A DNA stretch of 51,308 nucleotides. It comes from Bacillota bacterium (GTDB lineage Bacteria; Bacillota; Bacilli; Bu12). The notes beneath the pieces are model-generated. The model was not told the DNA's origin. It saw only the letters and a program-made list of their open reading frames with translations, and did no database searches. The stretch is from contig JADBKH010000015.1 in the NCBI GenBank assembly GCA_014896485.1, positions 1-51,308 on the forward strand, given 5' to 3'. The first letter of the stretch is position 1; each line of letters begins with the position of its first letter. This document shows, piece by piece, positions 1-51,308 of this stretch. A program made the position numbers and the translations under genes.

Positions 1-349
1 GCAGGTAGTACTGGCGGAGCTTTTTGGCAGAGAAGCCCTCGACCGGCTCCCCATCGCCCACTGCCCGGGCCAGGGCCTCGATGAGCAGCATGACCATGGT
101 CAGACGCTGCTGGCCGTCGATGACCAACAGTGTGGACGGAGCGGTGATGGAAGAAAGACCGTTTTCGACATAGACGATGGAACCCAAAAAGTGTGAGGTA
201 CAGGTATCCTCCTTGCCTGCACGCAGGATGTCGTCCCAAAGCTGGCGCGTTTCGAGCGCTTCCCAACTGTAGGTGCGCTGATAGATGGGAATGGAAAATT
301 GGGGTGACTTGCGCAACAGATCCAACAACCTGGCTTCGCTGGCTTTCAC
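1..349 (-). CDS. DUF262 domain protein (GmrSD-type), N-terminal part
   Basis: About 116 N-terminal residues are present; the gene runs off the left edge. The reading starts with GTG at 349, preceded by an AGGAGGA ribosome site 7 bases upstream. Visible motifs are FSIPIYQRTYSW near residue 20 and LLVIDGQQRLTMVMLL near residue 80, the two hallmarks of DUF262, the ParB-like nuclease/NTPase fold found in GmrS and many defence-associated proteins. Family members are often type IV restriction-like enzymes, but the C-terminal half that would decide this is outside the window. Family membership is confident; function is not. Confidence 0.85.
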   Translation of the reverse strand, partial: MKASEARLLDLLRKSPQFSIPIYQRTYSWEALETRQLWDDILRAGKEDTCTSHFLGSIVYVENGLSSITAPSTLLVIDGQQRLTMVMLLIEALARAVGDGEPVEGFSAKKLRQYYL

Positions 350-388
350 GGGCACTTCCTCCTGTGGGGAGCAAAAAGCTTCTTTGTT

Positions 389-416
389 ACAATATTGCAA
401 AATCGGCAAGATGCAA
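389..416 (-). promoter_or_regulatory. Candidate promoter for the DUF262 gene
   Basis: Reading leftward, TTGCAT (416-411) and TATTGT (394-389) are 16 bases apart, about 40 bases before the GTG start. It is a moderate match to a sigma-A promoter, found by eye only. Confidence 0.35.
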
Positions 417-420
417 GTGC

Positions 421-1005
421 TTAGGGAAGATCCTCACAGGCTTGACCATCATGATCGCTATCGAGTTGATAGGGATCGCCGGGCCCTGAAAGATCAAAAA
501 TCATCTGAGCCTCGCTTTGGGACGAAAAATCGGCACAGTCATAGTCTGACTGAAGGCTTGGCAGCGTCGATGAATAAGACGGCGAAGGAATACTGGGCCA
601 GGTCGGTGTTACAGACGGAGGAGGCGGAAGCGGGTCGTTGATCTGCGGGACGACAGAAGGCAGGGGTTCAGAGGGTTCTGCAAACCCGCCCATCTCGGGC
701 GTATGAAATTGGGGAAGGGGCGGATTGTTCCATGGCGGTGGCGACGGCTGGGAAAAAGTCGGTGGCTGCCAGGTGTTGATCGGAGGAAATTCGGGCTCAA
801 CGGTTTCCGTTTGCGGCAGTTGCCATACAAAAGAAGGAGAAGGCGGCTTGGCGCTTTGGAAGGTCTGCTGTGGAAATGTACCGCTTTCTTGTGCTGTGTT
901 CTCCAGCGGTGGCTCCCCTTGCTGGCCTTGAGAACAGCTGGCAACCATCAGCCCCGCTGTTGCGATGAACAACGCCGTAATCGCAATCGAAGGGAAAGCC
1001 TTCAT
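421..1005 (-). CDS. Proline-rich lipoprotein with C-terminal Excalibur domain
   Basis: 194 residues. The N-terminus (MKAF, then a hydrophobic stretch, then MVASC) reads as a lipoprotein signal with the lipidated Cys near residue 24. Residues about 30-150 are a low-complexity Pro/Ser/Thr/Gln stalk. The last 40 residues contain DYDCADF, a QMIFDL segment and DSDHDGQACE, which is the Excalibur calcium-binding signature (DxDxDGxxCE with paired Cys). The likely product is a surface-anchored protein whose stalk presents a small Ca-binding domain outside the membrane; the ligand is unknown. It lies alone between the DUF262 gene and the catabolic operon on the same strand. Confidence 0.8.
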   Translation of the reverse strand: MKAFPSIAITALFIATAGLMVASCSQGQQGEPPLENTAQESGTFPQQTFQSAKPPSPSFVWQLPQTETVEPEFPPINTWQPPTFSQPSPPPWNNPPLPQFHTPEMGGFAEPSEPLPSVVPQINDPLPPPPSVTPTWPSIPSPSYSSTLPSLQSDYDCADFSSQSEAQMIFDLSGPGDPYQLDSDHDGQACEDLP

Positions 1006-1139
1006 CTCATCTCTGACCCCTTTTCCGTTTCATAGCTACCAGTTGCACTGATGGAGGTCTTTGTGTCTGTAGCCCTCCAACAGTCAAACGCAGCTTACCA
1101 GAAAACTGTGACAGCGTATTGTCACTGTTTCGAAAGAGA

Positions 1140-1161
1140 ACCCCCGCAAAGATTTGCGGGG
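1140..1161 (-). terminator. Hairpin after the aldehyde dehydrogenase operon
   Basis: A perfect 9-bp stem (1142-1150 with 1153-1161) is followed, reading leftward, by a T-rich but interrupted tract (GTTCTCTTTC). It sits 70 bases downstream of the aldehyde dehydrogenase stop. The weak T tract lowers confidence. Confidence 0.45.
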
Positions 1162-1232
1162 TTGGATGCGATAAGGATCTGCTGGGCCAGCCGATGTGCC
1201 CACGTTCAACGGTGCATTTCGGTTTTTGAAAA

Positions 1233-2663
1233 TCAGTGGAGGTTGAGCACCACGGTGCGCAAATCGGTCATCTCCTCGATGGCGTAGCGCGGTCCTTCCC
1301 GGCCGATGCCACTCTGCTTGACGCCGCCGTAAGGCATGAGATCTGCACGATAGGCAGACGTATCGTTGATGATCACCCCGCCATAGGCCAGCTCCTTGGC
1401 CGCATGCATGGCCAGGTCGAGATCGTGGGTAAAGACACCTGCTTGGAGCCCGTAGACCGTATCATTGGCCGCTTTTACCGCTTCCTTAAAGTCGGCGTAT
1501 GGCGTAACGGTCACCAGAGGGGCAAATACCTCCCTGCAGACCAGCTTCATCTCGGGCTGTACATCAGCCACGATGGTCGGCTCAAAAAGCGCTCCTGTAT
1601 GATGGCCGCCACAGACGATCCGCGCCCCTGCCGAAACGGCTTCGTCGAGCCACGCTGCAACACGTTCCGCCTCCTGTGGATCGATCATGGGGCCCACATC
1701 GGTTGCAGGATCTTGCGGATCGCCGACAACCAGGCGCTGGGTCACCGCCACAAGCTCGGCCAGAAAGGCTTCGTAAACGGGCTGATGCACATAGATGCGT
1801 TGGACAGAGATGCACTTCTGGCCTGCGCTTAAAAAGCCTTGACGCGCGCACAGCACGGCTGCTTGCGTCAAATCTGCGTCTGAATGGACGATATTCGGTG
1901 AGTTGTTCCCAAGCTCCAGCGCCACCCGCCGCAGGCCACTGGCTTCTTTGATGTGCTGTCCAACCACTGCGCTGCCTGTAAAGGTGTAAAAAGCCGGGCG
2001 AGGATCTTCCAGCAGGTAATCGCCCGTCGAACCGCCTGGACCTGTGATGAGGTTGATACGTCCTGCCGGCACGCCTGCTTCGGCGAGGACCTCCACAAGG
2101 CGGATTGTCGTTAGGGGGGTGTAGGAAGCCGGCTTGAGAACGACGGTATTTCCTGCCGCCAAGGCCGGGGCAACCTTGTGGGCCACCAGGTTGAGCGGAA
2201 AGTTAAAGGGACTGATGGCCACCACCACCCCAATGGGCACGCGCATCGTAAACGCCAGACGGTGCTCGGAACCGGGCTGGGCAGCGATGGGTAGCGTTTC
2301 GCCGCCAATTCGCTTACCCTCTTCTGCAGAGAGAATGAAAGTTTGTACGGCACGATCGACCTCACCCAAAGCCTCTTTCAGGGGCTTGCCACCTTCTTGG
2401 GCCATCAGATGGGCAAAGTCTTGCCGGCGTTCCTGCAGCAACGCCGCACTCCGAAGCAGCCATTGGGCCCGTTCTTGGGGAGACGGGGACTGGCTCTGAA
2501 ACGCCTGGTCCGCTGCCTCGATGGCTGCTTGAACTTCCTCGCGGGTCGCAGATCCAACGTAGGCAAGGGTCGTGCCACGATATTTATCTGAGACAGGCAT
2601 GGTCTTGGTCGGCGTGACCCACTGCCCGCCGATGTAGAAACCGTACGTCGGCTGTTCTGCCAT
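1233..2663 (-). CDS. Aldehyde dehydrogenase family protein
   Basis: 476 residues, NAD(P)-dependent aldehyde oxidation to the acid. The ATG at 2663 is preferred: a GGAGGAG site lies just upstream, whereas the in-frame GTG at 2675 has its site too close. Motifs: SPFNFP with the oxyanion Asn near 154, FTGSAVVG for the cofactor, general-base Glu near 250 in ELGNNSPN (an uncommon variant of ELGGKSP), and nucleophile Cys near 284 in GQKCISVQR. It is the last gene of a four-gene operon with an OCD-family reductase, a DapA-family lyase and a permease. The true substrate is unknown; a semialdehyde released by the lyase is a reasonable inference, not a demonstrated one. Confidence 0.9.
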   Translation of the reverse strand: MAEQPTYGFYIGGQWVTPTKTMPVSDKYRGTTLAYVGSATREEVQAAIEAADQAFQSQSPSPQERAQWLLRSAALLQERRQDFAHLMAQEGGKPLKEALGEVDRAVQTFILSAEEGKRIGGETLPIAAQPGSEHRLAFTMRVPIGVVVAISPFNFPLNLVAHKVAPALAAGNTVVLKPASYTPLTTIRLVEVLAEAGVPAGRINLITGPGGSTGDYLLEDPRPAFYTFTGSAVVGQHIKEASGLRRVALELGNNSPNIVHSDADLTQAAVLCARQGFLSAGQKCISVQRIYVHQPVYEAFLAELVAVTQRLVVGDPQDPATDVGPMIDPQEAERVAAWLDEAVSAGARIVCGGHHTGALFEPTIVADVQPEMKLVCREVFAPLVTVTPYADFKEAVKAANDTVYGLQAGVFTHDLDLAMHAAKELAYGGVIINDTSAYRADLMPYGGVKQSGIGREGPRYAIEEMTDLRTVVLNLH

Positions 2664-2718
2664 TTGCTCCTCCACCTCCCATTGGTTCTTCCCTTCAATA
2701 CTACCGCATCGTTTTCAC

Positions 2719-3714
2719 TCATCCGAACGCTTTTGGAAGGAGAAAATCACCGACCTCAGTTCCGATGCCGCGCGCTCGTGCGGTTTGATAGATAGCATAA
2801 CCGGCGATCACATCTTGCAGTGCTTCACCGACTGACTTATAGAGGGTCATTTGGTCGTCCCTCGCGCGCCCTTCTGCTTGACCTGTAAGCAGTTCGCACA
2901 ACCGCACAACACGCGAACGGTCGTAGGTGTTGGCGGCCAGGGCAGCTGCGACATCACCGGATTCCCGCTCGATCTGTTCGGCTGGTGCGTCAGTGACAAG
3001 GAGATCGACGCGACGAAAAGTCTCTTCGTCGATCTCCCGCAAGCCCAGCATCGTCGATCCGATGGCATTCACATGTTGCCCCGGTTCTATCCACGAGCCG
3101 CGATACGCAATGTGCGCCTCGTGTCCGGTCGTGTTCGTCGCCACCACCACGATATCGGTTCCACCTACTGCCTCCTCAGGGCTGTCCACCGCCTCTATTT
3201 CCACCTGTAAGCGCTCGGCCATTTCCGCTGCAAAGCGTTGTCGTTTTTGGGCGTTGGGGCTGAATACGCGAACACGATCGACGGGGCGCACAACGCAAAC
3301 AGCCTCGAGATTGGTCCGTGCCTCCAATCCGGATCCGATGACGCCTACCCGATGCGCCTTTTGCCGAGCCAGGAGTCGCGTCGCCACCCCTGTCGCCGCC
3401 CCGGTTCGCAGCGCAGTCAAAAAATGGGCGTCCATCAGCGCAAGTAAGCTTCCTTCATGGGCATCGTAAACTGCGACCAGATATCGCCAAGATCCGCGGG
3501 GGGAACCGTGAAAAACCTTAAACCCCATTACACCACTTTCGGAAAGGACAACTGGCATAACACGAAAAACGCCTTCACCATTGGGAAGATTCATCCGCTC
3601 CGGCTGGACGACTTGTCCCCTACCTTCCTCTTTGGTTGCACGCTCAATGGCATCGACAAGGGTGGCCATGTCCACCGCAGCACGGACATCCGCATCAGAG
3701 AGAATGAGGGTCAT
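2719..3714 (-). CDS. Ornithine cyclodeaminase / mu-crystallin family protein
   Basis: 331 residues. The fold is shown by the substrate-binding Lys near 66 (VMGFKVF), RTGAATG near 103-109, the Rossmann loop GVIGSGLEA near 124-132 and the late QMTLYKSVG motif. Family members include ornithine cyclodeaminase, alanine dehydrogenase-like enzymes and reductases of cyclic imines such as 1-pyrroline-2-carboxylate. Its ATG overlaps the stop of the upstream lyase gene (ATGA at 3714-3711), so the two are probably translationally coupled and act in one pathway. Exact substrate not assignable from sequence. Confidence 0.88.
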   Translation of the reverse strand: MTLILSDADVRAAVDMATLVDAIERATKEEGRGQVVQPERMNLPNGEGVFRVMPVVLSESGVMGFKVFHGSPRGSWRYLVAVYDAHEGSLLALMDAHFLTALRTGAATGVATRLLARQKAHRVGVIGSGLEARTNLEAVCVVRPVDRVRVFSPNAQKRQRFAAEMAERLQVEIEAVDSPEEAVGGTDIVVVATNTTGHEAHIAYRGSWIEPGQHVNAIGSTMLGLREIDEETFRRVDLLVTDAPAEQIERESGDVAAALAANTYDRSRVVRLCELLTGQAEGRARDDQMTLYKSVGEALQDVIAGYAIYQTARARGIGTEVGDFLLPKAFG

Positions 3715-4724
3715 GCCGGGTTTCTCCCTTCAAAGAAGAGATCATCCCCATCGTTGGTGGGCTGCAAGCCTGCTGCAACCAACCCTTGCCGCAGGGCGCG
3801 CATCTGATTGCCATTGAGGCGCATGGTCGGTGCGCGCAAGGGGCCGCCGTTAAATCCATTGAGCCAACCTTGATATTTCCACAGCATCCTGTGAATGAAG
3901 TTAGCGCCAGGGATTACATTCTGCTGCTGGTTGACAAGACGCGCCGGATGAATCTGCCAGTAGAGTTTCATGGCTTCCTCAAAACGGCCTTCCTGAATGA
4001 GCGTAAAGATACGGGGGATCATGGGGCCGTAGTACTCGTAATTACTGGTGCCCATAAACGGCATGGAAACCAGGGAAGCGAGCATGAGGGCTTGATCTTC
4101 CATGGGAAAAGTGACGATAACCTCGTTTGAAAATCTCTTGTAATTCTCCACAAACCCAGCGATGGTGGGCATTCCGCCTTCGGACTTGATTGCAACGATG
4201 TTGGGGATTTCCCGTACCATGCGAGCAATGGTTTCCGGAGCGATGCCTGCCGGGTGCAATCGCTCAAAACCCCAAAGAGGGACAGGAAAGAGGATGACAC
4301 CCAAGTTCGTCGCATCACAGTAGGCCTTTGTATATTCGAAAATCTCTTCCTGACTTTGCGGATAGAACGTCGGCGGGTAGGAAAGGAGAATGAGATCCAC
4401 CCCTGTCGCTTCTGCTACCTGCGCAGCACGGATGCTTTCTTCAAGGGTGTTCCAACTGGCATGGTGGATGAGATGAAGCCGTCCTCTCGCTTCATCGACA
4501 GCCCACTCACTAAAACGCCGATACTCATCGAAGGTGGTTGCCGTTTCGGAGACGAGGAGTGTCCCCCAAAACCCATACTCTATCTCTTTTCGCACGTCAT
4601 GGCGTGTAGCGGCCTCATTGACATCACGGAGATCCTGCGTGAAGGTAGGAATAATGACGTTGGCTACACCACGCATCTTTTCACGTGCCCATTCTCTTGC
4701 TTCTGTCTTGCGGTATTCTGCCAC
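3711..4724 (-). CDS. Dihydrodipicolinate synthase/N-acetylneuraminate lyase superfamily protein
   Basis: 337 residues, somewhat longer than DapA (about 290). Start GTG at 4724 follows an AAGGGGG site at good spacing. The TIM-barrel class I aldolase signature is visible: the Schiff-base Lys near 180 in IVAIKSEGG, and YPPTFYPQ near 116-123. The usual GxxGE phosphate/keto-acid loop is altered to WGTLLVSETATT, so it is unlikely to be a true DapA. Relatives are hydratase-aldolases, 2-keto-3-deoxy acid dehydratases and hydroxypyrroline-carboxylate deaminases. Placement between a permease and two oxidoreductases argues for catabolism. Confidence 0.85.
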   Translation of the reverse strand: MAEYRKTEAREWAREKMRGVANVIIPTFTQDLRDVNEAATRHDVRKEIEYGFWGTLLVSETATTFDEYRRFSEWAVDEARGRLHLIHHASWNTLEESIRAAQVAEATGVDLILLSYPPTFYPQSQEEIFEYTKAYCDATNLGVILFPVPLWGFERLHPAGIAPETIARMVREIPNIVAIKSEGGMPTIAGFVENYKRFSNEVIVTFPMEDQALMLASLVSMPFMGTSNYEYYGPMIPRIFTLIQEGRFEEAMKLYWQIHPARLVNQQQNVIPGANFIHRMLWKYQGWLNGFNGGPLRAPTMRLNGNQMRALRQGLVAAGLQPTNDGDDLFFEGRNPA

Positions 4725-4802
4725 CAGAAATTCCCCCTTTTAGAAGGTAAACGCGAAGGCTTCGCTTCCCCTGTGCTCACGCACCCAGGAGACGTCTTCG
4801 AT

Positions 4803-6092
4803 TTACCAAATTGCCAAGACGACAAAGAGCAACCAAGGAACCAGGGTGCCGACAAAGACCATGGCCACGCCCCAAAGCAGCAGTTGCCGGAAAAACCGGG
4901 TGCGTTCGACGCCTTGCACCGCACCGATAAGAACAGCTCCCTGCAAAGACATGGGGCTACTATCGACAACAGCCGAAGAGATTGCCAATGTGGATACACT
5001 GCCCGCGAGACTGATCCCCGTACTCCCGGCAAGAACCTGCGCCAAGAGGGGAATCGTAGCGCCCAAAACCGCTCCTGTCGCAGAGAAAAGCGAAGTGATT
5101 GCACCAATCGCCGCCACAAACATGACGCTGACCAGCGGTGAACCAACCGAGGTAAGGCCATGGCTGATCAGATCCATCCCTCCCACCTTGGTCATGACGC
5201 TGATGTAGGTAAGGATACCGCCGATCATCAGAATGGTAGGCCAGGCAATCTGGTTGATCGCCCGTTGCTCTTGTTTGGGAGAGAGAAGTGCGAGGACAAC
5301 GCCGATCGTAAAGGCTGTAAAACCTACGTCCAGCTTGAAACCCACTGAAAATACCAGCAACAGAACGATGCCTACAAATGTCGCAATATGATGAAAGTTG
5401 AGGTGCATCGCGCTGTTTTCAGCATTTTCGGAGGATGCGCCTCCCTCAATACCCACGCCTGTATTTTCAAAGACTTCGTGCCTACGGCGAATCAAAGGAA
5501 TGCCGCCTAAAAGGAGATAAGCGCCAACAGCAATTAAAATGTTCAAAATCAACGCGTTGATGAACAAGGGATTCGACACATCCGGTAATCCCTGTGCAGC
5601 AACCGTTCCGTTTACGATGGCCCCGATCGGACTGATGGGTGCCATTGAACCGGCATGACTGCCGTGTACCAGCATGACCCCCATCAGCAGTGGGTTGATG
5701 CGCGCGGCATAGGCGACAGCCATCGCCATCGGTGCAAGGATCGCCGTACTGGCCGCTGGCCCAGCCCCGATTCCACTGATAACAATCGCGAGAACGTGAA
5801 AGACCCATGGAATGATCGCCACATTCCCCCGGACCAACCGAATGGCCCCATTGGTTAGAATCCTCATGCTGCCATTTTGCTGCGCAATGGCGAACATGTA
5901 GGTAATCCCAGCGAGTAAGACGAACAGATTGGTTGGAAATGCAGTAAACAGGTCATTGAGCTTCAGGCCGGCAATGAGAACGCCCACGACAAAAGAAGCC
6001 ACCAGAGCGATCGACCCAATGTTGATCGGCAAAACCGTGGCAACTACGAACAGAATCACCAAGACAACGAGCGATAAAATCGCAATGGCCAC
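4803..6092 (-). CDS. SLC13/MatC-type dicarboxylate permease
   Basis: About 429 residues with ten or more hydrophobic segments. Start GTG at 6092 is chosen because an AAAGGGGG site sits 7 bases upstream; the longer TTG reading from 6122 begins with a polar non-family stretch. The N-terminal half, with conserved small-residue helices (GAGPAASTAILAPMAMAVAY, then GVMLVHGSHAGSMAPISPIG), resembles the MatC N-terminal domain of malonate/dicarboxylate carriers. First gene of the leftward operon, divergent from the regulator. It probably imports the carboxylate substrate that the downstream enzymes degrade. Confidence 0.8.
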   Translation of the reverse strand: MAIAILSLVVLVILFVVATVLPINIGSIALVASFVVGVLIAGLKLNDLFTAFPTNLFVLLAGITYMFAIAQQNGSMRILTNGAIRLVRGNVAIIPWVFHVLAIVISGIGAGPAASTAILAPMAMAVAYAARINPLLMGVMLVHGSHAGSMAPISPIGAIVNGTVAAQGLPDVSNPLFINALILNILIAVGAYLLLGGIPLIRRRHEVFENTGVGIEGGASSENAENSAMHLNFHHIATFVGIVLLLVFSVGFKLDVGFTAFTIGVVLALLSPKQEQRAINQIAWPTILMIGGILTYISVMTKVGGMDLISHGLTSVGSPLVSVMFVAAIGAITSLFSATGAVLGATIPLLAQVLAGSTGISLAGSVSTLAISSAVVDSSPMSLQGAVLIGAVQGVERTRFFRQLLLWGVAMVFVGTLVPWLLFVVLAIW

Positions 6093-6221
6093 GAGGTAAC
6101 CCCCTTTCCATCCCTCCCTCAAGGACGCTAGATGGGGGCTCTATCGGCTGCGCACCCACGCTTGAGAGAAAGAATTCACACTTTTTGTTTTGATTTTTCA
6201 CCTTGTTTTTCTTGCTTGTCA

Positions 6222-6249
6222 TTGTTGCATGTGAGGTTTATCCTATTCA
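6222..6249 (+). promoter_or_regulatory. Candidate promoter of the regulator gene
   Basis: TTGTTG (6222-6227) and TATTCA (6244-6249) are spaced 16 bases apart in the AT-rich interval between the two divergent units. Found by eye; moderate match only. Confidence 0.35.
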
Positions 6250-6250
6250 A

Positions 6251-6264
6251 TGTGTAATCACACA
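6251..6264. promoter_or_regulatory. Inverted repeat, possible operator
   Basis: TGTGT-AATC-ACACA is a 5-bp inverted repeat just downstream of the candidate -10 and upstream of the regulator start, in the shared divergent region. It is a plausible binding site for the adjacent regulator; no experimental or comparative support is available here. Confidence 0.35.
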
Positions 6265-6283
6265 AAGAAATTGGTGGTATGTT

Positions 6284-7654
6284 ATGCAATTCAATAGTAT
6301 CTCTCCAAGAGAATGGCGCTCGTCCATCCGGGATACACCCCTGACACTCTTTCTGCAGGAGATCGCCAATTATGTCTGCACCATTGGTGGTTACGATTTC
6401 TCCTCTGTCCTGCTGCGTGATGAACATCTCAATTGCTTACGTATCCTTGGCGTAGCAAATCTTTCGATGGAATATGTCCAGCGGATCAATGAGGAGGATG
6501 CATTACAGCTTGAACAACCGGAGATAGGTTACGCACCGTCTACGATTGCTTATCTAGAGAAGCGTCCTGTCGCTATCCATGACGTCTTTGCGGACGATGA
6601 TTTCAGACCATGGGTAGCTGATGCGCAACGTGAAGGTTACCGTGCGCTTTTGTGCGTGCCCTTACTCATGGGCAGCGACGCCGTCGGCGTGCTTGACGTC
6701 TATCAACGGTCCGTCCATACCTTCACAGAGGAGGAGATTTCTTTCTTTACAGCCGTGGCTGGTCTGGCAGCTATGGCGGTTGAAGCGAAACAGACCACCG
6801 ATCGTCTTCAAGCATCCCTCGCCGCACTCCGCGATGCCAGAGAGCTGCATCGTCGGATGCTGAATGCGTCCGGACTGGATCAAGTTGGTCAAACGTTGAG
6901 CGACTTCCTGAATTGCTGTGTGGCGATTACAGATCCAAACGGCACGTGTCTGTGGTCCAATGCGAAATATGGCAAGATCACAGATCTCGGACAAGCGCTG
7001 GGCGCGGACTGGTTGCAGCATATGCGACAAGCCACCACAGGGGACGTGATCCTTTTTTCACCCTCCACACACCCAGAGCAAAAAAAGGAGGGGAAGGTCG
7101 CTGCAGAATGTCAAACCCACGCTCCCTCTTCAATGGTGCCACGGATACCGACACAGGCGGGAATTGCAATGTACGGTTCAGGTACTCCACAGGGCTACAT
7201 CATCGTCGATTTAGAGGAAAACATTGCCGAAGAGGCTTTACGCCTCGATCTGGAAGAAGCATCCCTGGTTGCTGCGCACATTCTCCTCGAAGAACGACGA
7301 CGTCTCGATGTCTTGCACCAGTCACAGGAAGAGCTTGCGTCTGATATTCTTCACGGACGTTTCCGCAATCGAGAGTCGATTTTGGCACGGGCCGCCAATC
7401 TGGGGTTTGACGTCCACAGTCCGCATGCAGTCGTCGTTCTGCCTCAACAAAAAGAGATCGAAAGGGCCTTACAGCGCCTAAACCTTCAACCGCATCCCAG
7501 CCCGCTGATTAGCCATGAAGGACGTGAAAGCCTGGTACTCCTCGTGCTGGTGTTGGCCCGCGTGCCCTATCCGCGCACTGATCAAACGGCTCCCCCTTCA
7601 GCCGTAGTGCACGTTTGGGAGTGGGGAGCCGGTTTGCCCGGGGCAGGTACGTAG
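6284..7654 (+). CDS. GAF-domain PucR/CdaR-like regulator, C-terminus replaced
   Basis: Start ATG 6284 (MQFNSIS); upstream in-frame residues look non-coding. Residues about 10-160 form a GAF domain, followed by a coiled linker and a PucR-type middle region (EELASDILHGRF, ILARAANLGFD). The family normally ends in an HTH_30 DNA-binding domain. Here genuine sequence stops at 7541 (HEGRESLVLL). The remaining codons (LVLARVPYP onward to the stop at 7654) come from an inverted copy of the region upstream of purA, including the C-terminus of the 10076-10660 gene. The DNA-binding domain is therefore missing in this sequence, probably through misassembly. Divergent position suggests it controls the permease operon. 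Confidence 0.8.
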   Translation: MQFNSISPREWRSSIRDTPLTLFLQEIANYVCTIGGYDFSSVLLRDEHLNCLRILGVANLSMEYVQRINEEDALQLEQPEIGYAPSTIAYLEKRPVAIHDVFADDDFRPWVADAQREGYRALLCVPLLMGSDAVGVLDVYQRSVHTFTEEEISFFTAVAGLAAMAVEAKQTTDRLQASLAALRDARELHRRMLNASGLDQVGQTLSDFLNCCVAITDPNGTCLWSNAKYGKITDLGQALGADWLQHMRQATTGDVILFSPSTHPEQKKEGKVAAECQTHAPSSMVPRIPTQAGIAMYGSGTPQGYIIVDLEENIAEEALRLDLEEASLVAAHILLEERRRLDVLHQSQEELASDILHGRFRNRESILARAANLGFDVHSPHAVVVLPQQKEIERALQRLNLQPHPSPLISHEGRESLVLLVLVLARVPYPRTDQTAPPSAVVHVWEWGAGLPGAGT

Positions 7655-8238
7655 AGATGAATGCGTAGTCGCGCAGACTCAGAAAGGGGCCCAGACTGCC
7701 GGGCATTGTGGTCATAGGCACGCAGTGGGGCGATGAGGGTGAGAAAAGTCACCGATTATCTGGCCGAGCGTTCGGATGGTGGTGCGCTACCAAGGTGGAA
7801 GCAACGCCGGCCATACCGTCTGGATCGCCGAACGCTTTGCCCATGCACCTCGTGCCCACAGGCATCTTTTATCGCGAGACGCGTTGTGTGATGGGCAATG
7901 GAATGGTGATCGACCAATCGCCTTTGCCGAAAGCTGGATACTTGCACGCACGCGGTGTTTCGACGAAACCTCTATCTCTCCGATCGGGCGCACCGCACGG
8001 TCTTCCCCTACCACCAGGCGCTCGACGAAGTGAGCCGAAGAGCAGGGCTTGGGGCCAAACAAGATCAGTACAACCCTGCGCGGTATTGGTCCCGCCTATA
8101 TGGACAAGGCTGCCCAGTGCATTCCGCGTCGCCGACTTGTTTGAGCCAAGGCGGTTTTGCCAATCTACTGCACCGCAACGTAGAAGAGAAAAATCGTCTA
8201 TTGCGGGAGCTTTACCATCGTGAAGGCTTCGACGAGGC

Positions 8239-8310
8239 GGTGGGAACGGGATTCGAACCCGTGAATCGCGGTTTTGCAGACCGCTGCGTTAGCCACTTCG
8301 CCATCCCACC
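8239..8310 (-). tRNA. tRNA-Cys (GCA)
   Basis: Reading leftward from 8310: acceptor GGTGGGA pairs with TCCCACC; the anticodon loop CTGCAAA gives GCA; the T arm is ACGGG-TTCGAAT-CCCGT. All arms close. No CCA is encoded. It is flanked on one side directly by inverted purA sequence and on the other, after 4 bases, by tRNA-Asp, so its true genomic surroundings are uncertain. Confidence 0.9.
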
Positions 8311-8314
8311 GCGA

Positions 8315-8391
8315 TGGCGGAGCCAACGGGATTCGAACCCGTGTTCTCCTGCGTGACAGGCAGGCGTGTTGGGCCTCTACACCATGGCTCC
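8315..8391 (-). tRNA. tRNA-Asp (GTC)
   Basis: From 8391 leftward: acceptor GGAGCCA pairs with TGGCTCC; the anticodon loop CTGTCAC gives GTC; the T arm is ACGGG-TTCGAAT-CCCGT, and 3' GCCA is encoded. The mosaic purA sequence begins exactly at its 5' boundary (8392), so no promoter of its own is visible. tRNA-Glu, tRNA-Asp and tRNA-Cys together resemble the tRNA cluster that follows purA in Bacillus. Confidence 0.92.
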
Positions 8392-8502
8392 GTAACGCAT
8401 CCAATCCCGTGGCTGGCGGCGTCTGTATTGGAGCGGGTGTGGGACCGGCCGGATCGGACGGTGATCGGCGTGGTCAGGCCGTATACCACCCGGGTTGGCG
8501 AT

Positions 8503-8563
8503 GGATTCGAACCCCTGTTACCGCCGTGAAAGGGCGGTGTCTTAACCACTTGACCACGGGGTC
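8503..8563 (-). tRNA. tRNA-Glu (TTC), 3' end missing
   Basis: From 8563 leftward: 5' acceptor GACCCCG, D arm, anticodon loop CTTTCAC (TTC) and the first part of the T arm. At about 8503 the sequence switches to inverted purA (GATGGCG read leftward as CGCCATC), so the 3' T-stem strand and acceptor strand are absent. A functional tRNA-Glu is essential in most genomes; the truncation marks a false junction more likely than a real loss. Confidence 0.85.
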
Positions 8564-8578
8564 TTAAACGCAAGGCGT

Positions 8579-8607
8579 ATCTTAGCACACCTCTGCTTTT
8601 TGCGCAA
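8579..8607 (-). promoter_or_regulatory. Promoter of the purA-distal tRNA cluster
   Basis: Leftward TTGCGC (8607-8602), a 17-base spacer and TAAGAT (8584-8579) lie about 16 bases before the tRNA-Glu 5' end. A good sigma-A arrangement; it sits in the intact stretch between purA and the tRNAs. Confidence 0.6.
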
Positions 8608-8648
8608 TGCATCGTCGATCAGAGGTACAAAGGATACGGCCGCAGAAA

Positions 8649-9953
8649 TCACCGGTGGCTTTTGCCGAAACCAGGCACTTCACGAAGCTGGAAGGTCTGG
8701 GTGCGGTCAGGACCTGCCGAGAGAATGGCGACCGGAATGCCGCACGTGCGCTCAATCGTCTGAAGATACTGCTTGGCTTCCTGCGGCAACTCCCGGTAAT
8801 CCCGAATCTCGTCGAGCGGCTCCTTCCAACCGGGCAACGTCTCATAGACAGGCTGACACTGCTGCAGCTGCTCCAAGCTGGCCGGCAGGTGCTCGACCCG
8901 CTTGCCATCGAGCTCGTAGGCCGTACAGACCCGCACCTCGTCTAACCCACTGAGCACGTCGAGCAAGGTGATGGCCAATGCGGAAACCCCAGAGACACGG
9001 GCAGCATGGCGCACCACGACCGTATCGAGCCAGCCCACCCGACGGGGGCGCCCTGTCGTCGTCCCATACTCGTGCCCTACTTCCCGTATCTGGTCGCCGA
9101 TCGGGTCGTTGAGTTCGGTGGGAAATGGGCCATCGCCAACCCGGGTGGTATACGCCTTGACCACGCCGATCACCGTCTCGATCCGGGTCGGCCCCACACC
9201 CGCTCCAATACAGACGCCGCCAGCCACGGGATTGGATGCGGTTACATAGGGATAGGTACCGTGGTCGATGTCGAGCATCGTCCCTTGCGCCCCTTCAAAG
9301 AGTACCGTCTCCCCCGCATCCAGCGCTTCATTGACCAACACCGAAGTGTCGGTGACAAAGGGACGCATCCGCTCGGCCAAATCGAGATACTGGGTGCGGA
9401 TGGCGGCCTCGTCGAAGCCTTCACGATGGTAAAGCTCCCGCAATAGACGATTTTTCTCTTCTACGTTGCGGTGCAGTAGATTGGCAAACCGCCTTGGCTC
9501 AAACAAGTCGGCGACGCGGATACCGGTCCGGGCAGCCTTGTCCATATAGGCGGGACCAATACCGCGCAGGGTTGTACCGATCTTGTCGGTCCCCAAGCCC
9601 TGCTCGGCCACCTCGTCGAGCGCCTGGTGGTAGGGGAAGACCAGGTGCGCCCGATCGGAGAGATAGAGGTTTTCCGTCGAAACACCGCGTGCGTGCAAGT
9701 AATCCAGCTCTTCGGCAAAGGCGACCGGGTCGATCACCATTCCATTGCCCATCACACAACGCGTCTCGCGATAAAAGATGCCTGTGGGCACGAGGTGCAG
9801 GGCAAAGCGTTGCCCGGCGATCCAGACGGTATGGCCGGCGTTGCTTCCACCTTGGTAGCGCACCACCATATCCGAACGCTCGGCCAGATAATCGGTGACT
9901 TTTCCCTTGCCCTCATCGCCCCACTGCGTGCCTATGACCACAATGCCCGGCAA
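8649..9953 (-). CDS. purA: Adenylosuccinate synthetase
   Basis: 434 residues, full family length. It condenses IMP with aspartate using GTP, the first step from IMP to AMP. Start TTG at 9953 gives the standard N-terminus ([17 protein letters not shown]) and follows an AAAGGGG site. Motifs: the GDEGKGK phosphate loop near 12-18, QGGSNAGHT near 35, [11 protein letters not shown] near 125, [12 protein letters not shown] near 300. Leftward, downstream of dnaB and its neighbour, and followed by tRNAs as in Bacillus. Parts of this gene recur inverted at 7697-8504. Confidence 0.97.
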
Positions 9954-10075
9954 AGTCTGGGCCCCTTTCTGAGTCTGCGCGACTACGCATTCATTCTACG
10001 TGTGGACCTGCCCCAAAGGCAAACCGGCTCCCCACTCCCCCAAACGTGCACTACGGCTGAAGGGGAGCCGTTTGA

Positions 10076-10660
10076 TCAGTGCGGATAGGGCACGCGGGCC
10101 AACACCAGCACGATGCGTCCGGGATCGGTCAGCGCCTTCTTTTCCTGCGATGCCGTCAGGCCAAACGGATAGAGGCCTTGGGTATTGCCCGCATGCAAGT
10201 CAATGTAGGCCGGTCCAAACCACCAGGGCTTAAACAACAGGTAGAGCGTTGGCGTTCCAGGGAGGGGCGTCGATGAAGGAACGCCCGAAACGACCGCAAG
10301 CTTGGACCAGAGGGCTAGCAGTACGGCAAGCACCAGGACCGCCACCCGCCGGATCCGCCGCTCCCGCTGATCCTGCCGTGCCTCACGCTCCGCTTGATGT
10401 ATCGCCAACCGCGGCGGGAGGGTCATTGTCTCGAAATCGCGCGGATCAGAAGCATCGGATTCCTCTGTTGGTACAACAGGGAGAACCCAAGTGTCGGAAT
10501 CTTGTGAATCTATATCTGTGGGAGCGGCTGGAGCTGGCGTTGGTGCTACGGTCGCAGCGGTCTCAGAGAAACCATGTGCTGCTGCCCATTCACGCAGGAA
10601 ATCCTCTTCAAGCAACGGGAAGGGATCGTTTTCGCTACGTGTTTCTCCCTTTTCTGCCAT
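10076..10660 (-). CDS. Uncharacterised single-span membrane protein
   Basis: About 194 residues starting ATG 10660 after a GGAAGGG-rich stretch, 4 bases beyond the dnaB stop, so co-transcribed with dnaB. Residues about 1-95 are acidic and Pro/Asp-rich and presumably cytoplasmic. A basic patch (REARQDQRERRIRR) precedes one membrane helix (VAVLVLAVLLALW), and about 70 residues follow on the outside (FGPAYIDLHAGNTQG). No family recognised. Its last codons reappear inverted at 7542. Confidence 0.65.
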   Translation of the reverse strand: MAEKGETRSENDPFPLLEEDFLREWAAAHGFSETAATVAPTPAPAAPTDIDSQDSDTWVLPVVPTEESDASDPRDFETMTLPPRLAIHQAEREARQDQRERRIRRVAVLVLAVLLALWSKLAVVSGVPSSTPLPGTPTLYLLFKPWWFGPAYIDLHAGNTQGLYPFGLTASQEKKALTDPGRIVLVLARVPYPH

Positions 10661-10664
10661 CCCT

Positions 10665-11999
10665 TCACCCTTCCAGGTGCGTCTTTTCCAACGAGACAAA
10701 CTTATTATACTGCTTGAGAAAGATGAGTTCGGCCTTGCCCGTCGGCCCATTGCGTTGCTTGGCAATGATGATCTCCGCAATGTTGGGACGATCGGTCTGA
10801 GGATTGTAGTAATCATCGCGATAGATGAAGGCCACCACATCGGCATCCTGCTCGATTGATCCACTTTCACGGATGTCGGAGAGCATCGGGCGCTTCTCCT
10901 GACGGGCTTCAACCGCACGAGAGAGCTGGGAGAGGGCGATGACCGGCACATTCAGTTCCCGGGCAAGCGCTTTCAGACCGCGCGAAATGGAGGAGATCTC
11001 TTGCTGCCGGTTCTCAATCGTACCCCCTCCCCCCAGCAGCTGCAGGTAATCGATGACAACCAATCCCAACCCATGCTCGGCTTGCAGGCGGCGGCACTTG
11101 CTGCGGATTTCGGCGACCGTCAATCCGGGCGAATCGTCGACGTAGAGCGGTGCTTCGGAAAGATCGCCGACGGCTGCTGAAAGGCGCTGCCATTCCGATT
11201 CGTCCAACTGTCCGACGCGCAAGGCAAACGAGTCGACATTGCCCCGAGCGCACAACAACCGCGTGGCCAGAGAGACCCGGGACATCTCCAAAGAAAACAG
11301 CGCGACGGTCTGCTGCTCCTGGAGGGCGACGTGCTGGCAGACGTTGAGGGCAAAGGCCGTCTTGCCCATCGAAGGGCGGGCTGCCACGACGATCAGATCG
11401 GCGGGTTGCAATCCAGAGGTCAGGGCATCGATGTCGGGAAAGCCGGTGGAAAGGCCGGTAATCCCGCCCCTTGCCTGTTGACGCTGTCCCAGATATTCGA
11501 AGGTTTCGACCAGTACATCGCGCAAAGCGACAAATGGCCGACCCACGTGGCGCTGGGAGATGGCCAAGATCTTCTGCTCTGCCTCGTCCACCAACTTGTC
11601 GACAGAGACCTTGCCATCGACCCCTTCGGCAGCGATCTCAGAAGCGGCCTGCACCAGCCGCCGCAACGTCGCAGCCTGTTCGACGATACGCGCATAGCTC
11701 TCTACGCCGGCGGAGGAAGGGACCACCATGGCCAGCTCACTGAGGTAGTGGGCGCCCCCGACACGTTCCAACTGGTTTCGTTGTTTGAGTTCATGCACCA
11801 GGGTTACCATGTCGATCGGTGCCCCTGTGTCGGCCAAGCGCAGCAACGCTTCATAGATGAGGCGGTGCGGAGGATGCAAGAAATCTTCCGGCGAGACTAT
11901 TTCCCGGGCAATGGAGAGAACCACGGGATCGAGTAGAATGGCACCCAGTACCGCCTGCTCCGCTTCGACAGCACTGGGTGCAGATTCATTGGCACTCAT
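10665..11999 (-). CDS. dnaB: Replicative DNA helicase (DnaB family; DnaC in B. subtilis)
   Basis: 444 residues. Hexameric helicase that unwinds DNA at the fork and recruits primase. The N-terminal domain opens with [12 protein letters not shown]; the RecA-like domain has Walker A ARPSMGKT near 207-214, Walker [10 protein letters not shown] and the late RDDYYNP segment. Its ATG overlaps the rplI stop (ATGA, 11999-11996), the same rplI-dnaB coupling seen across Bacilli. A Noc-like DNA site lies within codons 30-34. Confidence 0.97.
11899..11912. promoter_or_regulatory. Candidate Noc-binding site
   Basis: ATTTCCCGGGCAAT matches 13 of 14 positions of the Bacillus Noc-binding palindrome ATTTCCCGGGAAAT (established consensus). 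It lies inside dnaB, about 8 kb from noc. Noc sites are dispersed and often within genes, but one near-match in 51 kb could occur by chance. Confidence 0.4.
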
Positions 12000-12442
12000 G
12001 CTTGGGGAGTCACCTCGACGGTGATGTGCGCCACCAAGTTGGGATAGAGGTGGACTTCGACGGGATAGCGTCCCGGCTCCCGCAACGCCTCTTTGAGCTC
12101 GATTTTATGTTTGTCGACAGAAAAGCCCATCCCTGCCAAAGCATCTGCGATCTGTTTGGCCGTGACCGCGCCGAACATGCGGCCATGCTGACCGACTTTG
12201 ACCGGAATCGACACCGATTTTCCATCCAGCGCACGGCAGAGCGCTTCCGCCGCTTGCCGCTCCCGCTCTTGCTTGCGTTGCTGGGCACGCTGGGCTGCCT
12301 CCCGTTCCTTCAACCGACCCGGGGTAGCCTCCACCGCCAAACCTCGGGGCAAAAGGTAATTTCGCGCATAACCATCCGAAACGTCCCGCACGTCACCGGC
12401 TTTTCCTTGGCCGGCCACATCCTGTTGGAAGATGACCTTCAT
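11996..12442 (-). CDS. rplI: Large ribosomal subunit protein bL9
   Basis: 148 residues, normal length. The N-terminal rRNA-binding domain has the signature [35 protein letters not shown] long charged connecting helix (about 40-75, rich in Arg/Glu/Gln) leads to the C-terminal domain. First of the rplI-dnaB pair on the leftward strand. Confidence 0.97.
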
Positions 12443-12493
12443 GTGGCGTTCCCCTCCCTCTGTATTGCGCCATCTGCCCCTGCAGCAGCCCCC

Positions 12494-13405
12494 TTATCGG
12501 GGAGGTAGATCTTCGCGCACGCGAGGCAGTCGAAAAAGGAGATCGACCAGACCCATCCAGGGCAAGAAAAACGGGACAGCAAGCAGGATCAAGACGAAGA
12601 TCACAACCCGCCAGGGCCGGGGATGCGCCTGTCCCCATTGCAGCCACCCCCACAGCGCTGCCGAACCATCGACGGCCAGTGCCAATCCGGCCAGCAACGA
12701 CAGGTTCGAAAGCAAGGCTGTCAGCACACCTTGCGTTCCACCTACGAAGAGTGTCACGAGGGTGACACCAAGATAGATCCAGGCCACAGATCGCGGCAAT
12801 CGCCACAGGCGGAAGGCCGGCAAACGGGGTGGCTGTAGCCGAAGCAACCGAAGCAGCAGATAGGCCAACCCGAAGCTGACTCCGGTAAGCACGGCTGCAT
12901 CTGTCAGTAGAAAAGCAGGGAGCAGCGCCTCCAACGTTTCAGCAGCAGCCAGCAGTACATTTGCCTCCGTACCAGCAGGAAGGAGGGTGGCCTGTTCACG
13001 CAGCACCCCTGCCATTTGATGCAACGGATCCAGCGCTGGTGTCCCTAGGTGCACTGCAACGCCCAAGGTGACCGTGCCGAGCACTGCGACGGCGGCGGTA
13101 ATGCTCAACGCCACTCCGGCGCTTGCCTTTCGAGAGAGCGCTGTACCCAGCGCAAGGCCACACAGATCGAGCACTGCCACGGTGCCCATCGATACCCCTG
13201 CTGGCTGAAACACAAAATGAAGGATCAATCCTACACCCGCTGCTGCCCCTGCCGCATAGGGCCACCGCTGCAGCCGTGCGGATACAGCCAACAGCGCCGG
13301 CAGCAGCACCATGGCGCCGGTGGTGGCCGGTACCCACAAGGGCAGCAGCATCAGTGCCAAGCCGATCAAAGCGAAAACGATCGATTCGAATGCACCAACT
13401 CGCAT
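12494..13405 (-). CDS. YybS-like (DUF2232) membrane protein
   Basis: 303 residues from ATG 13405 (MRVGAFESIV); the ORF is open further upstream but that part overlaps the neighbouring gene. About eight hydrophobic segments, ending in a basic cytoplasmic tail (FRLPRVREDLPPR). Position between the ssb/rpsR block and rplI-dnaB, and the MazG-like neighbour, match yybS of Bacillus, an uncharacterised polytopic protein. It begins 5 bases after the MazG-like stop, so it is in the same operon. Family assignment rests on topology and synteny. Confidence 0.7.
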   Translation of the reverse strand: MRVGAFESIVFALIGLALMLLPLWVPATTGAMVLLPALLAVSARLQRWPYAAGAAAGVGLILHFVFQPAGVSMGTVAVLDLCGLALGTALSRKASAGVALSITAAVAVLGTVTLGVAVHLGTPALDPLHQMAGVLREQATLLPAGTEANVLLAAAETLEALLPAFLLTDAAVLTGVSFGLAYLLLRLLRLQPPRLPAFRLWRLPRSVAWIYLGVTLVTLFVGGTQGVLTALLSNLSLLAGLALAVDGSAALWGWLQWGQAHPRPWRVVIFVLILLAVPFFLPWMGLVDLLFRLPRVREDLPPR

Positions 13406-13410
13406 GGCCT

Positions 13411-13722
13411 TCACACGCCATGCCGTTCTAAATACTGGGCAAGCTCCTGAAGCTCTTTGCTCCAGGAGCTTTCCTGCCGCTCGGCAATCAGCTGACGCAG
13501 GTAGTGAACGATCCAGCGATCCATCTCGGAATAGGAGAGACCCAGGCGGGAGCCGATGAGATAGAGCGAGGCGCACGCTTGGGCAGCGCCCTCACGAGCG
13601 ACTGTATCGGAACCCGCCAGTTGGCCTCGTACCAAGGCGGCAATGCCGTCGAGCAGTTCCGACTTCAGTTGCTCCATGGCGTGCGCACGTTGCGTGATGG
13701 ATTCACGGCCCTCTACGCCCAC
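13411..13722 (-). CDS. MazG-like family protein
   Basis: 103 residues from GTG 13722 behind a GGGGGA site. The pattern LKSELLDGIAALVRGQL, then a small-residue helix (QACASLYLIGSRLGLSY), then a C-terminal charged helix resembles the all-helical MazG-like family (Pfam MazG-like) common next to yybS in Bacilli. Catalytic acidic residues of true MazG are not evident, so pyrophosphatase activity is doubtful. Operon with the downstream DUF2232 gene. Confidence 0.65.
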   Translation of the reverse strand: MGVEGRESITQRAHAMEQLKSELLDGIAALVRGQLAGSDTVAREGAAQACASLYLIGSRLGLSYSEMDRWIVHYLRQLIAERQESSWSKELQELAQYLERHGV

Positions 13723-13801
13723 GCTGCATTCCCCCTGGCGGACGCTGTATCGATAGGCGACAGAGAGGCACCTGTGCGTGCCCCTCCTGTCTTTTTCTTG
13801 T

Positions 13802-14029
13802 CTATTCGGTTGTAAACGGCAACAGTGCCATGATCCGCGCCCGCTTGATTGCCCGTGTCACTTGGCGTTGATGCCGGGCACAGTTTCCCGTGATCCGCCG
13901 GGGCAATATCTTGCCCCGTTCGGTCGTATACCGCCGAAGTCGCTCGAAGTCTTTGTAGTCGACTTCGCGGACGTGATCGACGCAGAACTGGCAGACCTTT
14001 TTGCGCTTTCCGCGCCGGTTGCGTGGCAT
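13802..14029 (-). CDS. rpsR: Small ribosomal subunit protein bS18
   Basis: 75 residues. Signature [25 protein letters not shown] followed by [28 protein letters not shown]. Cys residues in CQFC and NCARH suggest the zinc-type variant. Third member of the rpsF-ssb-rpsR operon, 16 bases after ssb. Confidence 0.97.
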
Positions 14030-14045
14030 TGGTTTCCCCTTTCAA

Positions 14046-14519
14046 TCAAAACGGAATATCGTCTTCAAAATCCAAGGTCTCATCCTCGGGTTCAAACGCA
14101 TCGTCGGGCAGGGGCGCGTTGTTCGCTTCGGGACGTTGCGGCTGTGCCGATGCACTGCGCCCTGAGAACGAAGGGGCCGATTCTGGAGCTGGTCCACTGC
14201 CAGCACGATCGAGAAACTCGACGCGGTTGGCCCGAATCTCTGTCACCCAGGCGCGAGAACCGTCTTGGCGATCGTAGCTGCGCACTTGAATACGCCCTTC
14301 TACCGCCACCAGCCTTCCCTTGCTTAAATAGTGCGCACACGTCTCTGCCTGTTTGTTCCAGGTCACGATCGGCAGAAAATCTGTCTGACGCTCCCCCTGG
14401 ACATTGCTCCCTTGTCGGTCTACTGCCAACGTGAAAGTAGCGACTGGCGTCCCTTGCGGGGTATACCGAAGTTCTGGATCTTTGGTGAGCCGACCGATCA
14501 GAATCGCCTTGTTCAACAC
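14046..14519 (-). CDS. ssb: Single-stranded DNA-binding protein
   Basis: 157 residues. The OB fold begins MLNKAILIGRLTKDPELRYTP; a Pro/Ser/Gln-rich linker follows about residue 110; the acidic tip is DFEDDIPF, the docking peptide for replication and repair partners. It coats single-stranded DNA at forks. Classic position between rpsF and rpsR. Confidence 0.97.
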   Translation of the reverse strand: MLNKAILIGRLTKDPELRYTPQGTPVATFTLAVDRQGSNVQGERQTDFLPIVTWNKQAETCAHYLSKGRLVAVEGRIQVRSYDRQDGSRAWVTEIRANRVEFLDRAGSGPAPESAPSFSGRSASAQPQRPEANNAPLPDDAFEPEDETLDFEDDIPF

Positions 14520-14564
14520 GCCCGCAACCTTCTTCCTACGCTACGCGTCGTCGCTTTGCCTCTC

Positions 14565-14855
14565 CTACGCCGCTTCTTTGCGCGTGATCATGTGACGAAG
14601 GATATCTTCGGAAAGCTTCATCTGTCGGTCGAGCGCTTCGAGTGTTTCCGTCTCACCCTGAAAAGTCATGAGCACATATTGGCCTTCGTGCACCCGGTCG
14701 ACCTCATAGGCCAAACGCCTGCGGCCCCAATCTTTGATCTCTTCTACTTCCCCGCCGTGCTGTTCGACAACCTCTTTCATCTGTTGTGCACAGCGGACGA
14801 TCGCCTCTTGGTCGCGATCGGGCCGAATGATGTACAGTACCTCATAACGACGCAC
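14565..14855 (-). CDS. rpsF: Small ribosomal subunit protein bS6
   Basis: 96 residues from GTG 14855 (VRRYEVLYIIRPD), with a GGGGGG-rich site upstream; the longer in-frame reading adds 29 residues unlike the family. Motifs: RRLAYEVDRVHEGQYVLMTF and the end RHMITRKEAA. It pairs with bS18 on the 30S platform. First gene of rpsF-ssb-rpsR. Confidence 0.96.
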   Translation of the reverse strand: MRRYEVLYIIRPDRDQEAIVRCAQQMKEVVEQHGGEVEEIKDWGRRRLAYEVDRVHEGQYVLMTFQGETETLEALDRQMKLSEDILRHMITRKEAA

Positions 14856-14983
14856 CGAGGTACCCCCCTTCTGGTCATTGGACTTCTGCCCGTCTGCAGA
14901 AGTAAGGAGGAGAAACCGTCTCCATCGATAGCAAATCAGCATTATACAATGTATAGATCAGGCTGACAAGCGAAGGGACAGAA

Positions 14984-16084
14984 TTAGAGGGCAAAGCGAA
15001 AATGCACCACATCGCCGTCTTGAATGACGTACTCTTTGCCTTCCAGACGCAGTCGCCCTGCATCCCGCACACGTTGCATCGATCCAAATTGCACGAGTTC
15101 TTCGTAAGAAACCACTTCTGCCCGAATGAAACCCCGTTCAAAATCACTGTGGATGACGCCAGCGGCCTGAGGTGCACGCGTTCCCTTCCGCACTGTCCAA
15201 CCGCGCGTTTCACTTTCACCCGTGGTAAAAAAGGTGATCAGCCCGAGCAACGCATAAGCCTCGCGGATCACCCGGTGAAGTCCAGGCTCTTTCAATCCCG
15301 CTTCTTCGAGAAATGGACGCTGATCTTCCGGTGAAAGCTCGCTGATCTCTGCTTCCAGCTCCGCACAGATCGGAATGCAGGGCGCTGCTTCTTGCTGGGC
15401 AATCTCCAGAATGGGTGCGATGATCTCCTGCCGCCGGGGAGAGGCCCACTGGGCCTCGTCGAGATTGCAGACATACAAGACCGGTTTGATCGTCAAAAGG
15501 CCCAACTGTTGCAGCATCTTCCGCTGATCGGGGGACCAAGCAAGCCGGCGCAGAGGCACCGCTTCCTGCAGTGCCGTCGCAGCACGTGTGAGCGCCTCTT
15601 CCTCCTCCTCGGATCGCTTCTCCCCCGCCTTGCGCAGCCGCTGCAGTCGTTCGAGGTGCCGCGTCAGGGTTGCCTGATCGGCCAAACACAGTTCCAAGTC
15701 GATCGTCTCCATATCACGGCGCGGGTCGACGCTGCCAACGACATGGGTCACATTGGGATCGTCGAAGCATCGCACCACATGCAGGATGGCATCGGTTTCC
15801 CGGATAGCCGCCAAAAACTGGTTGCCCAATCCTTCTCCCCGGCTTGCTCCAGCAACCAGCCCGGCAATGTCGACAAAGCGACAGGTCGGTGGGATTTTTT
15901 TGCGCGAGTGTGAAAGATTGGCGAGAACATCCAAGCGCGGATCGGGAACATCGACAATGCCTACGTTGGGATCGATCGTACAGAAGGGATAATTTTCTGC
16001 TGGCGCGCCCACCTTTGTCAATGCGTTGAAGAGGGTGGATTTCCCGACATTCGGCAGTCCCACAATGCCACAAGACAATGACAT
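14984..16084 (-). CDS. ychF: YchF/OLA1-type P-loop ATPase/GTPase
   Basis: 366 residues from ATG 16084, which has an AGGGAG site; the earlier TTG has none. G1 GLPNVGKST near 10-18, DPNVGIVDVPDPR, DIAGLVAGASRGEGLGNQFL (G3), a helical-hairpin insert around 130-200, a YVCNLDEAQW segment, and a C-terminal TGS domain (WTVRKGTRAPQAAGVIHSDFERGFI). Ribosome-associated, ATP-preferring; it precedes rpsF as in Bacillus. Confidence 0.96.
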   Translation of the reverse strand: MSLSCGIVGLPNVGKSTLFNALTKVGAPAENYPFCTIDPNVGIVDVPDPRLDVLANLSHSRKKIPPTCRFVDIAGLVAGASRGEGLGNQFLAAIRETDAILHVVRCFDDPNVTHVVGSVDPRRDMETIDLELCLADQATLTRHLERLQRLRKAGEKRSEEEEEALTRAATALQEAVPLRRLAWSPDQRKMLQQLGLLTIKPVLYVCNLDEAQWASPRRQEIIAPILEIAQQEAAPCIPICAELEAEISELSPEDQRPFLEEAGLKEPGLHRVIREAYALLGLITFFTTGESETRGWTVRKGTRAPQAAGVIHSDFERGFIRAEVVSYEELVQFGSMQRVRDAGRLRLEGKEYVIQDGDVVHFRFAL

Positions 16085-16115
16085 ACCCAAGCTCCCTTTC
16101 GATAGCCGTCCACAT

Positions 16116-16322
16116 TCAGTGGAGATCTGACCCTACCGCGGTTTCCACTTTCCGAATCGCACGATTGAGCTCATTGCGCGACAGCATCACCCGGTGCCCA
16201 CAGCGGTTGCACTTGATGCGAACATCGGCCCCCATGCGAATCACGGTCCAGCGATCACACCCGCAGGGATGGGCCTTTCGCAACACGACGACATCCCCCA
16301 AATGATAGGTGGGTTGAGGCAT
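16116..16322 (-). CDS. DUF951 family small protein
   Basis: 68 residues. Pattern YHLGDVVVLRKAHPCGCDRWTVIRMGADVRIKCNRCGHRVMLSR is characteristic of DUF951 (YyzM in Bacillus), with a four-Cys arrangement (CGC, CNRC) suggesting a zinc site. Usually directly upstream of ychF, as here (31-base gap). Function unknown. Confidence 0.92.
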   Translation of the reverse strand: MPQPTYHLGDVVVLRKAHPCGCDRWTVIRMGADVRIKCNRCGHRVMLSRNELNRAIRKVETAVGSDLH

Positions 16323-16401
16323 CTCACGCCTCCCTTCGGCTTGCTCTCACCGTTTCCGTACGTCACATCTTGCTTTGTTGTAACAGAAGCACGCTTTCTT
16401 C

Positions 16402-17004
16402 TCAAGGCAATAGGGGCAACTGCAACGCGAGCCAGCGGGTCATCCCCCACATAAAAAAACGGACCAACATCGTGTTGCGCAGACCCTCTTCCCAAATGGG
16501 ATGGATCACGCCCGTCACGGCCAACAGGAGTACGACGAGCAGATAGAGCAAAAGCATCGCTTCCAAAAGTCCGGCACAGCCGCCAATCGCTCGAACGGCG
16601 CCGAGCCGTTGATCGCCGCGTCCTGGCAACCAAGCCTGCAAGGCGAGAAGCAGGAGCAATAGACCGATTCCAAGGCTTACTGCTGCAGCAATCACACTCC
16701 AACGTTGCACCCCCAACGTTGGAGGCAAGGCGTCTCCCGCTTCATACAGTGCCGCTCGCCACAACTGCCACGCATGGCCCACAGCCTCTGCCATGCCCCC
16801 CATGCCCACTGGCAAAGAGGGTGGGCCAAATCCCAGAGCGCCTACCTGTATGGTGAGCAGAAGGGTTACCACGGGCAACAGAGCATCGGCAAGAAAAAGG
16901 GCGATGCCTGTAGCCAACAGGAAGCCCAGACTGCGCAGCCCCTCCTCTTGTCCCCAGATCAAACTCCAACAAAGAACGATCAATGCGAAGATGTCGAGCA
17001 GCAT
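16402..17004 (-). CDS. CvpA-like membrane protein
   Basis: 200 residues from ATG 17004 (MLLDIFALIVLCWSLIWGQEEGLRS), just after a GGGGAG site. Four hydrophobic segments: about 3-18, 25-55, 105-125 and 145-170. The N-terminus resembles CvpA (LLD plus two helices around a Gly-rich turn), a family of poorly understood inner-membrane proteins. Leftward with the DUF951 and ychF genes. Family assignment is by N-terminal resemblance only. Confidence 0.6.
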   Translation of the reverse strand: MLLDIFALIVLCWSLIWGQEEGLRSLGFLLATGIALFLADALLPVVTLLLTIQVGALGFGPPSLPVGMGGMAEAVGHAWQLWRAALYEAGDALPPTLGVQRWSVIAAAVSLGIGLLLLLLALQAWLPGRGDQRLGAVRAIGGCAGLLEAMLLLYLLVVLLLAVTGVIHPIWEEGLRNTMLVRFFMWGMTRWLALQLPLLP

Positions 17005-17187
17005 CTTCTCCCCCGCTTCGAAACGGCTTGTGTACCTCTGTTTTATGCCGCTTCTTTCCGATCTTGGTCTAATCTGCGCCAGCTGTGGCGATACTGAAGC
17101 GCAGCAGCATACGGAGGCGAGGTCGCGCATAGGATGTGGTTCATCCATAGACAAGTCCGTCCACCCAATGCAGGAGGGGATCTTCCT

Positions 17188-17886
17188 TTGTCGGATCTAA
17201 CGATCGCATCGAAGTCGATCCCCGCAGTGTCGTCGATGTCTGTCGAATGTTGTCGCGTGGGCTATCAGACCCCCGATGCTGCACAGGCACTGACGAATGC
17301 GCTGTTGCATCTGCTTCCGGTCGATCGGCCCATCCTCGTCGCGTGTGTCGGAACCGATCGTTCAACCGGTGACGCGTTGGGGCCTTTGGTGGGAAGCGGT
17401 TTGGCCCGCCGTTTTCCTGCGAACGTCATTGGAACGGTATCGTCCCCGCTGCATGCCGCCAACATGGAGGCGCGTTTAGCAGAACTGCAGCTGGTAAAGG
17501 ACGCCTACGTGGTCGCCGTCGATGCCTCACTGGGAACCGATGACGCAGTCGGTACGATCACCCTTCGCCAAGGTCCCCTGCTTCCCGGAGCGGGGGTACG
17601 CAAAAGTCTCCCTCCGATCGGTGCTTGCCACCTGACCGGCGTGGTCAACGTAGGCGGTTTCATGGAGTATGTCGTCTTGCAAAACACCCGTTTACACCTG
17701 GTGCTTTCCATGGCGGAAGTGATTGTCGCTGCCCTTACACAAGCGCTGCAACAGCACAAAGCGCGACGTTACGATTCAGCGGCCACACTCCCGGCCTTCG
17801 AAGGTGCTGCTGCTTCACGTAGCACAAGCTCTTCCTCCGGACTGAGCACCCGAGAGGATCGTCCAGACTGGATCTCTTTCGCATAG
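17188..17886 (+). CDS. yyaC: YyaC-like spore protein (GPR-protease fold)
   Basis: About 232 residues from TTG 17188, chosen because AGGAGGGG lies 8 bases upstream; the ATG at 17236 has no site. Core motifs VACVGTDRSTGDALGPLVGSGL and VVAVDASLGTDDAVGTI match YyaC, a sporulation protein related to the germination protease. Alone on the + strand inside a leftward block. Its last 39 codons (Ser/Thr-rich) overlap the convergent DUF4446 gene by 118 bases and look unlike the family, so the natural end may be near 17770. Confidence 0.85.
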   Translation: MSDLTIASKSIPAVSSMSVECCRVGYQTPDAAQALTNALLHLLPVDRPILVACVGTDRSTGDALGPLVGSGLARRFPANVIGTVSSPLHAANMEARLAELQLVKDAYVVAVDASLGTDDAVGTITLRQGPLLPGAGVRKSLPPIGACHLTGVVNVGGFMEYVVLQNTRLHLVLSMAEVIVAALTQALQQHKARRYDSAATLPAFEGAAASRSTSSSSGLSTREDRPDWISFA

Positions 17887-18278
17887 ACCCGTGTAGCATC
17901 CCGTGAAGAGAGTGCGGTCAGGATCACCCCATCGTTGCTTTGGGTGAGCAGCGCCAAGCTGAAGGAGAAACGACCTCCCAATTCTGGCAACGCGTCGTAA
18001 AAATGGATGGCAAATTTCGAAAAAGCCTGGGGAAGTACCTGTTGCAGCGCTGCGACGGTTTGCTGCGTCGCGACAATTTCCCCTTCATGGCGCCGGATTT
18101 GTTCTCCAAGCTTGGCCACGCGATCGGGCAGGTTATCTTCCTCTTCGAAGATGCTTTGCAGACGGCGTTTCAGCGTGCGTAAGGTCCGTCGTTGTGCAAA
18201 TGTGAAAACCATCGTGACGACTCCGACGACAAATGCAGCGAAGGCTACTGCTGCAACGGCCAACCACTTCGGGTCCAT
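17769..18278 (-). CDS. DUF4446 family membrane protein
   Basis: 169 residues. One N-terminal membrane helix (WLAVAAVAFAAFVVGVVTMVF), a coiled coil of about 45 residues (RRTLRTLKRRLQSIFEEEDN to LPQAF), then a beta-rich domain with DALPELGGRFSFSLALLTQSNDGVILTALSSRD, the family signature. DUF4446 genes commonly follow parB in Bacilli (16-base gap here). Role unknown. Convergent overlap with yyaC. Confidence 0.9.
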   Translation of the reverse strand: MDPKWLAVAAVAFAAFVVGVVTMVFTFAQRRTLRTLKRRLQSIFEEEDNLPDRVAKLGEQIRRHEGEIVATQQTVAALQQVLPQAFSKFAIHFYDALPELGGRFSFSLALLTQSNDGVILTALSSRDATRVYAKEIQSGRSSRVLSPEEELVLREAAAPSKAGSVAAES

Positions 18279-18294
18279 CTGCGTTCCTCAGCTT

Positions 18295-19194
18295 TCACTC
18301 TCTATCTGTTTCACGTGAAACATGCAGCTGTGCAACACGATCGAGGAAATGGTACAAAACGGTAGACGACTCTTGTGGTGAAAGATCGATCTCCAACGCA
18401 GGGCGACGAGACGACGATCGTAGACGGACCGGCAGGCCCAACATCTCCTGAAGACTTTTCGCCATTTCACGCCAATGTCTTTCTTCGTCTTCACGGAGAT
18501 GAGCCCGCTGGTTTCCAGCGGCAGATCGGGCAGGTTCTTGTACTTCACGGACGAGCGCTTCAGTCTCACGTACGTTGAGCCCTTCTGCAAGGATCCGCTC
18601 GGTCAGACGTTTGATCTGCTCTTCGGGCAACCCGACCAGAGCACGCGCGTGTCCTGCACTGAGGTGTCCGCTGCGGACTGCTTGTTGGGTCTGTGTGGGG
18701 AGACGTAACAGGCGCAGTGTATTGGCGATGTAAGGGCGGCTTTTGCCAACACGTTGCGCCACCTCCTCTTCCCGCAAGGAGAATTCGTGGATCAAGCGTT
18801 GATACGCCTCTGCCTCTTCGATCGGGTTGAGATCGGCCCGTTGCAAATTCTCGATCAACGCAAGTTCCATCATGCTTCGTTCATCCAATGCCCGGACGAC
18901 CGCAGGAAGCGTGGCATGCCCGGCCAGTTGTGCGGCCCGCCACCGCCGCTCCCCGGCGACCAGTTCAAACCCGACTGCCGAAGGACGGACAAGGATGGGC
19001 TGAAGGATTCCATGTTCTGCGATGGAGGCAGCCAACTCCTTTAAGCTTTCCGGATCAAAATCGTGCCTGGGCTGATAGGGATTGGGTCGAATCTCGTCGA
19101 CAGCAAGCTGTACCACTTCTTCGTTTTCAGAGGCACTCTCTGTGAATGTCGTTGTAATGACAGCATTGAGGCCTTTACCCAACTTCTTCGCCAA
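18295..19194 (-). CDS. parB: Chromosome-partitioning protein ParB/Spo0J
   Basis: 299 residues. The N-terminal CTPase domain has IRPNPYQPRHDF, GILQPILVRP and GERRWRAAQLAG; the central HTH has LREEEVAQRVGKSRPYIANTLRLLRLP and LSAGHARALVGL; a C-terminal dimer domain follows. It binds parS and spreads to load condensin and position origins. Its ATG lies inside the parA end (20-base overlap), so the pair is coupled. A parS site is built into its last codons. Confidence 0.96.
   Translation of the reverse strand: MAKKLGKGLNAVITTTFTESASENEEVVQLAVDEIRPNPYQPRHDFDPESLKELAASIAEHGILQPILVRPSAVGFELVAGERRWRAAQLAGHATLPAVVRALDERSMMELALIENLQRADLNPIEEAEAYQRLIHEFSLREEEVAQRVGKSRPYIANTLRLLRLPTQTQQAVRSGHLSAGHARALVGLPEEQIKRLTERILAEGLNVRETEALVREVQEPARSAAGNQRAHLREDEERHWREMAKSLQEMLGLPVRLRSSSRRPALEIDLSPQESSTVLYHFLDRVAQLHVSRETDRE
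18307..18322. promoter_or_regulatory. parS: parS site (perfect) within parB
   Basis: TGTTTCACGTGAAACA is an exact 16-base palindromic parS, the sequence established for B. subtilis Spo0J. It encodes HVSRET at the parB C-terminus, the same embedded arrangement as in B. subtilis. Confidence 0.97.
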
Positions 19195-19948
19195 GCGCGA
19201 TCACTTCTCTCGCAAGCTGTTGGTAGACTTCCGCACCTCTGCTTTTAGGATCGTATACCAAAATGGCTTGCCCATGGCTGGGGGCCTCGCTGAGTCGCAC
19301 ATTCCGCGGGATAATGGTCTTAAAGACACGATCCTGAAAGTATTTTTTCACTTCCTCGGCTACTTCCAGGGAAAGGTTGGTCCGGGCATCGTACATGGTG
19401 AGCAAGACCCCCTGTACGCGTAGGTGCGGATTGAGTCGTGTCTGTACCAACCGCACGACGGAGAGTAGCTGTCCCAAGCCTTCCAAGGCATAATACTCGC
19501 ATTGTACCGGAATCAACACACTGTCGGCCGCCGTAAGTGCGTTGACGGTCAACAAGCCCAAAGACGGTGGGCAGTCGATCAGAATATGATCGTAGCGATC
19601 CTCGATGCTCCGCAGGGCTTCCCGCAAACGAAATTCTCGAGAAGCCATGGAGACCAGCTCAACTTCCGCCCCTGCCAAGTCGACGGTAGCTGGAAGAATG
19701 TCCAATTGGGGTAGCGTACTTGGTCGAATTGCCTGTTCGCCGTGGATCTCACCCAACAACACATCGTAAACCGACCACTCGAGTTCGCCGCGGTTTAATC
19801 CCAAACCGCTGGTCGTATTCCCTTGCGGATCAATATCGACCACCAGCACATGTTTTCCAGCCGCAGCGAGCGATGCGCTGAGATTGACTGCGGTCGTTGT
19901 TTTACCCACGCCACCCTTTTGATTGGCAATGGCCCATACTACTCCCAC
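19175..19948 (-). CDS. parA: Chromosome-partitioning ATPase ParA/Soj
   Basis: 257 residues. Deviant Walker A KGGVGKTT near 11-18, switch DIDPQGNTTSGLG near 39, Walker B HILIDCPPSLGLL near 121. It binds DNA non-specifically in the ATP state and is stimulated by ParB; in Bacilli it also regulates DnaA. Leftward between noc and parB. Confidence 0.97.
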   Translation of the reverse strand: MGVVWAIANQKGGVGKTTTAVNLSASLAAAGKHVLVVDIDPQGNTTSGLGLNRGELEWSVYDVLLGEIHGEQAIRPSTLPQLDILPATVDLAGAEVELVSMASREFRLREALRSIEDRYDHILIDCPPSLGLLTVNALTAADSVLIPVQCEYYALEGLGQLLSVVRLVQTRLNPHLRVQGVLLTMYDARTNLSLEVAEEVKKYFQDRVFKTIIPRNVRLSEAPSHGQAILVYDPKSRGAEVYQQLAREVIALGEEVG

Positions 19949-19990
19949 GCTCCGTTCCTCCTGTAGGAATCGCTGGAATCTTTGTAGGCA

Positions 19991-20836
19991 CTAATTTCCC
20001 GGCGAAGACTTTGCCGTCTGTCGGGTCAACCGCAGGCGGATCTCAAAACTGCCATTCTCTTCTGTCTCTTCCCATTCAACGTCGACCCCGCTTTTGCGGA
20101 TCAACGTCACAGCCTGGTGGATCGTGTTCAAAGCGAGTCGCATGTCTTTGGCGACGACGCGTCGGGGACCCCGTTTGCGGGGGGCAGCAGAAGCATTGGC
20201 TTGCACCATTTTCTGGACATACTGTTCGGTCTCTTTTACGGTCCAATTGTGCGCAAGCACTTTGTCCATCAGTTCCACTTGCTGCTTTCCATCCGGCAAG
20301 GCCAGCAATGCCCGGGCATGTCGTTCCGTCAGTAGTCGCGCGTTGATCGCTTCTTGCACAACGGGAGGCAAATGCAGCAGGCGCAACTTATTGGCTACCG
20401 TCGACTGGCTTTTCCCAAGGCGCTGTGCCAAAGCTTCCTGGGTCAATCCTTGCAATTCCATCAGGTGCCGGTAAGCCTGTGCTTCCTCGATCGGTGAGAG
20501 GCCCTCCCGCTGTAGGTTTTCGATGAGTGCCAAAGAGGCGGCTTCGGCATCAGACAATTCACGGACCACGGCGGGAATGTGTGTCAAACCAGCCAGTGCC
20601 GCCGCACGATAACGGCGCTCACCGGCAACCAGCTCGTAGACGTCGCCCACCTTTCGCGCAATAACGGGTTCGACGACACCATACAGGCGAATCGTACGGG
20701 CCAACTCTTGCAATGCCTCGTCATCGAAATGTCGGCGAGGTTGATAGGGATTTGGCACCACGACCTCTAGAGGCAGCTCCTGCACCGTCTCCCCCGACCG
20801 ACGTCCTCCGATCAGCGGCCATTCCCTGTCGGCCAT
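19991..20836 (-). CDS. noc: Nucleoid occlusion protein Noc
   Basis: 281 residues from ATG 20836, which has AAGGGG at a sensible distance; ATG 20842 is too close to it. ParB-type domains: VVPNPYQPRRHFDDEALQELARTIRLYG, GERRYRAAALAG, HTH LTQEALAQRLGKSQSTVANKLRLLHLP. Placement between rsmG and parA identifies the Noc paralogue rather than a second Spo0J. It binds its own sites and the membrane to block septation over DNA. The N-terminus lacks an obvious long amphipathic helix. Confidence 0.93.
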   Translation of the reverse strand: MADREWPLIGGRRSGETVQELPLEVVVPNPYQPRRHFDDEALQELARTIRLYGVVEPVIARKVGDVYELVAGERRYRAAALAGLTHIPAVVRELSDAEAASLALIENLQREGLSPIEEAQAYRHLMELQGLTQEALAQRLGKSQSTVANKLRLLHLPPVVQEAINARLLTERHARALLALPDGKQQVELMDKVLAHNWTVKETEQYVQKMVQANASAAPRKRGPRRVVAKDMRLALNTIHQAVTLIRKSGVDVEWEETEENGSFEIRLRLTRQTAKSSPGN

Positions 20837-20944
20837 CGCCATCCCCCCTTCTTTGCGTCCCCATCCAATCCCAGACAAAGACGATACACTTCCCCACAGT
20901 GGCACTGCTTTTGGAGAAGCGCTTCCGACACAGGAGACACCGGC

Positions 20945-21718
20945 TCAGGACGCTTTCGTTGACTGGGTCATCTGCCGAATAGCAGCCTGCGCGCGCGGAT
21001 AACGGGACGGTGTTGCGCGTTCTTTGCGAATGAGGAGAAGCACGTGGTGGCCTCGTCGTTCTGGAAGTTCGTATGCAACGACGCGCTCCAGTCTACCACC
21101 CAGCAGGTTTAGGTGCACGGCTGCTGCCTCGTACTCTTCGCGCCAAGCCGGCCCTTTCCAGGCAATCAGGCAACCGCCGATTCGGCACAACGGAAGTCCA
21201 TACTCCACAATCGCGATCAACGGCGCAACAGCACGGACCGTGACGACCTCCGCAGCTTCTCGCCAAAGCACGCGTTTTCCCAGCTCTTCGGCACGCCCAG
21301 AGACGACTTCAACACACTCGGCCAACCCGAACTTCTGCACCAACGCTTGCAGAAAAGAAGCGCGCTTGCGCATCGCCTCCAGCAAGGCGAAATGAAATGG
21401 AGCGCCAGCCAAACAGAGTGCCAGGCCAGGATACCCCGCACCACTGCCAATATCGACGAGCCGTTCGCCCGGGGTACTATTCTCCAACAGCGGAAGCGCG
21501 GCCAGCGCGTCGAGAGGCATTTTGATCAGCGCTTCCTTAAAATCGCGGATGCCGGTTAAATTCATCTCCCGATTGCGCAAGAGCACCTCTTGCAGATGTT
21601 GCACGAGTCTTCTGGCCGCTTCTTCTGACAATTGGACCTGAAGCACGTTGCTCGCCCATCCCTGAAGCGCAGGCACCGCTTGCTCCTCAATCAACGCGAC
21701 ACTTCCAAAACCATCCAC
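20945..21718 (-). CDS. rsmG: 16S rRNA 7-methylguanosine methyltransferase RsmG
   Basis: 257 residues. Core LNREMNLTGI-like (LRNREMNLTGIRDFKEALIK), SAM loop LVDIGSGAGYPGLALCLA near 95-112, and VTVRAVAPL. It methylates G527 of 16S rRNA using SAM. Normally last in mnmE-mnmG-rsmG, but here it directly follows yidC. Confidence 0.95.
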   Translation of the reverse strand: MDGFGSVALIEEQAVPALQGWASNVLQVQLSEEAARRLVQHLQEVLLRNREMNLTGIRDFKEALIKMPLDALAALPLLENSTPGERLVDIGSGAGYPGLALCLAGAPFHFALLEAMRKRASFLQALVQKFGLAECVEVVSGRAEELGKRVLWREAAEVVTVRAVAPLIAIVEYGLPLCRIGGCLIAWKGPAWREEYEAAAVHLNLLGGRLERVVAYELPERRGHHVLLLIRKERATPSRYPRAQAAIRQMTQSTKAS

Positions 21719-21852
21719 TCACGGCGAGTTCAACCTCACGTTTCCAATGTATATCAATCCAGGCGATGTTTCACGTGAAACGTTCCCTAGAAAGTCGCAG
21801 AATAATTTAAAAATAAATTTGTTATTATTTAGAAGAAGGGGGACTCGCCCCT
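21719..21852. promoter_or_regulatory. rsmG-yidC intergenic region with AT-rich tract
   Basis: 134 bases where jag, mnmE and mnmG would be expected. It holds a parS site (21767-21782) and a strongly AT-rich run at about 21797-21834, conspicuous in this GC-rich DNA and containing an AATAAT...ATTATT dyad. The run may carry the promoter for the rsmG-noc-parAB block; no clean -35/-10 pair could be fixed. Confidence 0.5.
21767..21782. promoter_or_regulatory. parS: parS site (15 of 16) upstream of rsmG
   Basis: TGTTTCACGTGAAACG differs from the perfect parS only in the last base. About 3.4 kb from the parB-embedded site, giving two origin-proximal loading points for ParB. Confidence 0.92.
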
Positions 21853-23004
21853 TCATTTCTTCTTTGGATGTGACCGTGGCTGTTCTCTGAATTTTTTGCG
21901 CGATGGATTGGACGGGTTCGTCTCGTGGACAATTTTCCGTCCAGCTGCCGAGCCAGACTTCTGAGCAGTCGATGAGCTGCGGGTACGACCGCTCGCCGAG
22001 CGGTGGACGTTTTTACGGGCCTCCTCTAGGCGCGCATGCCGCTGTTTTTGCTGCTCCCGTTGACGCTGCTGCACCTGCTCACGCACCGATGGGCGGACAG
22101 GCGCAGATTTGGAAGAAGCACCCTCCTGCAACGTATTTTGCTGCTCAAAGAGGCGCTGCATCCATGGATTGATTTCGACCTCTTCTGTGAAATTTCCCTC
22201 TTCATCCACCAACTTAGGGACTTCGACGTGGATGAAGCGCGCAGAAAGGATCTGTAGCACCATCAGCAGGTTGCTAAAGACCCAATAGAAGGCTACCCCT
22301 GACTGGTATGGGATGGTGATGAACAGCATCATAAGGGGGTAGATATAGAGAAACATGCGTTGCATTTGCTGTCCCTGCGCCTCTAGGGGCGTGGTGGGCG
22401 CACCTGGGGCCGTCCCCAACAAGCGCATCGACAGAAACTGTGAAAGGAAAGTCAGACCAGAGGCCAGAATCGGCAACACGTAATAAGGATCTCGCTGCCC
22501 CAGCGACAACCACAAAAAATGCGTCTGATACAGGGAAGGGTTCTCGTAAATGGCCCGAAAGAGCGCAAAGAAAACAGGTATCTGGATGATCGCCGGCAGG
22601 AAACCCATCAAGGGATTGACATGGGCGGCCTGGTAGAGCTTCATCGTCTCCTGTTGAATGCGCTGGGTATCCCCCCGATACCGCCGCTCGATTGCGGCAC
22701 GTTGGGGCCCCATGCGCTGCATCATGAGCGAGGAACGGATCTGGCGGAGCCACAACGGAAAGATGAGGAGACGCACTGCCAAGGTCAGCAGCAACAAGGC
22801 CACAACGTAAGAGCCCGTCCATTGGGCAAAGAAATCGAGCAGATCCGAAATAAGGCCGACAAACTGTCCCCAGATACCGCTGCGAGAGACACCTTGTCCA
22901 GGTGTCCCTCCGGGGCTGCATCCGCCTAAAAGCAGAGCACCCACGACTGCCATTCCGAGGCCGGCTGCGCGCTTGCGCCACCTGCTGGGTTTTTGATTCA
23001 CCAA
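21853..23004 (-). CDS. yidC: Membrane protein insertase YidC (OxaA/SpoIIIJ type)
   Basis: 383 residues. Lipoprotein signal ending LLLGGC near residue 29, as in Gram-positive YidC. Then the 60K domain: SYVVALLLLTLAVRLLIFPLWLRQIRSS with the conserved hydrophilic-groove Arg, NPLMGFLPAIIQIPVFFALFRAI, GVAFYWVFSNLLMVLQ. The tail after about 280 is very basic (KQRHARLEEARKN to HPKKK), likely ribosome-binding. Follows yidD, rnpA and rpmH. Confidence 0.96.
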   Translation of the reverse strand: MVNQKPSRWRKRAAGLGMAVVGALLLGGCSPGGTPGQGVSRSGIWGQFVGLISDLLDFFAQWTGSYVVALLLLTLAVRLLIFPLWLRQIRSSLMMQRMGPQRAAIERRYRGDTQRIQQETMKLYQAAHVNPLMGFLPAIIQIPVFFALFRAIYENPSLYQTHFLWLSLGQRDPYYVLPILASGLTFLSQFLSMRLLGTAPGAPTTPLEAQGQQMQRMFLYIYPLMMLFITIPYQSGVAFYWVFSNLLMVLQILSARFIHVEVPKLVDEEGNFTEEVEINPWMQRLFEQQNTLQEGASSKSAPVRPSVREQVQQRQREQQKQRHARLEEARKNVHRSASGRTRSSSTAQKSGSAAGRKIVHETNPSNPSRKKFREQPRSHPKKK

Positions 23005-23019
23005 TTGCCCTCCTTGAGC

Positions 23020-23244
23020 CTATGGAACCGGATCATATCCACCAGGATGAAACGGGTGACACTTCAGAAGGCGCCCCAACCCCATCGCCCCGCCCTTGAT
23101 CAGACCGTAGCGCTGGATGGCTTCGAGCGCATACTGCGAACAGGTTGGAATGAAACGACAGTGCGGTGGAAAGAACGGTGAGCAACACAACTGATAGCCT
23201 CGGATCAACCCGATCGCGGCCCGGCGTACCGACATTCGCATCAT
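23020..23244 (-). CDS. yidD: Membrane protein insertion efficiency factor YidD
   Basis: 74 residues with the signature [31 protein letters not shown] and the end [17 protein letters not shown] small membrane-associated helper of YidC, in its usual position between rnpA and yidC. Confidence 0.96.
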
Positions 23245-23258
23245 TTCGACGTCGCCTC

Positions 23259-23621
23259 TCAGCGTATCTTCGCGGTCAGTCTTTGCAGCGATGCGACCGC
23301 TTCATGGTACCCGATGGTTGCAGCAGGTCGGCGCGCCACAATGATCAGGTCACAGCGCTTTGGCAGATCACAAGCAAGCGTACGCACTGCTTCCCGAACG
23401 ACCCGCTTGACCCGATTGCGCACGACGGCCGATCCTACCTTGCGCGATACAGAGAGGCCAAATCGGGTATGAACGCCTCCATTGGGACAGCAGTAGAGCA
23501 CAAAGTACGCGTCAGAGCATGCCTTCCCCTGGCGATAGACCCGCTGGAACTCCCAACTGTGCCGGATGCGTTCCATCGCGGGCGCTGCGCTACAGTGTGA
23601 CGCGCGTTCTTGCGCCGACAT
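23259..23621 (-). CDS. rnpA: Ribonuclease P protein component
   Basis: 120 residues from ATG 23621, which has GAAGGTG 6 bases upstream; a shorter start at 23576 ([14 protein letters not shown]) would fit the family N-terminus but has no site. RNR-type motif [27 protein letters not shown]. It binds RNase P RNA for 5' tRNA maturation. An intrinsic terminator separates it from rpmH. Confidence 0.94.
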
Positions 23622-23648
23622 GGCACACCTTCACTCGAAAATCTCTTT

Positions 23649-23671
23649 GAAAAAAGGCCACCTTCGTGGCC
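23649..23671 (-). terminator. Terminator/attenuator between rpmH and rnpA
   Basis: Leftward GGCCAC-GAAG-GTGGCC followed immediately by TTTTTTC, starting 5 bases after the rpmH stop. A textbook intrinsic terminator inside an operon; it would make much bL34 mRNA and less rnpA-yidC mRNA by readthrough. Confidence 0.85.
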
Positions 23672-23675
23672 CTGC

Positions 23676-23810
23676 TTAAACCGAAAGGCGCTTGCGGCCC
23701 TTTCTACGGCGGTTTGAAAGTACTTTTCTGCCCCCCGGAGTGGACATCCGGGCACGAAACCCGTGGGTCTTTTTCCGTTTACGTCGGTTGGGGTGATACG
23801 TTGGTTGCAC
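23676..23810 (-). CDS. rpmH: Large ribosomal subunit protein bL34
   Basis: 44 residues from GTG 23810: [36 protein letters not shown], the exact family length and pattern. Very basic. First gene of rpmH-rnpA-yidD-yidC with its own strong promoter. Confidence 0.96.
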
Positions 23811-23845
23811 AGTTAACCATCCTTCTCCGCGACAATGCGCAAGTC

Positions 23846-23874
23846 ATTATAGACATGTGCGTGCCAACAATCAA
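23846..23874 (-). promoter_or_regulatory. rpmH promoter
   Basis: Leftward TTGATT (23874-23869), 17 bases, then a perfect TATAAT (23851-23846), 36 bases before the rpmH start. Strong sigma-A promoter in the glnA-rpmH gap. Confidence 0.8.
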
Positions 23875-23911
23875 CCCAAAAAAGGATCGATCCTACCGAC
23901 TTCTGGAAATT

Positions 23912-25336
23912 CTAGGCATCCAGGTAGAGGTAAAACTCATAGGGATGCGGCTGTCTGGCCACAGGTCTGACTTCCGTCTCCCATTTGAGCTGGATCCACG
24001 TTTCCAAAAAATCTTCGGAAAAAGCACCCCCTTCCAAGAGAAACGCATGATCGTTTTCCAGATTGTGCAACGCTTCCTCAAACGATTCGGGCAGATGCCG
24101 CAATGCGTTGCGCTTCTCTTCGGGCAATTCAAAGATATTGGCATCAACCGGACCAAAGCCCATTTCGGCAGGATCCATTCCCTTTCGGATACCATCCAAC
24201 CCCGCCAAGAGCATGGCAGCAAACGAGAGATAGGGATTTCCCGATCCATCCGGCGAGCGAAATTCGATCCGCGTCGCCTGGGGAGTCACACCAGCGACCG
24301 GCACACGAACCGCAGCACTGCGGTTTCCTTGAGCGTACGCCAGTGTTACGGGCGCTTCAAAGCCGGGAACCAAGCGCTTGTACGAGTTGGTTGTTGGATT
24401 GGTAATCGCCACCAACGCCGGTGCATGGTAAAGGAGGCCCGCCACATAGGAAAGCGCCAGTTTGCTCAAATGGGCATAGCCGTCTCGGTCGTAGAAGAGG
24501 GGAACCCCCGCTTTATGAAGACTTTGATGAACGTGCATGCCACTTCCGTTGTCCCCAAAGAGCGGCTTTGGCATAAAAGTAGCCAGTTTACCGTGGCGAT
24601 ACGCCACATTTTTGACGATGTACTTGTAAAGCATCAGCTTGTCTGCGCATGCCGTAAGCGTATCGAAGTGAAAATTGATCTCGCATTGCCCCGCGGTTGC
24701 GACTTCATGATGATGGCGTTCGACCTCCACCCCGGCACGCATCAGCTCGATCACCATCTCGTTACGCAGATCCCCGAGCTTGTCGGTCGGCGCAACAGGA
24801 AAGTACCCCTGCTTGTTCTTCACCTTATACCCCAAGTTAGGGTCTTCCCCATCCCCACTGTTCCAGATCCCCTCGATCGAATCGACTTCATAAAACGAGC
24901 GGTGTTGTTCGGAAGCAAAGCGCACATTATCAAAGATGAAAAATTCCGCTTCAGGGCCAAAGTAACTCTCGGTTGCAATCCCGCTTGAGCGCAACAAAGC
25001 TTCGGCACGTTTTGCAATCCCCCGAGGATCACGACCGTACGAGACACCATGGGGATCGGCAATGTCACAGGTCAATGAGAGCGTCGGAAAGCGCGAAAAA
25101 GGGTCTAAAAAGGCAGTGGATGGATCCGGGATCATGACCATATCGCTCTCTTCGATCGAGCGAAACCCTTGGATCGAAGAACCGTCAAAGGCGACACCCC
25201 GTTCAAAAGTCGCGGCGCTGATCTGGTCTGCCGGTATCGTGATGTGATGCCAGCGTCCCGGCACATCGACAATTTTTAAATCTACCATGCTTACCTGATG
25301 CCTTTGAATGAGATCCAGCACTTCTTCCACTGTCAT
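23912..25336 (-). CDS. glnA: Type I (beta-like) glutamine synthetase
   Basis: 474 residues from ATG 25336 (MTVEEVLDLI). ATP-dependent ammonia assimilation into glutamine. Motifs: FDGSSIQGF near 54, EAEFFIFD, a long central region GYKVKNKQGYFPVAPTD, QCEINFHFDTL, FMPKPLFGDNGSGMHVHQSL, NRSAAVRVP and RIEFRSPDGSGNPYL. Length and the 25-residue insert are of the beta type, while Bacillus GlnA is the shorter alpha type. The adenylylation loop reads ANIFELPEEK: Phe402 replaces the modified Tyr. The ATG overlaps the exonuclease stop (ATGA), so it is the last gene of a DUF294-exonuclease-glnA operon. Confidence 0.96.
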   Translation of the reverse strand: MTVEEVLDLIQRHQVSMVDLKIVDVPGRWHHITIPADQISAATFERGVAFDGSSIQGFRSIEESDMVMIPDPSTAFLDPFSRFPTLSLTCDIADPHGVSYGRDPRGIAKRAEALLRSSGIATESYFGPEAEFFIFDNVRFASEQHRSFYEVDSIEGIWNSGDGEDPNLGYKVKNKQGYFPVAPTDKLGDLRNEMVIELMRAGVEVERHHHEVATAGQCEINFHFDTLTACADKLMLYKYIVKNVAYRHGKLATFMPKPLFGDNGSGMHVHQSLHKAGVPLFYDRDGYAHLSKLALSYVAGLLYHAPALVAITNPTTNSYKRLVPGFEAPVTLAYAQGNRSAAVRVPVAGVTPQATRIEFRSPDGSGNPYLSFAAMLLAGLDGIRKGMDPAEMGFGPVDANIFELPEEKRNALRHLPESFEEALHNLENDHAFLLEGGAFSEDFLETWIQLKWETEVRPVARQPHPYEFYLYLDA

Positions 25337-26061
25337 CGGCTTTGCCCCTCTCCCCACTGACTAGAAACTTTGGCCCGCGCAAAGCGCGACCCACCACGCG
25401 GATGCTGCAAATGCGCGAGATGCGCAACGCGCGTGTGCGTCTCCAATTTTTGCTGTTTTCTTTTCTGCCATAAAACAAAGAGCACGCCTGCAGTGAGCAA
25501 CGCATCCCCCAAGGCATGGTGCCGCAACGCACCCCATCGGCCGCTCCAATGACGCACCTCTTGTGGATGATCTGCTGCCAAACCACCTGGTGTCGACCAC
25601 GGCGGCAATTGCATGCGATGATAGGCCAGCAAGGTATCCAGCGCGATCTCCCCTTGCTTTGCCATTGCAGGCTCGACATCCCGTGCTAGAATTGCCGTGT
25701 CCAGGAGGGGCTGCTCCGCCAAACCGAAGATGCCACTGCTGACCGCATCGAGGAGCAACAGATCGCGCCGCAGTCCGTGTCCCGCGAGGATCGCCTCTTT
25801 TCGCCATTGCTGAAAGGCGGTGACCGCATCCAGCGGAAGCGGGGCACCGACAAGCAGTTCGGGGGTAATGCCCGTCAACTGGCGGATTCGGGTGGGAATG
25901 GGGAGCAGAGAGGCGACAGGGGTATAGAACCGATCGACACATTCTCCTGTTTCGAGATTGACACGTACAGCGCCGAGGGCGAGTAGAGCCGATTGTGGCC
26001 CGAGGTGCCAAGAAGTACTCTCCGTATCGAGCACAACCACCCATGGTAACGAATTCGACAT
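25333..26061 (-). CDS. DEDDh 3'-5' exonuclease (DnaQ/PolC-epsilon type)
   Basis: 242 residues. Exo I VVLDTESTSW near 8-17, exo II AGHGLRRDLLLLDA near 92-105, exo III HHALGDALLTAGVL near 181-194, the full DEDDh set. The C-terminal 40 residues are basic (KRKQQKLETHTRVAHL). Not fused to a polymerase. DUF294 nucleotidyltransferases and such exonucleases are often paired (for example near actP/acs genes); here both precede glnA. Nucleic-acid substrate unknown. Confidence 0.88.
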   Translation of the reverse strand: MSNSLPWVVVLDTESTSWHLGPQSALLALGAVRVNLETGECVDRFYTPVASLLPIPTRIRQLTGITPELLVGAPLPLDAVTAFQQWRKEAILAGHGLRRDLLLLDAVSSGIFGLAEQPLLDTAILARDVEPAMAKQGEIALDTLLAYHRMQLPPWSTPGGLAADHPQEVRHWSGRWGALRHHALGDALLTAGVLFVLWQKRKQQKLETHTRVAHLAHLQHPRGGSRFARAKVSSQWGEGQSR

Positions 26062-26088
26062 GGCTCCTGTCCCCTCTCCCCGCTAAAC

Positions 26089-27081
26089 CTAACGAAACGC
26101 ACGACTTGTACGCTGCTGCAGGACTGCAATCCCTTCCAATGCCTCTTTGAGGCGTAACCGTTCTGCTTTGGAGTGCTCCTTCGGGAAGAACCACGTCGCC
26201 TCCGCTGGTTGGTAAGCGCGCCATTCCATAAACGCAGACCACGTACTGGCAGCTTGCTGTGCATCTGCTTGGGGCCAAAACCCTGTTTGGGCGAGTGCAG
26301 AGATGCGCTGCAGGGTGTTGGTCGTCTCAATCTGCGCTGCAGCAGCCCACAACCGCGCCAAGTTGACCAAAGGTACATAGAGGGCTTCTTTGAGATCGAG
26401 ACCGCCAGCATGTGGGCCATAGGGTTGGGTCAACAGCTGCCCAAAAGGTCCCAAAGGAACCCGATGGAGCAAGTAATGTTGGGTGAGATCGTGCAGGAAA
26501 GCGTTATCCTGTGCGACCGTCTGCAGCAACCGCCGGCGCACTTCTTCCACCAGCTCCACCTTCCCCCACACAGGATGGATATCGGCAAGTACAGAAAACC
26601 AACGCAGCGCGTCGAGCCGATTGGTCGCGTTTTGGCCCAAGACGGTTTGAAGCCATTGGTCTGGTGTCCGACGACAGGCTGCTTCTGTCGGCATCAATCC
26701 TGCATTGCAAGGCGGAAACCCTTCTGATTCCAAGATGTGGACCACTGCTTCGGCATAAGCCTGCCAACGCGTATCGTCAGCGCTTTCCTCGAGAAAAAGC
26801 AGCCCGTCTTGATCACTGCCGAGATGCATCTCGCCACGTCCGGCACTTCCCGCGACAACCCAGGCCACGGTCGTCTGCTCTTCGGTTGCATGGCGATCCA
26901 AAGATTCGGAGAGACGATGCGCAAACCACTGGGACAACCAAAGGCTCGCTTGAACCGCACCCTTGTCGACAACCATGAGCCGATAGGTCGGCTCCCAGAA
27001 TGGAGTGACATCCGCTCGCGATTCAGATCTTCCTTCGTCGATTGGCTTTTGCTCGCCCCCATACAAATAAGTACGTGACAC
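26089..27081 (-). CDS. DUF294 nucleotidyltransferase-like protein
   Basis: 330 residues from GTG 27081. Pol-beta nucleotidyltransferase motif GSAGRGEMHLGSDQDGLLFLEE near 78-99 (GS...SDxD), as in GlnD-type and DUF294 proteins, then FPPCNAGLMPTEAACRR; residues about 195-320 are the helical DUF294_C domain. No CBS domains, unlike many relatives. First gene of the exonuclease-glnA operon, whose promoter lies in oriC. Possible protein- or metabolite-modifying transferase linked to glutamine metabolism (inference from context). Confidence 0.82.
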   Translation of the reverse strand: MSRTYLYGGEQKPIDEGRSESRADVTPFWEPTYRLMVVDKGAVQASLWLSQWFAHRLSESLDRHATEEQTTVAWVVAGSAGRGEMHLGSDQDGLLFLEESADDTRWQAYAEAVVHILESEGFPPCNAGLMPTEAACRRTPDQWLQTVLGQNATNRLDALRWFSVLADIHPVWGKVELVEEVRRRLLQTVAQDNAFLHDLTQHYLLHRVPLGPFGQLLTQPYGPHAGGLDLKEALYVPLVNLARLWAAAAQIETTNTLQRISALAQTGFWPQADAQQAASTWSAFMEWRAYQPAEATWFFPKEHSKAERLRLKEALEGIAVLQQRTSRAFR

Positions 27082-27119
27082 GGAAGAAAGCCACTCCTGT
27101 AAGTGTGAGCTAATCTATC

Positions 27120-27147
27120 ATAATAGCGAATCACGGAAAAATTGCAA
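27120..27147 (-). promoter_or_regulatory. Promoter of the DUF294-exonuclease-glnA operon
   Basis: Leftward TTGCAA (27147-27142), 16 bases, TATTAT (27125-27120), about 40 bases before the GTG start. Lying in oriC, it could be touched by DnaA binding. Confidence 0.6.
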
Positions 27148-27205
27148 CTCAGGCACAGATCGATCCGCACGTCGAAAACGCACGATCACCGGCTGTGGAA
27201 AACTG

Positions 27206-27234
27206 TTGTCGCATCTTGTCGTCTCTGCTACAAT
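27206..27234 (+). promoter_or_regulatory. dnaA promoter
   Basis: TTGTCG (27206-27211), a 17-base spacer, TACAAT (27229-27234). It leaves a leader of roughly 200 bases that contains three of the four DnaA boxes, consistent with DnaA autoregulation. Confidence 0.65.
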
Positions 27235-27442
27235 CGTGCACATCGCCAGTCCAAAGCGCTGATTTTGCGTGTATTTATCAACAGCTGTAGATAAAACGGT
27301 GGAAAAGAAGTAGCCGATCGTCCTATTTATCCACAATTCAACGGCAACGCTTCCGACTTCTGCATTCTGATCAATACATTGCTCCGATGCTGCACGCCAC
27401 CCATTCCTTCTCACAGCCGACGTATCTTGGAGGGACCAATCC

Positions 27443-28807
27443 GTGGTCACAACTGCCTACGAACTTTGGCAACAAACGCTTTTGCGCCTTCAGATCCGCA
27501 TGTCCAAACCGACTTTCGATACTTGGCTACGTCCCGCCCGTCCCGTCACACTCACAGAGACCATGCTCATCCTGGCTGTTCCAGATTCGCTGCATCGAGA
27601 GTGGATCGAAGATCACTATGCCGGCCTCATCGAACAGACCCTGCAAGAAGTCACCCATACCCCCTTGCAAATCGCCGTAACCGTGGCTCGACCGGAAGAT
27701 CTGCCTCACCCTACGAACACGACCGCGCTGGAGGCGGGTTCCTTCAATGAAGTCGCGGCAGCAATCGACGATCAGCCTTTTCCAACGCCGGATCTCAACC
27801 CACGCTATACCTTTCAGAGTTTTGTCGTCGGTGCCTCCAACCGTTTTGCCCATGCCGCGGCGCTGGCTGTCGCAGAGGCACCTTCCCAGGCCTACAATCC
27901 CCTTTTCATCTATGGAGGCGTCGGCCTGGGCAAGACGCACCTGATGCAAGCGATCGGCCACCGGGTACTCGAGCGCCAGTCTGGTGCGCGCGTCGTCTAC
28001 ATCTCTTCAGAGAAGTTCACCAATGAATTCATCAATGCGATCCGCGACAACACCACCGCTGCCTTTCGCAGCCGTTATCGAAATGCCGACGTCCTGTTGA
28101 TCGACGACATTCAATTTCTAGCAGGCAAAGAGCAGACCCAAGAGGAGTTTTTTCATACATTTAATGCTCTGCACGAAGCCAACCGACAGATCGTCGTCAG
28201 CAGCGATCGTCCCCCCAAGGAGATTCCTACCCTCGAAGATCGGCTGCGTTCACGGTTTGAGTGGGGTCTGATCACCGATATCCAGCCCCCTGACTTTGAA
28301 ACACGGACGGCGATTCTGCGTAAGAAAGCTCGGGCAGAGCGACTCGAAGTCCCCGAAGAGGTGCTCAGTTACATCGCCAGCCGCGTAGACACCAACATTC
28401 GCGAATTAGAGGGGGCCCTGATTCGCGTCATCGCCTACGCTTCCCTCACCGTGCGCACAATCGATCTGGGACTGGCGGAAGAGGCCCTCAAAGAGATCCT
28501 GCAGCCCCAGAATGGTCCGGTCACCCCACAACAGATCCAGCGTGCTGTCGCAGATTACTTTCACCTGGATATCGCGGAGATGAAAGCGAAGCACCGTAGT
28601 CAACGTGTCGCCCTTCCCCGACAGATCGCGATGTACCTCTGCCGGGAGTTGACCGATCTCTCCTTGCCCCGCATCGGCCAATTGTTTGGGGGCCGGGATC
28701 ACACGACCGTTTTGCACGCCTGTAACAAGATTGCGACTTTGCGGGAACGGGATCCCAGCCTGCGGGAAACGTTGGCAGCGATCACACAACTTGTGCACAA
28801 GATGTAA
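27443..28807 (+). CDS. dnaA: Chromosomal replication initiator DnaA
   Basis: 454 residues from GTG 27443, GGAGGGA 8 bases upstream. N-terminal domain I (WLRPARPV), linker to about 115, AAA+ domain with Walker A GGVGLGKT near 158-165 and Walker [22 protein letters not shown], and domain IV HTH with the DnaA signature [16 protein letters not shown]. It binds the DnaA boxes on both sides and opens the origin. Confidence 0.98.
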
Positions 28808-28973
28808 CGCTTCCTGCACGGCCCTATCCACAGAAAAAAGGGCAAAAAAAAGGCGCGTGACGAGTGAAAAAGAGATTGTCCACGGTATCCCAAACCCTTA
28901 TTGTTATGACTACAAAGGGATCTATACAAAATGCCCCTTCAAAAAGGGCAGCACGCATTGCGGAGGCATCTTC
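28808..28973 (+). other. dnaA-dnaN intergenic region, second oriC segment
   Basis: 166 bases. CTATCCACA at 28824-28832 (one mismatch) and TTGTCCACG at 28876-28884 (two mismatches) are DnaA-box-like; an A-rich run follows the first and a mildly AT-rich stretch covers about 28895-28932. In B. subtilis the unwinding element lies here; the same role is likely but no DnaA-trio array was recognised. A TGCCC/GGGCA stem at about 28932-28950 precedes the dnaN ribosome site. Confidence 0.6.
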
Positions 28974-30119
28974 ATGGAAATTTCTACTGAAAGTACGCTC
29001 CTCGCCGGTGCAGCCCAACTGGCCAACCTGGCAATTCCCAGTCGGTCCACCATGCCGACACTGACAGCCATGCTCTTGGCAGCCGATCAAAACGGACTGA
29101 CACTCTCGGGCACCGACCTGGATATTTCGATACAGATTCACTTGCCCCTGTTGCCCCAAACTGTGACCGATGAGCGCGCGGGCATTCGCCTTTACCAACC
29201 GGGAAAAGCAATGGTTCCGGCCCAGACATTCGTCGATCTGCTCCGGCGACTGCCGGCTACAATCGTACGCTTACATACGAGTGACAATGAGACCACCCAT
29301 TTGCAAGCCGGACGTACCCAAGCGCAGCTGCGCGGTTTTGATCCGCAGAGTTATCCTGCTCTTCCCACGTTTCCATCTCATGTGGATTTTCAAATCAATG
29401 CCGACCTGCTCTCTTCCCTGATCCGGCACAGTATTTATGCTGTGGCACACGACGAATTGCGTCCGATGCTAACCGGCCTTTACTTTGCCGCCAAAGATGG
29501 GCAGCTCACCGTGATCGCTACGGACAGTCACCGCTTGGTCCGTCTGACTGCTGCGCTGGACACCCCTGTTTCGTTTCCAGGATTGGTCTTGCCAGCCCGA
29601 TCGCTGCAAGAGCTGGATCGGGCACTGGACGCCCAGGAACAAGTCGAAGTTGCCTTTGTCCACAACCAGGTACTCTTTCAGACACCGCGCTTTCTTTTTT
29701 CCTCGCGTTTGTTGGATGGGCAGTATCCCGACACTTCACGCATCGTTCCGACTGCTTATCCCACCTACGTCGTCGTCGACGCAAACGAGATGGGCGCAGC
29801 TTTGGAACGCGTGATTCTGATCGCACGGGAGAATACCAACCAAGTGGTACGGCTGCACATTGCCCCTGAACAGCTTCGCCTCTCGGCTGTATCACCGACC
29901 CTCGGTCAGGTCGAAGAGGAGTTGCTGCCACTGCAGTTTGAAGGACAGCCCCTCGATTTGGCGTGCAATGCCCACTACCTGGCGGAGGCACTGCGCAACA
30001 CGACGGCAGAGGAAGTACGTATCTCTTTGACGGGACCAGAATCGCCTTTTGTGCTTACGGCCGGAGAAGTTACGCAGGCAGACGCGGTTCACCTTGTCCT
30101 CCCCGTTCGGATATACTGA
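28974..30119 (+). CDS. dnaN: DNA polymerase III sliding clamp (beta)
   Basis: 381 residues from ATG 28974 with GGAGG upstream; the open frame extends back into dnaA but without family resemblance. Three clamp repeats: around 1-125, 135-250 and 255-381, with FDPQSYPALP, AHDELRPMLTGLYF, ATDSHRLVRL, DGQYPDTSRIVPTAYP and the C-terminal hydrophobic end VHLVLPVRIY. It tethers polymerase to DNA. Confidence 0.97.
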   Translation: MEISTESTLLAGAAQLANLAIPSRSTMPTLTAMLLAADQNGLTLSGTDLDISIQIHLPLLPQTVTDERAGIRLYQPGKAMVPAQTFVDLLRRLPATIVRLHTSDNETTHLQAGRTQAQLRGFDPQSYPALPTFPSHVDFQINADLLSSLIRHSIYAVAHDELRPMLTGLYFAAKDGQLTVIATDSHRLVRLTAALDTPVSFPGLVLPARSLQELDRALDAQEQVEVAFVHNQVLFQTPRFLFSSRLLDGQYPDTSRIVPTAYPTYVVVDANEMGAALERVILIARENTNQVVRLHIAPEQLRLSAVSPTLGQVEEELLPLQFEGQPLDLACNAHYLAEALRNTTAEEVRISLTGPESPFVLTAGEVTQADAVHLVLPVRIY

Positions 30120-30174
30120 GAAAAGGAGAATGGTGACCAGCCAAAATTCCGGAAGGTGGCCAAAGGAGCAGCAC

Positions 30175-30399
30175 GTGTACGAGGTCGGTGTTTCCTCATT
30201 GCCCATCAACCTGGGTGAGGCACTCAAATTGTCCAATTCCTGTCAGACAGGAGGCGAGGCGAAAGCCCTCATTCAACGAGGTCTTGTGCAGGTCAATGGC
30301 AACTGTATCCTCCAACGGGGACGCAAGCTTTTCGACGGTGACGTCGTTGAAGTGAGTGGTAAAGAGGCTTTTCGCATCGTGGCGCACACATGCGTCTGA
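30175..30399 (+). CDS. yaaA: S4-domain RNA-binding protein YaaA
   Basis: 74 residues from GTG 30175, AAAGGAG 7 bases upstream, which gives the family length; ATG 30130 has its site too close. S4 fold: INLGEALKLSNSCQTGGEAKALIQRGLVQVNGN, then GRKLFDGDVVEV. Usually linked to dnaN-recF; a role in 50S assembly has been reported for the family. Overlaps recF by 10 bases. Confidence 0.92.
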   Translation: MYEVGVSSLPINLGEALKLSNSCQTGGEAKALIQRGLVQVNGNCILQRGRKLFDGDVVEVSGKEAFRIVAHTCV

Positions 30400-31487
30400 C
30401 TCGGGTCGTCTTGCGTGATTTTCGCAATTGGAACAGCCTGCAGTGGCAACCACCACCTGGTCCTCTCTGGTTGGTTGGAGAGAACGGGCAAGGCAAGAGC
30501 AACCTGTTGGAAGCGATTGCCCTCCCTGCACAGTTGCGCTCAATTCGGGGGGCCACAGATAGGGAGATGATCCGCTTTGGAGCTTCCCAGGCGGAGATCT
30601 TCCTCGCCTTTGAGGAAAAAGGGGAACACCACGAGGTCGGTCTGCGCCTGCAGCCAGGTGGCCGCCAGATGCACAAGGATGGACGTCCGCAGCATAAGGC
30701 GAGTGCGCTGGTTGGCTTCTTGCGGGTGGTCCCTTTTCAGCCCGAAGACATCGCGTTGGTTGCTGGACCACCGGCACTGCGCCGGCGTTGGTTGGATGTG
30801 CTTCTCAGCGAACTCTCCCAGCCGTATTTACAGCAGAGGAGTGCGTACGAGCATGCGTTGCGACAGCGCAATGCCCTGTTGCGCCAAGGCAGTTACAAGA
30901 CGCTGGCAGGATGGGATGAGGCATTGTCCGATGCGGGGGCGGCTGTCACCATCGCACGATTGAGCGTGGTGGTACAGCTCACTGGGCTGCTCCAGCAACT
31001 CTACCAGATGTTATCTGGCGAAAAGTCGCAAATTCTGGTACGCTATCGCTCGTCGTGGCTGTCCCCGTCTACCGTACCCCCACCCTTTTTGGAAGCACGC
31101 GGAGAATTGCAGGAGGGCTTGCGTCAGACAGCTGCGCTGGAACGGCAACGCGAGGTGACGCTGGTCGGCCCGCAGCGAGATGACGTGGCGCTGCTGGTCG
31201 ATGGCCATGAAGGCCGACGCCATGCTTCCCGAGGCCAGCAGCGGCTGCTCGCCCTTTGCTTGCGATTGGCGGAAGCGAAACTGCTGGCCGAGCGCTATCA
31301 GGATCCGCCGATCTTGCTGCTGGATGATCTTTATTCTGAACTCGATGAGGTACGTCAGCGACGCGTTTCCGCATTTATTCAGCGCTTTGAACAGGCATTG
31401 ATGACGACCACACAGCACGCCGTGGCTGAGAAAGGAACGGTATTTTTCGTAAAGTCGGGGACACTTCACTCTTTGGGCGACGGGTGA
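30390..31487 (+). CDS. recF: DNA replication and repair protein RecF
   Basis: 365 residues. Start MRLTRVVLRDFRNW, Walker A GENGQGKSNLLEAI near 31-44, ABC-type signature SRGQQRLLALCLRLAEA near 275, Walker B PPILLLDDLYSELD near 307. SMC-like ATPase that loads RecA at gaps with RecO/RecR. Confidence 0.97.
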   Translation: MRLTRVVLRDFRNWNSLQWQPPPGPLWLVGENGQGKSNLLEAIALPAQLRSIRGATDREMIRFGASQAEIFLAFEEKGEHHEVGLRLQPGGRQMHKDGRPQHKASALVGFLRVVPFQPEDIALVAGPPALRRRWLDVLLSELSQPYLQQRSAYEHALRQRNALLRQGSYKTLAGWDEALSDAGAAVTIARLSVVVQLTGLLQQLYQMLSGEKSQILVRYRSSWLSPSTVPPPFLEARGELQEGLRQTAALERQREVTLVGPQRDDVALLVDGHEGRRHASRGQQRLLALCLRLAEAKLLAERYQDPPILLLDDLYSELDEVRQRRVSAFIQRFEQALMTTTQHAVAEKGTVFFVKSGTLHSLGDG

Positions 31488-31506
31488 ATCCCGGGGAGGC
31501 TATTGG

Positions 31507-31728
31507 GTGTATCTCGATGTAGGCAGTGGAGTTGTGCTGTATGAGAAGGAAATCGTAGGCATTTTTGATTCAAACTATTTCTTTACACATAATCGGGAGT
31601 TTCTCAATGAAAAAGGAACACCTTCTTCCGTCTGCCGCTCCGTCATCGTATGTCGAGACGGCAAATGTTACTTTTCACCGACGACGGTGGCCACGTTGCT
31701 CCATCATCTGCAAAGGACCCTGCAATAG
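31507..31728 (+). CDS. remB: Extracellular matrix regulator RemB (DUF370)
   Basis: 73 residues from GTG 31507 behind GGGGAGG. MYLDVGSGVVLYEKEIVGIFD opens the DUF370 fold; SVIVCRDGKCYFSPTTVATL closes it. RemB (YaaB) sits between recF and gyrB in Bacillus and is a small DNA-binding-like regulator of matrix genes. Confidence 0.93.
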   Translation: MYLDVGSGVVLYEKEIVGIFDSNYFFTHNREFLNEKGTPSSVCRSVIVCRDGKCYFSPTTVATLLHHLQRTLQ

Positions 31729-31734
31729 CTGTAA

Positions 31735-33699
<1,965 letters not shown>

Positions 33700-33739
33700 C
33701 GGAAGTCCAATGGTTCTGAACTGACAGGAGGATGTTTCT

Positions 33740-36187
33740 TTGGCAGAAGAAGAGGAACGTGTCGTTCCGGTCGATGTCGGTCAGGAGATGCGCACTTCCT
33801 TTTTAGACTATGCGATGAGTGTCATCGTCTCGCGGGCTTTGCCCGACGTGCGTGACGGACTAAAACCTGTTCAACGGCGTATCCTGTACGCGATGAACGA
33901 GGCGGGTTTGACGCCAGATAAACCGTACAAGAAGTCAGCGACGGTCGTCGGAGACGTGCTGGGCAAATACCATCCCCATGGGGATGCTGCAGTCTACGAC
34001 GCGATGGTGCGTATGGCTCAGCCCTTTAATATGCGCTATCCACTGGTCGACGGCCATGGCAACTTTGGATCCATTGACGGGGACCCGCCGGCGGCCTATC
34101 GCTATACCGAGGTTCGCTTGGCGCCGCTGGCGATGGAACTGCTGCGCGACATCGACAAGGAGACGGTCGATTTTGAGCCCAACTACGACGGCAGTCTGCA
34201 GGAGCCGACGGTACTGCCGTCCCGCCTGCCCAATCTGTTGGTCAACGGCTCGGTCGGCATCGCAGTCGGGATGGCAACCAACATCCCACCGCATAACTTG
34301 CGTGAGGTAGCTGCTGCCTTGCTGCTGTTGTTGCACCGTCCCGAGGTGGAGATCGACGAGATTCTCCGGGTTTTGCCAGGTCCTGATTTTCCGACGGGCG
34401 CATTGATCGTCGGTGAGGAGGGGATCCGCCGCGCCTACACAAGCGGACGGGGATCGATTCGCTGCCGGGCGGTCTGCTCGATTGAGCAGAGCAATTCCGG
34501 CAAGAATCGCATTGTCGTGACCGAATTGCCTTATCAAGTCAACAAGGCGCGTCTGGTCGAAACTATAGCCGATCTCGTCAAAGAGAAACGCATTGACGGC
34601 ATCACCGACCTGCGGGATGAATCCGACCGGCGGGGTATGCGTGTCGTCATCGAGCTGCGGCGAGATGCCAAGCCACAAGTGGTGCTCAATCAACTCTACA
34701 AGCACACAGCATTGGAGACCACGTTCGGTGCGATCCTGCTCGCCTTGGTTGACGGACGTCCCAAGATCCTCTCGATCAAAGAGATGTTGACGCATTACCT
34801 CTCTTTTCAAGAGGAAGTGGTGCGCCGCCGAATCCAGTTTGATTTGCGCAAAGCCCAAGAGCGGGCACATATTCTCGAAGGCTTGCGGATTGCCGTCGAT
34901 CAGATCGACGCCGTCATCGATCTGATCCGTTCGGCCCGTACCATCGAAGCCGCGCGCCAAGGGTTGATGGAGCGGTTTGGACTCGATGAGATCCAGGCCA
35001 ACGCCATTTTGGAGATGCGGCTGCAACGGTTGACCGGTTTGGAGCGGGAGAGGCTCGAAGAGGAATACGCCACTTTGCTCACGCGCATTGAAACTTTTCG
35101 CGCCACGCTTGCCGATGAAGAGAAGCTGCGTGGGGTGATCGAATCCGAATTGACGGCCATCGTCGATCGCTTTGGAGATGAACGGCGCACCAAGATCGTG
35201 CCGGCGGAGGGAGAGATCCGCGAGCTCGATCTGATCCCCCCCGAAGAGCTTGTGGTGAGCATGTCCCATCGGGGGTATATCAAGCGTTTGCCACTGGCCA
35301 CCTATCGCAGCCAACACCGCGGGGGACGGGGTGTGGCAGGAATGGCCACAGGGGATCAGGATTTTGTCGAGCGGCTGTTTGTCGCAAATGCCCGTCAAGA
35401 TCTCCTCTTTTTCACGGATCGTGGCCGCGTCTACCGTTTGGCGGCATACGAGATTCCCGAGTTTTCTCGGACGGCCAAAGGTGTGCCCATCGTCAACCTG
35501 CTTCCCATCGAGAATGGCGAGACGATCACTGCCGTGATCCCGGTCGAAGAGGGGCACGATGGTTACCTGTTCATGGCGACTGCTGCCGGTATTGTCAAGA
35601 AGAGCGCGCTCGAAGAGTTTGCCAACGTGCGCAAGAACGGGATCATCGCCATCACTTTCCGGGAAGACGATCACCTCGTCGGCGTGCAGTACACCCAAGG
35701 AGACGACGAGATCATCTTGGCCACTCGATTGGGTCAGGCCATTCGGTTTTCCGAGACAGAAGTGCGTGCAATGGGACGCACGGCCTATGGCGTACGCGGT
35801 ATCAACTTGGCAGAAAACGATTGGGTCGTCGGTTGTGCACGCGTGGCACCGGAAGCCGAGCTGCTCGCGGTCACCGAGCACGGCTATGGCAAGCGTACTT
35901 CCCTGCAGGCATACTCCCTGCATCATCGGGGCGGCAGTGGGATACGCAACATTGCCATCACGAAGCGCAACGGTCCGGTAGTCTCCGCGCTTTCTGTAGT
36001 ACCAAGCGATGAGTTGATGCTGATGACTGAGAAGGGGATCGCAATCCGCATCGCTGTTGCCGATATTTCACGCACGGGACGTTCGGCGCAGGGGGTCAAA
36101 TTGATGGATGTGAAAGCCGACGATCGCATCACCACCGTGGCGCGTTTGCAAAATGGACTTCACGTGGAAGAGGAAGAGGAAACATAG
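33740..36187 (+). CDS. gyrA: DNA gyrase subunit A
   Basis: 815 residues from TTG 33740 with AGGAGG 9 bases upstream. Breakage-reunion domain: [48 protein letters not shown], catalytic Tyr in YRYTEVRL; a coiled coil; the C-terminal beta-pinwheel with GyrA box QHRGGRG near 530. The residue equal to E. coli Ser83 is Ala (GDAAVYD), and Asp87 is kept. Acidic tail EEEEET. 40 bases after gyrB, one operon. Confidence 0.98.
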
Positions 36188-36251
36188 CGCAGCATTTGTG
36201 CTATCTTACCTTCAAGAGCAGCGTAAATGAGAAGGGAGGTGAAGGAAAGCT

Positions 36252-36644
36252 GTGCCTAAGTTCGATCGCAGTGTGACACCGCAGCAGGTCCGCGATGCGG
36301 TAGAGGCATCTGCCGATGCGCTGACAGACTTTGTCGAAGCGTGCGATCCCAAGGATAGCCAGGAGACGCTCGCCATCGTACAGGCTTTTGAGAACCAACT
36401 GCAGCAACAGCGGGGACCCTACGTCTCTTGGCGAGAATCGGCTGGTGCCTTCCTCGATTGGATGGCACAAGCGCGTCCTGACTGGGAGCCGCCTGCGGAT
36501 GCAGTGGCGGCGATCAGCAATGCCGCCGAGCGGTTGTGGGAGGTACGTGACAAAGGCGGGACAGGTGCGTTTCGGGATGCCGTGCGCAAGGCTTGTGACC
36601 GTGCCTTCTATCACGTCGAACTGCAGCGCCACATCACCAGCTAA
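36252..36644 (+). CDS. Uncharacterised protein downstream of gyrA
   Basis: 130 residues from GTG 36252, behind GGGAGGTGAAGG. Predicted largely helical and acidic, with no signal, membrane segment or Cys pairs (PKFDRSVTPQQVRDAVEASADAL, then VSWRESAGAFLDWMAQ, then FRDAVRKACDRAFYHVELQRH). Ends 20 bases before a strong terminator, so it probably closes the gyrBA transcript. No family recognised. Confidence 0.7.
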   Translation: MPKFDRSVTPQQVRDAVEASADALTDFVEACDPKDSQETLAIVQAFENQLQQQRGPYVSWRESAGAFLDWMAQARPDWEPPADAVAAISNAAERLWEVRDKGGTGAFRDAVRKACDRAFYHVELQRHITS

Positions 36645-36664
36645 CCTCCGTGGACAGCAGCGCA

Positions 36665-36696
36665 AAACGCCGGCACGTGCCGGTCGTTTTTGTTTT
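36665..36696. terminator. Bidirectional terminator between the gyrA unit and yaaC
   Basis: ACG-CCGGCAC-GTGCCGG-TCGT forms a perfect GC-rich stem followed by TTTTTGTTTT rightward and CGTTTT leftward. It separates convergent transcripts. Confidence 0.85.
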
Positions 36697-36711
36697 ACGC
36701 AGGTTGCAGCG

Positions 36712-37509
36712 TTATGCGTCGAACAGACGGTTTAACCGGCGCAAGAAAGCTCGGGGAAGGCGAGCCATGATGGCTTCAAGCAACTTGTGCATCGATGGAT
36801 CGTCCAGCAGCGCTTGCCAAGCGAGTGGCTCGTAGCGTGCCAACGCGGCGAGATGATGCATGGTGGCCAGCTCCAGTGTCTCGCTGGAGAGGGGCTGCAC
36901 GCACTCTTGCCAGGGAAGCAGATAGGTTCTCCCAAAGGTATCGTCGACCAGCCACCTGTGGCGCCCGGCACTTTCCAGTGTCCAACCGGGTGTGTCGTCG
37001 GTGCACACCGCCACAGGATGGCGGGGATCGGCGCGATTGAGACGCGCCTGCCAGAACACGGCGGGATGTTGCTCGGTTTTGTTGGAGAAACGCCAGCGAT
37101 CGCCTTTTCTTTGAACCGAGACCGCAAGCAACGGTGTGCGCCCACAAAGAGCAAGATAGGCGGAACGGAGCTCAGGCAACGCCCCCAATACGCGATCGAC
37201 GATCAGGCGGCGCGGTGCCTGGTAGGGCAGCCCACAGGCGGCAACGAAGGTGGGCAAAAGCCCTTCTTTGTGCAAGAGGATGCGATCGCGCAGGAGATGA
37301 TAGGGCAATGACTTTCCGGCTGGCGTTGAGATGCCATGGCGAAAAAGGGTGGTTGGTTTGGCTTGGGGCAGAAAAGCAAAAATGACCAGCCGACAGCTGA
37401 GCGCCATGCCGTAGTAGAACAGCAGGGGTGCGACAGAAAGGGGTGCTGCTTGTGCTGCCTGCAGCAATTGCAACGCCTGTCGCGTTGTCGCAGCATAGTG
37501 ACGGCCCAC
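36712..37509 (-). CDS. yaaC: YaaC-like protein, start unresolved
   Basis: At least 265 residues from GTG 37509. FYYGMALSCRLVI near 31, RHGISTPAGKSLP, GLLPTFVAACG and the position between gyrA and guaB indicate the YaaC family (function unknown). The frame stays open upstream to a TAG at 37641-37639, and the upstream codons read like protein (NEAEAIDFLRRLWRKRQ), as expected for a longer YaaC. But no ATG, GTG or TTG occurs there, only ATT at 37611 and 37596. Either a rare ATT start or an indel is present; the listed start is the first standard codon. Confidence 0.75.
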   Translation of the reverse strand: MGRHYAATTRQALQLLQAAQAAPLSVAPLLFYYGMALSCRLVIFAFLPQAKPTTLFRHGISTPAGKSLPYHLLRDRILLHKEGLLPTFVAACGLPYQAPRRLIVDRVLGALPELRSAYLALCGRTPLLAVSVQRKGDRWRFSNKTEQHPAVFWQARLNRADPRHPVAVCTDDTPGWTLESAGRHRWLVDDTFGRTYLLPWQECVQPLSSETLELATMHHLAALARYEPLAWQALLDDPSMHKLLEAIMARLPRAFLRRLNRLFDA

Positions 37510-37663
37510 CGTCTCAACGGTAAAGCCGTTGGTAGTGATCTGTCTTTTGCGCCAAAGCCGCCTTAAAAAGTCGATCGCTTCTGCTTCGTTGCCAATTTTC
37601 TTCGCTGCAATTCCCCTCGGTCCGTTCTTTTCTTTTGGCTAGGATGGACAAAAAGAAGCCGTT

Positions 37664-38371
37664 TCATGGAGAAGTGGATGGAGAGGGACGGGGTGCCCTT
37701 TCGAGAGGTACCGTGCCGGTCCATACCAGATGGTAAAAGAGAGGGGCGCAAAGACTGTCGGTCAGCCAAAGCAAGACCCAGCCGAGCAGTGGGAGGACGG
37801 TCCAGCCCATCACTGTCCATAGCGCTCCCTGGGCCAAGCGTATGGCGGTCCAGACTGCGCAGAATCTCAGCCACTTGCGTGGGTGGTGGTAAGCCTGCAG
37901 CCAGCTGCGCAAGGAGGGGCCCAGCACCGCGCTGGTCCACAGCCCTGGGACAGCGAGGATGATCAGCAAAACAGCGGAGAAAATGGCGAGTTTTGGAGAG
38001 CGCGCAAGCAAAAGGATAACTGTCACTGTAGTGAGGATCAGCACGCTCCCACCTTCTGCTGCCAGATGCAGCCCCTCCAAAAGGGCGGTACGCAACGGGA
38101 GAGAATGTTGCACGGCCCATCCACCCCAAAAACGTCGCAAAAAGCCCCACCCTGCTACGGTGAGCAGCAGCGTAAGTGCCAAAAGCACCACAGCCGGTGT
38201 GTGAAAGCTGTACGGTCCGAAGGGCAAGATTGCGGAGTAGCTGACGGGGCCGCGCACCAAAGCACGCCACCGCGCTTGCAGCGCTTCTACGGTGGCAGCT
38301 GCGCATACAAGTGCTGGGGCAAAGCTTACCAAGCTCAGCCAAGAATAATGAAACCGGATCGCTTCTTTCAT
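37664..38371 (-). CDS. Uncharacterised polytopic membrane protein
   Basis: 235 residues starting MKEAIRFHYSWLSL. Five or six hydrophobic segments: about 12-28, 58-80, 103-122, 126-145 and 185-212. Pro/Ser-rich short tail (RAPRPSPSTSP). Resembles poorly characterised membrane proteins with no motif I can name. Upstream of yaaC on the same strand and divergent from guaB. Confidence 0.7.
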   Translation of the reverse strand: MKEAIRFHYSWLSLVSFAPALVCAAATVEALQARWRALVRGPVSYSAILPFGPYSFHTPAVVLLALTLLLTVAGWGFLRRFWGGWAVQHSLPLRTALLEGLHLAAEGGSVLILTTVTVILLLARSPKLAIFSAVLLIILAVPGLWTSAVLGPSLRSWLQAYHHPRKWLRFCAVWTAIRLAQGALWTVMGWTVLPLLGWVLLWLTDSLCAPLFYHLVWTGTVPLERAPRPSPSTSP

Positions 38372-38426
38372 CCACTCGCTTCCTCAAAAGCCACGTATTC
38401 TTGCTCGTTTGAAAGCGCTTTGATAG

Positions 38427-39950
<1,524 letters not shown>

Positions 39951-39987
39951 CGCAGGCAGCAGGCTCAGGGCGAGCGGATAGACGAGG

Positions 39988-41253
39988 ATGGCGAGGAGTT
40001 TGTTGAAGCATCGCTTCCAAACGGCGTTGCGCACTTTCATTGGTTTGGGATTGGCAGGAATGCTGCTGATGAGCGTACTGCCGCTGCCCCAGGCACGGGC
40101 AGCTGTACCTCCTCCTTCCGTCGATGTGCGCGCCGCTGTCGTGATGGATGCCACCAGCGGTCGGGTGTTGTGGTCACAGCATGCGGATGAACCGTTGCCG
40201 CCTGCCAGCCTGACCAAGTTGATGACGATGTACCTGGTTTTGCAGGCCATCCACGCAGGCAAACTGCAGTGGACAGAGAAGGTAACCGCCGATGCGGCGA
40301 CCGAAGCGATGGGTGGATCAGAGATTGGCCTGGTCCGTGGAGAGCAGAGGACGGTCCGGGAGCTCTTTGAGGCGATGGTGATCCCTTCGGCGAATGATGC
40401 CACGTTCCTGCTCGCAGAAAAAGTGGGCGGTTCAGAAGCGGCTTTTGTCGATCAGATGAACCAGACCGCAAAACGGCTCGGGCTTACCCATGCCCGCTTT
40501 CTCAACAGCACCGGATTGCCGGAAGAAGGCAATCCCAACTTCGATGCGCAACACCGGCTCTCGGCAGAGGATGTGGCCAAGCTTTCCCGTGCACTCCTTA
40601 CGACTTATCCGGAAGTCCTGCAATATACGCGTATGTCAAAGCTCACCTTGCGCAACGGTGCCCTTCAACAGCCCAACTCCAATCCTTTGGTGGCCGACAA
40701 AACGCTCTTTCCTGGGGTGGATGGACTTAAGACAGGCTTTACCGATGCGGCTGGGTACTGCCTTTCCGCTACGGCAGACCCCAAGCAATACGGGTGGCGT
40801 GTGATCACCGTGGAGATGGGCGCCCCAAGCGAAGCAGCACGCCAAAGTGAAAGCCTCAAGCTGCTTCGGTGGGCCTACGCCACCTTTGCGCCGCGATCGA
40901 TTCTGCCCAAAGGGGCACCGCAGGGTACGATCGCCGTTCCCAATGGCCGAAAAACGAATGTTTCGGTGGTCACGCAGCAAGCGGTGCAAAGCGTCGTCCA
41001 GAAGAGGCAGCCCATCGCATTGCGGCGTACGCTGCCGCAACAGGTGCAGGCACCGGTGCACCTGGGCCAGCAGCTGGGCAGCCTCCAGGCGGTTCAAGAC
41101 GGACAGGTTGTCGCCACGGTACCCCTCGTTGCAGGGGAGGATGTGTTGGTCGCACGTCCGTGGACACGCCTGGCCCGGTGGTGCGGGCAGCAGTGGCATG
41201 CTTTGAGCCATTGGCTCGGCGATCGCGCAGGCCGCATTTTCTCGGGGCGTTGA
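39988..41253 (+). CDS. dacA: D-alanyl-D-alanine carboxypeptidase (PBP5/DacA type)
   Basis: 421 residues. Signal peptide with cleavage near ARAA (about 38). Serine peptidase S11 motifs: SLTK (Ser74, Lys77), SAN (134-136), KTG (248-250). C-terminal beta domain, then an amphipathic end (RWCGQQWHALSHWLGDRAGRIF) for membrane attachment. Trims the terminal D-Ala of peptidoglycan peptides. In Bacillus dacA also follows guaB. Confidence 0.95.
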   Translation: MARSLLKHRFQTALRTFIGLGLAGMLLMSVLPLPQARAAVPPPSVDVRAAVVMDATSGRVLWSQHADEPLPPASLTKLMTMYLVLQAIHAGKLQWTEKVTADAATEAMGGSEIGLVRGEQRTVRELFEAMVIPSANDATFLLAEKVGGSEAAFVDQMNQTAKRLGLTHARFLNSTGLPEEGNPNFDAQHRLSAEDVAKLSRALLTTYPEVLQYTRMSKLTLRNGALQQPNSNPLVADKTLFPGVDGLKTGFTDAAGYCLSATADPKQYGWRVITVEMGAPSEAARQSESLKLLRWAYATFAPRSILPKGAPQGTIAVPNGRKTNVSVVTQQAVQSVVQKRQPIALRRTLPQQVQAPVHLGQQLGSLQAVQDGQVVATVPLVAGEDVLVARPWTRLARWCGQQWHALSHWLGDRAGRIFSGR

Positions 41254-41260
41254 AGTTTCG

Positions 41261-41289
41261 TTTTCACAGGGTACGCAGATCGTTATACT
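41261..41289 (+). promoter_or_regulatory. Candidate pdxST promoter
   Basis: TTTTCA (41261-41266), 17 bases, TATACT (41284-41289), 65 bases before pdxS. Good -10, weak -35. Confidence 0.45.
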
Positions 41290-41354
41290 GAAGACAATGC
41301 AGTGCACTGTCGGCCGGATGGGGTCGTGCACGAGCGGGAGAAGGAGGCGCGTCG

Positions 41355-42242
41355 ATGGCAGTGGAAGTAGGGACCGAGCGCGTCAAGCGGGGAATGGCCC
41401 AGATGCAGAAGGGTGGCGTCATCATGGATGTCGTCACTCCCGATCAGGCGAAGATCGCGGAAGATGCCGGTGCCGTAGCGGTAATGGCATTGGAGCGTGT
41501 GCCAGCAGACATTCGGGCAGCCGGTGGTGTCGCTCGGATGTCGGATCCTGGCCTGATTGAACGCATCATGCAAGCGGTCTCCATTCCGGTGATGGCCAAG
41601 GCACGGATCGGCCACTTTGTCGAAGCCAAGGTGTTGGAAGCGATCGGTGTTGACTATATCGACGAATCCGAAGTCCTAACACCGGCGGATGAGACGCACC
41701 ATATCGACAAGCACGCTTTTACCGTACCGTTTGTCTGCGGGGCCCGTGATTTGGGGGAAGCGCTGCGGCGAATCGGCGAAGGTGCTGCGATGATCCGAAC
41801 CAAAGGCGAAGCCGGTACGGGAAACGTCGTCGAGGCAACCCGCCATATGCGCACAGTGATGGGGCAGATCCACCAGCTGATGGGATTGCGCGACGATGAG
41901 GTGGCGGCTTTTGCAAAGGAGATCGGCGCCCCGCTGGAGTTGGTCAAGCAGGTGCGGGAGCAGGGGCGTCTGCCGGTCGTCAATTTTGCTGCCGGTGGCA
42001 TTGCGACGCCTGCAGATGCGGCGTTGATGATGCATCTCGGGGCTGATGGGGTCTTTGTAGGCTCGGGAATCTTTAAGTCCGAAGATCCCGCCAAGCGCGC
42101 CCGGGCGATCGTCTTGGCCACTGCCCATTACGAGGACTACAAGCTGATTGCTGAAGTTTCCAAAGACTTGGGTGCCCCGATGTCGGGACTGGATGTAGCT
42201 TCGATGCCGCCAGAACAGCGGTTGGCGACACGCGGTTGGTAA
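41355..42242 (+). CDS. pdxS: Pyridoxal 5'-phosphate synthase subunit PdxS
   Basis: 295 residues. (beta/alpha)8 synthase: [36 protein letters not shown], then [15 protein letters not shown] with the active-site Lys, [29 protein letters not shown] with the second Lys, [16 protein letters not shown]. Makes PLP from ribose 5-phosphate, glyceraldehyde 3-phosphate and ammonia delivered by PdxT. Confidence 0.98.
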
Positions 42243-42286
42243 TCGACGAAAAAGGCTGTGCAAAAGAGCTAGGGGGGTGACGGGAC

Positions 42287-42874
42287 GTGCGAGTGGGCGT
42301 GCTGGCCCTCCAAGGGGATGTCAGTGAGCATATCGATCTGCTGAGGCAGCTGGGTGCAGAAAGCTTCGAAGTGCGATCTGCGCAACAGGTGGCAACATTG
42401 GACGGGTTGATCCTACCCGGCGGGGAGAGCACCACGATTGCACAGCTGATGCGCTATTACGGGATCGAAACGGCGATTCAGGAAGCCTATGCACGGGGAT
42501 TGGCGCTCTACGGGACGTGCGCGGGGCTGATCCTGCTTGCCAAGCGGATTGAAGGCCGAAAAGACGGTTCGCTCGCCTTGTTAGATGTGACTGCGGTCCG
42601 CAATGGTTTTGGGCGTCAGATCAATTCTTTTGAAGCGGACTTGTCCATTCCGGTGCTGGGCGAGCCGCCGTTCCGTGCGGTCTTTATCCGTGCTCCTTAC
42701 GTGCGTGATCCGGGGCCAGACGTGGAGATTCTGGCACGTTATGAGGAGAGGATCGTCGCCGTGCGTAGCGACCGGTTGCTGGCCAGCGCCTTTCATCCAG
42801 AATTGAGCGGCGATCCGCGGATGCACGCATACTTTCTGCAGATGATCGCTGCGAAGCAGCCTACGGCAGTGTAA
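42287..42874 (+). CDS. pdxT: PLP synthase glutaminase subunit PdxT
   Basis: 195 residues from GTG 42287. VGVLALQGDVSEHI, LILPGGESTTIAQL, nucleophile Cys in LYGTCAGLILLAK, and FHPELSGD with the His-Glu pair. Class I-type amidotransferase supplying ammonia to PdxS. Same operon. Confidence 0.97.
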   Translation: MRVGVLALQGDVSEHIDLLRQLGAESFEVRSAQQVATLDGLILPGGESTTIAQLMRYYGIETAIQEAYARGLALYGTCAGLILLAKRIEGRKDGSLALLDVTAVRNGFGRQINSFEADLSIPVLGEPPFRAVFIRAPYVRDPGPDVEILARYEERIVAVRSDRLLASAFHPELSGDPRMHAYFLQMIAAKQPTAV

Positions 42875-42886
42875 AGGAGGCGACCG

Positions 42887-43606
42887 ATGGCTTCTCTGGA
42901 GGGACGGGTCATCTGGGTGACGGGTGCGACGGGAGGCGTCGGTGAAAGCGTGGTGGCGACGCTTTTGGAAGAAGGCGCTTGCGTCATCGCCAGCTATCGT
43001 CATCCGGAGGGGTTTGAGCATCTGCTGAAGCGCGTAGGTGCACACGAGCGATTGTGCAGTGCCCCCTGCGATCTGTTGGATGCAGAGGCAGCACGACAGG
43101 TGGTCGTGCAATGGGCCTCCCGGGAAGGGGCCATTACCGGGCTGGTCCATCTGGTTGGTGGATTTGCCAGCGGAGCGCGTATTGCTGAGGCGGGGCATGC
43201 GGCTTTTGCTGCGATGTGGGAGAACAATGTGGCGACCTTGCTCAATGCACTTTCTGCTGTGGTGCCGATGATGGAGGCACAGCAGTTTGGACGCATCGTT
43301 GCCATCGCCTCGGCACAAGCGTTTTCCGATAACCCTGGGGTAGCACCCTATGCAACGGCCAAGGCCACGGTGATCGACGTGATGCGGCGCTTGGCCAAAG
43401 AGGAAGCCGGACGCAATATCAGTGCCAACGCTTTGGTGCCGGGTGCGATCGACACGCCTGCCAATCATGAGTGGATTGTGCGCAATCCACCACACAACCT
43501 TGTCACCCCCCAAGAGATTGCGCGGGTGGTGCGCTTTTTGCTGACCGAAGAAGGGGGCATTCTTACGGGCGGTGCGCTGCCCGTGCGTTCTCCAAGCGCA
43601 GCGTAG
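42887..43606 (+). CDS. Short-chain dehydrogenase/reductase
   Basis: 239 residues. Rossmann loop VTGATGGVGESV near 11-22, NNVATLLNALSAV, Ser in IVAIASAQAF, YxxxK as YATAK near 163, and the SDR end FLLTEEGGILTGGALPV. NAD(P)-dependent; substrate unknown. 12 bases after pdxT and 22 before serS, so the same transcript; no B6 role can be deduced. Confidence 0.9.
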   Translation: MASLEGRVIWVTGATGGVGESVVATLLEEGACVIASYRHPEGFEHLLKRVGAHERLCSAPCDLLDAEAARQVVVQWASREGAITGLVHLVGGFASGARIAEAGHAAFAAMWENNVATLLNALSAVVPMMEAQQFGRIVAIASAQAFSDNPGVAPYATAKATVIDVMRRLAKEEAGRNISANALVPGAIDTPANHEWIVRNPPHNLVTPQEIARVVRFLLTEEGGILTGGALPVRSPSAA

Positions 43607-43628
43607 AAGTAGAAAGAGAAGGTGAGCG

Positions 43629-44897
43629 GTGCTCGACATTAAATGGTTGCGATCCCATCCGGATGAGGCACGAGCGCGCTTGCGCGATCGGGTAAACGGA
43701 GAGCTGCTACAGCAATTGGAAGAGACAGATACGCGATTGCGACAAGTGATTCAGCAAGCCGAATCTCTGCGCGCGCAGCAGCATGCGCTCCAGCATGGAG
43801 GGGCAGGTCCTGCAAAGCGCAGCATCACCGAAACCGATCGTGCTCGGTTGCGCCAGCTGGCCGAAGAGGCAAAGCAGTATGAGCAACAACGGCGGGAGCT
43901 GGAAGAGCAGCTGTATGGGATTCTGCTGCGCATCCCCAACTTGCCTGATGCGTCGGTACCCAAGGGCAGGGATGAGCGCGACAATGTCGAAGTGCGTCGA
44001 TGGGGTACGCCGAAGCAAGCGCCCTGGATGCGGCCCCATTGGGAGATCGGCGCATCCCTTGGCTTGGATTTTGAGCGTGCTGCTAAAGTTTCAGGTGCGC
44101 GGTTCGTCTTCGAGCGGGGAGCGATGGCACGGCTGGAGCGGGCGTTGGTCAATTTCATGCTCGATCTGCACGTGCAGCAGCACGGATACGAGGAGATGTT
44201 CCCACCCTTTTTGGTCACTCGGGAAGCGATGACCGGAACAGGTCAGTTGCCCAAATTTGCCGAAGATGCCTTTCGTACGACAGAAGATGAGCTCTATCTG
44301 GTGCCGACTGCAGAAGTGCCGGTCACCAATTATCACCGCGATGAGATTCTCGACGGCGCGACATTGCCTCGCAAATACGTGGCCTATTCCGCTTGTTTTC
44401 GGCGCGAAGCGGGGTCCGCAGGTCGGGATACACGCGGGCTGATTCGGATGCACCAATTCAATAAGGTCGAGATGGTCAACTTCGTTGCGCCCGAGGATTC
44501 GTATGCTGCGCTTGAAGCGATGGTGCGGGATGCCGAAGAAGTGCTCCAGCACCTGCAACTGCCCTATCGTGTCGTAGCGCTATGCACCGGAGATCTGGGT
44601 TTTTCGGCCGCCAAGACCTACGATCTCGAGGTGTGGATGCCGACGCAGCACACCTACCGCGAGATCTCTTCTTGCAGCAATTGCGAAGCGTTTCAGGCCC
44701 GTCGCGCCAACATTCGTTTTCGTGCACACCCCACCAGCAAGCCCGAATACGTCCACACGCTCAACGGCTCTGGATTGGCTGTTGGTCGGACCGTGGCTGC
44801 GCTGCTGGAAAACGGCCAGCAACCTGACGGTAGCGTTCTCTTGCCGGAAGCACTCATTCCCTACGTTGGGGTCGATCGACTGGCACTTGTACCGTGA
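43629..44897 (+). CDS. serS: Seryl-tRNA synthetase
   Basis: 422 residues from GTG 43629 ([14 protein letters not shown]). The N-terminal coiled coil about 27-100 binds the long variable arm of tRNA-Ser; class II motif 2 [26 protein letters not shown]; motif 3 [31 protein letters not shown]. No T-box leader is present: it lies directly behind the SDR gene. Two tRNA-Ser genes follow within 4 kb. Confidence 0.97.
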
Positions 44898-44998
44898 CGG
44901 CCAGACGTGCCTGGCTGCGATGATCGGCGAGACAGGGCGGTCCGAAGGCGATCGTTCGCTTTTGGACTGTCCTGCGGCTTTATCTGGGGAAAGGATCG

Positions 44999-45829
44999 TC
45001 AAAACTGGGTCAACGGTGCAGGGCTGGGGGCAATGGCTGCGCTGTTGTTGTAGCCAATACTGTAATAGGTCTTGCGACCGGCGACGCCGTCGGTAACCAA
45101 CATGTTATCCTGCTGCCAACGTAGGACAGCTTGGCGGGTTTGTGCGCCGAAGTAACCATCGACATTGCCACTGTAGTAACGACTGCCGGCAGAACTGGTT
45201 TTACGTGCCAGGAAGTACTGCAGCCAAGCTACATCGAAGCCGGCCATGCCCTGGGAGAGATCCCGTCCCCCGGTGAATGTGTAAATCCAGAGGGCATCAT
45301 ACGTTTCTGTGCCAACGCTACCGTCGACCGGTACGCCGGTGTCCCCGTTGGCGTTTGCATCTTGCTGGAAGGCCTCCACAGCTTCTTCAGTGCCTTCTCC
45401 GAAGATTTTGTTGCCGGGCCCACCGATCCACTGGGAGTAGCGGAAACAGTTGAGGCGGTTTTCCAAGACTTGGACGTCCCCACCCCTCGCTGTTTCAGAC
45501 AGACGTCGGGAGCCAAAGGTAGGACCACCGTAGGGTGTATAGGAACCGGTGGCTTGACCGAAAGCCAAGTAGGTCTGTGGCCTGGCCACTCCGTCGACTG
45601 CAAGACCAAAGTAGCTTTGAACGTCGGTAACCGCACGACGGGTCTGTGGTCCGAAGAGACCATCGACGGTTCTTCTCACTTTGCGGAAATGCGTGCCAAG
45701 GCATGCTATGTCAAGTGGCCTCGATCGGTAAGCGACAATACTCCCAGCCGAACGCAGCAAGCACCAGCCTTGTGCGGAAAAGCGTCTAGGCTCTCGACTT
45801 GGACGCAGGGAGTGGGCGAATATGGACAC
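44999..45829 (-). CDS. Peptidoglycan-binding-repeat protein, N-terminus unclear
   Basis: Three PG_binding_1-like repeats, leftward: VDGLFGPQTRRAVTDVQSYFGLAVDG, then FGEGTEEAVEAFQQDANANGDTG-VPVDG, then NVDGYFGAQTRQAVLRWQQDNMLVTDG. Such repeats bind muropeptides in wall-modifying or spore proteins. GTG 45829 is only a tentative start: no signal peptide, no ribosome site, and the first ~45 residues (RPSREPRRFSAQGWC) do not look like an exported N-terminus. The open frame continues through the antisense of tRNA-Ser, which is not coding. A frameshift near 45700-45830 is possible. Convergent with serS. Confidence 0.65.
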   Translation of the reverse strand: MSIFAHSLRPSREPRRFSAQGWCLLRSAGSIVAYRSRPLDIACLGTHFRKVRRTVDGLFGPQTRRAVTDVQSYFGLAVDGVARPQTYLAFGQATGSYTPYGGPTFGSRRLSETARGGDVQVLENRLNCFRYSQWIGGPGNKIFGEGTEEAVEAFQQDANANGDTGVPVDGSVGTETYDALWIYTFTGGRDLSQGMAGFDVAWLQYFLARKTSSAGSRYYSGNVDGYFGAQTRQAVLRWQQDNMLVTDGVAGRKTYYSIGYNNSAAIAPSPAPLTQF

Positions 45830-45872
45830 GATGCCTGAAAGGTTTGGAGTTATACCGTTGTGGTTGAAGTCT

Positions 45873-45901
45873 TTGACGATCTCAGTGAACGGCCTTAAAA
45901 T
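45873..45901 (+). promoter_or_regulatory. Promoter of tRNA-Ser (TGA)
   Basis: TTGACG (45873-45878), 17 bases, TAAAAT (45896-45901), 24 bases before the tRNA. Strong match. Confidence 0.75.
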
Positions 45902-45924
45902 AAGCACCGTTGCGGACTTTTCGT

Positions 45925-46012
45925 GGAGGGGTGCCGGAGCGGTTGATCGGAGCGGTCTTGAAAACCGTCGTGCCCTGTTGGGGCACCGTGGGTTCGAATC
46001 CCACCCCCTCCG
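45925..46012 (+). tRNA. tRNA-Ser (TGA)
   Basis: 88 bases: acceptor GGAGGGG with CCCCTCC; the anticodon loop CTTGAAA gives TGA; long variable arm (TGCCCTGTTGGGGCA), T arm GTGGG-TTCGAAT-CCCAC. CCA not encoded. Confidence 0.96.
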
Positions 46013-46044
46013 GGTACATAAGGGGTGTGTTTTCCGCAGCCGAG

Positions 46045-46074
46045 GCGGCTTCTCCATCGTGAGAAGCCGCTTTC
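46045..46074 (+). terminator. Terminator after tRNA-Ser (TGA)
   Basis: GCGGCTTCTC (46045-46054) pairs perfectly with GAGAAGCCGC (46061-46070), followed by TTTCAT. Ten-bp stem with a short T run. Confidence 0.65.
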
Positions 46075-46117
46075 ATATCACGGATGTTCTGATTTCTACA
46101 GGAAGGGGCCTTTTCTT

Positions 46118-47155
46118 ATGGCAGCGTCGGCACTGCTCTCGTTTCGGAGCGAGACAGAAGTGATGCACTTCCTCGATCCCACACAAGACTTTGCGCCCAA
46201 CGAGCGTAAGACCGAGATTCGCTACGATCCCTTGACGGGACGAAGCTCCCGCATCCTCTACTATCCTTTTCAGCTGCCACCAAAACGGGAGTATACTGCT
46301 CTGGCCAAACAGACCAAGGGCGAACGCTGCCCATTTTGCAACGTCGATCGTGCGACGCCGCTTTTTCCCGGTGAGCTGAATGCGCAAGGACGGTTTACGG
46401 TGGGCCAGGCCGTCACTTTTCCCAATCTGTTTCCCTATGCAGGCCATAGCGCGGTGACGATCTTCTCTGCTGAGCATTTTGTAGCGCCTACTTCCTTTAC
46501 CCCAGGAATGATCGCCGATGCACTGCTTGCTTCCCAAGCTTATCTGAAGGCGGTGCGCGGTCTCGACAAGAGTGTTCGGGCCTATTCGATCAACTGGAAT
46601 TACCTGCCGATGGCCGGGGGAAGCATCCTGCATCCGCACCTGCAGGTGATTGCGGGAGGGGCGCAGACCAACGAACAGCGGGAGATTGCCGATCGCAGCG
46701 CACTCTTTTACGCGCGTTATGGAAAAAAGTATGGCGAGGTCTTGGTGGAGGAAGAGCGGGAACGCGTTGAACGCTATGTCGGCCGTCGGGGAGAGGTCGA
46801 TTGGCTGACTGCCTTTGCACCCCAAGGGCAGAGTGAGTTTCTGGCGTTTTTCACGCAGCAGGATGTAGACTTCTTTGCGTTGTCTCGGCAGGCATGGCTC
46901 GACTTCGGAGAGGGGCTGACCCGTCTGCTCGCCTACCTCGATGGGCAGGGCTACCAAGCCTTCAATGCCGCGCTCTTTATCCCCGCAGATCCGGCAAGTG
47001 GGGAAAGCTTGCAGTTGCGCCTGTTGCCGCGAGTGACGCTGGGGCCGTTGGAGACGAGCGATATCAACTACTTCAAGGTGTTGCATGAGGAGGCGTTGTC
47101 GTTGCGTCCCCCCGAAGCGGTGGCGCAGGAAGCGCGCAGCTACTTTGGCTCCTGA
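46118..47155 (+). CDS. GalT-like HIT-superfamily protein
   Basis: 345 residues from ATG 46118 with AGGAAGGGG upstream. Zinc-type ERCPFCNVDRATP near 69-81, FPNLFPYAGHSAV, and the catalytic HPH of ILHPHLQV near 172-174, the nucleotidyl-His motif of galactose-1-phosphate uridylyltransferases. No Leloir-pathway neighbours, so a different nucleotidyl transfer or hydrolysis is possible. Its end overlaps convergent dedA by 16 bases. Confidence 0.82.
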   Translation: MAASALLSFRSETEVMHFLDPTQDFAPNERKTEIRYDPLTGRSSRILYYPFQLPPKREYTALAKQTKGERCPFCNVDRATPLFPGELNAQGRFTVGQAVTFPNLFPYAGHSAVTIFSAEHFVAPTSFTPGMIADALLASQAYLKAVRGLDKSVRAYSINWNYLPMAGGSILHPHLQVIAGGAQTNEQREIADRSALFYARYGKKYGEVLVEEERERVERYVGRRGEVDWLTAFAPQGQSEFLAFFTQQDVDFFALSRQAWLDFGEGLTRLLAYLDGQGYQAFNAALFIPADPASGESLQLRLLPRVTLGPLETSDINYFKVLHEEALSLRPPEAVAQEARSYFGS

Positions 47156-47685
47156 GTGGGTTGCGGCTGCTGTGCAGGGGCGGGAGTGGGGAGTAAACGC
47201 CGCTTGCGTCGTAGAAAAAGGATCAGGCCGACGATTGAAGCAGCAGTCAGTGCAACCCACGGACCCCATCGGCTCACCAATGGCTGCAGCCGTTGCCATT
47301 GACTGCCGAGCAGGTAGCCACCAATGCCCCACAGTGCGATAGAGACAGCGCTGCTGAGGGTGGAAAAAAGGGCGAAGCTTGCAAAGCGGGTCTTGGACCA
47401 GCCACCGACGTAAGGCACTAGATTGCCGATCCAGGGAAGCCATCGGCCGAAGAGGTAGAACAGGATGCCGTAGCGCTGGGCAGCATCCCGCGCTCGAGCC
47501 ACTTGTCTGGCGGAAACATGTAAACGCTTTAGCAGCCGATCAACCGTTTGGGGAGAGACCCAACGTGCTATCGTCCAAGCGACGAGGGTTCCGCACACAT
47601 GTCCAAAAAACGCCAAAAGCAACAGGGGAGGGAGTGCGAAACGACCGGCACGGGCCAGTGAGCCGAGAAAAGCGAGGAGGAACAT
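47140..47685 (-). CDS. DedA-family membrane protein, start unresolved
   Basis: 181 residues from ATG 47685; VTT/SNARE-associated pattern YLFGRWLPWIGNLVPYVGGWSK and several membrane helices, basic Pro/Gln tail. The frame continues upstream with typical DedA N-terminal protein (HYSWIAVWPALFLEGVSFPF then PG), to about 47785, but no ATG, GTG or TTG is found before a stop; CTG or an indel (TTG with one extra base near 47775) would restore it. DedA proteins include lipid-carrier flippases. True gene likely about 30 residues longer. Confidence 0.82.
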   Translation of the reverse strand: MFLLAFLGSLARAGRFALPPLLLLAFFGHVCGTLVAWTIARWVSPQTVDRLLKRLHVSARQVARARDAAQRYGILFYLFGRWLPWIGNLVPYVGGWSKTRFASFALFSTLSSAVSIALWGIGGYLLGSQWQRLQPLVSRWGPWVALTAASIVGLILFLRRKRRLLPTPAPAQQPQPTQEPK

Positions 47686-47865
47686 GCCGGGAAACGGAAA
47701 AGAGACCCCTTCCAGAAAGAGGGCCGGCCAAACAGCAATCCAACTGTAGTGGGCGATGATGGTGAGCAGGATGCAACCCCCTTGGGTACTTCTTTCCTTC
47801 TCACCTTGCCCGTTGCAGTGGGTTTCTACTCAGGTCAGAGCGGTTCAAAGGGGAGGTTGTTGCCA

Positions 47866-48288
47866 ATGCCTGATTGTCCCTTTTGCCAGATCGTTGCCGG
47901 GCAAGCCCCTGCTGCTCTTGTGTTTCAGGATGACCAAGTGATGGCTTTTCTCGACATTGCCCAAAGCACCCACGGACATACCTTGGTCATACCACGAGCG
48001 CATTATGCGGATATCTTTTCGCTGCCAAAGGAGTTGGGCAGTCACCTGTTTGCTGTCGCGATGGAGTTGGCGCCACGGTTTCAAAAACGGTTGGGGGCAG
48101 AAGGTCTCAACCTGATCCAGTCCAATGGCCGCGCAGCCAACCAGACGGTCTTCCACTTCCATCTGCACCTGGTGCCGCGGTACGCACCAACAGATTTTCC
48201 CTTGCGCTGGCCCAACCACAGCAGCGCGTATTCTCGTAGTGACTTGGAAGCATTGGCTCGTCTCTTGCGCGGAGAGAGCGCTCCATAA
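47866..48288 (+). CDS. HIT-family protein (Hit/HinT-like)
   Basis: 140 residues from ATG 47866 with GGGGAGG about 10 bases upstream. CPFC (4-7), GHTLVIPRAHYADIF, and the histidine triad HFHLHLVPR (His97, 99, 101). Nucleotide phosphoramidase/hydrolase fold acting on AMP adducts. Divergent from dedA. Confidence 0.94.
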   Translation: MPDCPFCQIVAGQAPAALVFQDDQVMAFLDIAQSTHGHTLVIPRAHYADIFSLPKELGSHLFAVAMELAPRFQKRLGAEGLNLIQSNGRAANQTVFHFHLHLVPRYAPTDFPLRWPNHSSAYSRSDLEALARLLRGESAP

Positions 48289-48293
48289 GCCGC

Positions 48294-48323
48294 TTGCCGT
48301 AGGGCAGTAGATTGTGTTACTAT
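48294..48323 (+). promoter_or_regulatory. Promoter of the tRNA-Ser/tRNA-Arg pair
   Basis: TTGCCG (48294-48299), 18 bases, TACTAT (48318-48323), 13 bases before the tRNA. Confidence 0.5.
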
Positions 48324-48336
48324 CTCTCTCTGTTGA

Positions 48337-48427
48337 GGAGAGATGGCCGAGTTGGCTGAAGGCGCTCGCTTGCTAAGCGAGTAAGCGATCAAAAATCGCT
48401 TCGAGGGTTCGAATCCCTCTCTCTCCG
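48337..48427 (+). tRNA. tRNA-Ser (GCT)
   Basis: 91 bases: acceptor GGAGAGA with TCTCTCC; the anticodon loop TTGCTAA gives GCT; long variable arm (AAGCGATCAAAAATCGCTT), T arm GAGGG-TTCGAAT-CCCTC. CCA not encoded. Confidence 0.96.
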
Positions 48428-48436
48428 GGGATTTGT

Positions 48437-48513
<77 letters not shown>

Positions 48514-48530
48514 AAATGGAAAAGAGGAGA

Positions 48531-48557
48531 GGCCCTGCAAAGTTTGCAGGGCCTTTT
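48531..48557 (+). terminator. Terminator after tRNA-Arg
   Basis: GGCCCTGCAAA (48531-48541) pairs with TTTGCAGGGCC (48543-48553), then TTTT. Long perfect stem. Confidence 0.85.
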
Positions 48558-48600
48558 GCCGTTCAGAGATCTGAACAATAAGGTGAAATTGTAGCTTCGC

Positions 48601-48630
48601 TTGTGCAAGCGCTTGCGCTTGTGCTAAAAT
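48601..48630 (+). promoter_or_regulatory. Promoter of the thiamine operon
   Basis: TTGTGC (48601-48606), 18 bases, TAAAAT (48625-48630); the predicted start falls about 7 bases before the riboswitch. Confidence 0.6.
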
Positions 48631-48643
48631 CTTTGCAAATACA

Positions 48644-48736
48644 AGGCCACTAGGGGAGCCTTACAGGGGCTGAGAACGGCGAGCGCCGTAACCCTAACTA
48701 CCTGATCTGGATCATACCAGCGTAGGGAAGTGGTGA
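48644..48736 (+). promoter_or_regulatory. TPP riboswitch (thi box)
   Basis: Conserved parts in order: CTAGGGGAGCC, GGGGCTGAGA, a variable P3 hairpin (ACGGCGAGCGCCGT), AACCCT, ACCTGATCTGGATCATACCAGCG, TAGGGAAG. Senses thiamine pyrophosphate. A terminator hairpin follows, so control is by transcription termination of the tenI-thiSG-thiO operon. Confidence 0.96.
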
Positions 48737-48745
48737 GCAGGAAAG

Positions 48746-48770
48746 ACCGCCCGCCACAGGCGGTTTTTTT
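48746..48770 (+). terminator. Riboswitch-controlled terminator
   Basis: ACCGCC (48746-48751), loop, GGCGGT (48759-48764), then T7. Lies 10 bases after the TPP aptamer. Confidence 0.85.
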
Positions 48771-48876
48771 GATCGCTTTTTTAAAACAGGGGATGTGGAA
48801 TAGCCGGCAGCAGAATGGGCTGCCACCAAGGCCAAAGCGGCTTTGGTGGCGCTTTCTGTTTTAAGGGGGTTGGGAA

Positions 48877-49557
48877 GTGGGAGGAGCAGAGTGCACGTTT
48901 TATGGTGGTCCGGTCTTGCAACTGATCACCGATCGACAGCGGGGGCCGCAGGATTTGCTTTTTGGGTTGGCACGAGCGGTGGCTGCCGGTGTGCGCTGGG
49001 TGCAGATCCGCGACAAGCGTGCACCGGCAGAGCAGCTGTACAGGTTTGGGCGACAATTGCAGGAAGATCGGCGATTTGTCGGCATTTCATTGTTCGTCAA
49101 CGATCGGGCCGATGTCGCGTTGGCGTTGGATGCGGCCGGGGTTCATCTGGCCAAAAAGAGTTTGCCACCTGCTGCAGTCAGACGCTTTTTTCCTCCCCAA
49201 AAATACATCGGCGTTTCGGTCCATTCGCTCGAAGAAGCTGTACGGGCAGCAGCGGAGGGGGCGGATTACCTCACTTTTGGGCATGTCTATGCGACAGCTT
49301 CCCATCCCGGCGTTCCGCCTAGAGAAGTGGGAATGTTGCGGGAGGTGGTCGAAGCGGTCCCTTGCCCGGTCCTGGCGATCGGTGGCATCACGGCAGAAAA
49401 CGTGGCAGAGGTCTTGGAGACTGGCTGTGCTGGGGTCGCAGTGATCGGCGCGATTCTACAGGCGCCGGATCCCTATCGCGCTACACGGCGCTTGCTTGAA
49501 GCGATGGCAGACGCAAAGGCGGTGCCCAAAAAGCCTTTCGTCTTAACGGGCAAATAA
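48877..49557 (+). CDS. tenI: Thiazole tautomerase TenI-like (ThiE/TenI family)
   Basis: 226 residues from GTG 48877, AAGGGGG upstream. Shared family motifs LITDRQRG, WVQIRDK, FVNDRADVA and VLAIGGI. The segment YIGVSVHSLEEAV...GADYLTFGHVYATASHPG matches TenI rather than ThiE: ThiE has a GP.F.T.TK pyrophosphate loop here, while TenI has GHVF with catalytic His (His136 here). TenI aromatises the thiazole made by ThiG, and tenI precedes thiO/thiS/thiG in B. subtilis. A residual ThiE activity cannot be ruled out. Confidence 0.8.
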   Translation: MGGAECTFYGGPVLQLITDRQRGPQDLLFGLARAVAAGVRWVQIRDKRAPAEQLYRFGRQLQEDRRFVGISLFVNDRADVALALDAAGVHLAKKSLPPAAVRRFFPPQKYIGVSVHSLEEAVRAAAEGADYLTFGHVYATASHPGVPPREVGMLREVVEAVPCPVLAIGGITAENVAEVLETGCAGVAVIGAILQAPDPYRATRRLLEAMADAKAVPKKPFVLTGK

Positions 49558-49579
49558 AGTGGCGGGAGTGTGAGCCAAC

Positions 49580-50566
49580 ATGCAGATCTATGTCAACGGT
49601 CAGAAAGAGGAAGTTGCGCCCAACCAAAGCCTGTTGCAGTGGCTTGCCGCTTCGGGTTTGCGGGCCGAAGGGGTGGCAGTGGGTCTCAACGGGCGCGTAC
49701 TGCAGCCGGGAGAAGATGTCTGCTTTCAGGAAGGGGATCGCATCGATCTAGTGCGGCCGATGGGGGGAGGCAGCGACGAAGATCCGCTAATCTTGGCAGG
49801 GACGCCATTGGCCAGCCGCCTCTTCGTCGGCACCGGCAAGTACGGGGATCTAGGGGTGATGCAGGAGACGCTCGATGCTGCCGATCCCGGGCTGGTGACA
49901 ATGGCGGTACGGGCGATACAGCCCGGTGAAAGCGGTCCCAACCTGTTGGATGCCCTCGATCGCAGCCGGTATCGCCTCTTGCCCAACACCGCCGGCAGTA
50001 CCACAGCCGCACAGGCGATCTACCTGGCCCAGCTGGCGCGGGTTGCGACGGGAACCTGCTGGATCAAGCTCGAAATCGTCGGTGATGCCCAGACGCTTTG
50101 GCCCGACACCCAAGCTACCCTCGAAGCGACGCGAGAGCTCGTCGCCCAAGGATTTGTCGTACTCGCCTACACCAGCACCGATTTGGTCGCGGCGCTGCGG
50201 CTGCAGGAAGCCGGCGCTGCAGCAGTCATGCCCTTGGCTGCTCCGATCGGCACTGGGCAGGGATTGACCGATTGGGTGGGGATCCGACGCATTCTCTCTC
50301 GCCTCGAGGTGCCGGTGGTGGTCGATGCAGGGCTTGGCCTGCCTTCCGAAGCGGCTGCCGCGATGGAGATGGGAGCTGCTGCTGTGTTGGTCAACAGCGC
50401 TTTGGCCTATGCACGTCGTCCTGCTGCGATGGCGAAAGCGTTTCGTCTGGCGGTCCAGGCAGGACGCGGCGCCTTCTTGGCCGGGCGCATGCCTGTTCGG
50501 AATGACGCAGAACCATCGAGCCCGATGACCGGCATTCCAAACCCCAGTGAGAAGAGGCCCTCATGA
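49580..50566 (+). CDS. thiG: ThiS-ThiG fusion (sulfur carrier + thiazole synthase)
   Basis: 328 residues. Residues 1-64 are ThiS (MQIYVNGQKEEV, GVAVGLNGRVLQPGEDV, FQEGDRIDLVRPMGGG). Without a stop, ThiG follows from about 68 (DPLILAGTPLASRLFVGTGKY), with Schiff-base Lys163 in WIKLEIVGD and VVVDAGLGLPSEAAAAMEMGAAAVLVNSAL. Fused bifunctional forms are known in other bacteria. The Gly-Gly that must become a C-terminal thiocarboxylate is internal here (62-64), so cleavage or another route is needed, unless a stop was lost by a sequence error. Stop overlaps the thiO ATG. Confidence 0.93.
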   Translation: MQIYVNGQKEEVAPNQSLLQWLAASGLRAEGVAVGLNGRVLQPGEDVCFQEGDRIDLVRPMGGGSDEDPLILAGTPLASRLFVGTGKYGDLGVMQETLDAADPGLVTMAVRAIQPGESGPNLLDALDRSRYRLLPNTAGSTTAAQAIYLAQLARVATGTCWIKLEIVGDAQTLWPDTQATLEATRELVAQGFVVLAYTSTDLVAALRLQEAGAAAVMPLAAPIGTGQGLTDWVGIRRILSRLEVPVVVDAGLGLPSEAAAAMEMGAAAVLVNSALAYARRPAAMAKAFRLAVQAGRGAFLAGRMPVRNDAEPSSPMTGIPNPSEKRPS

Positions 50567-51308
50567 AAGCGGCAGATCTCTGCATCATCGGCGGAGGGGT
50601 GATGGGCACAGCGATTGCTTGGCGTTGTGCGATACAAGGGGCGCATGTCGTGTTGCTGGAGGCAAAAGCCATAGCCCAGGGAGCTTCGGGTGCTGCGGCA
50701 GGGATGTTCGCTGCGCAAGCGGAAGCATCCGCTCCCGGACCGCTCTTTGAAGCCGCTGTCACCTCACGCACGTTGCTGGAGCAGTGGATTCCTCAGCTGG
50801 AGGAGGAGAGCGGTATCGATGTCGGCTATGTTACCAGCGGGTTGCTGCGTACGGCCAGAGGGCATGAAGAGGCGGCATTGCTCCAGCAACGTATTGCCTG
50901 GCAAAAAGAAGCCGGCTGTCAGGTGGTGTGGCTCGAGGAAGATCTGCTACGTCAGGAAGAACCGCTCCTTTTTACTCCGCCTTCAGAAGCTGCGCGTTGG
51001 GCGCCTCCGGTTGGCGCCCTTTTTTGCCCAGACGACAGGCTGGTGATTGCTCCGCGATTGGTCTTAGCCTTTGCGCGTGCCGCGAGACTTTTGCCACAGC
51101 TGGCCCAGCCGCCCTTTGCATTGACCGCTGTACGTGGGCAGATCCTCGCCTTGCGACCAGCAGTGGAAACCGTGCCGAACCACACGCTGTTTGCCGGACC
51201 GGGGCAGTATCTGGTGCCCAAAGGCAATGGCATGCTATTGGCCGGATCGGTCGAAGAAGCTGCCGCTGTCTTGGCACAGCCGACATTATCGACGATTGCC
51301 CACCTCGC
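50563..51308 (+). CDS. thiO: Glycine oxidase ThiO, 3' part outside window
   Basis: About 248 residues visible. FAD-binding DLCIIGGGVMGTAIAWRCAIQGAHVVLLEA near 5-34, GASGAAAGMFAAQAE near 42. Makes iminoglycine for ThiG. From APRLVLAFARAARL (residue ~176) the protein jumps straight to LPQLAQPPFALTAVRGQILAL. Compared from memory with B. subtilis ThiO, about 45 residues between these segments are missing, including the strand that contacts FAD (VVVASGVWS-like). Starts ATG 50563 overlapping the thiSG stop. Confidence 0.88.
   Translation, partial: MKAADLCIIGGGVMGTAIAWRCAIQGAHVVLLEAKAIAQGASGAAAGMFAAQAEASAPGPLFEAAVTSRTLLEQWIPQLEEESGIDVGYVTSGLLRTARGHEEAALLQQRIAWQKEAGCQVVWLEEDLLRQEEPLLFTPPSEAARWAPPVGALFCPDDRLVIAPRLVLAFARAARLLPQLAQPPFALTAVRGQILALRPAVETVPNHTLFAGPGQYLVPKGNGMLLAGSVEEAAAVLAQPTLSTIAHL

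Follow-up and report, generated by a model that had tools for sequence, protein, structure and literature searches.

Mirror-image purA sequence beside purA in a Bacillota genome assembly as a probable fold-back filling of assembly gaps

The window, a stretch of 51,308 nucleotides from a Bacillota bacterium (assembly GCA_014896485.1, contig JADBKH010000015.1), carries beside purA a segment of 963 bases (7542-8504) that contains a noisy mirror-image copy of purA. This mirror copy is not a biological feature. The segment is almost certainly an assembly artefact, which probably arose when gaps were filled with fold-back sequence. The features concerned are the following.

6203-7541, plus strand: 5′ part of a GAF and GGDEF-like (PucR/CdaR-type) regulator gene, genuine, 446 codons, cut in GGDEF_2 with HTH_30 missing
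7542-8238, minus strand: filler 1, noisy inverted copy of 9406-10113, taken as false sequence
8239-8391, minus strand: block of tRNA-Cys(GCA) and tRNA-Asp(GTC), error-free, identical to G000:C64:62831-62983
8392-8504, minus strand: filler 2, noisy inverted copy of 9130-9245 (purA), taken as false sequence at the position of the tRNA-Asp/tRNA-Glu spacer
8505-8563, minus strand: tRNA-Glu(UUC), partial, without the 3′ side of the T-arm and acceptor stem
8649-9953, minus strand: purA (adenylosuccinate synthase), intact and genuine, template of the mirrored copy
9130-9245, minus strand: source of filler 2, genuine, mirrored in 8392-8504
9406-10113, minus strand: source of filler 1, genuine, mirrored in 7542-8238

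Global alignment of filler 1 (697 bases) with the reverse complement of its source (708 bases), which covers the end of the preceding gene, the spacer between that gene and purA, and the first half of purA, gave 670 matches, 11 substitutions, 13 deletion events (27 bases) and 10 insertion events (16 bases). Filler 2 (113 bases) aligned globally with the reverse complement of 9130-9245 (116 bases) with 109 matches, 4 substitutions and 3 one-base deletions. When both fillers are pooled, 779 of 840 columns match, and the differences consist of 15 substitutions and 26 indel events amounting to 46 bases. The BLAST E value of the mirror match is 0, which excludes chance. The sums of the mirrored coordinates are 17655, 17644, 17637 and 17634; this drift reflects net indels only, and the two fillers and the tRNA block between them are thus in register on a single axis, which lies near 8822 within purA. 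A preliminary description of this DNA had given the same two inverted pairs, a single symmetry centre at about 8817-8828 and differences made up mainly of short indels, and the alignments bear out all three points. The substitutions do not favour third codon positions. Frameshifts are confined to the mirrored copy, and purA itself is intact, with a full-length match to Pfam PF00709 (E 6e-186) and a match to NCBIfam PRK01117.

The tRNA block of 153 bases takes the place of 160 bases of mirrored purA (9405-9246), as described earlier. Its match to contig C64 extends to 155 of 156 positions by BLAST, with the single mismatch outside the block, and the C64 copy runs on into the discriminator and CCA of tRNA-Cys, both of which are absent from the tRNA-Cys of the window, a point that the preliminary description did not include. 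The limits of the block coincide exactly with the end of the C64 identity, as for a repeat node. The switches that the preliminary description placed on or near tRNA boundaries are accordingly the limits of an exact shared repeat, which is a break point expected of short-read contigs. Separately, we observed contigs that begin or end beside tRNA genes (G000:C45:22-97; G000:C30:27342-27413, with the contig end at 27487), as when assemblies break at repeats.

The loss of the 3′ end of tRNA-Glu, also described earlier, occurs at 8504/8505, inside the T-arm. ARAGORN made no call for the cut gene, and its Rfam tRNA match (8499-8558, 34.7 bits) covers model positions 6-65 only. The genome gave 39 tRNA matches, with no second tRNA-Glu(UUC) among them and tRNA-Glu(CUC) as the sole other tRNA-Glu; the glutamate codons in eight genes of the window are 104 GAA versus 106 GAG. 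The tRNA search of the assembly also did not find tRNA-Phe, tRNA-Ile or tRNA-Ala-UGC, while tRNA-Tyr is present on contig C5. Because other tRNAs are missing from the assembly too, the single tRNA-Glu(UUC) supports an artefact and is no proof alone.

The gene order was compared with relatives that are all from outside the genus and family of the source organism. In two of them (L168 and L170), tRNA-Lys, tRNA-Glu and tRNA-Asp come after purA in that order and on its strand, with a Glu–Asp spacer of 74 bp in L168 and 114 bp in L170; the filler at this position in the window is 113 bp long. The order purA, tRNA-Glu, tRNA-Asp is common to the window and these two relatives, so that the tRNA genes probably belong at this locus, with the mirrored purA pieces being intrusive. 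The comparison had been proposed in the preliminary description, and its outcome, purA-Lys-Glu-(74-114 bp)-Asp, puts filler 2 in a normal spacer position. The dnaB gene is close to purA in the window and in five relatives. The regulator and its neighbour were sought beside purA in the relatives, with no match on that side. The cluster at G030:C4 was considered as a native Cys-Asp-Glu cluster; ARAGORN gave a different cluster there, and it was replaced by L168 and L170.

At the other end of the segment, the genuine sequence of the regulator gene breaks off after 7541, a cut that was absent from the preliminary description. Pfam matched the GAF domain and positions 4-56 of the GGDEF_2 profile, and the cut corresponds to position 56 of its 116 positions. 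An HTH_30 search of the genome did not find the missing 3′ end elsewhere, the two good matches belonging to other proteins. The better homologues of the regulator are mostly open frames of 627-666 aa, which suggests that about 555-615 bp are missing here. Filler 1, at 697 bp, is a near-equal replacement for this length plus a short spacer.

The deposited sequence does contain an inverted copy, and insertions are common at tRNA genes. These points would suit a history in which the purA region was truly duplicated in inverted orientation, the copy decayed to a pseudogene, tRNA-Cys and tRNA-Asp were inserted, and the regulator and tRNA-Glu were truncated. We consider such a history very improbable: the indels exceed the substitutions, the substitutions show no bias towards third codon positions, an equal length has been replaced with nothing added, and the sole tRNA-Glu(UUC) found would have been broken.

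For the artefact, we propose that the true order is the rest of the regulator, tRNA-Cys, tRNA-Asp, a short spacer, tRNA-Glu and purA. Accurate contigs would have been placed at their true distances, and the gaps at 7542-8238 and 8392-8504 would have been closed with one or more error-rich fold-back (palindromic) reads turning near 8822 in purA. True spacing of the genuine pieces (up to 7541, the 153-base tRNA block, and from 8505 onward) would give one axis for all mirrored pieces. We infer a long read as the source and a hybrid or gap-filling step as its way into the assembly.

The preliminary description favoured a fold-back read blended with true sequence in the consensus. Its fold-back origin is upheld by the indel-rich noise, the axis, the equal length, the damage to the regulator and to tRNA-Glu, and is confirmed by an independent second case in an RNase E/G gene described below. 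Blending of true and fold-back reads, a variant of the artefact, would account for in-register pieces that alternate between two sources, and we allow it a modest chance. However, the switches are sharp, and errors run all through the noisy pieces but are absent from the genuine ones, which makes gap filling between accurate contigs the likelier course, and the exact two-copy repeat in the tRNA block is where a short-read contig is expected to break. In another variant, a fold-back molecule made before sequencing, for instance a chimera from whole-genome amplification or a rearrangement confined to a few cells, would have been assembled as genome. Palindromic molecules arise in amplification (PMC6218980) and are consistent with the mirrored geometry, but the base noise and the in-register return to true sequence would be left unexplained, and we regard this variant as unlikely.

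Other mirror fills in the genome, which were absent from the preliminary description, were sought by scanning about 1.50 of 2.17 Mb for inverted copies within one stretch, with minimum values of 40 bp and 85% identity. Besides the pair in the window, it yielded two inverted pairs, on contigs C13 and C12 (three in total in about 1.50 Mb). On C13, positions 14679-14889 of L191 (G000:C13:60001-80000) are a noisy inverted copy of 13912-14130 at 90.6%, with 16 gap bases versus 5 mismatches. The host gene encodes RNase E/G (L191 13799-15483), and the source is the gene's own 5′ part. The reading frame is good to 14677 and resumes at 14908, with 230 bp between; the corresponding distance is 225 bp in five of seven relatives and 237 bp in the other two (for three minus-strand relatives, it was taken as the absolute value of the computed figure minus 2). 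Where the catalytic core of RNase E/G should be, the assembly carries the gene's own 5′ part in reverse, at almost the same length. There is no tRNA nearby.

The block on C12 is 52 bp long (C12:5269-5320; L188, G000:C12:1-20000) and matches the reverse complement of C12:7899-7950 exactly. It sits in a GH31 gene, at a change of the reading frame, and is probably a third artefact of the same kind; it is graded only as probable because the C-terminal part of GH31 is too divergent to place in the relatives. Apart from the inverted pairs, direct repeats of 90-100% identity were observed at L208 (G000:C14) 1-347 and 7527-7873, at L225 (G000:C37) 1-55 and 127-181, and at L215 (G000:C22) 2172-2235 and 3410-3473. 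Two of these three are at contig starts; the repeats may mark assembly or repeat boundaries.

The recurrence of the same error type elsewhere in the genome argues for an artefact and not for biology. An equal-length replacement of the RNase E/G core is not expected from natural duplication, and together with the indel excess and the equal-length replacement near purA it supports the earlier judgement that a real inverted duplication with tRNA insertions is the less likely explanation. A real cellular process that replaces gene stretches with inverted neighbouring DNA at two or more loci is hardly credible. As expected for fold-back artefacts, a neighbouring sequence is copied in inverted form on one axis, and indels are at least as numerous as substitutions in both cases. 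As expected for wrong gap fills, the replacement is of near-equal length and recurs at unrelated loci. A natural inverted duplication would show divergence mostly by substitution and a copy added to an intact locus, neither of which was found.

The significance of these observations is limited to data quality. The deposited assembly is wrong for the end of the regulator, the tRNA-Glu(UUC) gene and the RNase E/G catalytic core, and automatic annotation could wrongly report a pseudogene of purA, the regulator as truncated and the RNase as split. Searching for inverted copies that lie close to their source and contain many indels is a simple way to detect such errors.

In nanopore genomic data, about 0.55-0.6% of the reads are fold-back reads (PMC12870357), and palindromic molecules have been documented after whole-genome amplification (PMC6218980). 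The case in the window resembles these long-read artefacts (PMC12870357; PMC6218980) in having a segment with its own reverse complement, one turning point and single-molecule noise. It differs from them in that it stands in an assembled genome, is present as patches only, and has its turning point, at about 8822, under true sequence. When error-prone reads are used to close gaps, the inserted sequence is often wrong (PMC8848313). Likewise, a gap of about the right length would here have been wrongly filled, and base accuracy jumps at the junctions, whereas the filler in the window is peculiar in being the reverse complement of a neighbouring gene. Natural inverted duplications and template-switch mutations also place an inverted copy near its source, but the present case differs from them in its indel-dominated noise, the equal-length replacement, the damage to important genes and the unrelated loci that are hit.
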